Source: Spirochaetaceae bacterium (GTDB lineage: Bacteria; Spirochaetota; Spirochaetia; Treponematales; Treponemataceae). From it: DNA of 49,263 nucleotides. Both the position numbers and the translations under genes were made by a program. Within the stretch, counting starts at the first letter, position 1. Each line of letters starts with the position of its first letter. The notes beneath the pieces were generated by a model that was given only the letters and a program-made list of their open reading frames with translations, did no database searches and was not told where the DNA came from. Below, piece by piece: positions 1 to 49,263 of the stretch. The stretch covers positions 1 to 49,263 of the forward strand of contig JAGBFB010000002.1 in NCBI GenBank assembly GCA_017936665.1, in the 5' to 3' direction.

Positions 1-140
1 AAAGGAATTGATTGAATACTTGTCTTGGTACAACGAAAAAAGAATTAAAGTTAAATTAAAAGGACTGACCCCTTTACAATTCAGGAATCAGTCCTTAAAA
101 TCAGCCTAGTTAAAGTGTCCAATAATTGGGGTGCACTTCA
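1..140 (+). mobile_element. Right end of an IS3-family insertion sequence with the C-terminus of its transposase
   Basis: Bases 2-109 read in one frame as the last 35 residues of an IS3/IS150-type OrfB transposase: WYNEKRIKVKLKGLTPLQF followed by a short tail and a TAG stop. The motif YNxKRIKxKLKGLTPxQ is the usual end of the integrase domain in this family. The bases after the stop (about 116-140) contain GTCCAATAATTGGGG and end in TTCA, which fits an IS3-type terminal inverted repeat ending in CA. The rest of the element lies outside the window, so intactness cannot be judged. Its right end is only 35 bases from the oadB stop, on the opposite strand and convergent. Confidence 0.8.
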
Positions 141-174
141 GTCATCGCCTCTTTTTAATATCTATATTAGGTGT

Positions 175-1584
175 TTATTTTGCGTAAGTTGCAATGAATA
201 CACCAGCAGCAATAGCTGTACCGATAACACCTGATACGTTAGGTCCCATAGCGTGCATCAAAAGGAAGTTTGATGGGTCATATTCCATACCAACTTTGTT
301 TGCAACACGAGCAGCCATTGGAACAGCTGAAACTCCAGCAGAACCAATAAGTGGGTTGATTTTTTCTTTTAAGAAAAGGTTCATTAATTTTGCCATTAAA
401 AGACCACCAGCAGTTGCAATTGCAAAAGCCAAAAGTCCTAGAGCAATAATACCTAAAGAACTTGGGTTCATGATTTTTTCTGGAGTCATTTGTGAACCAA
501 CACCTAATGACAACAAGATTGAAACAATGTTCAAAAGTTCATTTTCCATTGTTTTTGAAAGACGATCAACAACACCACATTGTTTTACAAAGTTACCGAA
601 TGCTAACATACCGATAAGAGGAGCAGCAGATGGTAACAATAAAAGAGTTAAAATCAAAAGAACGATTGGGAACAAAATCTTTTCTGTTTTTGAAACATAA
701 CGAAGTTGTTTCATTTTGATTTTGCGTTCTTTTTCTGATGTTAATGCTTTCATAATTGGTGGTTGAATCATTGGAACTAGAGCCATGTATGAATAAGCAG
801 CAACTGCAATAACAGCCATCATTTCTGGAGCAAGTTTTCCTGAAACATAAATTGATGTAGGACCGTCAGCACCACCAATAATAGCGATTGCACAAGCTTG
901 TAACATGTTGTATTCAACCCCAGGGATAAGGTTCATTAATGAAACTCCAAGAAGTGTTGCAAAAACACCTAACTGTGCAGCACCACCTAAAAGAGCCATC
1001 TTTGGATTTGCAATAAGTGGACCAAAGTCTGTCATTGCTCCAATTCCCATAAAGATAAGCATTGGGAAAAATTCGTTTCCAACACCAGCATCGTAAATGA
1101 TACGAAGCATACCAGTACCTTCGTTATACATTCCAGCACCAGGGATATTTACAAGAACAGTACCAAATCCAATTGGAATAAGAAGAAGAGGTTCAAATCC
1201 TTTTGCAGCACCAAGATAAATGATAAGGAATCCGATGGCAATCATCATTAATTTTTGCCAACCAGGAGCCTGTTTTCCAGCAAAAGGGTCTACTGTTGCG
1301 TGATGTCCACCATCAGTTGCTTCAGGTTCACCATTTATCAACTGATTAATACCTGTATTTTTCCAGATATTCATCAAGAATGTTTTTACAGAAACCTCAG
1401 GTACGTTTTCGCTACCTTTGATAATAGCTGTGTTCATTGTTCTAAAAGAAGGAACTTCTCTTTTTTCTGTAACTGTATCAGAAGCAAAAGTTGTTGTTAC
1501 AACAGAAAATACCATTGCAACTGCCATAAGAACTGACATAACTATTGCTATCTGCTTCTGACAATAATTTTTCTTACCGAGCAT
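175..1584 (-). CDS. oadB: Na+-translocating decarboxylase beta subunit (OadB-like)
   Basis: Membrane subunit of an oxaloacetate/methylmalonyl-CoA-type decarboxylase; it couples decarboxylation of carboxybiotin to Na+ export. Family motifs are clear: [19 protein letters not shown] near residue 128, [17 protein letters not shown] near 178-195 with the Asp known to be essential in this family, and [17 protein letters not shown] near 240. The rest is a series of hydrophobic helices. The protein is 469 residues, longer than the usual 375-435. The extra part is an N-terminal hydrophobic, signal-like segment (about residues 12-35) followed by a hydrophilic stretch before the normal first helix. It is the last gene of oadG-oadA-oadB, 14 bases after oadA. 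The substrate cannot be fixed from OadB alone. Confidence 0.93.
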
Positions 1585-1598
1585 TTTTATTCTCCAAT

Positions 1599-3635
1599 TT
1601 ATTTAATTTCTGCCAATGGTTGACCTGCTGTAATAGCAGAACCAGCAGTAGCAATATAATGAATTGTACCATTTGAAGCAGCTTTTACTTCAAGTTCCAT
1701 TTTCATTGATTCAATCATACAAACAGTATCACCTGCTTTAACACTTGCACCTTCAGAGAACATTCCTTTTAAATATGTTCCAGCTACAGGTGCAGTAACA
1801 ACAGCTGCACCAGCAGTAGGTTGTGCAGGTGCATTTTCAGCAGGAGCAGCAACTACAGCAGCAGCACCTCCACCGATTGTACCAAGCACTTGTCCAGCAG
1901 TAATTGCAGAACCAGGTTGAACTGTAAATTCAACTTTTCCAGAAGCAGTTGCTTTTACTTCAAGTTCCATTTTCATTGATTCAATCATTAAGACTGTATC
2001 ACCTTCTTTTACTTCTGAACCAGATGCAACTACGTGTTTTAACAATGTTCCTGCTACAGGAGCTTTAATATCAGCACCATTTCCAGCAACAGTTGTTACC
2101 ACAGGAGCACTGCCTGCTGCACTAAATGCAACATTGTATGTTGTTCCATCAACAGTAACAGACATTTTGTCACCTGCAGGTCCTGATGTAACGTTAAAGT
2201 TTTGTCCGTCAACATTTACAGTGTAAGAACCACCTTTTCCTGCATCTGCACTTACTTTTGGCAATGCAAATGAATCTGAAGAGATAGGTCCTTTTTCTCT
2301 TTCTGCAAAGAATTTTGGAGCTACTTTTGGGAACATTGCGTATGTCAATGTATCTTCGTCGCTTCCGTTTCCGCCGTTTTCTTTAGCTTCTTTAACCATT
2401 TTGTCCCATTCATTTTCGATTAGGTCAGCTGGACGACATGTAACAGGTTCTGTCATGTTGTTTTGTTTTAGAGCTTCTTTTAGAAGGTCAGCGTTTACAG
2501 GAGCTGGAGTTTTTCCGTATTTTCCTACAACAAGGTCACGAGTTTCTTGTGTAAGTTTTGCATAACGACCAAATAGTACGTTAAATACAGCTTGTGTACC
2601 AACAATTTGTGAAGTTGGTGTAACAAGTGGGATATAACCACAATCAGCTTGTACAACTTGAATTTCTTTAAGAACGTCATCAATTTTGTCTGATGCACCT
2701 TGTTCTTTAAGTTGATTTTCAAGATTTGAAAGCATTCCACCAGGAACTTGAGAAGCTAGGATACGAGTATCTGCTCCCAAGAATGAGCTTTCGAATTTTG
2801 CATATTTTTTGCGAACATCACGGAAGTATGCTGCAATTTCTAGAAGTGTATTTAGGTCAAGACCTGTGTCCATGTCTGTACCTTTGAACATTTCTACGAT
2901 TGTTTCAGTTGGTGAGTGAGATGTACCCATAGCCATTGAAGAAATTGCTGTATCAAGAATATCAGCACCAGCTTCAGCAGCTTTTGCAAGTGTTGCAACA
3001 GAAAGACCTGTTGTAGCGTGTGAGTGGATTTCTACAGGTAAATCTACAGCCTTTTTGATAGCTTTTACTAAATCGTAAGCTTCGTAAGGTTTTAGAAGAC
3101 CTGACATATCTTTAATACAGATAGAATCTGCCCCGAAATCTGCATAAGATTTTGCTAAATCAGCGTAAACTTCTTTTGTGTGATATGGAGTTGTAGCATA
3201 AGAAATAGCCATTTGAACATGTTTACCTGTTTTTTTAGCAGCATCAGTTGCTCTTTTTAGGTTACGAGGATCATTACAAGCATCGAAAATTCTGAAAACA
3301 CCAATACCATTTGCAGCAGCTTTTTCTACAAATTTATCAACTACATCGTCTGCATAGTGGCGATATCCTAAAAGGTTTTGACCACGAAGAAGCATCATGA
3401 TTGGTGTGTTAGGAAGAGCTGCATGAAGTTTGCGAAGTCTTTCCCATGGATCTTCGTTTAAGAAACGAATACAAGAATCGAAAGTTGCACCACCCCAACC
3501 TTCTAGGGCCCAGTAACCAACTTTATCAAGTTTATCGCAGATAGGAAGCATATCTGCTGTTGTCATACGAGTAGCGTGAAGAGACTGATGAGCATCACGC
3601 AAAACTAAATCTGAAATTTTGACTTTATTTGCCAT
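1599..3635 (-). CDS. oadA: Oxaloacetate decarboxylase alpha subunit with two tandem biotinyl domains
   Basis: Biotin-dependent carboxyltransferase that moves carboxylate from oxaloacetate to protein-bound biotin. The N-terminal TIM-barrel carboxyltransferase domain (about residues 1-280) starts with the typical [15 protein letters not shown] and includes the [12 protein letters not shown] region. The middle matches the conserved PYC_OADA domain. The C-terminus carries two biotinyl domains in series, each with an identical [11 protein letters not shown] motif. The predicted biotin lysines are about K555 and K645, separated by an Ala/Pro-rich linker. Typical OadA (about 590-600 residues) has one such domain, so this 678-residue protein has a duplicated swinging arm. 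It lies between oadG (20 bases upstream) and oadB. Confidence 0.95.
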
Positions 3636-3655
3636 AAAAAAATACCTCTAAAAAT

Positions 3656-3895
3656 TTATTTGTTTTGTTTTTCGTGTAAAGCGGCTGCTATAGCTGCAAC
3701 TATTTTATTTTTTTGAGCAGATTGAGCTGCTGGTGTTGTAACATCTGCACTTTTTTCTTGGTCAAGTTTCAATGCTTTTATCACTTTTGCTGTAAGAGAA
3801 ACAAAAACGATAAGAATAACCAAGAACGTAAAAACTACAGACATACCTAGCAATGTCAAAATTAAACTTTGACTTAGCATCTGTGTAATTGTCAT
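3656..3895 (-). CDS. oadG: Oxaloacetate decarboxylase gamma subunit (OadG)
   Basis: Small membrane subunit of 79 residues, the usual size for OadG. One hydrophobic helix (about residues 10-38, with LILTLLGMSVVFTFLVILIV) is followed by a charged cytoplasmic tail containing an Ala-rich stretch. In characterised pumps the gamma subunit assembles alpha and beta and binds Zn2+ through C-terminal residues; no clear His/Cys zinc site is visible here. The assignment rests on the N-terminal helix pattern and on its place directly upstream of oadA. A GGAGGAT ribosome-binding site sits just before the ATG. Confidence 0.85.
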   Translation of the reverse strand: MTITQMLSQSLILTLLGMSVVFTFLVILIVFVSLTAKVIKALKLDQEKSADVTTPAAQSAQKNKIVAAIAAALHEKQNK

Positions 3896-3944
3896 ACATC
3901 CTCCATATCAATATATATTAAACAAAAATTATGTTCCTTGGTAC

Positions 3945-3973
3945 ATTATATTTGAAACTTCTGTATTATTCAA
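3945..3973 (-). promoter_or_regulatory. Sigma-70-type promoter of oadGAB
   Basis: On the minus strand, TTGAAT (plus positions 3968-3973) and TATAAT (3945-3950) are separated by 17 bases. This gives oadG an untranslated leader of about 45 bases and separates the pump operon from mutS2 upstream. Confidence 0.75.
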
Positions 3974-3980
3974 GTATCAG

Positions 3981-6455
3981 TTATTCTAATGACACATAAG
4001 TTTTTCCAGTACCACCATCTTCAGGATTGGCAAACTGAAAATTTGATATTCCAGGATAAGATTTTAAGTAATCCCAAACGGCTGTTTGTAAAATTCCGTT
4101 TCCTTTTCCATGTATAATAGAAAAATTTTTAAAATTGTTTATAACACATAAATCCAGTTGTTTTTCTAAAGATTTTATTGCTTCTTCGTAACGCATACCT
4201 AAAAGCCGTAATTCAAAAACAGGTTTTTCATTAAAAATTGAAGAAGGATTTAATCTTGACAAATTACCTACTCGTTCTTTATGTTCATCTTCAGCTTTTA
4301 CAATTTCAATAGAAACTGAATTTTTGTTTGAAGAAGAAATAGTTTGAACAATATCACTTTCTTTTATAGTAAGTTTTATATTTCCAGATTGAACAAGCCA
4401 TTTATCATTTTTTTGTTTTTGCAAAAGGATTGCTTCAGTTTTATTTTTTCCAAAACGTACTTTTTGTCCTTCTTGAAATTCAATTGTTTTTTCGGATAAA
4501 TCATTAGTTATTTCTGATATATTTTTATCTTTAGAAATTTGCTCTAATTCATTCTCTGCTTCTTCAAGAGCTTGGTTTTCAAGTTCAACAGCTTTAGAAA
4601 GATTTGCAATAGTTTCCTTTACTTTTAGAGTTTTTTCTCTTGTAATTTCACCTTCTCTAAGTTCTCTCACAAGATTTTCTAGCATTTTTCGGCTTTCATC
4701 TAAGAAATCTTTGCTCTTTTTATAGCCCTGTTCCTTTAATTCAAACTCATGTTGTTTTACTCTTAATTCTTTTAAATCAACCTTTCGCCATTTTTCATTT
4801 ATAGAATGTTCTTTAGATTTTATTGATTTTTCAAGTTCCGAAAGTTCTTTGTATTTTTCTGTAAGTCCTTTTATAAGAGTTGAAACATCTGCTTGTTTAT
4901 TTTCGATATAAGCACAGGCATTTTGAATAATTTGCTCAGAAATTCCGTTGCGTTTTGCAATATCCAGGGCATGACTTTCGCCTGGAACGCCCATCACAAT
5001 TTTATAAGTTGGAGAAAGTGTATTTGCATCAAATTCAACAGAGGCATTTTGACATTTTGCATGAGAATATCCGTAATTTTTCAAAATTCCATGATGAGTT
5101 GTTAAAATAACAAAGGAATTTCTTGCTATAAACTCATCAAGAATTGCCATTGCAATAGCACCACCTTCTTGAGGGTCGGTTCCACTTCCAAGTTCGTCAA
5201 GGAGAATGAGAGAATTTTCATCGGCAGTTTGTAACATTTGTCCAATATTTTGCATGTGTCCACTAAAAGTTGACAAAGATTGCTCTAGAGATTGCTCGTC
5301 CCCAATGTCTGCAAAAACTGAATTAAAAATAGGCAGTTTAGTTCCTTCTTTTGCTGGAATCGGAAATCCTGCTTGATTTAAAAGTGAAAACAAAGCAATA
5401 GTTTTTAATGTAACAGTTTTACCACCAGTATTTGCACCTGTTATAATTAATACTCTACAGCCTGAATTAAAAACAACATCAATAGGAACAGCTTTTTCTC
5501 CTAACAAAGGATGAGATGCACCTATAAGAGAAAGATTTTCTGTTTCAAAATTGCAATTTTGTGCATAGATACACTTATTTGATAAACCCCATTGACTAGA
5601 AGCGTAAGCTACATCGAGTTTTATCATTAATTCCAAGGCTAATTTTAAATCGTAATAAAATTCACTTAAATCTTTTGTAAGCTGAGTAAAAATTCGTTTT
5701 AATTCTCGTTCTAATTTTGCTTGTTCTTCTATTAATTCGTTTGAACATCGTACAATTTCTTCAGGCTCAATGTAAAAAGTTTGCCCTGTTTGAGAAACTT
5801 CATGAACAATTCCCTTTATACGATTTTTATATCCTGATTTTACAGCAAGCATTTGTCTACCAGAACGCAAAACAGGAACACTTGATTGCAATATCTCTTG
5901 ATAATTAGAATCAGTTGTATAATTTTTTATGATTGATTCAATTTCGTTGTGTTTTTTCTTAATTTGAGATTGAATATTTTTTATTTCCGGTAAATCTCTA
6001 AGTTCACCATTTTTATCAATTATTTTAAAAATTAAATTTTCACATTTTGTAAGAGAAGGTAAATCCTTAGCAATTTTTTCTAAACTTTGATATTTTCCAT
6101 TAAAAGTACTATTTTGAGAAAAGTCTGATTTACAAAAAACGCTACAAAACTTTGAAACAGATAAACAAAGTTGTCCAATAGAATAAATGTCATCTTGATT
6201 TAAGCAAGCTCCATCAACTTTTAAAAACTCAAGAATTTCTTTGCAAGGATTCCATGGCAAAAAACATCGCTGATTTCCTGCCTGAAGATAATCTGCCCAA
6301 TTTTTACTAAGATTTTTTGCTGAAGAAATTTGTTTTTTATCGGTATAAGGCAATATAGAAAGCACAGTTTGCTTTCCTTCTTGTGTCATTGCAAAAGAAG
6401 AAATGATTTCTCTAACTCTAAAGAAATCTAGTTGTTCAAGATTTTTGTGATTCAT
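3981..6455 (-). CDS. mutS2: MutS2 family ATPase/endonuclease
   Basis: MutS2 acts on branched DNA in recombination and, in some bacteria, on stalled or collided ribosomes. The 824-residue length is normal. It has the MutS core/clamp (about residues 1-310), Walker A GANTGGKT at about 340-347, Walker B LILLDELGSGTDP near 415-428, a long coiled coil (about 515-650), and a C-terminal Smr nuclease domain with HGKGNG at about 782-787. It lies directly downstream of rsgA, with a 9-base gap, so the two are probably co-transcribed. Both have links to ribosome function, but such an interpretation here is inference. Confidence 0.95.
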   Translation of the reverse strand: MNHKNLEQLDFFRVREIISSFAMTQEGKQTVLSILPYTDKKQISSAKNLSKNWADYLQAGNQRCFLPWNPCKEILEFLKVDGACLNQDDIYSIGQLCLSVSKFCSVFCKSDFSQNSTFNGKYQSLEKIAKDLPSLTKCENLIFKIIDKNGELRDLPEIKNIQSQIKKKHNEIESIIKNYTTDSNYQEILQSSVPVLRSGRQMLAVKSGYKNRIKGIVHEVSQTGQTFYIEPEEIVRCSNELIEEQAKLERELKRIFTQLTKDLSEFYYDLKLALELMIKLDVAYASSQWGLSNKCIYAQNCNFETENLSLIGASHPLLGEKAVPIDVVFNSGCRVLIITGANTGGKTVTLKTIALFSLLNQAGFPIPAKEGTKLPIFNSVFADIGDEQSLEQSLSTFSGHMQNIGQMLQTADENSLILLDELGSGTDPQEGGAIAMAILDEFIARNSFVILTTHHGILKNYGYSHAKCQNASVEFDANTLSPTYKIVMGVPGESHALDIAKRNGISEQIIQNACAYIENKQADVSTLIKGLTEKYKELSELEKSIKSKEHSINEKWRKVDLKELRVKQHEFELKEQGYKKSKDFLDESRKMLENLVRELREGEITREKTLKVKETIANLSKAVELENQALEEAENELEQISKDKNISEITNDLSEKTIEFQEGQKVRFGKNKTEAILLQKQKNDKWLVQSGNIKLTIKESDIVQTISSSNKNSVSIEIVKAEDEHKERVGNLSRLNPSSIFNEKPVFELRLLGMRYEEAIKSLEKQLDLCVINNFKNFSIIHGKGNGILQTAVWDYLKSYPGISNFQFANPEDGGTGKTYVSLE

Positions 6456-6464
6456 TTTATTTCT

Positions 6465-7445
6465 CTAATCGTCCCATGTTCCATTGTCAATTTCTGAACA
6501 GATGCGTTGCCAACTTTCGTAGCGATCTTCTGAAATAACACCAGAATATACACCTTCTAAAATTTTACAACCAGCTTCATGAGTGTGAGTACAAGACATT
6601 CCAAATGAACATTGCCCTACAAGATTTTTCATTTCTCTAAAATACAAGGCTAAATCTTTTGATGTTATATCATGTAAAACAAACCTTCTTACACCAGGAG
6701 TATCAATAATCGAAGCAATCGCCCCTTGTCTTCCTCCAGTTAAAGATTCGTTCAAAGTTAAGTGAAGTAAAGTTCCTTTTGTTGTAGTGTGTGTTCCTCT
6801 TCCGTATTTTTGAGAAAGACTTCCTGTTTTTAACACACAAGTAGAATCTAATACATTTATAATACTAGATTTTCCAACACCAGACTGTCCAACTAAGGCA
6901 CAAAGTTTATCTTCTAAAAATTCTGCTAATTCTTCTAAACCTTCACCATTTTTTGCAGAAATTTTGATTATTTTATATCCCATACTTTCCCAATCAGAAA
7001 GTCTTTCTTCAAAATCTTCTTCATCGCAAGATGGTTGTAAATCACATTTATTGCAAATTATAACAGGTTCTATATTTTGATATTCAGCCTGCGCTAAAGC
7101 TCTATCCACAAAGCGAGGTCTAAATGGTGGTTCGTTTGGAGTTGTTACAATACATATATTATCTAAATTTGCAGCCAATAACTGAGGACTTCGACCTTTT
7201 ACATTCCAACGAACAAATTCATTTTTTCTAGGAACTAAATTTATTATTTGACCTTCTGTATCAGTTTGTTCGTCAACTTCTATTTCAACTTTATCACCTG
7301 GAGCAAGAGGATTATAATATCCCTTGGAAGCTTCAAGTTTTTTTCCTTTTATTGAGCATTGTCGTATTACTGTATCTTCGCATTCTACGGAAAAAATATT
7401 ATTACTTCCGCCTAAAACTACACCAAACATAGATTTATTATACAA
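6465..7445 (-). CDS. rsgA: Ribosome small-subunit GTPase RsgA (YjeQ)
   Basis: Circularly permuted GTPase that helps late 30S maturation. In order: an OB fold (about residues 5-75); the G4 motif NKCD at 132-135, which precedes G1; G1 GQSGVGKS at 186-193; G3 DTPG at 248-251; and a C-terminal zinc site with Cys279, Cys285, a His and Cys293. This inverted motif order is diagnostic of the family. The chosen start is TTG at 7445, because AGGA lies about 7 bases upstream of it. The first ATG at 7430 has no ribosome-binding site at a suitable distance. Confidence 0.95.
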   Translation of the reverse strand: MYNKSMFGVVLGGSNNIFSVECEDTVIRQCSIKGKKLEASKGYYNPLAPGDKVEIEVDEQTDTEGQIINLVPRKNEFVRWNVKGRSPQLLAANLDNICIVTTPNEPPFRPRFVDRALAQAEYQNIEPVIICNKCDLQPSCDEEDFEERLSDWESMGYKIIKISAKNGEGLEELAEFLEDKLCALVGQSGVGKSSIINVLDSTCVLKTGSLSQKYGRGTHTTTKGTLLHLTLNESLTGGRQGAIASIIDTPGVRRFVLHDITSKDLALYFREMKNLVGQCSFGMSCTHTHEAGCKILEGVYSGVISEDRYESWQRICSEIDNGTWDD

Positions 7446-7503
7446 TAATCAATCCTGAAAAGTCCACAACAATTTTATTTATAAATGATGATAAAATCTT
7501 CCC

Positions 7504-7532
7504 TTGACTTTTTTTATTGTATATGGTAGTTT
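7504..7532 (+). promoter_or_regulatory. Candidate tRNA promoter
   Basis: TTGACT at 7504-7509 is followed after 17 bases by a weak -10, TAGTTT (7527-7532). Initiation would fall a few bases before the tRNA-Gln at 7548. The -35 is strong and the -10 poor. Confidence 0.45.
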
Positions 7533-7547
7533 TCAGTTTAGTTACAT

Positions 7548-7618
7548 TCCCCGATTGTGTAATGGTAGCACCTCAGATTCTGGTTCTGATTGTGGGGGTT
7601 CGAATCCTCCTTGGGGAA
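7548..7618 (+). tRNA. trnQ: tRNA-Gln (anticodon CTG)
   Basis: A complete cloverleaf can be drawn by hand. The acceptor stem TCCCCGA pairs with TTGGGGA, including a G-T pair. The D stem is GTGT/GCAC. The anticodon stem TCAGA/TCTGA carries the loop TTCTGGT, anticodon CTG. The T arm is GGGGG/CCTCC around TTCGAAT. The discriminator is A and CCA is not encoded. Confidence 0.9.
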
Positions 7619-7621
7619 ATA

Positions 7622-7649
7622 GGCTGAACAACAAGGTTCAGCTTTTTTT
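7622..7649 (+). terminator. Intrinsic terminator after tRNA-Gln
   Basis: The hairpin GCTGAAC/GTTCAGC (7623-7629 and 7636-7642) with a 6-base loop is followed by a run of seven T. The tRNA-Glu downstream must therefore be reached by readthrough or from its own promoter. Confidence 0.75.
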
Positions 7650-7671
7650 ATAGAAAGATTTTTTTTAGATT

Positions 7672-7743
7672 GGTCCCTTCGTCTATCGGCTAGGACGTGA
7701 CCCTCTCAAGGTCGAAAGACGGGTTCAACTCCCGTAGGGACCG
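7672..7743 (+). tRNA. trnE: tRNA-Glu (anticodon CTC)
   Basis: The acceptor stem GGTCCCT pairs with AGGGACC. The anticodon arm TGACC-CTCTCAA-GGTCG gives anticodon CTC. The T arm ACGGG/CCCGT surrounds TTCAACT. The discriminator is G and CCA is not encoded. Both tRNAs of this pair read G-ending codons, so the U34 isoacceptors must lie elsewhere in this AT-rich genome. Confidence 0.9.
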
Positions 7744-7748
7744 TTTGT

Positions 7749-7795
7749 AAAAGTTGTTTTAAGAAGATAAACTTCATAAAACAACTTTTTTTTTA
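7749..7795 (+). terminator. Intrinsic terminator after tRNA-Glu
   Basis: Long hairpin: AAAAGTTGTTTTAA pairs with the complementary arm ending near 7789, with an inner GAAG/CTTC stem, followed by a T run. It overlaps the 3' end of the convergent TerB-like gene by a few bases and may serve that gene in the other direction. Confidence 0.75.
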
Positions 7796-8218
7796 TACAA
7801 CTAAACTCTTAATAAAAGTTCGTTCTCTCAAGGATACTTTTTTATCAGCAGAACAGAAACAAAGACAGAAGCTAATTAGTGTATCTTGAAATTCTTCGCT
7901 AAATTGTCCCACAACTTCTGATATCCATACAGCATGTCTTTTTCCTTCAACAGAATTAAGTCTATTCACTAATTTTTCTACCTCAGAATAAGTTAAATTA
8001 ATTGGAGTAACTTCCTGTAAAAGACTATATTCCTCTACTGATAATTTTCCATCAGCTCCACAAGCAACAGCCATAAAATATAAAAACATTTCTATCCCAT
8101 CAGAACCTAATGTTTCAAATGCATTTATCATTTTTACGCTTTGTTCTTGTAAATAAAGTTTTCTTTCACCATTTGACATTTTCTCAAAGGTTTTACACAT
8201 TTCTTCAAATTCAAACAT
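7793..8218 (-). CDS. TerB-like domain protein
   Basis: 141-residue soluble all-helical protein. Two acidic-rich motifs typical of TerB/DjlA-like domains are present: CGADGKLSVEEY (about residues 53-64) and CSADKKVSLRERTF (about 122-135). These form a putative metal-binding helical bundle. No ter operon partner is nearby, so tellurite resistance should not be assumed. AGGAG lies 9 bases before the ATG. Its cellular role is unknown. Confidence 0.6.
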   Translation of the reverse strand: MFEFEEMCKTFEKMSNGERKLYLQEQSVKMINAFETLGSDGIEMFLYFMAVACGADGKLSVEEYSLLQEVTPINLTYSEVEKLVNRLNSVEGKRHAVWISEVVGQFSEEFQDTLISFCLCFCSADKKVSLRERTFIKSLVV

Positions 8219-8381
8219 AATAGAAATCTCCTATTTTTTTTCAAACAAGTATATGTAAAAAGTATTAAATCAAATTTTTAGTTTGTCAATAGAAAAATTG
8301 CAGAATTAAATAAGATTTTTTTTGGTATTAAGACTTTTTTACAAAATTTTTACCTAGTGTTTTTTATAACTATATGTTAAA

Positions 8382-10109
8382 ATGTTTACCATGGAAAATT
8401 ACACTTCTTTTGATAAATTAGTTATGGAAATCTCAAATGATGAAAGAGTAAACCTATTAAAAAAATTAGAATCAAATTCAGACCCAGAAAAACAAAACAT
8501 AGAGGTAAAACAAAAAAATGATGATGCTGGATTAGATATTACAATTCGTTATCAAAAAGAATCTTTTTTTGTCAGATTATGGCTTAGATTAAAATCTTTA
8601 TTCACCTCCAATGGAATTGAGTATTTATATAATGAATATCTTGTTTCAAATGTGGCAAAAGAAGTTGATAAAGATTATCCTAACTTAATTGATTACAAAA
8701 ATGGATACTTACTAGAAGATTTTTACATAAAATTAACGGAATTAAAAAAAGTTGCAGATTTTTTTAGACCAGGAATATCAGTCTATGAAGAAAATCAAGG
8801 AGCGTTTTTTGTCTTTTTAGGTTCTCTAATAACCCCCGAATTATCAGAAACTTTAGAAACAGAAGTTAGTCCATACAAATATGGTTTAGACCGAGAAGTT
8901 ACTAGTGAATTGCGAGCATCATTAATACGAAAGATGGAAGAAATTTTACAATCAATTCCTAATGATAAACGCATGAAATTATATGACTCCATTCGTTCTA
9001 TCGAATGGTTAAAATATTTTACAAAATTACCTTTTGAAAGATTAATATCAAAATTTGTTACTTTTGTCGCAGGTTCAAACACTTGTCCAATTGACAGCGT
9101 TTCAAGTGAGTTATCATCTTTTGCTAGAGTTTTATGTAATGGTAAAAAAATTCATACAGAAGTTCTTGAAGCTTTGTACTTATTTTCTGAACAATCACAA
9201 AAAATTATTGTTGGTGCAAACGCTGATACAGATATAGTAAATCAAGAAGGTGAAGAATACTTAAAGAAAAGTATAGAACAAATTTCTTTAATTAAAATGT
9301 TCATTACAAGTATTCCAATTGCATCCCTAGCTACGATTGCGACAAATTCATCAGTATATGAAGTAGAAAAATTAGGTGGAATAGAAGATTGGTTTATCAA
9401 ATATAAAAACCATTGGAAAAAAATTTTTGATCAACGTTGGGAAAATTGGCTTAGAGATAAAAAGAAATATGCCATGAATGAAAAAATCAAAGAATTATTT
9501 GAAACCACCACATTTCCTTTTATTCCAAACAGACCTTGGCAAGAAATTTGGGGTGGAATTCCATTTTCAAAAGAATACACATTAGGTTTTATATATGCAT
9601 TTTTTAAGAAAGTATATCCTAATTACAATAAAGTTCTCAAAGTAATTATGGTAGAAGGTGATTTTATCCAAAGAGAAAATCGCATTGAGTTTACAGATAC
9701 ATATAATATGCTTAATCATATTGCTCAAACAATTGTAAACATAAATGAACAACTTTCACCACGTGGTGCTTACGGAATTTCATTTAACACAGTAATAAAA
9801 GAATCGTTAAGAACAATTCAAGGACAAACAAAAATCAATAATCTTTTAGCAACAATAGAAAAAGAAGTTGCAAGTTTGGCTACGCAATTTTCTGAATCTT
9901 GTAGAAAAATGCAATTAATATTTACAGGAATTTTATCAAATGAAAAAAATACACGTTACGACACTTTAGTAAATATTTCAACAATTCAAGGAAAAACTAA
10001 TATTCAATTCAGACAACAAATGAAAGAAGTTCATGCAGGATTTGGTGATATTTTGGACTTAGTAAAAGATATTGAAACTATAGATGTATCCTATGCAAAT
10101 AAATCTTAA
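8382..10109 (+). CDS. Conserved hypothetical protein, possibly DUF5312-like
   Basis: 575-residue, mainly helical cytoplasmic protein with no signal peptide and no recognisable catalytic motif. Residues about 60-75 (FVRLWLRLKSLF) could be an amphipathic or membrane-associated helix. It resembles the DUF5312 family as I recall it from spirochaetes, but this is from memory and unverified. Two in-frame ATGs (8382 and 8391) are possible and neither has a Shine-Dalgarno sequence. AT-rich -10-like hexamers end only a few bases upstream, so the mRNA may be leaderless. It overlaps pgeF by 26 bases, which suggests translational coupling. Confidence 0.55.
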   Translation: MFTMENYTSFDKLVMEISNDERVNLLKKLESNSDPEKQNIEVKQKNDDAGLDITIRYQKESFFVRLWLRLKSLFTSNGIEYLYNEYLVSNVAKEVDKDYPNLIDYKNGYLLEDFYIKLTELKKVADFFRPGISVYEENQGAFFVFLGSLITPELSETLETEVSPYKYGLDREVTSELRASLIRKMEEILQSIPNDKRMKLYDSIRSIEWLKYFTKLPFERLISKFVTFVAGSNTCPIDSVSSELSSFARVLCNGKKIHTEVLEALYLFSEQSQKIIVGANADTDIVNQEGEEYLKKSIEQISLIKMFITSIPIASLATIATNSSVYEVEKLGGIEDWFIKYKNHWKKIFDQRWENWLRDKKKYAMNEKIKELFETTTFPFIPNRPWQEIWGGIPFSKEYTLGFIYAFFKKVYPNYNKVLKVIMVEGDFIQRENRIEFTDTYNMLNHIAQTIVNINEQLSPRGAYGISFNTVIKESLRTIQGQTKINNLLATIEKEVASLATQFSESCRKMQLIFTGILSNEKNTRYDTLVNISTIQGKTNIQFRQQMKEVHAGFGDILDLVKDIETIDVSYANKS

Positions 10110-10869
10110 ATTTGATGATGACGCTTACAAAAATTCTTTAAAAGTTCCTCAATGCAAAATCTCAGATTTTAATTTAGGTTCAATGCGTTTTAAATGGAAT
10201 GAAGAAAACAAAATTCGCTCAGAATATTTTTCAAAAACATATCCAGATAAAAAAATTATCGATATAGAACTTTGTCATTCAAAAAAAGTTTTGATGATTA
10301 AAGATGAAAATGATTTAGAAAATATTTCAAAAGAACAACTCCTTGCAGACGGAATAATCACAAAAAATACAAATTTTGTTCCAGTTGTTACCGTTGCAGA
10401 CTGTATGAGTATTTTTATTTTTGATGACAAAAGCAATACTTTTGGAGTTGTTCATTCAGGCTGGAAAGGTACAGGAATTTCTGTTGAAGCAATAAATCTA
10501 ATTTTGCAAAACAATCCTCAAAGTAAAATTGAAAACTTGCATTTTATTCTAGGACCACACATAAAAAATTGTTGTTATCAAATTGATGAAAAACGAAAAA
10601 ATTATTTTTCTAAAAATTTTACTCCAGAATGTATCACAGAAATTGATGGAAAAATTTTTCTTTCACTTGAAAAAGCAAATCTTCATTTACTAGATAAATT
10701 AGGAATTCCTAAAAATCATATAGTTTGTTATTCAGAATGTACTTGTTGTTCAAAAATTGATGATGAAAAATCTTCATTAAAAGAAAACTTCAAATACGGT
10801 TCATTTAGACGCCAACATGTACTTGAAGGAAAAGATTTTTATGTAATGGCTGCATCGATTTCTATGTAA
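10084..10869 (+). CDS. pgeF: Peptidoglycan editing factor / purine nucleoside phosphorylase family (YfiH)
   Basis: YfiH/LACC1 family, once called multicopper polyphenol oxidase. Family members cleave purine nucleosides, and the E. coli protein prevents incorporation of wrong amino acids into peptidoglycan precursors. The metal and active-site set is visible: CHSKKV with His65, TVADCM with Cys107, and VVHSGWKGTG with His124, then LGPHIKNCCYQI (about 157-168). The length of 261 is normal. The start overlaps the preceding gene, and a second in-frame ATG at 10093 is an alternative start. Which activity matters in this organism cannot be told from sequence. Confidence 0.88.
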   Translation: MYPMQINLKFDDDAYKNSLKVPQCKISDFNLGSMRFKWNEENKIRSEYFSKTYPDKKIIDIELCHSKKVLMIKDENDLENISKEQLLADGIITKNTNFVPVVTVADCMSIFIFDDKSNTFGVVHSGWKGTGISVEAINLILQNNPQSKIENLHFILGPHIKNCCYQIDEKRKNYFSKNFTPECITEIDGKIFLSLEKANLHLLDKLGIPKNHIVCYSECTCCSKIDDEKSSLKENFKYGSFRRQHVLEGKDFYVMAASISM

Positions 10870-10944
10870 ATCACTTGCAATCTTGAAACCTTACTATAAT
10901 TTATGATATAAATATAAAAACAACTTTTTTACAAGGAAAAAATA

Positions 10945-12744
10945 ATGGCTGATGTAAAGACAGAATGTCGCAAATTAGTAAAAGATGCGTTAAATAAATT
11001 AATCGAAAATAAAAATCTTGAAGTAGAAAAAATTTTAGAAAATGATATTTTAACAGAAACACCACCAGATGCTTCAATGGGTGATATTGGAATTCCGCTA
11101 TTTCCCTTTGCAAAGAAATTTAGAATGGGACCACCTGTAATTGCTAGTGAACTTGTAAAAATTCTTGCTGAAGATGAATTTAGTCAAGTAGCAAAAAAAA
11201 TCGGTGAATTCAAAGCCACAGGTCCTTATCTTAATGTAAAACTTGATAAGGCATCAGAATCAAGTGCAATTTTATCAAGAATTTTTTCACAAGGTAAAGA
11301 TTACGGAAAAGTAAATGTAAATGGGGAAAAACCAATGGCTGGACAAAGAGTAATGATTGAATTTTCTAGTCCAAACACAAACAAACCTTTACATTTAGGT
11401 CATCTAAGAAATGATGCACTTGGTGAAAGTGTTTCTAGAATTTTAGATTTTCAAGGTGCAGAAGTTTACAAGGTAAACATCATCAATAATCGTGGTGTTC
11501 ACATTTGTAAATCAATGTTAGCATATCAAAAATTTCATCAAGAAAAAGGAGATACACCAGAATCTCTTGGATTAAAAAGCGATAGATTTGTTGGGGATTG
11601 CTATGTAGAATTTAACAACTACGCAAAAGAAAATCCAAATGCAGAACAAGAAGCTCAAAATATGCTTGTTGAATGGGAAAAAGGAAATCCTGAAGTTCAT
11701 AAACTTTGGCAACAAATGAATGATTGGGCTGTTTCTGGCGTACAAAAAACATACGAACGAACTGGTGTTTCTTTTGACAAACTATATTACGAAAGCGAAA
11801 CTTACCTAAAAGGTAAAGAAGAAATTCTTGATGGATTAGAAAAAGGTCTGTTTTACAAAGAAGAAGACGGTTCTGTTTGGGTAGATTTGGAAGAAATCAA
11901 ACTTGATAAAAAAGTTTTACTTAGAAAAGACGGAACAGCTTTGTACATGACCCAAGATATTGGAACAGCAATTTATCGTCACGGAGATTGGAATTTTAAC
12001 AAATTGATTTATGTTGTTGGTAGCGAACAAATTTATCACTTTAAAGTTTTATTCTATATCTTGAAAAAACTTGGATATGATTGGGCTGACCAACTTTATC
12101 ACCTTTCATACGGTATGGTAAATCTACCAGAAGGAAGAATGAAAAGCCGTGAAGGTACTGTTGTTGATGCTGATGATTTAATCGATAACTTACGAGATGG
12201 TGCATTAGAAGAAATTTGCTCTAAAGGTCGAGAAGAAATCGTAGGAAACGCAAAAGAAGTTGCAGAAAAAGTTGCTCTTGGTGCACTTCACTACTTCTTA
12301 CTACAAAATAATCCTGTAAAAGATATGATTTTTAATCCAAAGGAATCTTTATCATTTAACGGAAACACAGGACCTTACTTACAATATATGGGAGCAAGAA
12401 TTTGTTCTATCTTAAAAAAGGCTCAAGAAGCAGGCGTTGAAAAAGATTGTTCAACAGAAGCAACTTCATTACTTACAACAGAAGCTGAATGGGAATTAAT
12501 AAAACTTCTTGGAGAATTTCCTAATGTTATTGAAAAAGCTGCAAAAAATTTAGATCCTTCTGGATTAGCAATTTATTTGTACGATGTTTCAAAATCATTT
12601 AGTAGATTTTATCACGATTGTCCAATTATCAATTCTGGAAACGATAAACTTTCTGGTGCAAGACTTGCTTTGGCAGAATCTGTAAAAACTGTTTTACAAA
12701 ACGGATTAAATCTTATTCTTGTACCTTTCTTGGAACAAATGTAG
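10945..12744 (+). CDS. argS: Arginyl-tRNA synthetase
   Basis: Class I synthetase that charges tRNA-Arg. The protein has an N-terminal Add1 domain (about residues 1-110), the HIGH-type signature HLGH at 150-153 within FSSPNTNKPLHLGHLRND, the KMSKS-equivalent MKSREG near residue 400, and a C-terminal DALR anticodon-binding domain. The length of 599 is normal. ACAAGGAAAAAATAATG gives a good ribosome-binding site. A TATAAT hexamer at 10895-10900 with TTGCAA upstream (short 14-base spacing) may be its promoter. It is followed by a terminator. Confidence 0.96.
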   Translation: MADVKTECRKLVKDALNKLIENKNLEVEKILENDILTETPPDASMGDIGIPLFPFAKKFRMGPPVIASELVKILAEDEFSQVAKKIGEFKATGPYLNVKLDKASESSAILSRIFSQGKDYGKVNVNGEKPMAGQRVMIEFSSPNTNKPLHLGHLRNDALGESVSRILDFQGAEVYKVNIINNRGVHICKSMLAYQKFHQEKGDTPESLGLKSDRFVGDCYVEFNNYAKENPNAEQEAQNMLVEWEKGNPEVHKLWQQMNDWAVSGVQKTYERTGVSFDKLYYESETYLKGKEEILDGLEKGLFYKEEDGSVWVDLEEIKLDKKVLLRKDGTALYMTQDIGTAIYRHGDWNFNKLIYVVGSEQIYHFKVLFYILKKLGYDWADQLYHLSYGMVNLPEGRMKSREGTVVDADDLIDNLRDGALEEICSKGREEIVGNAKEVAEKVALGALHYFLLQNNPVKDMIFNPKESLSFNGNTGPYLQYMGARICSILKKAQEAGVEKDCSTEATSLLTTEAEWELIKLLGEFPNVIEKAAKNLDPSGLAIYLYDVSKSFSRFYHDCPIINSGNDKLSGARLALAESVKTVLQNGLNLILVPFLEQM

Positions 12745-12770
12745 TTTTTAGTAAAACCATATAAAATGAT

Positions 12771-12819
12771 AAAGCCTTATCAGTTGAAAAGTTAGTTCAC
12801 TTGGTAAGGCTTTTTTTTA
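12771..12819 (+). terminator. Intrinsic terminator of argS
   Basis: AAGCCTTATCA pairs with TTGGTAAGGCTT (including G-T) across an AT-rich loop and is followed by eight T. Confidence 0.75.
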
Positions 12820-12845
12820 TAAATGATGCAGAATAAATTATAAGT

Positions 12846-12920
12846 GTCATTCCGAACTTGATTCGGAATCTTTTTGCAATATAGCGAAAACTGAAGATCC
12901 TGAAATAAATTCAGGATGAC
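12846..12920. repeat. Palindromic dispersed repeat (GTCAT...ATGAC type)
   Basis: Two hairpins lie in one unit: GTCATTCCGAA/TTCGGAATCT at 12846-12871 and GATCCTGAA/TTCAGGATGAC at 12896-12920. They are joined by about 25 bases. The unit starts with GTCAT and ends with ATGAC, so it is inverted as a whole. Variants of the same hairpins occur at 24973, 28374, 45226 and 45680. It is non-coding and sits between convergent argS and nadE. Confidence 0.75.
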
Positions 12921-12935
12921 GATTTTTTTTGAAAA

Positions 12936-14861
12936 TTATTCTAAAACTGCATCGCTTGGCATTAAAAAATCTCCACGAGGGGAAAGTCCTACACTACCGA
13001 TTTTTACACCATCAGGCAAACAAGAACGCTTAAATTGCTGGGAATAAAATCTTCTGTAAAAAACTTCTATCCATTTATCAATTTTATCTTTTGTAAATAA
13101 GGTTGCATTCCCCTTTTCCCTTTGCTGAAAATCAAAGGCATGATATGCTAAAAATTTTATTTTTTCTTTTGTAAAGCCCCAACGAACAGTGTAATATAAG
13201 AAAAAATCATGCAAATCATAAGGACCAACTAATTCTTCTGTACATTGGCTTATAACTCCATCTTTAGGAGGTAAAAGTTCAGGACTTACAGGAGTTGCAA
13301 GAATATCTTTTAACACATCAGATAAGGGACCTTTTATTTTATCTGCAAACCATGCAACTAAATGACGCACAAGAGTTTTTGGAACAGAAGAATTTACACC
13401 GTACATTGACATATGATCTCCATTATAAGTTGCCCAACCTAATGCAAGTTCTGACATATCACCTGTTCCTATAACCAAACCCCCACACTGATTTGCTACA
13501 TCCATTAAAATTTGTGTTCGTTCTCGTGCTTGAGCATTTTCATAGGTAACATCATGGTTGTTTTCATCTTGTCCAATATCTTCAAAATGCTGAAGAACAG
13601 ATTGCTCAATAGAAATTTCTTTTAATGTAACTCCCATTGATTTTGCCATTGAACAAGCATTTTTGTAAGTTCTATCTGTTGTACCAAAACAAGGCATAGT
13701 AATTGCAATAATATCTTCAGTGTCAAGAGAACAAAGTTTAAATGCTTCGTTTGTAATTAATAGTGCTAAAGTTGAATCCAATCCACCAGACAAACCTAGA
13801 ACAGCACAAGTTGTTTTTGTATGTTTTATTCGTTTTGCAAGGGCATGGGATAGCATCATTATTATCTCATTACAACGAACATCTAATAAATTTTTATCAG
13901 ATGGAATAAAAGGATAAGGTGAAATATCTCTATAAATTTTTGTTGTAATAAATTTTTTCTTTTTGATATTTTTTTCAGTTTCAATAATTCTAAAAGAAGT
14001 TTTTGTAGCTGAAAAATAACTATTCATTCTTTTTCGCTGATTTTGCAAACGTTCAATATCAATATCAGAAATAATAAATCCATCAGAGTAAAGTTCACTT
14101 TCACAAAGTACTGTACCATTTTCTGCAATTAAATTTTGTCCAGAAAAAATTAAATTTGTGGTTGATTCTCCTTTGTTTGCATTTGCAAATAAATATCCAC
14201 AACATAATTTTGCACTTTGACTTTGAACTAAATTTTTTCTTAAAGAAGTTCTTCCGATAATTTCATTATTTGCAGCAAGGCCTGCAATAATCAAAGCACC
14301 ATTTTGAGATAATTCTACAGAAGTATTTTTAATTCCAGCTAAATCATCAAAAAATTCAGTTCCAATCTTGACATCATCATAAGAAAGTAAAATATCAGTT
14401 CCAAAAGGAATTAAATCTGAATATCCTGAAAGTTTAATAAATGAATTTTTAGAAATATTTTTTGCAGTAACAAAATATCTAGCATCATTGTGTTCTGCAA
14501 AAGTAGGAACATTTACCTTTGGAACAATTGCAAGGATTTTTCCAGAATGAATCCAGACTGCACAATTATACAAAGAATTTTCATACTGTATGAGGCAACC
14601 AATTACAAAAAGCACAGAAGTTTTCCTGGTGGATTCTACAATAGATAATACAGAAGAAATTGCTTTTTCTAAAAGAGAATTTTGTAAAAATAAATCTTGA
14701 CAAGTTGAACTTGTAACACACAATTCTGGCATTACAAGCAAATTTACACCAAGAGATTCTGCTTTTTTTACAGATTCTATAATTTGTTTTTCATTACTTT
14801 TACATCCTGCAACAACAATATCAGGACTACTACATGCAACTCTAAAAAATCCAAAATTCAT
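12936..14861 (-). CDS. nadE: NAD+ synthase with N-terminal nitrilase-like domain; glutaminase cysteine absent
   Basis: Final step of NAD synthesis: amidation of deamido-NAD. The C-terminal synthetase domain has the PP-loop SGGLDST (near residue 350) and the GTGDMSELALGW motif. The N-terminal half is the nitrilase-type glutaminase domain and keeps the triad Glu (PEL, Glu46) and Lys (VPK, Lys115). The position of the catalytic Cys, normally in an EICED motif, reads EFFDD here, so Cys is Phe at about residue 171. Glutamine use is therefore unlikely and free ammonia is the expected donor. I start at ATG 14861 (MNFGFFRVA), which matches the family N-terminus; an in-frame TTG lies at 14879. No clear ribosome-binding site is seen for either. 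Confidence 0.9.
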   Translation of the reverse strand: MNFGFFRVACSSPDIVVAGCKSNEKQIIESVKKAESLGVNLLVMPELCVTSSTCQDLFLQNSLLEKAISSVLSIVESTRKTSVLFVIGCLIQYENSLYNCAVWIHSGKILAIVPKVNVPTFAEHNDARYFVTAKNISKNSFIKLSGYSDLIPFGTDILLSYDDVKIGTEFFDDLAGIKNTSVELSQNGALIIAGLAANNEIIGRTSLRKNLVQSQSAKLCCGYLFANANKGESTTNLIFSGQNLIAENGTVLCESELYSDGFIISDIDIERLQNQRKRMNSYFSATKTSFRIIETEKNIKKKKFITTKIYRDISPYPFIPSDKNLLDVRCNEIIMMLSHALAKRIKHTKTTCAVLGLSGGLDSTLALLITNEAFKLCSLDTEDIIAITMPCFGTTDRTYKNACSMAKSMGVTLKEISIEQSVLQHFEDIGQDENNHDVTYENAQARERTQILMDVANQCGGLVIGTGDMSELALGWATYNGDHMSMYGVNSSVPKTLVRHLVAWFADKIKGPLSDVLKDILATPVSPELLPPKDGVISQCTEELVGPYDLHDFFLYYTVRWGFTKEKIKFLAYHAFDFQQREKGNATLFTKDKIDKWIEVFYRRFYSQQFKRSCLPDGVKIGSVGLSPRGDFLMPSDAVLE

Positions 14862-14912
14862 AATAGAATTATAACGCAAATTATTTTTTTTTGAAAGAAC
14901 TAATTTATTTAA

Positions 14913-15953
14913 CTATTCTTTTTTGTACCAAAAATCTTCTGAAAGCTCTTCTTTTAATTTAGGATAATGTTTAAAAGTAAATTCTAAATCTTTATCATTT
15001 AATAAATAATCTAAATGAGGATAGCCAGATTCCAATGCAAAATACAAATAAGAATAAGTTGCTGAATCTTCATCATAATTTTTTAGTAAAGAATAACAAC
15101 AAGCAACATTGTAAATTGAATAATAATAAGTTTGAAATTCTTTGTTTTTGGATTTATCTGTATTGATTACCCCAGAATGAAAACAAACATAAGCATTGAT
15201 TACATTTTCATAATGTGTGATTGCATTTCGATAATCTTTTTTGTCGTAAAATTCATCACCTAATTTATAATTTTCATTTACATAGGAAGAAAATTCTTTT
15301 TCAGATTTAAATTTCAAAGGTAAAATTTCTCTTTCTGGAAATGTAGATAAACCTTCACTATCTTTTAATGCAATAAGAATAATTTTATCATCTTTTTTTT
15401 GTAAACCGAGTTTATAAGTATTTCTATTTTCATAATTATAGATAATTAGGGCTAAGTCATTATAATAATGGTATTGGTCAATATCAATTTGCCATTCTTT
15501 ATTAAAAATAAAAAATTTATTGTCTTGAATTTTTACATAAGAAAAATCTGTTGGAAGAATTTGTTTCAAAATATTTTCAAATAAGAAATATCTATATGCA
15601 GAATAATAATCAGTTGAATCAGAAATTTTTATATATTCAAAATTTGTGTTTTTATCAAGAAGATATTGAACTTCATTTTTTGTAAGATATTCAAAGTTTG
15701 GTTCTTTTATTAAATATCCATCATGAAATTTTACATTAGACCAAAAATTATTATTTCGTAAACAAACTACTGTATAAAATTCAATATTATTTGTGTTTTT
15801 TATGCTTTGGGAATAAGATTTTGTCTTTAAAACTTCATTGTAAAAATCAACTGGAATAAAAGTTCCCTCAAAATTTTTTGGATAAACTTCTTGAGAAAAT
15901 AAAGAACTTGTTAAAAAACAAAAAATACAAGAAATTATTACAATCTTTTTCAT
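14913..15953 (-). CDS. Secreted hypothetical protein with TPR-like segment
   Basis: 346 residues. The N-terminal signal peptide is clear (MKK, then IVIISCIFCFLTSSLFS, cleavage near SLFSQ), predicting a periplasmic or surface protein. The middle is rich in Asn, Tyr and Lys with no recognised domain. Near residue 235, LGDEFYDKKDYRNAITHYE looks like one TPR helix pair, followed by a helical C-terminus. It lies downstream of the ParB-domain gene on the same strand with a 90-base gap. No function can be assigned. Confidence 0.55.
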   Translation of the reverse strand: MKKIVIISCIFCFLTSSLFSQEVYPKNFEGTFIPVDFYNEVLKTKSYSQSIKNTNNIEFYTVVCLRNNNFWSNVKFHDGYLIKEPNFEYLTKNEVQYLLDKNTNFEYIKISDSTDYYSAYRYFLFENILKQILPTDFSYVKIQDNKFFIFNKEWQIDIDQYHYYNDLALIIYNYENRNTYKLGLQKKDDKIILIALKDSEGLSTFPEREILPLKFKSEKEFSSYVNENYKLGDEFYDKKDYRNAITHYENVINAYVCFHSGVINTDKSKNKEFQTYYYSIYNVACCYSLLKNYDEDSATYSYLYFALESGYPHLDYLLNDKDLEFTFKHYPKLKEELSEDFWYKKE

Positions 15954-16043
15954 TAAAACCTCATTAAAAAATTTATATAAATATTATATACAAAAAAATT
16001 GAATTTTAATGAAAAATTTGTAAAAAAATTTAGTAAAAAAGAA

Positions 16044-16640
16044 TTATTTTTTTATCCCTATGTAAAAACGGACAAAATAAAATAAACCTGCAACCATTGC
16101 TACAAAACCTGAAATATCCATAAAGGTATGAAGAACAGCTGTTATAAATCCTTTTGAAAATAAAATTGCACCTAAAATGATTAACAAAAGACCAACTGGT
16201 AAAAGTATGCTCATAAAACCATTTTTTCGAACTTTTTCGATTTTACGAGCTTCTTTTTTATCAAAAACTTTTACAAAAAATCCATGTAACTTCATCATAA
16301 GTTTTCTAAAAAAACTAGGATTACGTAATTTTTCAAGAGCTTCATAACCGTCTATCAATTCTGAATCTGTAAATTGCTTTCTTTGAATATTTTCTTCTAA
16401 TTCTAGTTCTAATTGTAAAAGTTTATCTTTTGTATCCACAACAATAGCTTCTATTGTTGACCATCCTAAAGATTTTGCAGCTTCTAACCTTCTATGTCCT
16501 GCAACAAGTTCATATTGAGAATTTACGGTTATAGGATTCATTAATCCGTAATGACTTAGGCTTTCTTTTAACATTTCGATATCACCTAAATCTTTACGAA
16601 CTCGTTTTTTTATTTTTATATCGCTAATTAAAATTTGCAT
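16044..16640 (-). CDS. Membrane-anchored ParB/Srx-domain protein
   Basis: 198 residues. Residues 1-95 are a ParB/sulfiredoxin-like N-terminal domain. IKIKKRVRKDLGDIEMLKES is the box I region, LVAGHRRLEAAKSLG (46-60) is the GERR-like box II with His replacing Glu, and ENIQRKQFTDSEL (83-95) is a box III-like segment. There is no HTH or C-terminal dimer domain. Instead a basic linker leads to two hydrophobic helices (about 143-162 and 174-195). ParB-type DNA partitioning is therefore unlikely. The gene begins 21 bases after the class A PBP gene on the same strand, suggesting a link to the envelope, which is inference. Confidence 0.7.
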   Translation of the reverse strand: MQILISDIKIKKRVRKDLGDIEMLKESLSHYGLMNPITVNSQYELVAGHRRLEAAKSLGWSTIEAIVVDTKDKLLQLELELEENIQRKQFTDSELIDGYEALEKLRNPSFFRKLMMKLHGFFVKVFDKKEARKIEKVRKNGFMSILLPVGLLLIILGAILFSKGFITAVLHTFMDISGFVAMVAGLFYFVRFYIGIKK

Positions 16641-16661
16641 AAATAAATTTCCTTTGAAGTT

Positions 16662-19304
16662 TTATTCCAAAAGGAAGTTAAATTCTTCACCATCATTTTG
16701 GTTTGTTACATCAAGAGAAGTTTCTTCATCCATCCAATCATTTAAATCTGATTTAGACTGACTTGTAGAAGTCTTTCTTGAAGTTGTTCCAGTCTTATTT
16801 GTTGATTTTTTTGGTTTTGCAGATTCTGGAGCTAATTTACCTAAGAAAGATAAATCTAATTTTAATTGAGCATTATCTTTTATATCAATTCCTTTCTCGC
16901 CAGAAAGGATGTGTTCGTTTGCAAGGCGCTCTACACCAATAACTTTAACTTCGTTTCTTGTAGAATGAAGTTCACACATAACTTTAGGTTGAGTACCTTC
17001 AAGGAAAAACTGAGTTGTTTGATGACGACCACAGGCTTCTGTTAATAATTGCCCCGTAACAGAACATACTGTTGCTTCAACTAAACCTGTTTGAGGTTTT
17101 TCAAATTGTTTAATAGGCAAGTTTTCATGGATAATTCTCATGTAATTACTCCATGCAACACCAGCCAAAGTTGCACCAGTTTGGTCAAGTCCTAAAGAAC
17201 GACCTTTTTGATCGAAACCAAACCAAACAGCGGTTGTTACGTAAGGTGTAAAACCTACAGTCCAAGCATCTGCCCAGTTTTGTGTTGTTCCAGTTTTTCC
17301 AGCAGCAGGCATTACTCGTTTTTTGCCTTTTTCATCAGTATAAGTAAACTTACTTAAACCTCCAGCAGTTCCTGCTAAAGAACCTCCAGGTGTAGTAAGA
17401 ACATTTTGCAACAAATCAGTCATGATAAATGCTGTTTGAGGAGAGATTACTTGAATTGCAGAACCTTTTCTTTTTTGCTCAAGACGAATATCACGCTCTG
17501 GGTTCAAGAATGTTTTTCCGTTTCTGTCCTCAACAGACCTAATTGCCATAGGAGTTGTTTCTTTTCCACCGTTAGCAAAAATCGTAAAAGCTCTTGCCAT
17601 TTCTATTGGACGTGCAGAGAAAACTCCTAAGCCCAATGGATATCCACGAGCAAATCCTCTTGTGGCAGCTTCTTCTTCGCTAAGACCTAATAAGGCAACA
17701 ATTCGATTGATTGCAGCATCAAAACCAATTCCTTTAAGAATTGTAAGAGAAGGAACGTTCATTGATGTTGCCAACGCATACCAAAGTTGCACAGAACCTT
17801 TCCATTCTCCTCTAAAGTTTTCTGGATAATAAGGATTTCCATCTTCAGTATAGAAAACTATTGGAGCATCTACAATCATTGTGGCAGGAGTAAATTTTCT
17901 AGAATCAATTGCAGCAGAATAATACAATGGCTTACAAGAACTTCCTGGCTGAAGTTTTGCTTGTGTAGCACGAATAAACTGGTTATCAGAACTAAATTTA
18001 CTTCCACCAACTAAGGCTGTGATATATCCTGTATCATTATCAAGTGTTATTAAAGCACCTTCAATTGTATTTTTCTTTGTATCCTTAGTAATATTAACAT
18101 TAGCTCGATTTACAATACCTACTTTTACTGGCTCTACCCCACAAACCATAGACATAACATCAAGAATAGGATTTATTTCTGAATTGTAAGTTGAACGAGC
18201 TATATTTTCGTTGCGCTCCTGGGAAACTTTTAAATCTGGCAAGTTAAAAACCAAAGACATTAACTCTGTAAAAGGAATATAAGTTTCAGATGCATCAGAT
18301 TTTCTTGAACCACTAGAACGTTGATAAGCTCTGTTTGCATAAGCAATACGAGATTCCATAACATCTTGAGCAGCTTTTTGATGTTCCAAGTTTACGGTAG
18401 TGTTTACAGTAAATCCACCTGTGTAAATATCAAGGTTACCGTAAATCATGGATGTAAGTTCACGCAAAACATATTCACTAAACCAAGGAGCTTTATCTTC
18501 ACGCATAAAATATGCTGATGAATCGATACGAGTATAGTCAAAGTTCAACCAATAATCTTCAAATGAAGCATCAGCTAGTTCTTGTGAAATATATCTATTT
18601 TCAACCATATTTTTTAGAACATTTTGCTGTCTATCCATTGCCCTATTTGGATGGTTAAAAGGATTATAATGGGCTGGATTTGAAAGCTGTATAACCAAAA
18701 TTGCAGCTTCGGCAGGAGTAATTTCAGTTACATCGTGACCAAAATAATACTTAGAAGCAGCACTTACCCCATAAGTTCCTGCTCCAAAATAAATTTTATT
18801 TAGGTATAACTCTAGAATTTCGTCTTTTGAATAACGGCGTTCCATTTGAACCGCCCACCAAAGTTCTTTTAATTTTCGTAAAACAGATTTTTCTGAACGG
18901 TCACAATATAAAGTTCCTGCAATCTGTTGAGTAAGTGTACTTCCGCCTCCAAGAGATTTTCCTGTAAGTTGACCAACAACGGCTCTAAACAAAGCTTTTA
19001 AACTAAATCCAGGATGTTTATAAAAAATTTGGTCCTCACGAGTAATCAAAGCATCTATCATATGTTGAGGAAGATCTTGAAGAGCTATCATCTCACGTTT
19101 TTCGTCAGAAGCAAACTCTGTTATAACTTCGCCATTTATATCAAGAAGCCTTGTAGGAAGAGCAGGATTAAATTCTGTAAATTGTTCAGTGTTGATAGTA
19201 TTAAGAGTATTAGAAAGCAAAAGGCCTAAACATACTCCAAATAAAATTGTAAAAAAAACTACACAACACAAAAGTACAATGGTACTTGTTTTGATTTTTT
19301 TCAT
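16662..19304 (-). CDS. Class A penicillin-binding protein (PBP1A-like)
   Basis: Bifunctional peptidoglycan synthase of 880 residues. One N-terminal membrane anchor (about residues 8-32) is followed by a GT51 glycosyltransferase domain with REDQIFYKHPGFS (catalytic Glu) and GGGSTLTQQIAGTL. The transpeptidase domain has SSCK (SxxK, in QPGSSCKP), SMN (SxN) and KTGT in AAGKTGTTQNWADAW. The C-terminal tail is rich in Ser, Thr and Lys and of low complexity. A strong promoter ends 8 bases before the ATG, so a nearly leaderless transcript is possible. It heads a likely unit with the ParB-domain gene. Confidence 0.93.
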   Translation of the reverse strand: MKKIKTSTIVLLCCVVFFTILFGVCLGLLLSNTLNTINTEQFTEFNPALPTRLLDINGEVITEFASDEKREMIALQDLPQHMIDALITREDQIFYKHPGFSLKALFRAVVGQLTGKSLGGGSTLTQQIAGTLYCDRSEKSVLRKLKELWWAVQMERRYSKDEILELYLNKIYFGAGTYGVSAASKYYFGHDVTEITPAEAAILVIQLSNPAHYNPFNHPNRAMDRQQNVLKNMVENRYISQELADASFEDYWLNFDYTRIDSSAYFMREDKAPWFSEYVLRELTSMIYGNLDIYTGGFTVNTTVNLEHQKAAQDVMESRIAYANRAYQRSSGSRKSDASETYIPFTELMSLVFNLPDLKVSQERNENIARSTYNSEINPILDVMSMVCGVEPVKVGIVNRANVNITKDTKKNTIEGALITLDNDTGYITALVGGSKFSSDNQFIRATQAKLQPGSSCKPLYYSAAIDSRKFTPATMIVDAPIVFYTEDGNPYYPENFRGEWKGSVQLWYALATSMNVPSLTILKGIGFDAAINRIVALLGLSEEEAATRGFARGYPLGLGVFSARPIEMARAFTIFANGGKETTPMAIRSVEDRNGKTFLNPERDIRLEQKRKGSAIQVISPQTAFIMTDLLQNVLTTPGGSLAGTAGGLSKFTYTDEKGKKRVMPAAGKTGTTQNWADAWTVGFTPYVTTAVWFGFDQKGRSLGLDQTGATLAGVAWSNYMRIIHENLPIKQFEKPQTGLVEATVCSVTGQLLTEACGRHQTTQFFLEGTQPKVMCELHSTRNEVKVIGVERLANEHILSGEKGIDIKDNAQLKLDLSFLGKLAPESAKPKKSTNKTGTTSRKTSTSQSKSDLNDWMDEETSLDVTNQNDGEEFNFLLE

Positions 19305-19312
19305 TATGATTT

Positions 19313-19341
19313 AGCATATTAAAGATAAGGTCTTTTGTCAA
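19313..19341 (-). promoter_or_regulatory. Sigma-70-type promoter of the PBP gene
   Basis: On the minus strand a perfect TTGACA (plus 19336-19341) and TATGCT (19313-19318) are 17 bases apart. The -10 ends 8 bases before the ATG at 19304, so the predicted start point is at or next to the start codon. Confidence 0.7.
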
Positions 19342-19440
19342 GAAAGAAAAAGGCCGGTCAAATGCAACCGGCCATGCCCATCAGGCAGCCAGGCGAACAA
19401 TGGGTGGGAGGGGATTTATCCGCCTGACATTTAAAATATC
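19342..19440 (-). ncRNA. GC-rich structured RNA candidate ending in a terminator
   Basis: This intergenic stretch is far more GC-rich than its surroundings. Read on the minus strand it has CAGGCG/CGCCTG and TCAGGC/GCCTGA pairings that exclude each other, CCCAT/ATGGG, and a final strong hairpin GGCCGGTT/GACCGGCC (about 19352-19373) followed by TTTTTCTTTC. This looks like an intrinsic terminator. It could be a small RNA or the structured 3' untranslated region of the gene ending at 19509. I could not match it to SRP RNA, 6S RNA, tmRNA, 5S rRNA or a riboswitch by eye. No convincing promoter is seen. Confidence 0.4.
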
Positions 19441-19508
19441 GGTGATTCACAGAAAACCTTGAATAAAAAAAGCAAAATTCACTGTAAAAAACTAAGAAAA
19501 TTGTATTT

Positions 19509-20582
19509 TTATTCAGATTCTACGACTTGAACATCAAGATTTAACGAAAATTTGTAGGTTTTTCCGTTGAAGGCTTCAAAAGATTGAATTTTTTCATATC
19601 CTCCAATATTAAATTTTAATAAATGTTCCCCCTCTGTTACAGGTAAAGGCTCATTCCAATTTAATATTTGTTCAGAATCTAAAAATATTTGAACTCCATC
19701 AGGAGCAGTAATTTCAATTAACGGTGTAATATCTTTCAAAACTATATCTAAAGTAGTTGTACGAGCCTGTTCTATCATTACTGATCTTACTTCACTTCTA
19801 TACAAATCAGAAACTATAGATAAATGATGATTTCCCACAGGCAAAATAATTTTATCATCAACTAAAGTTGGAATCTGATTATCGATATAGAGAGTATAAA
19901 TTCCAGTTCCATTTATTTTTTCTAGGGAAGTATTTTCAGTCTTTACAGTAACATTAACAGATTCTACTGAATTTGGAGTTCCAGTGATAAAATCTTCTTG
20001 TACATCTTGTTTTTTTGGAGCAAATACATTTAATTCTAGAATACCTTTTTCATCTAAAACTGGTTTTACATCAATAATAAATTTAGAATCCCAAATATTT
20101 ACAGGAGTTCCTTTCATTACTAGCTGTAATCTAAAAAAAACATATCCACTATTATTATCCATTCCAGCAGGAAGAACTAAAGAATATGGAGTATCCTTCA
20201 TAACAACAGAAGAAAACAAGGGAATTAAAAGATTACAACTTAATCTTGTAGGAAAAGTATTTATAAATAAGCGATTTGCTTTATAGTCTATAATATTTGC
20301 TGAAGGTTCAGGTTTTACATCAGTGTACAAAAAATACGCCACAGAATCTCTAAATTCTGCAACTTCAGGTGGAATTTTAACTTCTAAAGAAAGAGATTTT
20401 AGAAAAAGAGGATTTTTAGGAACTTTTACAACAAGAGCATCGTTTACTTCTAAAACAGCTTTAGTAGGCGTAACTTCATCTGTCATATCAACTATTACAG
20501 TTTTATGCACCCTAAAGTTTTCATAAGAAAATAAAGTTTGAGAAAAAAATAATACTGTAAATAAAAACAATAATTTTTTCAT
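19509..20582 (-). CDS. Secreted PEGA-like protein, function unknown
   Basis: 357 residues. The signal peptide is clear (MKKLLFLFTVLFFSQTLFS, cleavage before YENF). The rest is predicted beta-rich. The C-terminal segment (about 285-350, with DGVQIFLDSEQI and VTEGEHLLKFNIGGYEK) resembles a PEGA-type surface or periplasmic beta domain, and residues 215-275 repeat this pattern weakly. It follows the M23 peptidase gene by 12 bases, so the two are likely co-expressed and both work outside the cytoplasm. No catalytic motif is seen. Confidence 0.55.
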   Translation of the reverse strand: MKKLLFLFTVLFFSQTLFSYENFRVHKTVIVDMTDEVTPTKAVLEVNDALVVKVPKNPLFLKSLSLEVKIPPEVAEFRDSVAYFLYTDVKPEPSANIIDYKANRLFINTFPTRLSCNLLIPLFSSVVMKDTPYSLVLPAGMDNNSGYVFFRLQLVMKGTPVNIWDSKFIIDVKPVLDEKGILELNVFAPKKQDVQEDFITGTPNSVESVNVTVKTENTSLEKINGTGIYTLYIDNQIPTLVDDKIILPVGNHHLSIVSDLYRSEVRSVMIEQARTTTLDIVLKDITPLIEITAPDGVQIFLDSEQILNWNEPLPVTEGEHLLKFNIGGYEKIQSFEAFNGKTYKFSLNLDVQVVESE

Positions 20583-20594
20583 TTTTCACCAAAA

Positions 20595-21527
20595 TTATAA
20601 ATCAGAAAGTTCAGTAAAAGGGTTTATCTTTGAATTATTTTTGCGTATTTCAAAATGAAGATGTGGTCCAGTTGATGCTCCTGTACTTCCAACCTTTCCA
20701 ATACAAGTTTTAGTACTCACCTTATCTTCTTTTGTTACTAAAATTTTTGAAAGATGAGCATAAAAACTTGAACGATTAGAATCATGCTGAACAATTACAT
20801 AGTAACCATAAACATTATCCCAACCAGTTTTTTGAACAACTCCATGACCACAAGCAAAAACCTCTGTTCCCTTAGGAGCAGCTAAATCAACTCCAGAATG
20901 AAACTTGTTTTTTCCTGTTATTGGACTAACTCTCATTCCATAAGATGAAGTCAACACACTTTCACGCAAAGGCATCCTAAGTGAAGAATCCAAGAAAAAG
21001 TATCTCTCTGTAGATTCAATTCTCTCACCTGGAAAAAAAGTAAATTCTTCCTCACCTACAGTAATATTATAACACAATATATTATCCCTTTTAAAGCAAT
21101 TTTTTTTTAAAATACTTTCAAAAGGAGTTATGGGATTATTTGTAACAAAAAGACCATCAACCACTGGTAAAATTATTTCTCTTTCAGAAATATCTTCATT
21201 AGGTGAACTTATATGATTTAGAGTTGCTATTGTTTCTTGCAAAATATTACATCGAGCAGAAATTGAAAATAAATTATCATCTTTTGAAGTTTTGTATAAA
21301 TAAAACATCAAAGTTGGATTTTTATCTAAAGCAAAATCTTTTTTTGCTTGAAGAACATCCAACTCATATTGTTTAAAAATCACATCTTTTCTTGAATCCA
21401 AAGACTTTATCCTAGGATAAGCAGGTGAAGTGGTTAAATTATTTGAAAAAATAAATTGAAAAAAAGTAAAAATTAAAAATAATTTTATAAAACTATTTTT
21501 TTTTAATTCCAATGGCACAAACTCCAA
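20595..21527 (-). CDS. M23 family peptidase with LysM-like segment
   Basis: Predicted secreted cell-wall endopeptidase of 310 residues. A hydrophobic signal or anchor (about 12-28) is followed by a LysM-like segment (about 75-112, FSISARCNILQETIATLNHI) and a C-terminal LytM/M23 domain. The zinc and catalytic residues are all present: H210 and D214 in HSGVD, H258 in YAH, and H289 and H291 in HLHFE. It should therefore be active rather than an EnvC-like regulator. Its start overlaps the upstream membrane-protein gene by 35 bases. Confidence 0.88.
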   Translation of the reverse strand: MEFVPLELKKNSFIKLFLIFTFFQFIFSNNLTTSPAYPRIKSLDSRKDVIFKQYELDVLQAKKDFALDKNPTLMFYLYKTSKDDNLFSISARCNILQETIATLNHISSPNEDISEREIILPVVDGLFVTNNPITPFESILKKNCFKRDNILCYNITVGEEEFTFFPGERIESTERYFFLDSSLRMPLRESVLTSSYGMRVSPITGKNKFHSGVDLAAPKGTEVFACGHGVVQKTGWDNVYGYYVIVQHDSNRSSFYAHLSKILVTKEDKVSTKTCIGKVGSTGASTGPHLHFEIRKNNSKINPFTELSDL

Positions 21528-21933
21528 AAATTATACAAAATACAATAAAAGTAATTATACCAATAAAACGCATTTGAGTTAAAATTAAAAAAACAGAAAC
21601 AATTATTCCAGTAATTAAAATTATCAAGAGTAATAAAATTCTAAATAAATTAAATAAATATGCTTTTTTTTCTTCTTTATTTTTTTGCTTTAAGTTATTA
21701 ACTAATTTTTTTACAAAAAACAACACTAATAAAGATATAAGACAAATAATAACTATAACTGAATAAAGATTAGGAGAATTTACTGCAAAAAACCACAAAG
21801 GCCACACGACAACAAAGCCCAATGCAACACAAACAAGCGTCAACAAGAGAAACTTTCCAAAAGAGAGAAAAAATGATAAAAAGCCTTTTATAAATGAATT
21901 TGACATATTGATTTGTAAAAAGTTCATCCCCAA
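21493..21933 (-). CDS. Small multi-spanning membrane protein, unknown function
   Basis: 146 residues with about four hydrophobic helices (near 15-50, 52-70, 88-112 and 118-142) and charged loops of Lys, Gln and Glu. No family is recognised. It lies between the ferredoxin gene and the M23 peptidase gene and overlaps the latter by 35 bases, so translation is probably coupled. Confidence 0.55.
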   Translation of the reverse strand: MGMNFLQINMSNSFIKGFLSFFLSFGKFLLLTLVCVALGFVVVWPLWFFAVNSPNLYSVIVIICLISLLVLFFVKKLVNNLKQKNKEEKKAYLFNLFRILLLLIILITGIIVSVFLILTQMRFIGIITFIVFCIIFGVCAIGIKKK

Positions 21934-21984
21934 AAAAGATAAAAATCAATTTTAGGGATGATAAATTTTGAAAAAGCTTATCGC

Positions 21985-22155
<171 letters not shown>

Positions 22156-22242
22156 TTAAACACCTCGTAAAATTATGATAATATAAAAATAACATAGAAC
22201 TAAAGTAAAAACAAGTTAAATATAAAAAAATATTCAAAAAGG

Positions 22243-22272
22243 TTGCTTGTTTTTTAAATTATATTATATAAT
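22243..22272 (+). promoter_or_regulatory. Promoter predicting a leaderless AAA+ ATPase mRNA
   Basis: TTGCTT (22243-22248) and TATAAT (22267-22272) have an 18-base spacer. The -10 ends 6 bases before the ATG at 22279, so +1 would be the A of the start codon. No Shine-Dalgarno sequence is present. Confidence 0.6.
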
Positions 22273-22278
22273 AAAATC

Positions 22279-24030
22279 ATGGGTGGACAACAATTAATAG
22301 AAACTAATCTTGAAGATATAAAATTTTTACCTTCTTGGGCTCAAATTTTAGCAAATAAATATCAATCTAAAACTGTAAATATGTATTTAATTTACGGCAA
22401 TATCCGTGATTTTTTACCACATTCTATAAAAGAAGGTGAATTTAGATTTACAAAAGTTCAAGAATACATACCCGAAGTTCTTTTTGGAAATAAAGATATA
22501 ATTGCTTATTATGATAGATCAAGAGGAATTACTTTTTGTACAGGTGAAATGGAAAAAGAATATCTTTCTATTATGCAGAAATTTTATCCTGATACAAAAA
22601 AAGAAGATTTATTGTCAAAAAATCCAGAAAAATCATTTATTTATTTAGAAAATTATTTTTTTATAAATATTCCCAAAAAGAAAAGGCTAGTTTTTTTAAT
22701 AGATTACGCAGAAACTATAGTTCCTAACGATGAAATTGGAGATTTAGACGAAATTGATAGATTTTGTTTAGTTACTTTGAATAGATGGTCTCATGATCCA
22801 ATTTTTACAAACAATGATGTATCTGTAATGTTACTATCAGAAAATCTATGTGATATTAACAAAAGAATTGTAAATTCACCATCAATAGTGAAAGTTGAAA
22901 TTCCACTTCCTGATGAAGAAATTAGAACGATGTTTTGTAATTATCTTTACAACCAAAATCTGTTTACATTAGCATTTGGTGTTGATTGCAAAAAAATGGG
23001 AAGTTTATCCTCTGGATTAAATTTATGGCATTTGCATCAAATTATTACAGAATCTTATACAATGGGACAAATAATCACATTGGATTATCTTAGAGATAAA
23101 AAACGAGAAATTCTAGAAAATGAAGGTGCTGGTTTAATTGAATTTATAGAAACTGATTATAATCTAGACTTAGTTTCTGGACATGAATTTGTAAAAAATC
23201 GATTTAAAAACGCCGCTCGTGCAATTAAACATAATCAACTTGATGTTTTGCCAATGGGATATTTGATTTCTGGACCAATTGGAACAGGAAAAAGTTTTTT
23301 AGTAAGTGCATTTGCTGGAGAAATTGGAATTCCTATGGTGATAATCAGAAATATCCATGGACAGCAAAACGGTTTTACAGAAAGCAATCTTGAAAAAGTG
23401 TTAAGTATATTAAAAGCAATTTCTCCAGTTGCAGTTATGATTGACGAAGCTGATGCAATGCTTGGTAGCCGAGAAGATAAAAGTACAAATTCAGAAAGCA
23501 GCAGAATTTTTGCACAAATTGCAAATTTTATGGGAAATACCGAATATCGAGGAAAAATCATCTGGTTTTTGATAACAAGTCGCCCAGACTTAATTCCAAT
23601 AGACTTAAAACGGCAAGGAAGAGCTGAAGAACATCTTGCCCTATTCTATCCTGAAACTGTAGAAGAAAAAGTAAATCTTTTTGAAACAATGAAGCAAAAA
23701 CTGCACATTAAAGTTGAAGATTTTAATGTATCAACAATTTTTAAATCAATAAACTTTGATATTTCAGGAGCTGATATTGAAGCTATTTTAGTTCGTGCAA
23801 AAATGAATGCTGCAATGGATAACAGAATAAAAGTTACCCAAGAAGATTTAAAACAAACTATAAAGGATTTTATTCCACCTGTTTATCCTTATGAAATTGA
23901 ACTTCAAAATTTAGTTGCAATTTTGGAATGTACAAGCAAAGAGATGATTCCAAAAAGATATCAAAATATGGAAAGAGCAAAATTAGCCTCAGAAATTAGA
24001 GAACTTAAACAACTTTTAAACATTAAATAA
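22279..24030 (+). CDS. AAA+ ATPase with degenerate N-terminal half
   Basis: 583 residues. The C-terminal AAA+ module is intact: Walker A GPIGTGKS (332-339), Walker B VMIDEAD (386-392), sensor-1-like LITSRPD and an arginine-rich RQGRAEEH. The N-terminal half has a fold-like pattern (RLVFLIDYAETIVPN near 136-150, resembling Walker B) but no Walker A, so it looks like a degenerate ATPase module. It may be a remodelling ATPase of unknown partner. It is followed by deoC 24 bases downstream. No helicase, protease or MoxR partner is adjacent. Confidence 0.75.
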   Translation: MGGQQLIETNLEDIKFLPSWAQILANKYQSKTVNMYLIYGNIRDFLPHSIKEGEFRFTKVQEYIPEVLFGNKDIIAYYDRSRGITFCTGEMEKEYLSIMQKFYPDTKKEDLLSKNPEKSFIYLENYFFINIPKKKRLVFLIDYAETIVPNDEIGDLDEIDRFCLVTLNRWSHDPIFTNNDVSVMLLSENLCDINKRIVNSPSIVKVEIPLPDEEIRTMFCNYLYNQNLFTLAFGVDCKKMGSLSSGLNLWHLHQIITESYTMGQIITLDYLRDKKREILENEGAGLIEFIETDYNLDLVSGHEFVKNRFKNAARAIKHNQLDVLPMGYLISGPIGTGKSFLVSAFAGEIGIPMVIIRNIHGQQNGFTESNLEKVLSILKAISPVAVMIDEADAMLGSREDKSTNSESSRIFAQIANFMGNTEYRGKIIWFLITSRPDLIPIDLKRQGRAEEHLALFYPETVEEKVNLFETMKQKLHIKVEDFNVSTIFKSINFDISGADIEAILVRAKMNAAMDNRIKVTQEDLKQTIKDFIPPVYPYEIELQNLVAILECTSKEMIPKRYQNMERAKLASEIRELKQLLNIK

Positions 24031-24054
24031 TTTTTTCTAAAAAAGGAAATTTAA

Positions 24055-24732
24055 ATGAATAATTTTAGTAATCTTGCAAAAATGATTGACCATACAATTT
24101 TAAAAGCAAATGCAACAGAAAGCGACATTGAAAAACTATGCCAAGAAGCAAAACAATATGAGTTTGCTAGCGTTTGTGTAAATCCATATTGGGTTTCTTT
24201 TGCATCAAATTTACTAAAAGATACAAATGTAAAAGTTTGTACTGTAATAGGATTTCCATTAGGTGCAACAAGTTCAGAAAGCAAAGCTTACGAAACAGAA
24301 ATTGCAATTTTACAAGGTGCCGACGAAGTTGACATGGTGATAAATGTTGGCGCAATGAAAAATAACAAAACTGATATTGTTGAAAATGATATTTTATCAG
24401 TTGTAAACTCTGCAAGAAAAACTGGAAAAACTCAAAACAAAAATATTATCGTAAAAGTAATTTTAGAAACTTGCTATCTAACAAAAGATGAAATAAAAAA
24501 TGCATGTATCTGTGCAAAAAATGCTGGTGCAGATTTTGTAAAAACTTCTACTGGTTTTGGAACAGGCGGCACAACTACAGAAGATGTTGCTTTAATGAAA
24601 CAAACTGTAGGGGAAACAATGCAAGTAAAAGCTTCTGGTGGAATTAGAGATTACGAAACAGCAATAAAAATGATAGAAGCAGGTGCTTCAAGAATCGGTA
24701 CTTCTAGTGGAATTACGATTTGCACAAAATAA
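24055..24732 (+). CDS. deoC: Deoxyribose-phosphate aldolase
   Basis: Cleaves 2-deoxyribose 5-phosphate to glyceraldehyde 3-phosphate and acetaldehyde in deoxynucleoside breakdown. It is a TIM barrel of 225 residues. Catalytic positions by motif are Asp93 ([11 protein letters not shown]), Schiff-base Lys163 ([10 protein letters not shown]) and Lys192 (VKASGGIR). AAAAGGAAATTTAAATG supplies the ribosome-binding site. No other nucleoside-catabolism gene is adjacent. Confidence 0.96.
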
Positions 24733-25000
24733 AGCAAGACGAAAATTTTGTAAATGCAAAAATTTCAGCCAACGCTTTCGACGAAAAATGCCCCAGTTCG
24801 TTAGTGCTGCGCTAACGCTTGCAAGACTTCACTGTGTCATTTCCCGTCTACGCGTTGTCTACAATTTTGTGTTTACTCATTGTTTCTTGCTTTGTTTTGC
24901 GACAGTGGGTAAAAGTGGCTGTATGAGATAAAAGCGAATTTTTCAAAGGCATTTGTAAGCTAAACTTTTACCGTCATGCTGAACTTGGTTCAGCATCTAT
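24733..25000. repeat. Dispersed non-coding repeat, copy A
   Basis: No convincing gene. It starts with AGCAAGACGAAAATTTTG and shares ordered blocks with copy B at 28046-28399: a block ending TGTAAATGCAAAAATT, TTTCGAC, TGTGTCATTT, a TTCTTGCTTTGTT block, and CAAAGGCATTTGTA followed by CTAAACTTTTACC. It ends with the palindrome GTCATGCTGAA/TTCAGCATCT at 24973-24998. AAGCAAG near the left edge and CTTGCTT inside are inverted. Copies A and B flank the lipoprotein gene 25115-27943. Confidence 0.65.
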
Positions 25001-25021
25001 AAAAACATATCACACGGATTC

Positions 25022-25058
25022 AAAAAGTCTTGACTGTTTACAGTCAAAACGACTTTTC
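25022..25058. terminator. Hairpin terminator between deoC and the convergent lipoprotein gene
   Basis: AAAAGTC-TTGACTG pairs with CAGTCAA-AACGACTTTT around a TTTA loop. Downstream on plus there is CTG then seven T; on minus there is a shorter T run. It could work for both convergent genes. A second hairpin (GGTTGGTG/CACCAACC) lies at about 25069-25100. Confidence 0.6.
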
Positions 25059-25114
25059 TGTTTTTTTGTGGTTGGTGAGCCTGTCGAACCACACCAACCG
25101 ATTTACATGCAAAT

Positions 25115-27943
25115 TTATTCTGTAATTGTTCGTACTAGACGGAAACCACAAATAGTTTTTTCTGATATTGTTGCATGTCTATAGGATACATATCTAGAAT
25201 ATGGTTCTGAAGCAAAATTACCTCCACGAGCAACAAACCTCTTATCACTTTCATCTGGAATTACTACAGGATTTTCAATAAATTCATCAGTAATTGTTAC
25301 CTGCTGCTTATATCCATCGCAAGTCCATTCATACATGTTACTACTCATATCATATAAGCCTAGAGAGTTTGAATTTTTTCTACCTACTTCATGTGTAGTA
25401 TCTGTATCATTCCAAAAATACTTATTAATTTCATTTGAATTAGCTGGTACTCCAGCATAAGCATATTTCCAAACATCACTTGCTGGATTTCCACCTCTAG
25501 CAGCAAATTCCCATTCGGCTTCTGTTGGAAAACGATATCCTTTTTTAGATAAATCTATAACTACATTTGCATTTGTTATATAAGAGTTTGTTTCGTCCAT
25601 TACAACATCTGATACTGTATAAACACAGTGCTCTTCTCCCATTATACATTTTGTTAATTCATTACAAAAAATTACTGCATCATACCATTTAACAGAATCA
25701 ACAGGTCGTAATTTTACTAGTTCATCAGTAGTCTGATTATTTATATATGTACTGGGATTTTCACCCATAACTACTTCATACAATTCTTGAGTAACTTCAA
25801 ATTGGCTCATGGCAAAGGGACTTAACTTCACTTTTCTACCTTTTAAGAAAACACCCTTATACCAAAGATCTGCATCATCTTCAAGATAAGTATTCCAACT
25901 GCTATCATCTTCCATTTCAATTTTTGCTACAGTACCTTTTGGAACAACTACAACTTCGCTGGTTTTATCGTAGATTTTGCCATTAAGTGAGATTCCTTGA
26001 GAATAAACATCTCCTTGGGACTGTTCTGTCGCTGTTTGTACAAGGCGGAAACCGAAACTCCCACCTCTCCAACTTGGAGAAAGATTAAGAGATTCAGATA
26101 TGTTATAATCAGTACTAGAATCATACCAATTATAGCCATAAAGATGAACTTCGGAACTTTCTAAATCTAAATTCCAACAAAATTCCCAAAGATTTCCAGA
26201 CATGTCATATAAGCCTAATTCGTTTGGTTGTTTTAATTTTACTTCGTGACTAGTTCCACTAGAATTTTCACTACACCAAGCAACCATATCTATTGAGTTA
26301 CTTCCTGCGTATTTGTACTGAAAACCTGTAAGTCCGTTTCCACCACGGGCAGCGTATTCCCATTCAGCAGAAGTTGGAAGTCTATACCCATTTGCTTGAA
26401 AATCGCAAGTTGCATTAAACCAAGTTTCAAAATTTTCATGGTTTTCAGAATCTGGAACATCTCCCCATTCATCTGGATTTGTACTTTCATTTATTGTGTA
26501 ACATGGGGTTAAACCTTCGTTAATACTTCGTTTGTTACAATATACAAGCGTATCAAACCAATTTACATGATGAGCTGGATAATTATCACCAATACCTACT
26601 TGTTGCACATCTTCCACTGATTTGTCTGGCCAAGTTCCCATAATGGCTTTATATTCTGCTTGGGTTACTTCGTGGTCGCTTATGTAAAAGTTAGGAATAG
26701 AAACAATTCCACCTTCTTTGAAAATTTCACTTTCTATGTAGCCTTCTGCTGTAATTGCTCCATTTATACTTGCACCTTGAACAAAAACAAACCTTTCTGC
26801 TAATTTCCACTTTGCAAATAAAATAACATCATTGGTAATTGATGATGTAAAATCAAATTTTGTATCTAAAGTAATTCCATTATCAAAAGAAGTATACCAT
26901 CCTTCAAAAACATAGCCGTCTTTGGTTGGTTTTGTTGGTAAAGTTGCGTTCTCTTCATATTTTACAATTTGCGTTTCTACATAACTTCCACCGTTTGCGT
27001 TAAATGTTACAGTGTTAATGTTTCTTGTATAATAAATCTTTACAGTCGTTGAGCCGTCTGCTAAAATTGTTTTTTGTTCAAAAGTATTTACACTAAAACC
27101 TACATAGTTTTTTGCAACAGCTTGAGTTTCTGTTCCAATTATACCTGTTTTACTTTCTGTGTCTACTTCAACAAATGAATATTCATCATCTTCAATATTT
27201 TGTTGGTAATGTTCTACTTTATAAATAATATCAGATTTTGTTATCCACTTTGCATAAAGGGTAATATCACTTGTTACTGGAACTGAAAAATTGTAAGAAC
27301 TATCTTCTGTTGCTCCATTATCTTTTGAGGTATACCAATAACCAAAATTATAACCTTCTTTTTCTGGAGTTGTAGGTTCTGTTACTGTTTTACCTTTTTC
27401 AACTTTTTGAGTTTCTACATAACTTCCGCCAAGACTATTAAATTGTATAATAAAAATTTGTTCATTTTCTATTGTTATTCCTATATCAACATTTGTTTGT
27501 GTTTTTGTTAATTCTAAGTGAACTTTATTATCTTGTGGCTTTATTGTTATTATTTCACTTCTTCCTGCATAAAGTGGATTTGAATCTTCTTCTCTGAAAA
27601 GTTGTGCTTCAAAAATTATATTACTATCAATTGGAACTTCCAAACTTGTTTTTACAATTCCACTTGTATCAACTTTGTTACTTGTTTGTGTTATCAATGG
27701 AAGTTTTTCTATTTCTGCGTTATCTTGATAATTGGCTGCATCATAGGCAAAAATTTTTAAGATATATTCAGTTGCTTCTTGGGATGTTTGATTTCTTGAA
27801 GTTTTTATCAATTTTGATAAATCCAAATTTATGTTAATTGTTGTTTTTTTAGTATCTAGCAAAAAATTTTTACAACTTGTAATTCCAAATAAAATTCCTA
27901 AAATAACTAAAACCGAAAATACAATAATTTTTTTTGACTTCAT
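25115..27943 (-). CDS. Lipoprotein with InlB-like repeats and two formylglycine-enzyme-like (SUMF1) domains
   Basis: 942 residues. A lipoprotein signal ends in ITSC (lipid Cys24). Residues about 165-235 and 309-380 are InlB/Listeria-Bacteroides-type beta repeats (GYNFGYWYTSKDNG, GYVFEGWYTSFDNG, each ending in LYAKW or LFAKW). Between them is a MucBP-like segment (YKVEHYQQN). Two SUMF1/FGE-sulfatase-like domains follow (about 387-660 and 680-942) with YRLPTSAEWEYAARGG and YRFPTEAEWEFAARGG, and each ends in GFRLV. This C-type-lectin-like fold is often used for binding. It is probably surface-exposed. AGGATG precedes the ATG. A poly-G promoter lies upstream. Confidence 0.88.
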   Translation of the reverse strand: MKSKKIIVFSVLVILGILFGITSCKNFLLDTKKTTININLDLSKLIKTSRNQTSQEATEYILKIFAYDAANYQDNAEIEKLPLITQTSNKVDTSGIVKTSLEVPIDSNIIFEAQLFREEDSNPLYAGRSEIITIKPQDNKVHLELTKTQTNVDIGITIENEQIFIIQFNSLGGSYVETQKVEKGKTVTEPTTPEKEGYNFGYWYTSKDNGATEDSSYNFSVPVTSDITLYAKWITKSDIIYKVEHYQQNIEDDEYSFVEVDTESKTGIIGTETQAVAKNYVGFSVNTFEQKTILADGSTTVKIYYTRNINTVTFNANGGSYVETQIVKYEENATLPTKPTKDGYVFEGWYTSFDNGITLDTKFDFTSSITNDVILFAKWKLAERFVFVQGASINGAITAEGYIESEIFKEGGIVSIPNFYISDHEVTQAEYKAIMGTWPDKSVEDVQQVGIGDNYPAHHVNWFDTLVYCNKRSINEGLTPCYTINESTNPDEWGDVPDSENHENFETWFNATCDFQANGYRLPTSAEWEYAARGGNGLTGFQYKYAGSNSIDMVAWCSENSSGTSHEVKLKQPNELGLYDMSGNLWEFCWNLDLESSEVHLYGYNWYDSSTDYNISESLNLSPSWRGGSFGFRLVQTATEQSQGDVYSQGISLNGKIYDKTSEVVVVPKGTVAKIEMEDDSSWNTYLEDDADLWYKGVFLKGRKVKLSPFAMSQFEVTQELYEVVMGENPSTYINNQTTDELVKLRPVDSVKWYDAVIFCNELTKCIMGEEHCVYTVSDVVMDETNSYITNANVVIDLSKKGYRFPTEAEWEFAARGGNPASDVWKYAYAGVPANSNEINKYFWNDTDTTHEVGRKNSNSLGLYDMSSNMYEWTCDGYKQQVTITDEFIENPVVIPDESDKRFVARGGNFASEPYSRYVSYRHATISEKTICGFRLVRTITE

Positions 27944-27995
27944 AATAACATCCTAAAAATTAAAATTTATTTGTGTTAGAATACTCCAATTTTTT

Positions 27996-28023
27996 ATTAT
28001 AAATGAGTACCCCCCCCCGTCAA
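27996..28023 (-). promoter_or_regulatory. Promoter with a nine-G tract in its spacer (candidate phase-variable switch)
   Basis: On the minus strand TTGACG (plus 28018-28023) and a perfect TATAAT (27996-28001) are 16 bases apart. The G run (plus C run, 28010-28018) forms the last base of the -35 and half of the spacer. Gain or loss of one G would change the spacing to 17 or 15. The predicted start lies about 45 bases before the lipoprotein ATG. Confidence 0.75.
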
Positions 28024-28045
28024 CTAGGTAATACATTTTTTTTCA

Positions 28046-28446
28046 AAGCAAAGCAAGATGAAAATTTTGTAAATGCAAAAATTGATACAAAAATCGCAGA
28101 ATGAATTGTGTATTTACAAAATTCGTACAAAAATCCTTTCGACAGAAAATCCCCCGCGACCTGCGGCTTCTCCTTTCAGTCGTCAATGCTGACTTGTGTC
28201 ATTTTCTGTCTACGGATTTTTTACGAGATTTGCTAATTAACAGGTATTTGCGATTTTTGGCTAGAATTATGCGTTTTCACATTGGTTCTTGCTTTGTTTG
28301 TGCATCTGGGTAGAAAGGGTGGTATGTGGTAAAGGCGAAATTGTCAAAGGCATTTGTAGGCTAAACTTTTACCGTCATGCTGAATTTATTTCAGCATCTG
28401 TCTAAAAAACAAATCACTACAGATTCCAAAACGAGTTCGGAATGAC
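28046..28446. repeat. Dispersed non-coding repeat, copy B, with palindromic end
   Basis: Longer relative of copy A, with the same blocks in the same order and extra sequence between them. It ends with hairpin GTCATGCTGAA/TTCAGCATCT (28374-28399) and an inverted partner AGATTCC...GGAATGAC (28421-28446), giving the GTCAT...ATGAC unit. A further decayed copy starts near 28458. No gene is seen between 28024 and 28602. Confidence 0.65.
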
Positions 28447-28518
28447 ACAGTTTTCTTGTCATACTAAATATATTTTCAGCATCTATTTCATTAATTTTTA
28501 CAAAAAATAATTTTAAAT

Positions 28519-28566
28519 AAAAAAAGACTTTCTGTAATTCAGTTATGAAACACAGAAAGCCTTTTG
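28519..28566 (-). terminator. Intrinsic terminator of gap
   Basis: Read on minus, AAGGCTTTCTGTG pairs with ACAGAAAGTCTTT across a 16-base loop and is followed by a T run. Confidence 0.75.
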
Positions 28567-28602
28567 TATTTGCTAAAAATAGCTTAAGTTATCTTACAAA
28601 AC

Positions 28603-29671
<1,069 letters not shown>

Positions 29672-29678
29672 GTTTTCT

Positions 29679-29706
29679 TTGCAATATTTGTTAAAAGTGT
29701 TATAAT
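29679..29706 (+). promoter_or_regulatory. Promoter of the YegP-like gene
   Basis: TTGCAA (29679-29684), a 16-base spacer and a perfect TATAAT (29701-29706). Confidence 0.65.
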
Positions 29707-29744
29707 ATATTCATTAATTAACAATAATTTTGAGGAGATTTTCT

Positions 29745-30113
29745 ATGGGAAAATTTGTAATTAAAAATGCAAAAAAAGGATTTAACTTTGTTCTAAAAGC
29801 TGGAAATGGTCAAGTTATCGCTACTAGCGAAGTTTACGAATCAGAAAAAGCTTGTAAAGCAGGAATCGCAAGTGTACAAAAATGCGCACCAGAAGCTGCC
29901 ATCGAAGATCAAACAGTAGAAGGTTTTGCAACAGAAAAAAATCCTAAATTTGAAATCTACAAAGACAAAAAAGGTGAATTTAGATTCAGATTAAAGGCAA
30001 AAAATGGCGAAATCATTGCTGTAGGAGAAGGATATTCTTCAAAAGCAAGTTGTAATAACGGCGTTGCTAGTGTACAAAAAAATGCAGTTGATGCAGAAAT
30101 CGTAGAAGAATAG
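29745..30113 (+). CDS. YegP/DUF1508-like protein with two tandem domains
   Basis: 122 residues from the ATG at 29745, which follows a strong GAGGAG ribosome-binding site. Two repeats of the DUF1508 type are present: KFVIKNAKKGFNFVLKAGNG...SVQK (about 3-50) and KFEIYKDKKGEFRFRLKAKNG...SVQK (about 68-115). Each is a small beta-alpha unit with a conserved Asn-Gly turn and a C-terminal SVQKxA motif. The biochemical role of the family is unclear. Its own strong promoter, divergent from gap, suggests high expression. Confidence 0.8.
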   Translation: MGKFVIKNAKKGFNFVLKAGNGQVIATSEVYESEKACKAGIASVQKCAPEAAIEDQTVEGFATEKNPKFEIYKDKKGEFRFRLKAKNGEIIAVGEGYSSKASCNNGVASVQKNAVDAEIVEE

Positions 30114-30123
30114 ATTTTTAAGT

Positions 30124-30717
30124 TTATTTTTTATTCTTATCAAGGTAGCCAGAATCTTCTAGGTACTGGCGCCTTGTGATTACTAAAGAAATCAATTCTT
30201 GATACATATTATAGTCAACTTCTAAAGCAATAGGAAAGATAAAATATTCAGTTTCATCACAATAGCGTTGAATAAATGCTGGATCTGTAACAAAACCTAA
30301 ACTAGTCATGTTGCTAATTCTATCTGCACATTTTAAAATTTTTGCTCTTTCACTTCCGTGTTCAATAATGCCTCTAAGATAATCATTTTTAGCCTGACCT
30401 TCTTTTTTTGTAACTTCTAAAACAAGGTCATACACTTGAGATGCTTCTGATTCAACTTCTAAAATTAAATTATGATTATATCCTGGTACATCTTCAATTA
30501 AATCATGAATTACAGAGGCTTTTAACAAAACACTATCAATATATCCATAGTCAATTAGAATACCGAGTGTATCAATCTGGTGGCGAAACATATTTCCACC
30601 AGCATGACGAGATTTTCCTACTAAAGCAGTAGCAAGTTGAATATAGGGCGCTAAGTAAATTCCCTTCAACTGTAACATGGCTTGTTTTTCCATTTCCATT
30701 GGTTTTTCAATTTTCAT
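30124..30717 (-). CDS. HD-domain (SpoT/MESH1-like) hydrolase, putative small alarmone hydrolase
   Basis: 197 residues. The metal-binding pattern of the RelA/SpoT hydrolase domain is visible: RHQIDT (His46), HDLIED (His71, Asp72 and the following Glu-Asp) and KCADRISNM (Asp132), the last corresponding to KLADRLHNM of SpoT. There is no synthetase, TGS or ACT domain, so it would act only as a (p)ppGpp or related nucleotide pyrophosphohydrolase. It sits 24 bases downstream of valS on the same strand with GAGGA before its ATG, so it is probably co-transcribed with valS. Substrate is inferred from the family. Confidence 0.7.
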   Translation of the reverse strand: MKIEKPMEMEKQAMLQLKGIYLAPYIQLATALVGKSRHAGGNMFRHQIDTLGILIDYGYIDSVLLKASVIHDLIEDVPGYNHNLILEVESEASQVYDLVLEVTKKEGQAKNDYLRGIIEHGSERAKILKCADRISNMTSLGFVTDPAFIQRYCDETEYFIFPIALEVDYNMYQELISLVITRRQYLEDSGYLDKNKK

Positions 30718-30741
30718 AGCGTCCTCCTCAATTTTGATTTC

Positions 30742-33495
30742 TTACAAATTTTCGATGTAAGAAGTGATTTTTTCAATTCGGCGTAAAGTTTCTTCCCGTT
30801 TTGCCTTTTCTGCTTCTACAACTTCTTTTGGTGCATTTTGTGCGAATTTTCCAGCCAATTTTGCATCTACTTTTTGAACAAAAGCAGTTTCGCTAGCCAA
30901 TTCTTTTTTGAATCTTGCCAAAAGTTGTTCTTTATTGATATTTTCATCAACAAAAATAAAACATTCAAAGCCCAATCCAACAGTTCCGATAGCACCTTGT
31001 GGTTTTTCATCTACAAAATCAATTTCTTTTACACCAGCTAAAAGTTTAATCATATCAATTTTTTCACGACAAACTTCTGCTTCTGAATTAGGTGTAATCA
31101 ACAATCCTATGTGAAGTTTCACATCCGGAGAAATTCCACATTCTGCACGCAAGGCACGAATTGCACGAATTAAATCTTGTAGAACATCAAATCTCTTTTC
31201 AATTTCGGCATTTTTTCGTGCTTCATTAACTTCTGGATAAGCTGAATCAATAAGCATTATATCTTTTGCAAATGAAACTCCCCTAGCCTTTGCAATTTCT
31301 TCTAATGGAAGTTTTTGATAAATTTCTTCTGTAACAAAAGGAAGATAAGGATGCAACAATCGTAAACTTTCTTCAAGAATATTCATGAGAACTGATGTTG
31401 CTCTATCTTTTTCGTGGTCATCTCCATTCCAGAATGAAAGTTTTGATGTTTCTACATACCAATCGCAAAATTCTGTCCAGAAAAATTCATATAAGGCTTG
31501 AGCACCATCATTATATCGATAATTATCAAGTGCATTACGAACAGTTCTAACTGCATTGTCAAGGCGAGAATAAATCCATTTATCAAGTTCAGTTAAATCA
31601 TTTTCTGTAATAGGAATTAAATTTCTGCCTTCAAGATTTCCTAAAAGATAGCGACTTGCATTCCAAATTTTGTTTGCAAAACGGCTACCAAGTTTGAAAG
31701 AATCCTTATCAATTAAAACATCTTGTCCTTGAGCACACATAAAAGCCAATGTGTATTTTAAAGCGTCTGCTCCGTATTCATCTATGATTTCTAGTGGGTC
31801 AAGTCCGTTTCCTAAGGATTTACTCATTTTACGACCTTGTTTATCCCGAACAAGTCCGTGAATATAAATGTCTTTAAAAGGTGCCTTTCCTGTAAATTCA
31901 AGTCCAGCCATAATCATTCGGCTAACCCAGAAGAAAATAATATCGTATGCTGTAACAAGAGCACTTGTTGGATAGAATTCTTCTAAATCAGCAGTTTTTT
32001 CTGGCCAACCTAATGTAGAGAATGGCCACAACCAACTTGAAAACCATGTGTCTAAAACATCTGGGTCTTGAACAAGTTTTGAGGAATCACAACCGCATTT
32101 TGTACATTTATCTGGATCTGTACGAGAAACTATCATTTCTCCACATTCTTGGCAGTACCAAACTGGGATTCTGTGTCCCCACCAAAGTTGTCGGCTGATA
32201 CACCAGTCACGGATATTTTCCATCCAGTGAGAATATGTGTTTTCCCATTTTTTTGGATAGAAAACGATTTCGCCATCCTTCCATGCTTTTAATGCTTTGT
32301 CAGCTAAAGGACGCATTTTTACAAACCATTGGTCAGATAGATATGGTTCAACTACAGTATGGCATCGATAACAATGTCCAACTGGATGTGAAATTTTTTC
32401 TTCTTCTTTGAATAAATCATTTTCAATTAAATCTTGAATAACAACTTTTCTTGCTTCTTTTGTTGATAATCCACGATATTTTTCTGGTACATTTTCGTTC
32501 AACGTTCCATCAGGATTTAAAATATTTACGATAGGTAAATCGTGGCGTTTTCCAACTTCCCAGTCGTTTGGGTCGTGAGCTGGAGTGATTTTTACAACGC
32601 CTGTTCCAAAACCACGTTCTACATAAGTATCTTGCACAACAGGAATAATTTTATCTGTAAGTGCTAAACGAACGAATTTTCCTTGCAAAGAAGTATATCT
32701 TGGATCTTCAGGATGAACAGCAACAGCAGTATCACCAAAAAGTGTTTCTGGACGAGTTGTTGCAATTTCGATTTTGCTTCCACCTTCAAAAACTGTTCCA
32801 TCTTCTAAAGTTACAGAAGGAATTGAAACCGAATTTCCGTCTTTATCGCAAATTTCATAGTACATGTGGTACATTGCACCAGGAGTATCTTCGTGTTCAA
32901 CTTCGTCATCTGCAAGAGCAGTTCCACAAGAAGTACACCAGTTTACAAGATAATGACCTTTGTAAATCAAGCCTCTTTCAAAAAGAGTAACAAAAACTTC
33001 GCGAACAGCTTTTGACAATCCATCATCTAAAGTAAATCGTTCTCTATCCCAGTCAACACTATTTCCTAATTTACGTTGTTGTTTTGAAATAATTGAGTGA
33101 TGTTCTTCTTTTACTTTCCAGGTTCGCTCAAGGAATTTTTCACGACCTAAATCTTGTCGGCGAAGTCCTTCTTCTTTTTTTAAGCGTCGTTCAACAACAT
33201 TTTGAGTTGCAATACCTGCATGGTCAGTTCCTGGAACCCAAAGAGTATCTTCTCCCTTCATTCTATGATAGCGAACAACAATATCTTGTAAAGTATTGTT
33301 CAATCCGTGCCCCATGTGAAGAACTCCTGTAACATTTGGAGGTGGAATTACAACTGTATATGTTTTTTTTGCACCAGATTTTTCTGGATTTTTATCAGAA
33401 CTAGGCTTAAAACTTTTATTTTTCTCCCATTGTGAATAGATTCTATCTTCAAAATCTTTTGGATTATAGGCTTTTTCTAATTCAATTGCTTTCAT
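30742..33495 (-). CDS. valS: Valyl-tRNA synthetase
   Basis: Class I synthetase of 917 residues. The HIGH motif is HMGH in PPPNVTGVLHMGHGLNN (about residue 52-68) and the KMSKS motif is KMSKSLGNGLDP. It has the editing domain, an anticodon-binding domain and a C-terminal coiled coil (last about 70 residues). CxxC pairs near residues 445-470 (YCQECG, CTKCG) suggest a zinc knuckle. AAGGAA precedes the ATG. It is divergent from sbcD. Confidence 0.96.
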   Translation of the reverse strand: MKAIELEKAYNPKDFEDRIYSQWEKNKSFKPSSDKNPEKSGAKKTYTVVIPPPNVTGVLHMGHGLNNTLQDIVVRYHRMKGEDTLWVPGTDHAGIATQNVVERRLKKEEGLRRQDLGREKFLERTWKVKEEHHSIISKQQRKLGNSVDWDRERFTLDDGLSKAVREVFVTLFERGLIYKGHYLVNWCTSCGTALADDEVEHEDTPGAMYHMYYEICDKDGNSVSIPSVTLEDGTVFEGGSKIEIATTRPETLFGDTAVAVHPEDPRYTSLQGKFVRLALTDKIIPVVQDTYVERGFGTGVVKITPAHDPNDWEVGKRHDLPIVNILNPDGTLNENVPEKYRGLSTKEARKVVIQDLIENDLFKEEEKISHPVGHCYRCHTVVEPYLSDQWFVKMRPLADKALKAWKDGEIVFYPKKWENTYSHWMENIRDWCISRQLWWGHRIPVWYCQECGEMIVSRTDPDKCTKCGCDSSKLVQDPDVLDTWFSSWLWPFSTLGWPEKTADLEEFYPTSALVTAYDIIFFWVSRMIMAGLEFTGKAPFKDIYIHGLVRDKQGRKMSKSLGNGLDPLEIIDEYGADALKYTLAFMCAQGQDVLIDKDSFKLGSRFANKIWNASRYLLGNLEGRNLIPITENDLTELDKWIYSRLDNAVRTVRNALDNYRYNDGAQALYEFFWTEFCDWYVETSKLSFWNGDDHEKDRATSVLMNILEESLRLLHPYLPFVTEEIYQKLPLEEIAKARGVSFAKDIMLIDSAYPEVNEARKNAEIEKRFDVLQDLIRAIRALRAECGISPDVKLHIGLLITPNSEAEVCREKIDMIKLLAGVKEIDFVDEKPQGAIGTVGLGFECFIFVDENINKEQLLARFKKELASETAFVQKVDAKLAGKFAQNAPKEVVEAEKAKREETLRRIEKITSYIENL

Positions 33496-33592
33496 ATAAA
33501 TTCCTTAAAAAAATAAATCTTCGTATTATAGTACAATCTTTTTTATGATTTTTCAATAGATTTTATCTTTAGTTAATGATATAGTTTAAAAG

Positions 33593-34828
33593 ATGATTCA
33601 TTTATTACAAACTGGCGACCTTCATTTAGGCAAAATATTTTACGGAAATTCTCTTTTTGAGGACCAAAAATTCGTATTAAAACAATTAATTGATAAAGTT
33701 TCTGAAGCAAAAGAAAAAGAACCTTATAACGCAATAATTATTTCTGGGGATATTTATGACAGAAGTATTCCACCAACGGAAGCCATTGAAATTTTTGATG
33801 ATTTTTTAATTGAATTACATAAAATAGACGCAAATTTGAAAATTTTGATTATTTCTGGAAATCATGATAGTGCCACAAGACTTTCTTTTGGAACAAAATT
33901 TTTAGAAAAACAAAATATCCATTTTTGCACTAATCCTGAAAATTGTACTTTGCCTATAATAATCACAGGAAATAATTTTGAAGAAAATGATAAGGACGCA
34001 ATCTGTTTTTATCAAATTCCATTTTTAAATAGTGGCTCATTATATAGTGAAGAAAAAAATCAAAGATTGATAAATCAACAAGAATTAATTTCAGAGGCCA
34101 TAAACAGAATAAAAATACAACATGAAACTAATTCAAAAACAAAAAATTTACCTATGGCATTAAATGCCCATCTTTTTACACTAGGTTCAATTTCTAGCGA
34201 ATCTGAAAGAACTTTTTTAGGAAATGCTGAATTTATAAACAAAGAAATTTTTGAAGATTTTATTTATGTTGCTCTGGGACATTTGCATAAAAAACAAAAA
34301 GTGTGCGAGAACTGTTTTTATTCAGGCTCTCCTCTTGCCTACTCTTTTGATGAATCAAATTTACAAAAAGTTTTTTTGGATATAAAAATTGATACACAAA
34401 AAAAAGAATCATCATCAAAAATTAAAATAAATGAAATTGAAATTTTGCCATTACACAAGGTACAAAAACTTACAGGAAAATTTGAAGATTTTTATAGAAT
34501 GACAAAAGATAGTGAATTTTATAAATATAAAAATGATTACTTAGAAATAACTTGTACAGATGAAATTCTAATTGAAAATCCTGTTGCACGATTGCGAGAA
34601 AACTTTCCATTTATTCTTTCAATAAAACAACAAGCATTTTTTAATCAGGGAAAAAATAAAACATCTTTAGAAAAAAAAGAAGTTCTACTACAGAACCAAA
34701 ATTTAGATAGCAGTAAACTTTTTATAGAATTTGTAAAAGATGTAGAAAGTACAGATAATATTGAAGAATGGGAAAGCACAAATTCTTTATTTTGTAAAAT
34801 TGCAAAATCAGTTCTTGAGGAAGAATAA
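33593..34828 (+). CDS. sbcD: SbcD (Mre11-like) nuclease subunit
   Basis: Mn2+-dependent nuclease subunit of SbcCD, which cleaves hairpins and processes DNA ends. The phosphoesterase motifs are in order: TGDLHLGK (about 7-14), SGDIYDR (about 51-57), SGNHDSATR (about 87-95) and ALGHLHKK (about 226-233). The length of 411 is normal. There is no Shine-Dalgarno sequence. TATAGT at 33580-33585 ends 7 bases before the ATG, so the transcript may be leaderless. It overlaps sbcC by one base (TAATG). Confidence 0.93.
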   Translation: MIHLLQTGDLHLGKIFYGNSLFEDQKFVLKQLIDKVSEAKEKEPYNAIIISGDIYDRSIPPTEAIEIFDDFLIELHKIDANLKILIISGNHDSATRLSFGTKFLEKQNIHFCTNPENCTLPIIITGNNFEENDKDAICFYQIPFLNSGSLYSEEKNQRLINQQELISEAINRIKIQHETNSKTKNLPMALNAHLFTLGSISSESERTFLGNAEFINKEIFEDFIYVALGHLHKKQKVCENCFYSGSPLAYSFDESNLQKVFLDIKIDTQKKESSSKIKINEIEILPLHKVQKLTGKFEDFYRMTKDSEFYKYKNDYLEITCTDEILIENPVARLRENFPFILSIKQQAFFNQGKNKTSLEKKEVLLQNQNLDSSKLFIEFVKDVESTDNIEEWESTNSLFCKIAKSVLEEE

Positions 34829-37800
34829 TGAAACCAGAAATTTTAACTTTACACAATATTGGACCATTTGTAGGTGAACAAAAAATAAACTTTAATTCAT
34901 TAGATGACTTTTTTTTAATCAGCGGAAAAACTGGTAGTGGAAAAACAACAATATTAGATTCAATAACTTATGTTTTATATGGTTCATTACCTGGTGCAAG
35001 AAAAAATATTGACACAAAAAATTTAAGAACAGATTTCTGCGATGAACAAGAATTGAGTTTTGTAGATTTAATTTTTTCAATAAATTCAAAATATTACAGA
35101 GTAAAAAGAACACTACCATTTATCTACAAAACAAGAAACAACACAACAAGAAAAGAAGCAGAAACAACTGAATTTTATACTCTTAAAAATTTACAAGATT
35201 CACAAGGTGAATTAATCAGCAATCAAAAATCAGAAGCAGATAAAAGCATTAAAGAATTATTGCAATTAAATGTAGAAGAGTTTTCAAAAATTGTTTTATT
35301 ACCACAAGGTGAATTTGCAACCTTTTTACGACAATCAACAAAAGAAAGACAAGAAATGTTATCAAAATTATTTCCTGTAGAAAACTTTACGCAAATTACA
35401 CAAAATGCAAAAGAAGAAAAAAATAAACTTGAAACACAATTAGAACAAATTACAAAACAACAAGAATTTATTTCAAAAGATTTTAAATTAGAAAATTATG
35501 AAAATGATTTTACAAATTTAAATACAAAATTAAATACAAACAAAGAAATAATAAAAGAAACACAAAACAGATTATTTGAAGTAGCAGGAACAATTGAGAA
35601 ACTACAAACTGAATTAAAAAATCAAATTGAATATGAAAACTTAAAGGCACAATTAGAAGAAATAAACTTTTCTAAAAATATTATCGAAGAAAAAAAAGAA
35701 AAAGTTACAAAAGCAAAAAAAGTTTTAGAATTATATCCAATTATAAATAACATAGAACAAAAAGAAAATAAAATTAAAGATTTAGAAAAAGAAATTGAAC
35801 TATGCCAAAAAGATATCACTACTCTTTTAGAAAAAGAAAATGAATTAAAACAAAAAGAAAATGATATTTTAGAAACCGAAAATAAAATAAAAAATTTAGA
35901 AATCAAAAAAAATGAAATTGAAAAATCATTTAATTTTGTAAATGATTTAAATGATAACATCAAAGAATTAAATTTAGAAAATGAAAAAATTTATAACCTT
36001 GAAAAAACATCTAACGAAGTTAATAATTTATTAAACACACTAGTAAACGAAACAAATCAAGATAAAATTAAAATAAATGAAAAAGAAATTTTAATAAAAC
36101 AAAATTATGAATTAAATGATAAACTTGAAATTCTAAACAATAACGAAAAATATTTAGAAGAAGAAAAACAATTTAACACAAAACAAGAAAAAGAAAATGA
36201 AATAAAAAACACTTTAGATCAATTACAAAAAACTATTACAGATTTAAAATCTGAAATTGAAAAAGAAAAACAAAATGAACTTTCATTTTTGCTTGCAAAA
36301 GAATTAAAAGAAAATCAACCTTGTCCAGTTTGTGGTTCATTATCACATCCTTCGCCTATAAAAGAAATCAAAAAAAATATTTCTAACACAGAGACTTTAT
36401 CACTACAAGAAAATTTATTAAAAGAAAAAGAATTACAATATCAACAAATTTCAAAAGAAAAAAATATCAGCGAAGGAATTTTATTAAATTTAAAACCTCA
36501 AATCAATTTATCAATTAAAGAAAACAAAAACGAAATATACTTGCTATTAGAAGAAACAAAAAACAAAATCAATAAGATTGAACTTATAGAAAAAAATCTT
36601 ATCAACAAAGAAAATGAAATTGAAAATTACAAAAACAAATCATCCCAACTTTCAGAATCTTTAAACAAAGAAAAAAATAACTTAGCCATTCTTAATGAAA
36701 GAATTACAACTATTAAAAATAATTTAATAAACAATTTTTCTTTTACTGAAGATACTTTTATTAACATTAAAGATGTACACAAAAAATTACAACTTGAATT
36801 AGAAACTACAAATCAAAATTTAGTAACATTCAAAAATGATGTAGAATCGTTTTATACAAACCAAAAAGAAATTTCAAATTTATTATCTGGTAAAAATGAA
36901 AAAAATATTTTATTAAAAAATAACTTACAAGAAACATACAATGAGTTTAAACTTGAAAAAGAAAATTTAGAAAATAAATTAATCAATTCAACTTTACAAA
37001 ACATTCAAGAAGTAAAAGAAAATTATTTAGATGAAAAAGAAATTTTAAATTTAGAAAATTCAATAGAAGAATGGAACAGCGAAAAAAACAGATTAAGTAC
37101 TCTTATAAAAGAAAAAGAAAATAAAACTGTTGAATCTAAAAATGAATTAGAAAATAAATTAAATAAATACACAGATGAAAGTCAAAACTTAAATGAAAAA
37201 CTAGACTCACTAAATTCTGAAAACACTGAACTTAACAAAAAGATTTTTGAAATCAAAACATTAAAAGAAAATTTTGAAAAAACTGAAAAACAACGAAAAG
37301 AAATATCAGAAAAACTTACTGATTACACAAAACTCTATAAAGTATTATCTGGGAATAACAAAAAGAAAATTGAAATTACATCCTGGATTTTAGAAATGTA
37401 CTTACAAGAAATTATTTCTTTTGCAAACCTACGTTTGAATAAAATTTCTGAAGGTAGATACATTATGAAAGTAAACACTGAAAAAGAAAGCAACCGAGGA
37501 GCAAAAGGATTAGATATTGATGTATTCGATTCGTTTACAGGAAAATCCCGACCATGTAACACACTTTCTGGTGGCGAAACTTTTATGGCTTCAATTAGTT
37601 TAGCTTTAGCAATTAGTGATACAGTTCAAACTAAAAAAGGTGGTATTCAACTTGAATCACTTTTTATCGATGAAGGTTTTGGAAGTTTAGATGAAAATTC
37701 ACTAGAAAAAGCTATTTCTATTTTAGATGAAATCAGAGATTCTCGCATTATAGGAATTATTTCACATGTAGGCGAATTAAAAACTAGAATAAAATCTAGT

Positions 37801-37848
37801 ATTGAAATTGAAAAAACTACTTCAGGCTCAAAAATTATATTGATATAA
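34828..37848 (+). CDS. sbcC: SbcC (Rad50-like) ATPase subunit
   Basis: SMC-like ATPase of 1006 residues. The N-terminal Walker A is GKTGSGKTT (about 33-41). Two very long Lys/Glu/Asn-rich coiled coils surround the zinc hook CPVC (499-502). The C-terminal half-ATPase has the ABC signature NTLSGGET (about 911-918) and Walker B SLFIDEGFG. All motifs of an active enzyme are present. It overlaps the sbcD stop, so the subunits are translationally coupled. DNA in the coiled coil is extremely A-rich. Confidence 0.95.
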   Translation: MKPEILTLHNIGPFVGEQKINFNSLDDFFLISGKTGSGKTTILDSITYVLYGSLPGARKNIDTKNLRTDFCDEQELSFVDLIFSINSKYYRVKRTLPFIYKTRNNTTRKEAETTEFYTLKNLQDSQGELISNQKSEADKSIKELLQLNVEEFSKIVLLPQGEFATFLRQSTKERQEMLSKLFPVENFTQITQNAKEEKNKLETQLEQITKQQEFISKDFKLENYENDFTNLNTKLNTNKEIIKETQNRLFEVAGTIEKLQTELKNQIEYENLKAQLEEINFSKNIIEEKKEKVTKAKKVLELYPIINNIEQKENKIKDLEKEIELCQKDITTLLEKENELKQKENDILETENKIKNLEIKKNEIEKSFNFVNDLNDNIKELNLENEKIYNLEKTSNEVNNLLNTLVNETNQDKIKINEKEILIKQNYELNDKLEILNNNEKYLEEEKQFNTKQEKENEIKNTLDQLQKTITDLKSEIEKEKQNELSFLLAKELKENQPCPVCGSLSHPSPIKEIKKNISNTETLSLQENLLKEKELQYQQISKEKNISEGILLNLKPQINLSIKENKNEIYLLLEETKNKINKIELIEKNLINKENEIENYKNKSSQLSESLNKEKNNLAILNERITTIKNNLINNFSFTEDTFINIKDVHKKLQLELETTNQNLVTFKNDVESFYTNQKEISNLLSGKNEKNILLKNNLQETYNEFKLEKENLENKLINSTLQNIQEVKENYLDEKEILNLENSIEEWNSEKNRLSTLIKEKENKTVESKNELENKLNKYTDESQNLNEKLDSLNSENTELNKKIFEIKTLKENFEKTEKQRKEISEKLTDYTKLYKVLSGNNKKKIEITSWILEMYLQEIISFANLRLNKISEGRYIMKVNTEKESNRGAKGLDIDVFDSFTGKSRPCNTLSGGETFMASISLALAISDTVQTKKGGIQLESLFIDEGFGSLDENSLEKAISILDEIRDSRIIGIISHVGELKTRIKSSIEIEKTTSGSKIILI

Positions 37849-37914
37849 AATCTTCACAAGGATATAATATTTACAAAATTACACATAACTAATGTTATAC
37901 TAAAAGGAGTTTCT

Positions 37915-39369
37915 ATGTACAAATTTGATTGTAAAACAAGTGCATTATTTACAGACTTTTATGAACTCACAATGGCACAAGGATACTGGAAAAACAACAT
38001 GGATTGTCCTGCTGTTTTTGATATGTTTTTTAGAAGAAATCCTTTCAAGGGTGGATTCGCTGTTTTTGCTGGACTTGAAACATTAATTGATGCTTTAACT
38101 GATTTTACTTTTTCTGAAAGTGATATTGAATATTTAAAATCGGTTGGTATTTTTGAACAAGGATTTTTAGATTATCTAAAAGATTTTAAATTTACAGGAA
38201 CACTTTATGCTCAAGAAGAAGGTTCAATAGTTTTTCCAAATGAACCTTTAATTAGAATTCACGCAAATTTAATTGAAGCACAAATCATCGAAGGCTTAGT
38301 TTTAAATCACATAAACTTTCAAACTTTAATTGCAACAAAATCAACTAGAGTTTGGTTAGCATCAAAAAAAGGTTCTATTATGGAATTTGGTTTAAGACGA
38401 GCTCAAGGACCAAACGGAGCAATGAGTGCTTCTCGTGCTGCATACATTGGAATGGCAGGTGGAACAAGCAATACATTAGCAGGAAAAGAATTTGGTATTC
38501 CAGTTTTAGGAACAATGGCTCACTCTTGGATTATGTCCTTTCCTACAGAACTAGAAGCCTTTGAAGCCTATGCAAAAATTTATCCAAGCAAAGCAATTTT
38601 CTTAATCGATACCTACGATACATTAAATTCTGGAATTATAAACGCAATTAAAGTTGGCTCAAAACTTGTTGAACAAGGATACAATTTTGGTGTTCGTCTT
38701 GATTCAGGAGATATTCAATATCTTTCAACAGAAGTTAGAAAAAAATTAGACGAAGCAGGATTCTCTCAAGCAACTATTTCTGTTTCAAATGAACTAACAG
38801 AAGAAATCATTGAAACATTAATGGCAAAAAATGCTCCAATAAATTCTTGGGGAGTTGGAACTCACATGGTAACAGGCGGAGATGAAGCATCTTTAACTGG
38901 AGTTTATAAATTATCAGCAAGAAGTAATTCTGAAAATTCAAAAATGATTCCTGCAATGAAATTTTCTGACAATCCAGAAAAAACTACAAACCCAGGAATT
39001 AAAAATGTTTATAGAATTTATGATGAAGACGGCATGGCAAAAGCAGACATCCTTGCACTTGAAGATGAAGAAATTGTTGCAAACAAAGAAGCAAAATTTT
39101 ATCATCCGTCAACAGACTATAGACATTTTACATTTAAACCTGCAAAAGTTGAAATGCTATTAAAGAAAAAATTAGAAAATGGAAAAAGAATTTCTCCAAG
39201 ATTAAGTGATAAAGAACAACTTGCAAAGGCAAGAGAAACTTTAACAAAGCAACTTGAAACAATTGATACTTCTTATCAAAGAATTTTAAATCCTCATATC
39301 TACAAAGTTTCGCTTTCTGAAAAATTAAAAGATTTAAAATTAGACTTTATTGAAGATAGAATAAAATAG
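37915..39369 (+). CDS. pncB: Nicotinate phosphoribosyltransferase
   Basis: Makes nicotinate mononucleotide in the NAD salvage pathway. The N-terminus TDFYELTMAQGYW is diagnostic. The central EFGLRRAQGPNG and YIGMAGGTSNTLAG segments and the RLDSGD motif (phosphoribosyl-binding barrel) are all present. The length of 484 matches the longer bacterial type. AAAGGAG lies before the ATG. Together with nadE at 12936-14861 this gives two enzymes of the Preiss-Handler route in the window. Confidence 0.95.
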   Translation: MYKFDCKTSALFTDFYELTMAQGYWKNNMDCPAVFDMFFRRNPFKGGFAVFAGLETLIDALTDFTFSESDIEYLKSVGIFEQGFLDYLKDFKFTGTLYAQEEGSIVFPNEPLIRIHANLIEAQIIEGLVLNHINFQTLIATKSTRVWLASKKGSIMEFGLRRAQGPNGAMSASRAAYIGMAGGTSNTLAGKEFGIPVLGTMAHSWIMSFPTELEAFEAYAKIYPSKAIFLIDTYDTLNSGIINAIKVGSKLVEQGYNFGVRLDSGDIQYLSTEVRKKLDEAGFSQATISVSNELTEEIIETLMAKNAPINSWGVGTHMVTGGDEASLTGVYKLSARSNSENSKMIPAMKFSDNPEKTTNPGIKNVYRIYDEDGMAKADILALEDEEIVANKEAKFYHPSTDYRHFTFKPAKVEMLLKKKLENGKRISPRLSDKEQLAKARETLTKQLETIDTSYQRILNPHIYKVSLSEKLKDLKLDFIEDRIK

Positions 39370-39370
39370 A

Positions 39371-40078
39371 TTAAGGCAAATATTCAGGTTTTATATTTCT
39401 TAAAGCTTCGAACAATCTTCTTTTTTCTAAAGCATTACCGCCCGTAAGTTGTTCCAAACGACTGCGGGCTTTTTTTCTGCCAGAATTTTCTTGATAATTA
39501 CATGTACAAGTTTGTGAAATATAATTTCGAATTCTTGCGTGCTCAATAATTGAATCAACATCAGCAAAACATAATGGACGAATAATTGTCACTGGATATT
39601 TTTCATATTTGAGTCTAGGAATCATTGTAGAAAATTCACCTTTGTTTAAAGCATTCATTAATAAGGTTTCTAAAATATCATCAAGATGGTGACCTAGTGC
39701 AATTTTATTATATCCATTTTCAATTGCGTAATTATTTAATTCTGTTCGGCGTTGTGTTGAGCACCACCAACAATTCATTTTTTTATTTTCTTTTAATCTT
39801 TCAAGAACATCAACATCAATTATTTCTAAATCAACATTCCATGTTTCAAACATCTTTAATAAATCAGGTGAAATTGGTGAACTAATTTCCGTTCCAATAT
39901 GCAATGCTTTAAATTCAAAATTATCTCTGTTTTGTTTTTTTCTGTATGCAAAATATTCAATTAAAGCAGTTGAATCTTTTCCACCAGAAGCACCCACTAG
40001 AATTTTATCACCGTCTTCAATAAGTTTGTATTCAAAAATTGCTTTGTCAATCATACTGAATAATTTGCATTTAGACAT
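39371..40078 (-). CDS. ttcA: TtcA-like tRNA thiolation PP-loop protein
   Basis: PP-loop ATPase with SGGKDST (about 31-37), a CWWC motif (near 105) and a later CTC that would supply cluster ligands, plus GHHLDDILETLLMN. This set fits TtcA, which makes 2-thiocytidine at position 32 of tRNA with a [4Fe-4S] cluster; a related TtuA/TilS-like role is possible. The start is ATG 40078 (MSKCKLF), because GAGGAT lies 7 bases upstream; the longer in-frame extension crosses the ribosome-binding site. It is convergent with pncB, with one base between stops. Confidence 0.82.
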   Translation of the reverse strand: MSKCKLFSMIDKAIFEYKLIEDGDKILVGASGGKDSTALIEYFAYRKKQNRDNFEFKALHIGTEISSPISPDLLKMFETWNVDLEIIDVDVLERLKENKKMNCWWCSTQRRTELNNYAIENGYNKIALGHHLDDILETLLMNALNKGEFSTMIPRLKYEKYPVTIIRPLCFADVDSIIEHARIRNYISQTCTCNYQENSGRKKARSRLEQLTGGNALEKRRLFEALRNIKPEYLP

Positions 40079-40101
40079 TTTTATCCTCAAAAAAAAATTA
40101 T

Positions 40102-40146
40102 AAAAAAAACCGATTACTTTGCAAAACAAAATTACAAAATAATCGG
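40102..40146 (-). terminator. Intrinsic terminator of yajC-secD-secF
   Basis: CCGATTA (40110-40116) pairs with TAATCGG (40140-40146). On minus the stem is followed by eight T. It lies just after the secF stop. Confidence 0.75.
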
Positions 40147-40171
40147 CTCATAAATTTATTTACAGAAAAAA

Positions 40172-41404
40172 TTAATCTTCAAGTTCAATTTCTTTTACTT
40201 GTGATTTTTTTTCTTCTGCAGATGGTTTCCAATTTCTACGTGCTAGAGCAATGAATGCACCTGCAATATAAATTGTTGAATAAACACCTGATAACATACC
40301 TACAATCAAAGCGAGAGCAAAGTTTTTCATACTTCCTGTTGTAAAAACAAACAATGAAACTGTTGCTAACATTGTAGTTACAGTTGTAATAATTGTACGA
40401 CTTAACATTTCTGATTGTGAAATATCAAGAAGTTCTTTTATATTTTTAACTTTCAATAATTTGATATTTTCACGAACACGGTCAAGAACAACAACTGTAT
40501 CGTTGATTGAGTAACCGATGATTGTCAAAATAGCAGCAACTGTAAGTGAATCAAATTCCATTTGAGTCCATGCAATAAAAGTTACCATGATTAAAGCATC
40601 ATGAATAATTGCTAAAATTGCACCTAAAGCAAAATCCCATTTAAATCGGATTGTTGCGTAAACCCAAATCAAAGCAAGTGTAAGAATTACAAGGATTGCA
40701 GATGATGTAACCAAAGAACTAGAAAATTGTGCAGCAATAAAGTCAGTTTTTACAACTACATAATTATTTGCACCAAAATTTTCTGCTAAAATTTCAGAAA
40801 TTTGATTTTGAATTTTTTCACTAATTGCAGGATCTGTACCATCATCACCTACACGAATTTGGAAATTATCATCAACATCATTTCCAATTTTCTTTACTTG
40901 TGAATCAGGAATAACAGAGAAAATTTCACGCATATCTTCTACAGAAGCGGAAACAACACTTTTATCTACAAGATGTAAGTAAAGAGGTTCTGTTGATAAA
41001 GATGAAGTTTTTTCTGAATTTAATAAAACACCATTAGATGCTTTTGTTCCATCTGAAAGAAGTTTTGAAGTTACTTCTGGAACAGTGTTAAATCCATTTG
41101 CTAAATCTGCAACTGTTGGATAATCAACAAATGAGAAAGAATAAGTTGAGTTATCTGCACCTACACCACTAACAACCAAACTCACAGCCTGTGAAGAAAT
41201 TTGAACAGCAACGTTTGCAGAACCAGAATATGTTAGTTCAATTTCTGCTGGAGCAATTTTGATTTCTTCTACAAGACCAGGTCTAAAATCGATACCAAAG
41301 TTAAAACCTTTTGTAGCAATAGCAAAAATTCCACTTGCAATTACAAGAACTGAAAGAATTGAACAAAAAATAAAGGCCTTACTAAATCGTATAATTTTTT
41401 TCAT
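40172..41404 (-). CDS. secF: Protein translocase subunit SecF
   Basis: Proton-driven subunit that assists SecYEG. TM1 (about 12-32) is followed by GFNFGIDFRPG (the DFRPG motif of the family). The C-terminal half has the conserved TM2-TM6 block with GYSINDTVVVLDRVREN. The length is 410, about 100 residues more than the usual 300-320. The extra sequence lies between the DFRPG motif and TM2, enlarging the periplasmic domain. It shares the base at 41404 with secD, so translation is coupled. Confidence 0.95.
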   Translation of the reverse strand: MKKIIRFSKAFIFCSILSVLVIASGIFAIATKGFNFGIDFRPGLVEEIKIAPAEIELTYSGSANVAVQISSQAVSLVVSGVGADNSTYSFSFVDYPTVADLANGFNTVPEVTSKLLSDGTKASNGVLLNSEKTSSLSTEPLYLHLVDKSVVSASVEDMREIFSVIPDSQVKKIGNDVDDNFQIRVGDDGTDPAISEKIQNQISEILAENFGANNYVVVKTDFIAAQFSSSLVTSSAILVILTLALIWVYATIRFKWDFALGAILAIIHDALIMVTFIAWTQMEFDSLTVAAILTIIGYSINDTVVVLDRVRENIKLLKVKNIKELLDISQSEMLSRTIITTVTTMLATVSLFVFTTGSMKNFALALIVGMLSGVYSTIYIAGAFIALARRNWKPSAEEKKSQVKEIELED

Positions 41405-43146
41405 TATTTAATCCTCCAGCCAATACTAATTTTTTCTTTCTTAAGAGCTTCTGTTCCAAAGTCAAAAATTAAACGTGAAACAAACAATGCTGTAAATACA
41501 GATGAAACTACACCAATTGCAAGACTGACTGCAAATCCTTGAATAGAACCTGACCCCAAGAAAGAAAGGAAGATTGCAGCAATAAATGTTGTGATATTTC
41601 CGTCCATAACAGCCCAGAAAGCATGGTCAAAACCAGCAGCAACACTTGCAGCTCTACCTTTTCCAAGTTTTAATTCGTCACGGATACGTTCAAAAACAAC
41701 AACGTTTGCATCAACTGCCATACCAATTGTAAGAATCATACCAGCAATACTTGATAATGACAAAGTCAAGTTGAAAGCAGAAAGAACACTAAACATGATG
41801 TACAAGTTTAAGATTTGTGCAACAACAGCGTTAATACCAGCACCTCTATACCAAAGAAGCATAAAGAGCATAACAGCAACCAAACCAAAAACTATAGCAG
41901 ACAAACCTTGTTTAATTGCTTGTTCACCCATAGAAGCACCAATAACCTGTTGACTTTCTACAGTTAAAGGAACAGACAACCAAGCTGTTTGTAATACTTT
42001 CTTTAAATTTTGAGCTTCTTCAAGACCAAAACCATCGATTGCAACTCTTCCGCCAGTAATAGGACCTTGAATTGTTGCATAAGATTTAACTTTGTTATCA
42101 GAAATGATAGCAAGTTGTTCTTTTTGATGAGCAGTAGTAAAATCAGCAAAAATTTCAGCACCTTCACCATCAAGAACAAAATTTACTTGAGGTTTTCCTG
42201 TATAATCGCTTCCGATTTCAGCAGATTTTATATGACGACCTTCAAGAGCAACTTCTTTTTTTACAACAAGATATCCAACTCTTTCGTCAAGTCCATATTC
42301 ATCTTTTGAATAAAGACCTAAAACTTCGCAATCTTCAGGAATGATAGAAGGATCTAACAATTCGCCATTTGCAGCAAAAGTTCTAGCAGGATTCATTGCA
42401 TAATATTGAAGGAATGAATTAGTTACAGCAGTATCAACTAGGCGGAAATTAAGAATTGCACTACCCATGATAATTGAGTTGATACTATCAGCTTCTGCTT
42501 CACCTGGGATTTCGATATAAATTCTATCTTCACCTTGTTGACGAATAACTGGTTCTGAAAGACCAAATCGGTCAATTCGGCTTGTTAAGGTTTCAATAGC
42601 CTGAGCCATTGCTTCTTCTTTGAAAAGTTCAGGATTTGCTACATCTCCCTGTGTTTCAAGAGCAGCATCCAAATCGGCTTTTACGATAACATTCATACCA
42701 CCAGACAAATCCAACCCAAGTTTTACTGAGTTAGTATATCGATTTTTTAATTTAAGAATATCATCTCTATATTTTGTTTCTATAGCAGACATTAATTCTG
42801 CTTCAGTTCCAAAACTCAATAAAACATTACGCAAAGTCATTTCTTTAGGAACTTTTTTTCCAGACTCTTTGTAATTTTTTTTAGCGATTTTTTCCAAATA
42901 TGCAAATTCAGCAGGCAACTGTGCATTTTCATCTACACGAGCAGCATCTTCAATCATTAATACATCTTCTGAAGCTTGAATTCTTGCATAATCCTTGATT
43001 TTTTCTAGTGATCCTAAAGCTAATGCTTGATCTTCTTTTGGTGTCAATCCATACCATGAAATTGATGGCCAAAGGAAAACAAAACATAAAGCGATTACAA
43101 AAAGAATCACAAGAAAACGACTTCGTTTACTCATTTTTTTCTCCAA
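41404..43146 (-). CDS. secD: Protein translocase subunit SecD
   Basis: Partner of SecF, 580 residues. TM1 (about 12-32) is followed by the periplasmic P1 region with KLGLDLSGGMNVIVKAD (the D1 motif) and EIPGEAEADS. The C-terminal membrane block contains AGMILTIGMAVDANVVVFERIRDEL (D5-type motif, with the Asp used in proton transfer). All expected motifs are intact. It is second in yajC-secD-secF and begins 8 bases after yajC. Confidence 0.96.
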   Translation of the reverse strand: MEKKMSKRSRFLVILFVIALCFVFLWPSISWYGLTPKEDQALALGSLEKIKDYARIQASEDVLMIEDAARVDENAQLPAEFAYLEKIAKKNYKESGKKVPKEMTLRNVLLSFGTEAELMSAIETKYRDDILKLKNRYTNSVKLGLDLSGGMNVIVKADLDAALETQGDVANPELFKEEAMAQAIETLTSRIDRFGLSEPVIRQQGEDRIYIEIPGEAEADSINSIIMGSAILNFRLVDTAVTNSFLQYYAMNPARTFAANGELLDPSIIPEDCEVLGLYSKDEYGLDERVGYLVVKKEVALEGRHIKSAEIGSDYTGKPQVNFVLDGEGAEIFADFTTAHQKEQLAIISDNKVKSYATIQGPITGGRVAIDGFGLEEAQNLKKVLQTAWLSVPLTVESQQVIGASMGEQAIKQGLSAIVFGLVAVMLFMLLWYRGAGINAVVAQILNLYIMFSVLSAFNLTLSLSSIAGMILTIGMAVDANVVVFERIRDELKLGKGRAASVAAGFDHAFWAVMDGNITTFIAAIFLSFLGSGSIQGFAVSLAIGVVSSVFTALFVSRLIFDFGTEALKKEKISIGWRIK

Positions 43147-43154
43147 AAAATCCT

Positions 43155-43595
43155 TTATTTATCTTCTGCTGGCGTTTCTATAGAAGTTTCTTCTTTTACT
43201 TCTTCAGCAGGTGTTTCTGTTTTTTCACTTGTTTCAACTGCTTTTTTTTCTTTTTTAGCAGGTTTTTCTTCTACTTTGTCAGCAATTACAGTAGCAATAG
43301 CAGAACGATTAAATTCGATTTTTGCTCCATCTTCAACTTTAACGATGATTGTGTTTTCTTTAGTTGTAGCAACAACTCCGTGAATACCACCGATTGTAAC
43401 AACTTTATCACCTTTTTTGAGAGCAGCAATCATTTTTTCTGTTTCTTTTTGCTTTTTATTCTGTGGACGAATTAAAAAGAAATAAAAAATGATAAAAATT
43501 AAGGCAAAAGGAACAATTGTCATTAACAAAGAACCTTCACCAGCGGCAGGAGTAGATGCTGCCTGTAGAAGCGCATTATACATACGTTTATCCAT
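43155..43595 (-). CDS. yajC: Preprotein translocase subunit YajC
   Basis: 146 residues. A single membrane helix (about 25-43) is followed by FFLIRPQNKKQKE, the diagnostic YajC motif, and the KKGDKVVTIGGIHGVV domain. The C-terminal tail of about 45 residues is rich in Lys, Glu, Pro and Thr and is an unstructured extension of the usual 85-110-residue protein. It is the first gene of the operon. Confidence 0.95.
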   Translation of the reverse strand: MDKRMYNALLQAASTPAAGEGSLLMTIVPFALIFIIFYFFLIRPQNKKQKETEKMIAALKKGDKVVTIGGIHGVVATTKENTIIVKVEDGAKIEFNRSAIATVIADKVEEKPAKKEKKAVETSEKTETPAEEVKEETSIETPAEDK

Positions 43596-43627
43596 CCTTA
43601 TAAAATTTAAATAAATGTCGATTTAAT

Positions 43628-43656
43628 AGAATATCATAATAGAAGATAGTAGTCAA
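43628..43656 (-). promoter_or_regulatory. Promoter of yajC-secD-secF
   Basis: On minus, TTGACT (plus 43651-43656), a 17-base spacer and TATTCT (43628-43633). It lies between the end of the reverse transcriptase gene and yajC. Confidence 0.7.
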
Positions 43657-43669
43657 GGTGAATAAAAAT

Positions 43670-44836
43670 TTATGTTTTTTTTATGATTTTTTTGCAATTT
43701 ACATTTATATCAAAATATTTTTTTATATACTTTTCAAAATACAAAGTTATTTGTTTTTTTCTGAATTTAAATGTTTTATAATGTCCCATAATTCCAAGAT
43801 AGGAATTTACACTTGCTAAACAATTTTGTTTTTCTTCTTCTGATAATTTATGATTATTTGCAAGTTCTGAATAAAATTTTAAAGATTCCACAAAATTATT
43901 TTTTACTCTGTGACTACAAACTGTATAGTTTGGTTTAATAAAAGTACCTAAAAATTCCACGCCATTAAATGCATTTTGCAAATATATTTTTTTTGGATGA
44001 AGATTTACTTGTAATTTTTTCTGTAAAAAAATTCTAGACTGCTTAATTATATATTTTAAAAATTCTTTGTCTTTATGAACAAAAACACAATCATCAACAT
44101 AACGAACATAACATTTTACTTTTAGCGTATGTTTTATAAAATGATCATATTCTGATAAAAAAAAGTTTGCAAAAACTTGACTTGTTAAATTTCCAATCGG
44201 AAGTCCACACCCTTCTTTTGTTGTAAAAAGACTTTTATCTTTTGGAAGAAAATTCCATTCTGAAAAAGGACTTCTTATCATACAATTTTTTGTTGGTTCA
44301 TTAAAAATAATTTCTTTAGATAGATATTTTTCAAAATCATTTGTATCACTTTTATAGTTTTTATCAATAAAGTCAGAAAGTTTTTGCCATAAAAGACTTT
44401 TGGGAATGTTCATAAAAAAGCCTTTTATATCAAGTTTTAAAACATAAGTTTTTGAGTTTCCATTATTTGTTTGACTTTTTAGAAAATGTTCTACTCTTTT
44501 TATTGCAGCGTGAGTTCCTTTACATTTGCGACAAGCGTAACTGTCAAAAATGAAATATTTTTCAAATGTGGAATTAAGTCTGCGAATTAAAATATGATGA
44601 ACAATCCTATCTCTAAAAGGTGCTGCAAAAATTTCTCGACGAACTGGTTTTTCTACCATAAAGCAAGTTGATTTTCCGGGAGTCCAAGTACGATTTTTTA
44701 ATTGATTAAATAATTCAATCAAATTTTGTTCTAAATTAACCTCAAATTCTAAAGCCCCACTCGAATATCTTTTTGTTTTGCGACATTCGTAATATGCTTC
44801 AAAAACTTCTTCTATCGTTATTTCCATATATTTCAT
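43670..44836 (-). CDS. DGR reverse transcriptase
   Basis: 388 residues. It copies the TR RNA into adenine-mutated cDNA. RT motifs are in order: FAAPFRDRIVHHIL (70-84), LDIKGFFMNIP (135-145, first catalytic Asp), GLPIGNLTSQVFANFFLSEY (211-230, with IGNLTSQ typical of DGR rather than retron enzymes), YVRYVDDCVF (243-252, catalytic YVDD) and VEFLGTFI (293-300). There is no maturase or endonuclease domain. The gene starts 54 bases after the TR on the same strand, the classic arrangement. All catalytic residues are intact, so it should be active. Confidence 0.95.
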   Translation of the reverse strand: MKYMEITIEEVFEAYYECRKTKRYSSGALEFEVNLEQNLIELFNQLKNRTWTPGKSTCFMVEKPVRREIFAAPFRDRIVHHILIRRLNSTFEKYFIFDSYACRKCKGTHAAIKRVEHFLKSQTNNGNSKTYVLKLDIKGFFMNIPKSLLWQKLSDFIDKNYKSDTNDFEKYLSKEIIFNEPTKNCMIRSPFSEWNFLPKDKSLFTTKEGCGLPIGNLTSQVFANFFLSEYDHFIKHTLKVKCYVRYVDDCVFVHKDKEFLKYIIKQSRIFLQKKLQVNLHPKKIYLQNAFNGVEFLGTFIKPNYTVCSHRVKNNFVESLKFYSELANNHKLSEEEKQNCLASVNSYLGIMGHYKTFKFRKKQITLYFEKYIKKYFDINVNCKKIIKKT

Positions 44837-44843
44837 AAAAACA

Positions 44844-44868
44844 CCACATAGACTAATTATCTATGTGG
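44844..44868 (-). other. Hairpin between TR and reverse transcriptase start
   Basis: A perfect 9-bp stem (CCACATAGA/TCTATGTGG) with a 7-base loop fills the gap between the TR and the RT ATG. There is no T run, so it is not a terminator. It would be part of the TR RNA and could have a structural role in priming or RT binding (inference). Confidence 0.6.
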
Positions 44869-44890
44869 CAAAAACTGCTTTGTGTAAAAT

Positions 44891-45005
44891 CCTGGAGAAC
44901 TAACACATTGTTATTGTTATTCTTGTTGTTGTTGTTCACATTACCATTGTTGAAATTCAATTTGTATGCGTTATTGTTGTTGGAAGAGTACTGAGAACTG
45001 CTCCA
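44891..45005 (-). repeat. DGR template repeat (TR)
   Basis: Non-coding 115-base copy of the variable repeats. Read on minus from TGGAGC to CTCCAGG it would encode 38 codons, 17 of them AAC or AAT, the hallmark of a DGR template. The first 24 bases and the last 17 are identical to both VRs; the differences in between fall at TR adenines except for one base. It lies between avd and the RT gene. It has no start codon of its own. The shared edge GTTCTCCAGG is the likely initiation (IMH-like) side. Confidence 0.95.
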
Positions 45006-45297
45006 AACATCGCAAAATCTTTTGTTTTATAAAAAGAATTTTTTATAAAAACTATTTCCCCACAAAAAACAATCACTGTCTATTCCCTGATTAAGAGTTT
45101 ATTTTTGATGTAGGAGATTTTGCCGCTTTTACACAAAAGCTTTGCTCGCTTTATATCACCGTAGCAATATAAATTCAGGCAGGCAACTTAATAATTTTAA
45201 TAATACAATTCCGAGTTAAGACATCGTCATTCCGAACTTGTTTCGGAATCTCACCATTATCAATTACTAAATTCCCTATAATTAACGATTTTTGTAA
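45006..45297. other. Non-coding DGR spacer between avd and TR
   Basis: 292 bases without a supported gene. It holds one copy of the palindromic repeat (GTCATTCCGAA/TTCGGAATCT, 45226-45251). Read on minus, the part before the TR is AT-rich and could carry the promoter of the TR RNA, but no convincing hexamer pair is seen. Confidence 0.5.
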
Positions 45298-45639
45298 CTA
45301 TTTTTGTGCGTTACGCCAACCGGTAATTTGCTTTCCAATGTTATCCATAAGCAAGGCAAGTTCTGCTTGTTGCTTAATAGAAATTAATTTTAAATCTTTA
45401 CATAATCGTACTTCTAATTTTACCACCTCAAAATTGTCTAAAAATTGTTCCAAATAAAACACTTTATCTTTGCATTTATTAGCTCTATAAATGCTACGCA
45501 CAAGTAAAATACAATCTCGTTTTAAATCTTGCCCCAAAGTAAATTTGTATTCACGACTAAAATTTGATGTAAGCTCAAATAATCGTAAAGTCATTTTGTA
45601 AACATCTTTAAAAACTGGTAAATCGTAATAAAGTGCCAT
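45298..45639 (-). CDS. avd: DGR accessory variability determinant (bAvd-like four-helix protein)
   Basis: 113 residues, the normal size for Avd. Typical segments are MALYYDLPVFKDVYK, NFSREYKFTLGQDLKRD, VRSIYRAN and a C-terminal helix ending GKQITGW. Avd forms a basic pentameric barrel that binds the RT and TR RNA and is essential for mutagenic retrohoming in the Bordetella phage system. The start is ATG 45639, preceded by CGAGG at 8 bases. A longer in-frame reading to 45813 would run through a palindromic repeat and is rejected. The order target-avd-TR-RT is canonical. Confidence 0.9.
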   Translation of the reverse strand: MALYYDLPVFKDVYKMTLRLFELTSNFSREYKFTLGQDLKRDCILLVRSIYRANKCKDKVFYLEQFLDNFEVVKLEVRLCKDLKLISIKQQAELALLMDNIGKQITGWRNAQK

Positions 45640-45654
45640 AAATAAAACCTCGGG

Positions 45655-45750
45655 CTGTCCAAAAAGTATAAACCGTAGTGTCATCCTGAACATTGTATGT
45701 AGTGTAGATGCCGAAATAAATTCGGCATCTACACTACTTTTTAGACAGAC
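45655..45750. repeat. Palindromic repeat upstream of avd (nested inverted repeats)
   Basis: A perfect 17-bp stem (45699-45715 with 45721-45737) around a 5-base loop contains GATGCCGAA/TTCGGCATC. It is preceded by GTCATCCTGAAC (from 45680). An imperfect outer inverted repeat, CTGTCCAAAAAGTA versus TACTTTTTAGACAG, bounds the unit. It belongs to the same family as the unit at 12846-12920 and looks like a small non-autonomous element. Confidence 0.7.
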
Positions 45751-45753
45751 TGG

Positions 45754-45781
45754 ACAACAAAAGGCAAATGCCTTTTGTTGT
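45754..45781. other. 13-bp palindrome downstream of VR2 (candidate cruciform)
   Basis: Perfect inverted repeat ACAACAAAAGGCA/TGCCTTTTGTTGT with a 2-base centre. Neither strand has a T run after it, so it is not a terminator. It lies 57 bases past the 3' end of VR2 and after the target stop. In the Bordetella phage DGR a hairpin just after VR is needed for target recognition; a similar role here is inference, since the distance is larger. Confidence 0.6.
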
Positions 45782-45821
45782 AAAATAGTTAAATAGTTAA
45801 CATACAATACCACCTACGGTG

Positions 45822-48800
45822 CTATTGTGCGTTAAAAGCCTGGAGAACTAACACATCGTAATTGACACTCTTGTAGTAGCTGCCCACACTACCATAGTAG
45901 AAACTCAACCTGTATGCGCCCTTGTAGCTGGAAGAGTACTGAGAACTGCTCCAATAATAACTTGTTCCTAAAGTAAAGCCACCGGCTGCTGTAAGACCTT
46001 CCTGTATAACTGTTTTATTTCCGTACACTTGATACAACTCTGCTATACTTGGTAAATACCAACCATCTGCATAATCTGTACTTGTAAGTCCTGCTGTTGT
46101 ACCATAAGTATTAGCAAAGTTAAAGGCTGGATAATTTGTTGCTGCATCTACACTTCCTGTTGGATCTATACTACAAATGTATTCCCAGTTATCACTTCCA
46201 TCCATATCACCACTTTCTGTAGTTCCTTGAATTTCTGTAAAGTTTGTATTGTATCCTGTTGTTCCACTTGGTGCCCACTGTAAAGTACTTGATGATTTTT
46301 GTAAGCCTACTCCTATTGCTTGACCTCCATTGTTTTTAACGCCTACTACAACAGCTATAGGTGTCATTGTATTAGAATTAAAATTTTCTTTTGTTACAAA
46401 ACTACCATCTGATAAAACAATGTCGCCAATATTTTCACTTGAAAAACAATTAGCAGAACTTAATACTTTTACGGTGCCTGTGCTACTAGAACTTCCACAT
46501 GTTACTGTAATATAAGATGTTACTACAGTACCAGTGCAAGTTATTGTTGCTGTAACTTCTGTATCACTAACATATTTTACATTTTCAAAACTTGCATCAC
46601 TACAGGTTACAGGATGTCCTTTTAAATTATTACCAGTTATTGTAACAACTAAATCACCTGTATAACCTTCACCAGCTGTTTCTATTTCTACACTTGTAAT
46701 ACTTGGGGTAGTTGTTACTTCATAATTGTTAAATTGTTCACAGTTAAAAGCCTGGAGAACTAACACATCGTTATTGTCATTCTTGCCGTCGCCGTAGTAC
46801 ACATCACCATTGTTGAAATTCAATAAGTATGCGTACTTGTTGCCGGAAGAGTACTGAGAACTGCTCCAATAATAACTTGTGCCAATTGTAAATCCACCTG
46901 CTGCTGTAAGACCTTCCTGTATAACTGTTTTATTTCCGTACACTTGATACAACTCTGCTATACTTGGTAAATACCAACCATTCTTATAATCTGTACCTGT
47001 AAGTCCTGCTGTTATTCCATAAGTATTAGCAAAGTTAAAGGCTGGATAATTTGTTGCAGGATATACTGTACCTTCTGTATCAACTTTACAAATTTCAGCC
47101 CAGTTATCACTTCCATCCATATCACCACTTGTTGCAGTTCCTTGAATTTCTGTAAAGTTTCTATTGTATCCTGTTGTTCCACTTGGTGCCCACTGTAAAG
47201 TACTTGATGATTTTTGTAAGCCTACGGCTTTTCCTGTTATACCACCATAAGTAGTAGATGCAATAACTCCAAATGCTTTAGAAATTTGCTCATCAGGAAC
47301 ACCGTATTGTACATCTTCTGCTTTCATTTTTGTTCCGTCGGTAAATAGAATATCACCTACAGAAAAACATTTATTTGATTCTACAACATTGTATGAGGCA
47401 CAACCACTTGCTGTGCCACAATTTATTGTTACTAGATGACTACCTACAGAATTATTAATTTTTAATTTTGCTGTAGCTTCTGTGTTACTTACATAGTTTA
47501 CATTAAAAATATTAGAATCTTGGCTTGTAATGTCATAAGCTAGCAAGTTTTCGCCAGTAATTCTTACAGAAATTGTTCCTGTGTAAGTCTCACCTATTGT
47601 TGAGGTTTCTAGTTCTACATTTGCAATTTGTGCATCGGAATATTCATAACATTTAAATTCATTACTGAATTTATGGAATGCCCAAACATAGTTAGAATTT
47701 GTTCCTCTATCAACGTTTTCGATTTTTCCAGTATAATAATCTAATTTATATGCCGTTTGCCCAGGTGCAGTTGGTACAGATGAACTCCAAAATCCTCTAC
47801 ATGTGTACTCACCAAGAGTATCATCGTAGGTATATGGCAAAGTAATTTCAAGATTTGCTAAAGAAGATTTTATTGTGCTTATATTTTTATGCATCTGATA
47901 CAATTCACTAATAGCTGGAAGATACCAACCATCTGCAAAATCTGTTCCAGTTAAATCTGCATAACTTGCATAAATATTTGTAAGATAAAAGGCTGGATAC
48001 ATTGATGCAACCTGTGAACCTTTTGCAGTTGCATCATCAACACTACAAATATATTCCCAGTTATCACTTCCGTCTAAGTCGCCTGTAAATGTATAACCAT
48101 AGCTGGAAGAACCACTTATTCCTGTTGTAATTTCTGCCAAATATGTATCAATACCAATAGGAGAAGCAGTCCATTTTGATTCATTTGTAGAAAATTGTGT
48201 TCCTAAAATCAATGGAATGTTAGAATCTGTTATTAAAACTATACCAAAGATTTTTGCTCGCTCTTCTTGTGTTAATTCAGAAAAATATTCTTTTCGTACA
48301 TAAGTCTTATCAGTTAAAACATAATCTCCTGTTCTTAATCCTTCTGGAACTACAATTTCATCGTTTTTTGCAATTATTGTTGTATTTGTTGCTTCACTTA
48401 AATTTCCTGTAGTATCTTTTGTTTTTACAGAAATACTATATTCACTATCATCGGCTGCAATTCCTTGAATCACTGCAGAAGAATATGATTTATCAAAAGT
48501 AAGTGTAGTTTTTTCAGATGAGCTAGTTTTACCGTAGTCAATCACTGTTCCTGCAAAATCTGTATCTTGTGGATTTGTCCAAGAAACTGTAATTTGAAGT
48601 TGCTCGGCTGAATATACAGCAGTAAGATTTGTTACTTGTGCTGGTGGAGTTGTATCTGTATTTTCTGGCTGAGTATTTTCGCCACCTGATGAGCCGCCAC
48701 CTGAAGGATCATCATTTTCGCCAGAACCATTAGCCGTAATAGAAACAGCTCTACTTGTTCCTGTTGAATAATTAAGGCTATTATCATAGGTTTTTACAGT

Positions 48801-49115
48801 AAAAGTATACTCAGTTCCAGTTCTCAAACCTGATACAGTAAAAGTTGTTACTGATTTTCCTAAACTAATAGGACTTGCTAAAATTCCTTCAGCAGGATTC
48901 ATACTGATTTGAACCCCTGCAAAATCCGAATCTGTTGGATTTATCCAATTTAAGACAGCATTTTCATTCACTGCACTTACTACAAAAGTAGATACTTCTG
49001 CTGGTGGTGTTGTATCTGTAGTTACTTCTGACTCTGGATCTTTACATCCAACAAAACAGAACATTAAACTTATTGCCACAATAATAGTAACAATCCACGA
49101 AAAATGTTTTTTCAT
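45822..49115 (-). CDS. DGR target lipoprotein with two variable repeats
   Basis: 1,097 residues from ATG 49115 (GAGGAG upstream). The lipoprotein signal ends in FVGC (Cys24). Two fibronectin-III-like domains follow (about 38-128 and 155-250) with a Gly/Ser linker. Then come three DUF1566/C-type-lectin-like modules (about 260-485, 595-795 and 895-1097), each with GWYLP and WSSS motifs, joined by two Ig/IPT-like domains (about 495-590 and 800-890). Modules 2 and 3 end in VR1 and VR2; module 1 has a diverged, fixed equivalent (FWSSSVPTAPGQ). It is probably a surface adhesin or receptor with two diversified binding faces, like TvpA of T. denticola in concept. Confidence 0.92.
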   Translation of the reverse strand: MKKHFSWIVTIIVAISLMFCFVGCKDPESEVTTDTTPPAEVSTFVVSAVNENAVLNWINPTDSDFAGVQISMNPAEGILASPISLGKSVTTFTVSGLRTGTEYTFTVKTYDNSLNYSTGTSRAVSITANGSGENDDPSGGGSSGGENTQPENTDTTPPAQVTNLTAVYSAEQLQITVSWTNPQDTDFAGTVIDYGKTSSSEKTTLTFDKSYSSAVIQGIAADDSEYSISVKTKDTTGNLSEATNTTIIAKNDEIVVPEGLRTGDYVLTDKTYVRKEYFSELTQEERAKIFGIVLITDSNIPLILGTQFSTNESKWTASPIGIDTYLAEITTGISGSSSYGYTFTGDLDGSDNWEYICSVDDATAKGSQVASMYPAFYLTNIYASYADLTGTDFADGWYLPAISELYQMHKNISTIKSSLANLEITLPYTYDDTLGEYTCRGFWSSSVPTAPGQTAYKLDYYTGKIENVDRGTNSNYVWAFHKFSNEFKCYEYSDAQIANVELETSTIGETYTGTISVRITGENLLAYDITSQDSNIFNVNYVSNTEATAKLKINNSVGSHLVTINCGTASGCASYNVVESNKCFSVGDILFTDGTKMKAEDVQYGVPDEQISKAFGVIASTTYGGITGKAVGLQKSSSTLQWAPSGTTGYNRNFTEIQGTATSGDMDGSDNWAEICKVDTEGTVYPATNYPAFNFANTYGITAGLTGTDYKNGWYLPSIAELYQVYGNKTVIQEGLTAAGGFTIGTSYYWSSSQYSSGNKYAYLLNFNNGDVYYGDGKNDNNDVLVLQAFNCEQFNNYEVTTTPSITSVEIETAGEGYTGDLVVTITGNNLKGHPVTCSDASFENVKYVSDTEVTATITCTGTVVTSYITVTCGSSSSTGTVKVLSSANCFSSENIGDIVLSDGSFVTKENFNSNTMTPIAVVVGVKNNGGQAIGVGLQKSSSTLQWAPSGTTGYNTNFTEIQGTTESGDMDGSDNWEYICSIDPTGSVDAATNYPAFNFANTYGTTAGLTSTDYADGWYLPSIAELYQVYGNKTVIQEGLTAAGGFTLGTSYYWSSSQYSSSYKGAYRLSFYYGSVGSYYKSVNYDVLVLQAFNAQ
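45839..45953 (-). repeat. DGR variable repeat VR2 (C-terminal)
   Basis: 115 bases, residues 1055-1093 of the target. Hand alignment to the TR gives 20 substitutions, all at TR adenines, plus one T-to-G (read on minus) that VR1 shares. Asn codons of the TR become Ser, Tyr, Gly, Val and Asp codons. There are no stops. Confidence 0.95.
45839..46310 (-). repeat. Duplicated module block, copy 2
   Basis: VR2 and about 355 bases on its 5' (sense) side are very similar at the DNA level to 46751-47225, with long identical runs such as the segment around 46016-46071. This implies recent duplication or gene conversion of a whole diversified module. Confidence 0.85.
46751..46868 (-). repeat. DGR variable repeat VR1 (internal)
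   Basis: 118 bases, residues 750-789. It aligns to the TR with 13 adenine substitutions, the same single non-adenine difference as VR2, and one extra codon in the AAC run. The reading frame continues for 308 residues after it. Confidence 0.93.
46751..47225 (-). repeat. Duplicated module block, copy 1
   Basis: Partner of 45839-46310. Differences between the copies lie in short clusters, while most of the block is identical by eye. Confidence 0.85.
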
Positions 49116-49163
49116 AAAATTCACTCCTCTACCCAAATTTTTGGCATTTTTTTTGTAAAAAAA

Positions 49164-49206
49164 AACGACAAAAAAACTGCACCATAGGCACAGTTTTTTT
49201 GTCGTT
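49164..49206 (-). terminator. Intrinsic terminator upstream of the DGR target gene
   Basis: A perfect 16-bp stem (49164-49179 with 49191-49206) with an 11-base loop is followed on minus by a run of nine T. It either ends the gene beyond the window edge or acts as an attenuator in the leader of the target gene, whose ATG is 48 bases on. No clear promoter is visible between it and the ATG. Confidence 0.75.
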
Positions 49207-49263
49207 AAATTTCTTTGTATATTTATTTGTTAAAAGATAATTATCCTTGAATTGAATTGAATT

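Follow-up and report, generated by a model that had tools for sequence, protein, structure and literature searches.

An apparently cellular diversity-generating retroelement in a Treponema-like spirochete, with one template repeat and three variable repeats in lectin-like lipoproteins

Introduction

In the diversity-generating retroelement (DGR) of phage BPP-1, the order of elements is mtd with its variable repeat (VR), avd, the template repeat (TR) and brt, and removal of the stem-loop severely but incompletely impairs homing (PMC12875486). VRs usually lie at the C-terminus of their targets, a position that one survey explains by intergenic cis elements (PMC8144416). Genes with several VRs are already known from Marichromatium (PMC3521204) and from Thiohalocapsa DGR 4/5 (PMC10907252), and 31 such cases were counted in a 2019 survey (PMC6642488). 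Targets in trans have been published for Treponema, and both gain and loss of DGRs have been described among T. denticola isolates (PMC4891356). The usual order of changes made by DGRs is G, then T, then C (PMC3521204), and it has also been proposed that AAC repeats in these elements slip by multiples of three (discussed in PMC12875486). Here we analyze a DGR cassette found on a spirochete contig of 49,263 nucleotides, hereafter the window.

Organization of the cassette and its host genome

The window is an entire contig (C40) of a source genome of 2.58 Mb that is 99% complete and whose named close relatives are Treponema MAGs. The cassette spans positions 43670-49115. The initial annotation had described it as a complete DGR lying on one strand in canonical order, and all of the claimed parts were found: on the minus strand, the gene of the target lipoprotein (49115-45822) is followed by Avd (45639-45298), TR (45006-44885) and the reverse transcriptase (RT; 44836-43670), which is the order of BPP-1. 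That annotation had not included a third VR elsewhere in the genome, nor two secondary structures: a stem-loop downstream of VR2 and, separating TR from RT, a hairpin resembling a terminator. The genes adjoining the cassette, judged by their translations, are presumably yajC, secD, secF and other housekeeping genes, and with such neighbors the cassette looks cellular rather than phage-borne. No relative of the window RT was found in the viral contigs scanned with it, so that no phage carrier of the cassette was identified, and annotated phages encode only distant RTs, the best being below 40% identity among the matches listed. Searches of the window against Rfam returned two tRNAs only, with no match at TR. 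Two strong palindromes are present between the target gene and Avd (45699-45737 and 45755-45782), one of them terminator-like on the plus strand.

Reverse transcriptase and Avd

The RT (388 aa) contains the IGNLTSQ and YVDD motifs reported initially, the former in motif 4, where it agrees with the (I/L/V)GxxxSQ pattern of DGR-clade RTs. It is matched by the Pfam RVT_1 profile, and among solved structures its best match is bRT of BPP-1 (PDB 8ub7, E 5e-28), versus E 5e-8 for a group II intron RT. In a phylogeny of 39 RTs, the window RT falls on the DGR side, grouping with RTs of the Treponema family, Bacteroidota and phages (support 100/99) and is separated from the group II RTs (support 100/100); BPP-1 and some of the phage sequences form long branches in this tree. 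The 113-residue Avd-like gene is likewise confirmed by Pfam (bAvd, E 2.1e-19) and PHROG ('Avd protein of DGR', E 1.7e-22), while its NCBIfam score of 59 bits lies under the curated cut-off of 80.

Other RT sequences were also encountered. At L002 (G000:C22:23818-23922), 35 residues of the C-terminus of a DGR-type RT persist (66% identical), apparently left over from an earlier copy. Another RT gene of the source genome, with a 367-aa frame (G000:C4:14793-15440, L141), is weakly similar to group II RTs and was missed with the window RT as query. Finally, a second lineage of RTs, with the motifs IGNLTSQ and YMDD, occurs in many of the family's genomes (L039-L057) and is separate from the clade of the window RT.

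Template repeat and variable repeats

TR is 122 nt long (44885-45006, minus strand) rather than 115 nt as first annotated. Its description as rich in Asn codons is borne out: in the frame of the target it reads WSSSQYSSNNNNAYKLNFNNGNVNNNNKNNNNNVLVLQDF, with 17 Asn codons. Two VRs are found on the same strand in the target gene, namely, the internal VR1 (46745-46869, 125 nt) and the C-terminal VR2 (45833-45954, 122 nt). The annotation had correctly placed the VRs in a lipoprotein and had missed VR3, which a whole-genome search located in a second lipoprotein on another contig (C42:15639-15760). As noted initially, the adenine bias is nearly perfect. VR1 has 15 mismatches to TR, 14 of them at TR adenines, and a 3-nt insertion; VR2 has 22 mismatches, 21 at adenines, with no indel; and all 19 mismatches of VR3 (19/19) are at adenines (hypergeometric p of 8e-6, 3e-9 and 2e-9, respectively). 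One of these changes is common to the three VRs, an A to C at TR position 117 that probably represents an IMH*/IMH difference and not mutagenesis; setting it aside leaves 13, 20 and 18 true mutagenic changes in VR1, VR2 and VR3, respectively. Over the three VRs, the adenine-site changes are to G (32), T (17) and C (5, three of them the IMH change), which is the usual order.

Outside of the adenines, an AAT to AAG change is shared by VR1 and VR2 and is present in neither TR nor VR3. The insertion in VR1 amounts to one extra codon within the AAC-repeat part of the sequence. Together, the shared T to G and the extra codon suggest that VR1 and VR2 may have been copied from a TR not identical to the present one. 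A change of TR after homing and slippage in the AAC repeat are equally possible sources of this mismatch; AAC-type runs of relatives also display three- or six-base indels.

Target lipoproteins and the variable domain

The product of the target gene (45822-49115, minus strand) is a putative lipoprotein of 1097 aa with a lipobox-like ...CFVGC start, followed by two fn3-like domains and three Lcl_C (C-type lectin) domains; Pfam recovers Lcl_C in three stretches (E 2e-20) and fn3 in two. VR1 is located in lectin domain 2 and VR2 in lectin domain 3. An AlphaFold model of domain 3 (pLDDT 76.5, pTM 0.79) matches the C-terminal domain of Legionella Lcl (Foldseek E 3.8e-4; VIA Z 12.0, rmsd 3.7 over 128 residues) as well as other C-type lectins. 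On the basis of this model, the variable domain is predicted to be a C-type lectin fold closest to that of Legionella Lcl.

The second target is a lipoprotein of 1205 aa (L024:4091-7708, G000:C42). Its middle lectin domain contains VR3, and its third lectin domain has a VR-like stretch that no longer matches TR. Genes for IS3-type transposases are found just downstream (L024:8097-9424). The window also encodes a 942-aa putative lipoprotein (25115-27943) without a VR, in which two FGE-sulfatase-like stretches were recognized by eye; it is possibly another protein with the C-type lectin fold.

Homing into the VRs after divergence of the surrounding domains

The window gene contains lectin domains 2 and 3 as a tandem duplication, and the paralogous lipoprotein on C42 provides a further copy, so that changes within VRs can be compared with those in the flanks. 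For this comparison, VR sites were split into 49 TR-adenine sites and 73 non-adenine sites. Between the coding flanks of domains 2 and 3, 30 of 240 sites differ; these differences involve all four bases and are most frequent at third codon positions (14/30). By contrast, the 22 sites that distinguish VR1 from VR2 are all TR adenines, with differences at 0/73 non-adenine sites (Fisher p 4e-4). The flanks of the C42 copy differ from those of the two window domains at 61/237 and 51/237 sites, versus 1/73 non-adenine sites between VR3 and each window VR (p 2e-7 and 8e-6, respectively). Thus, the duplicated domain has drifted by 12-26% around the VRs and the 73 non-adenine VR positions by 0-1, indicating that all three VRs were overwritten from TR after divergence of the domains and genes. 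This contrast is the strongest evidence obtained here for recent homing into each VR, the internal ones included, and the claim of mutagenesis in the recent past is accordingly well supported by these sequence comparisons.

Two explanations that dispense with separate homing were weighed against the same data. The T to G shared by VR1 and VR2 relative to TR could suggest that gene conversion between the tandem domains homogenized the two repeats. Conversion, however, would copy the letters at adenine sites too, and it is exactly there that VR1 and VR2 disagree (22/49, with no difference at non-adenine sites), which makes this account very improbable. Alternatively, the adenine bias could have arisen without any retroelement, by ordinary divergence and diversifying selection on Asn-rich loops after duplication; Asn codons being A-rich, such selection would be expected to strike adenine sites often. 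However, no site with C or G in TR has changed in any VR, T sites account for at most one difference (the shared AAT to AAG), and synonymous third-position changes are absent from the VRs, against 14 of 30 flank differences at third positions. Given also that RT, Avd and TR adjoin the target, divergence under selection is scarcely credible.

We therefore consider it very probable that the locus is a cellular DGR of a Treponema-like chromosome, in which one TR serves three VRs and the product is multivalent and lectin-like. By analogy with BPP-1, TR would be transcribed, and RT together with Avd would copy the TR RNA into cDNA, placing random bases opposite template adenines; the cDNA would then replace a homologous VR. 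The single TR would supply both repeats of the target lipoprotein in the window, VR1 and VR2, each in one of its tandem lectin domains, as well as VR3 in the paralogous lipoprotein encoded elsewhere. The expected outcome is a multivalent, probably surface-exposed and ligand-binding protein, the binding faces of which would change independently.

Distribution and decay in related genomes

The initial annotation had proposed a search for the cassette in related genomes. Among 274 genomes of the family, RT matches at E 1e-20 or better were found in 29 and Avd matches in 14. In eight genomes, RT and Avd are accompanied by a TR of the genome's own and by a VR with adenine bias, and the order of these parts varies. 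The two same-genus genomes examined, both incomplete, contain neither RT nor Avd, and they were rejected as a source of alternative VR alleles, the one lectin homologue found in them (in G002) mismatching TR. Decay is also evident in the family. In G030, the RT is truncated and neither Avd nor a detectable TR is present, and Avd relics with stops are found in five genomes. A T. bryantii MAG encodes a 1680-aa lipoprotein with four tandem VR-like Lcl_C domains (L119:911-5953, G052:C15). These four repeats were tested as VRs of the TR of that genome, with no match; the protein may once have been the target of a since-lost TR that resembled the one in the window.

Cis elements and homing into internal variable repeats

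The 3' end of TR, GGATTTTAC, is followed by ACAAA; it resembles an IMH* and is found again in TRs of relatives. The corresponding VR sequence is GGCTTTTAA, which constitutes a putative IMH*/IMH-type difference, and an A/G to C change between TR and VR is likewise seen in the relatives G052, G116, G120, G112 and G113. The TR 3' end GGATTTTACACAAA is found with one or two changes in relatives with otherwise different TRs, the VRs of which have GGCTTT instead. Between TR and RT, a hairpin followed by T5 (44842-44870, minus strand) is terminator-like, and the TR RNA may end there. Similar hairpins follow TR in L085 and L088. However, none was found in L078 and L082-L084, and the hairpin was therefore rejected as a defining conserved RNA element.

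A predicted stem-loop (45797-45835, minus strand) overlaps both the stop codon and the 3' terminus of VR2. It occupies the place of the BPP-1 target stem-loop and is comparably strong (DNA fold z of -3.4 to -3.7, versus -3.4 for the BPP-1 stem-loop as control). It is present in a single copy in the genome. DNA folding detected no stem-loop at the same place downstream of VR1 and VR3, nor 3' of VR in most relatives. The initial statement that every catalytic and pairing element is intact holds for the ORFs and is slightly too strong for pairing, given that a BPP-1-like stem-loop follows VR2 and not VR1.

The distribution of the stem-loop bears on whether the DGR still works. It could have been active recently and now be idle or only part-working, for example, with cDNA reaching only VR2, the copy with the stem-loop. 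The imperfect step between TR and the VRs (the T to G shared by VR1 and VR2 and the extra codon of VR1) and the decay seen in relatives are consistent with such a state. However, the ORFs of RT, Avd and target are all intact, and the non-adenine sites of every VR are almost untouched despite the drift of their flanks. We consider an idle or part-working DGR unlikely; judged by its intact sequence, the element may still be active. Internal VR1 and VR3 were homed into even though they have no stem-loop at that place. VR1 and VR2, located in one gene and unlike in their downstream stem-loop, consequently form a natural internal control for the cis needs of VRs. We tentatively suggest, at somewhat less than even confidence, that this lineage retrohomes efficiently into internal coding VRs without a stem-loop, offering matched sites with (VR2) and without (VR1, VR3) this element and giving one lipoprotein two independently evolving binding faces.

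Comparison with known systems

The DGR described here shares with that of BPP-1 the gene order on one strand, a homologous RT (PDB 8ub7), Avd, adenine-specific differences and, as predicted by DNA folding, a stem-loop just after the C-terminal VR. Unlike BPP-1, in which the DGR is part of a phage, it is chromosomal with housekeeping neighbors; the targeted protein is a lipoprotein in which lectin domains are arrayed in tandem, it has three VRs, one of them in trans, and its TR-RT spacer is only about 48 nt. Similarity to Legionella pneumophila Lcl is confined to the fold of the C-terminal domain (PDB 8q4e), with sequence identity of 14-21%. Tandem C-type lectin domains with VRs in one protein are shared with Thiohalocapsa PB-PSB1 DGR 4/5 (PMC10907252) and Marichromatium purpuratum (PMC3521204), the targets of which are, however, vWA-domain proteins of putative conflict systems, as opposed to the fn3-lectin lipoprotein of a spirochete. 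Since tandem VRs and trans targets have both been published, the DGR is ordinary in kind. What it adds is a well-preserved spirochete example in which a single template serves a pair of lectin domains within one lipoprotein plus another domain in trans. It is valuable because it lets VRs that have a stem-loop be compared cleanly, in a natural setting, with VRs that lack one. The TvpA-type DGR of T. denticola (PMC4891356) is likewise from a spirochete, with lipoprotein targets of the C-type lectin fold and one TR for several genes in trans. It differs in having an HRDC accessory gene and FGE-type targets encoded by as many as seven separate genes, whereas the DGR studied here combines Avd and Lcl_C-type domains with a pair of VRs in a single gene; changeable surface lectins, as proposed here, accord with the known biology of T. 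denticola.
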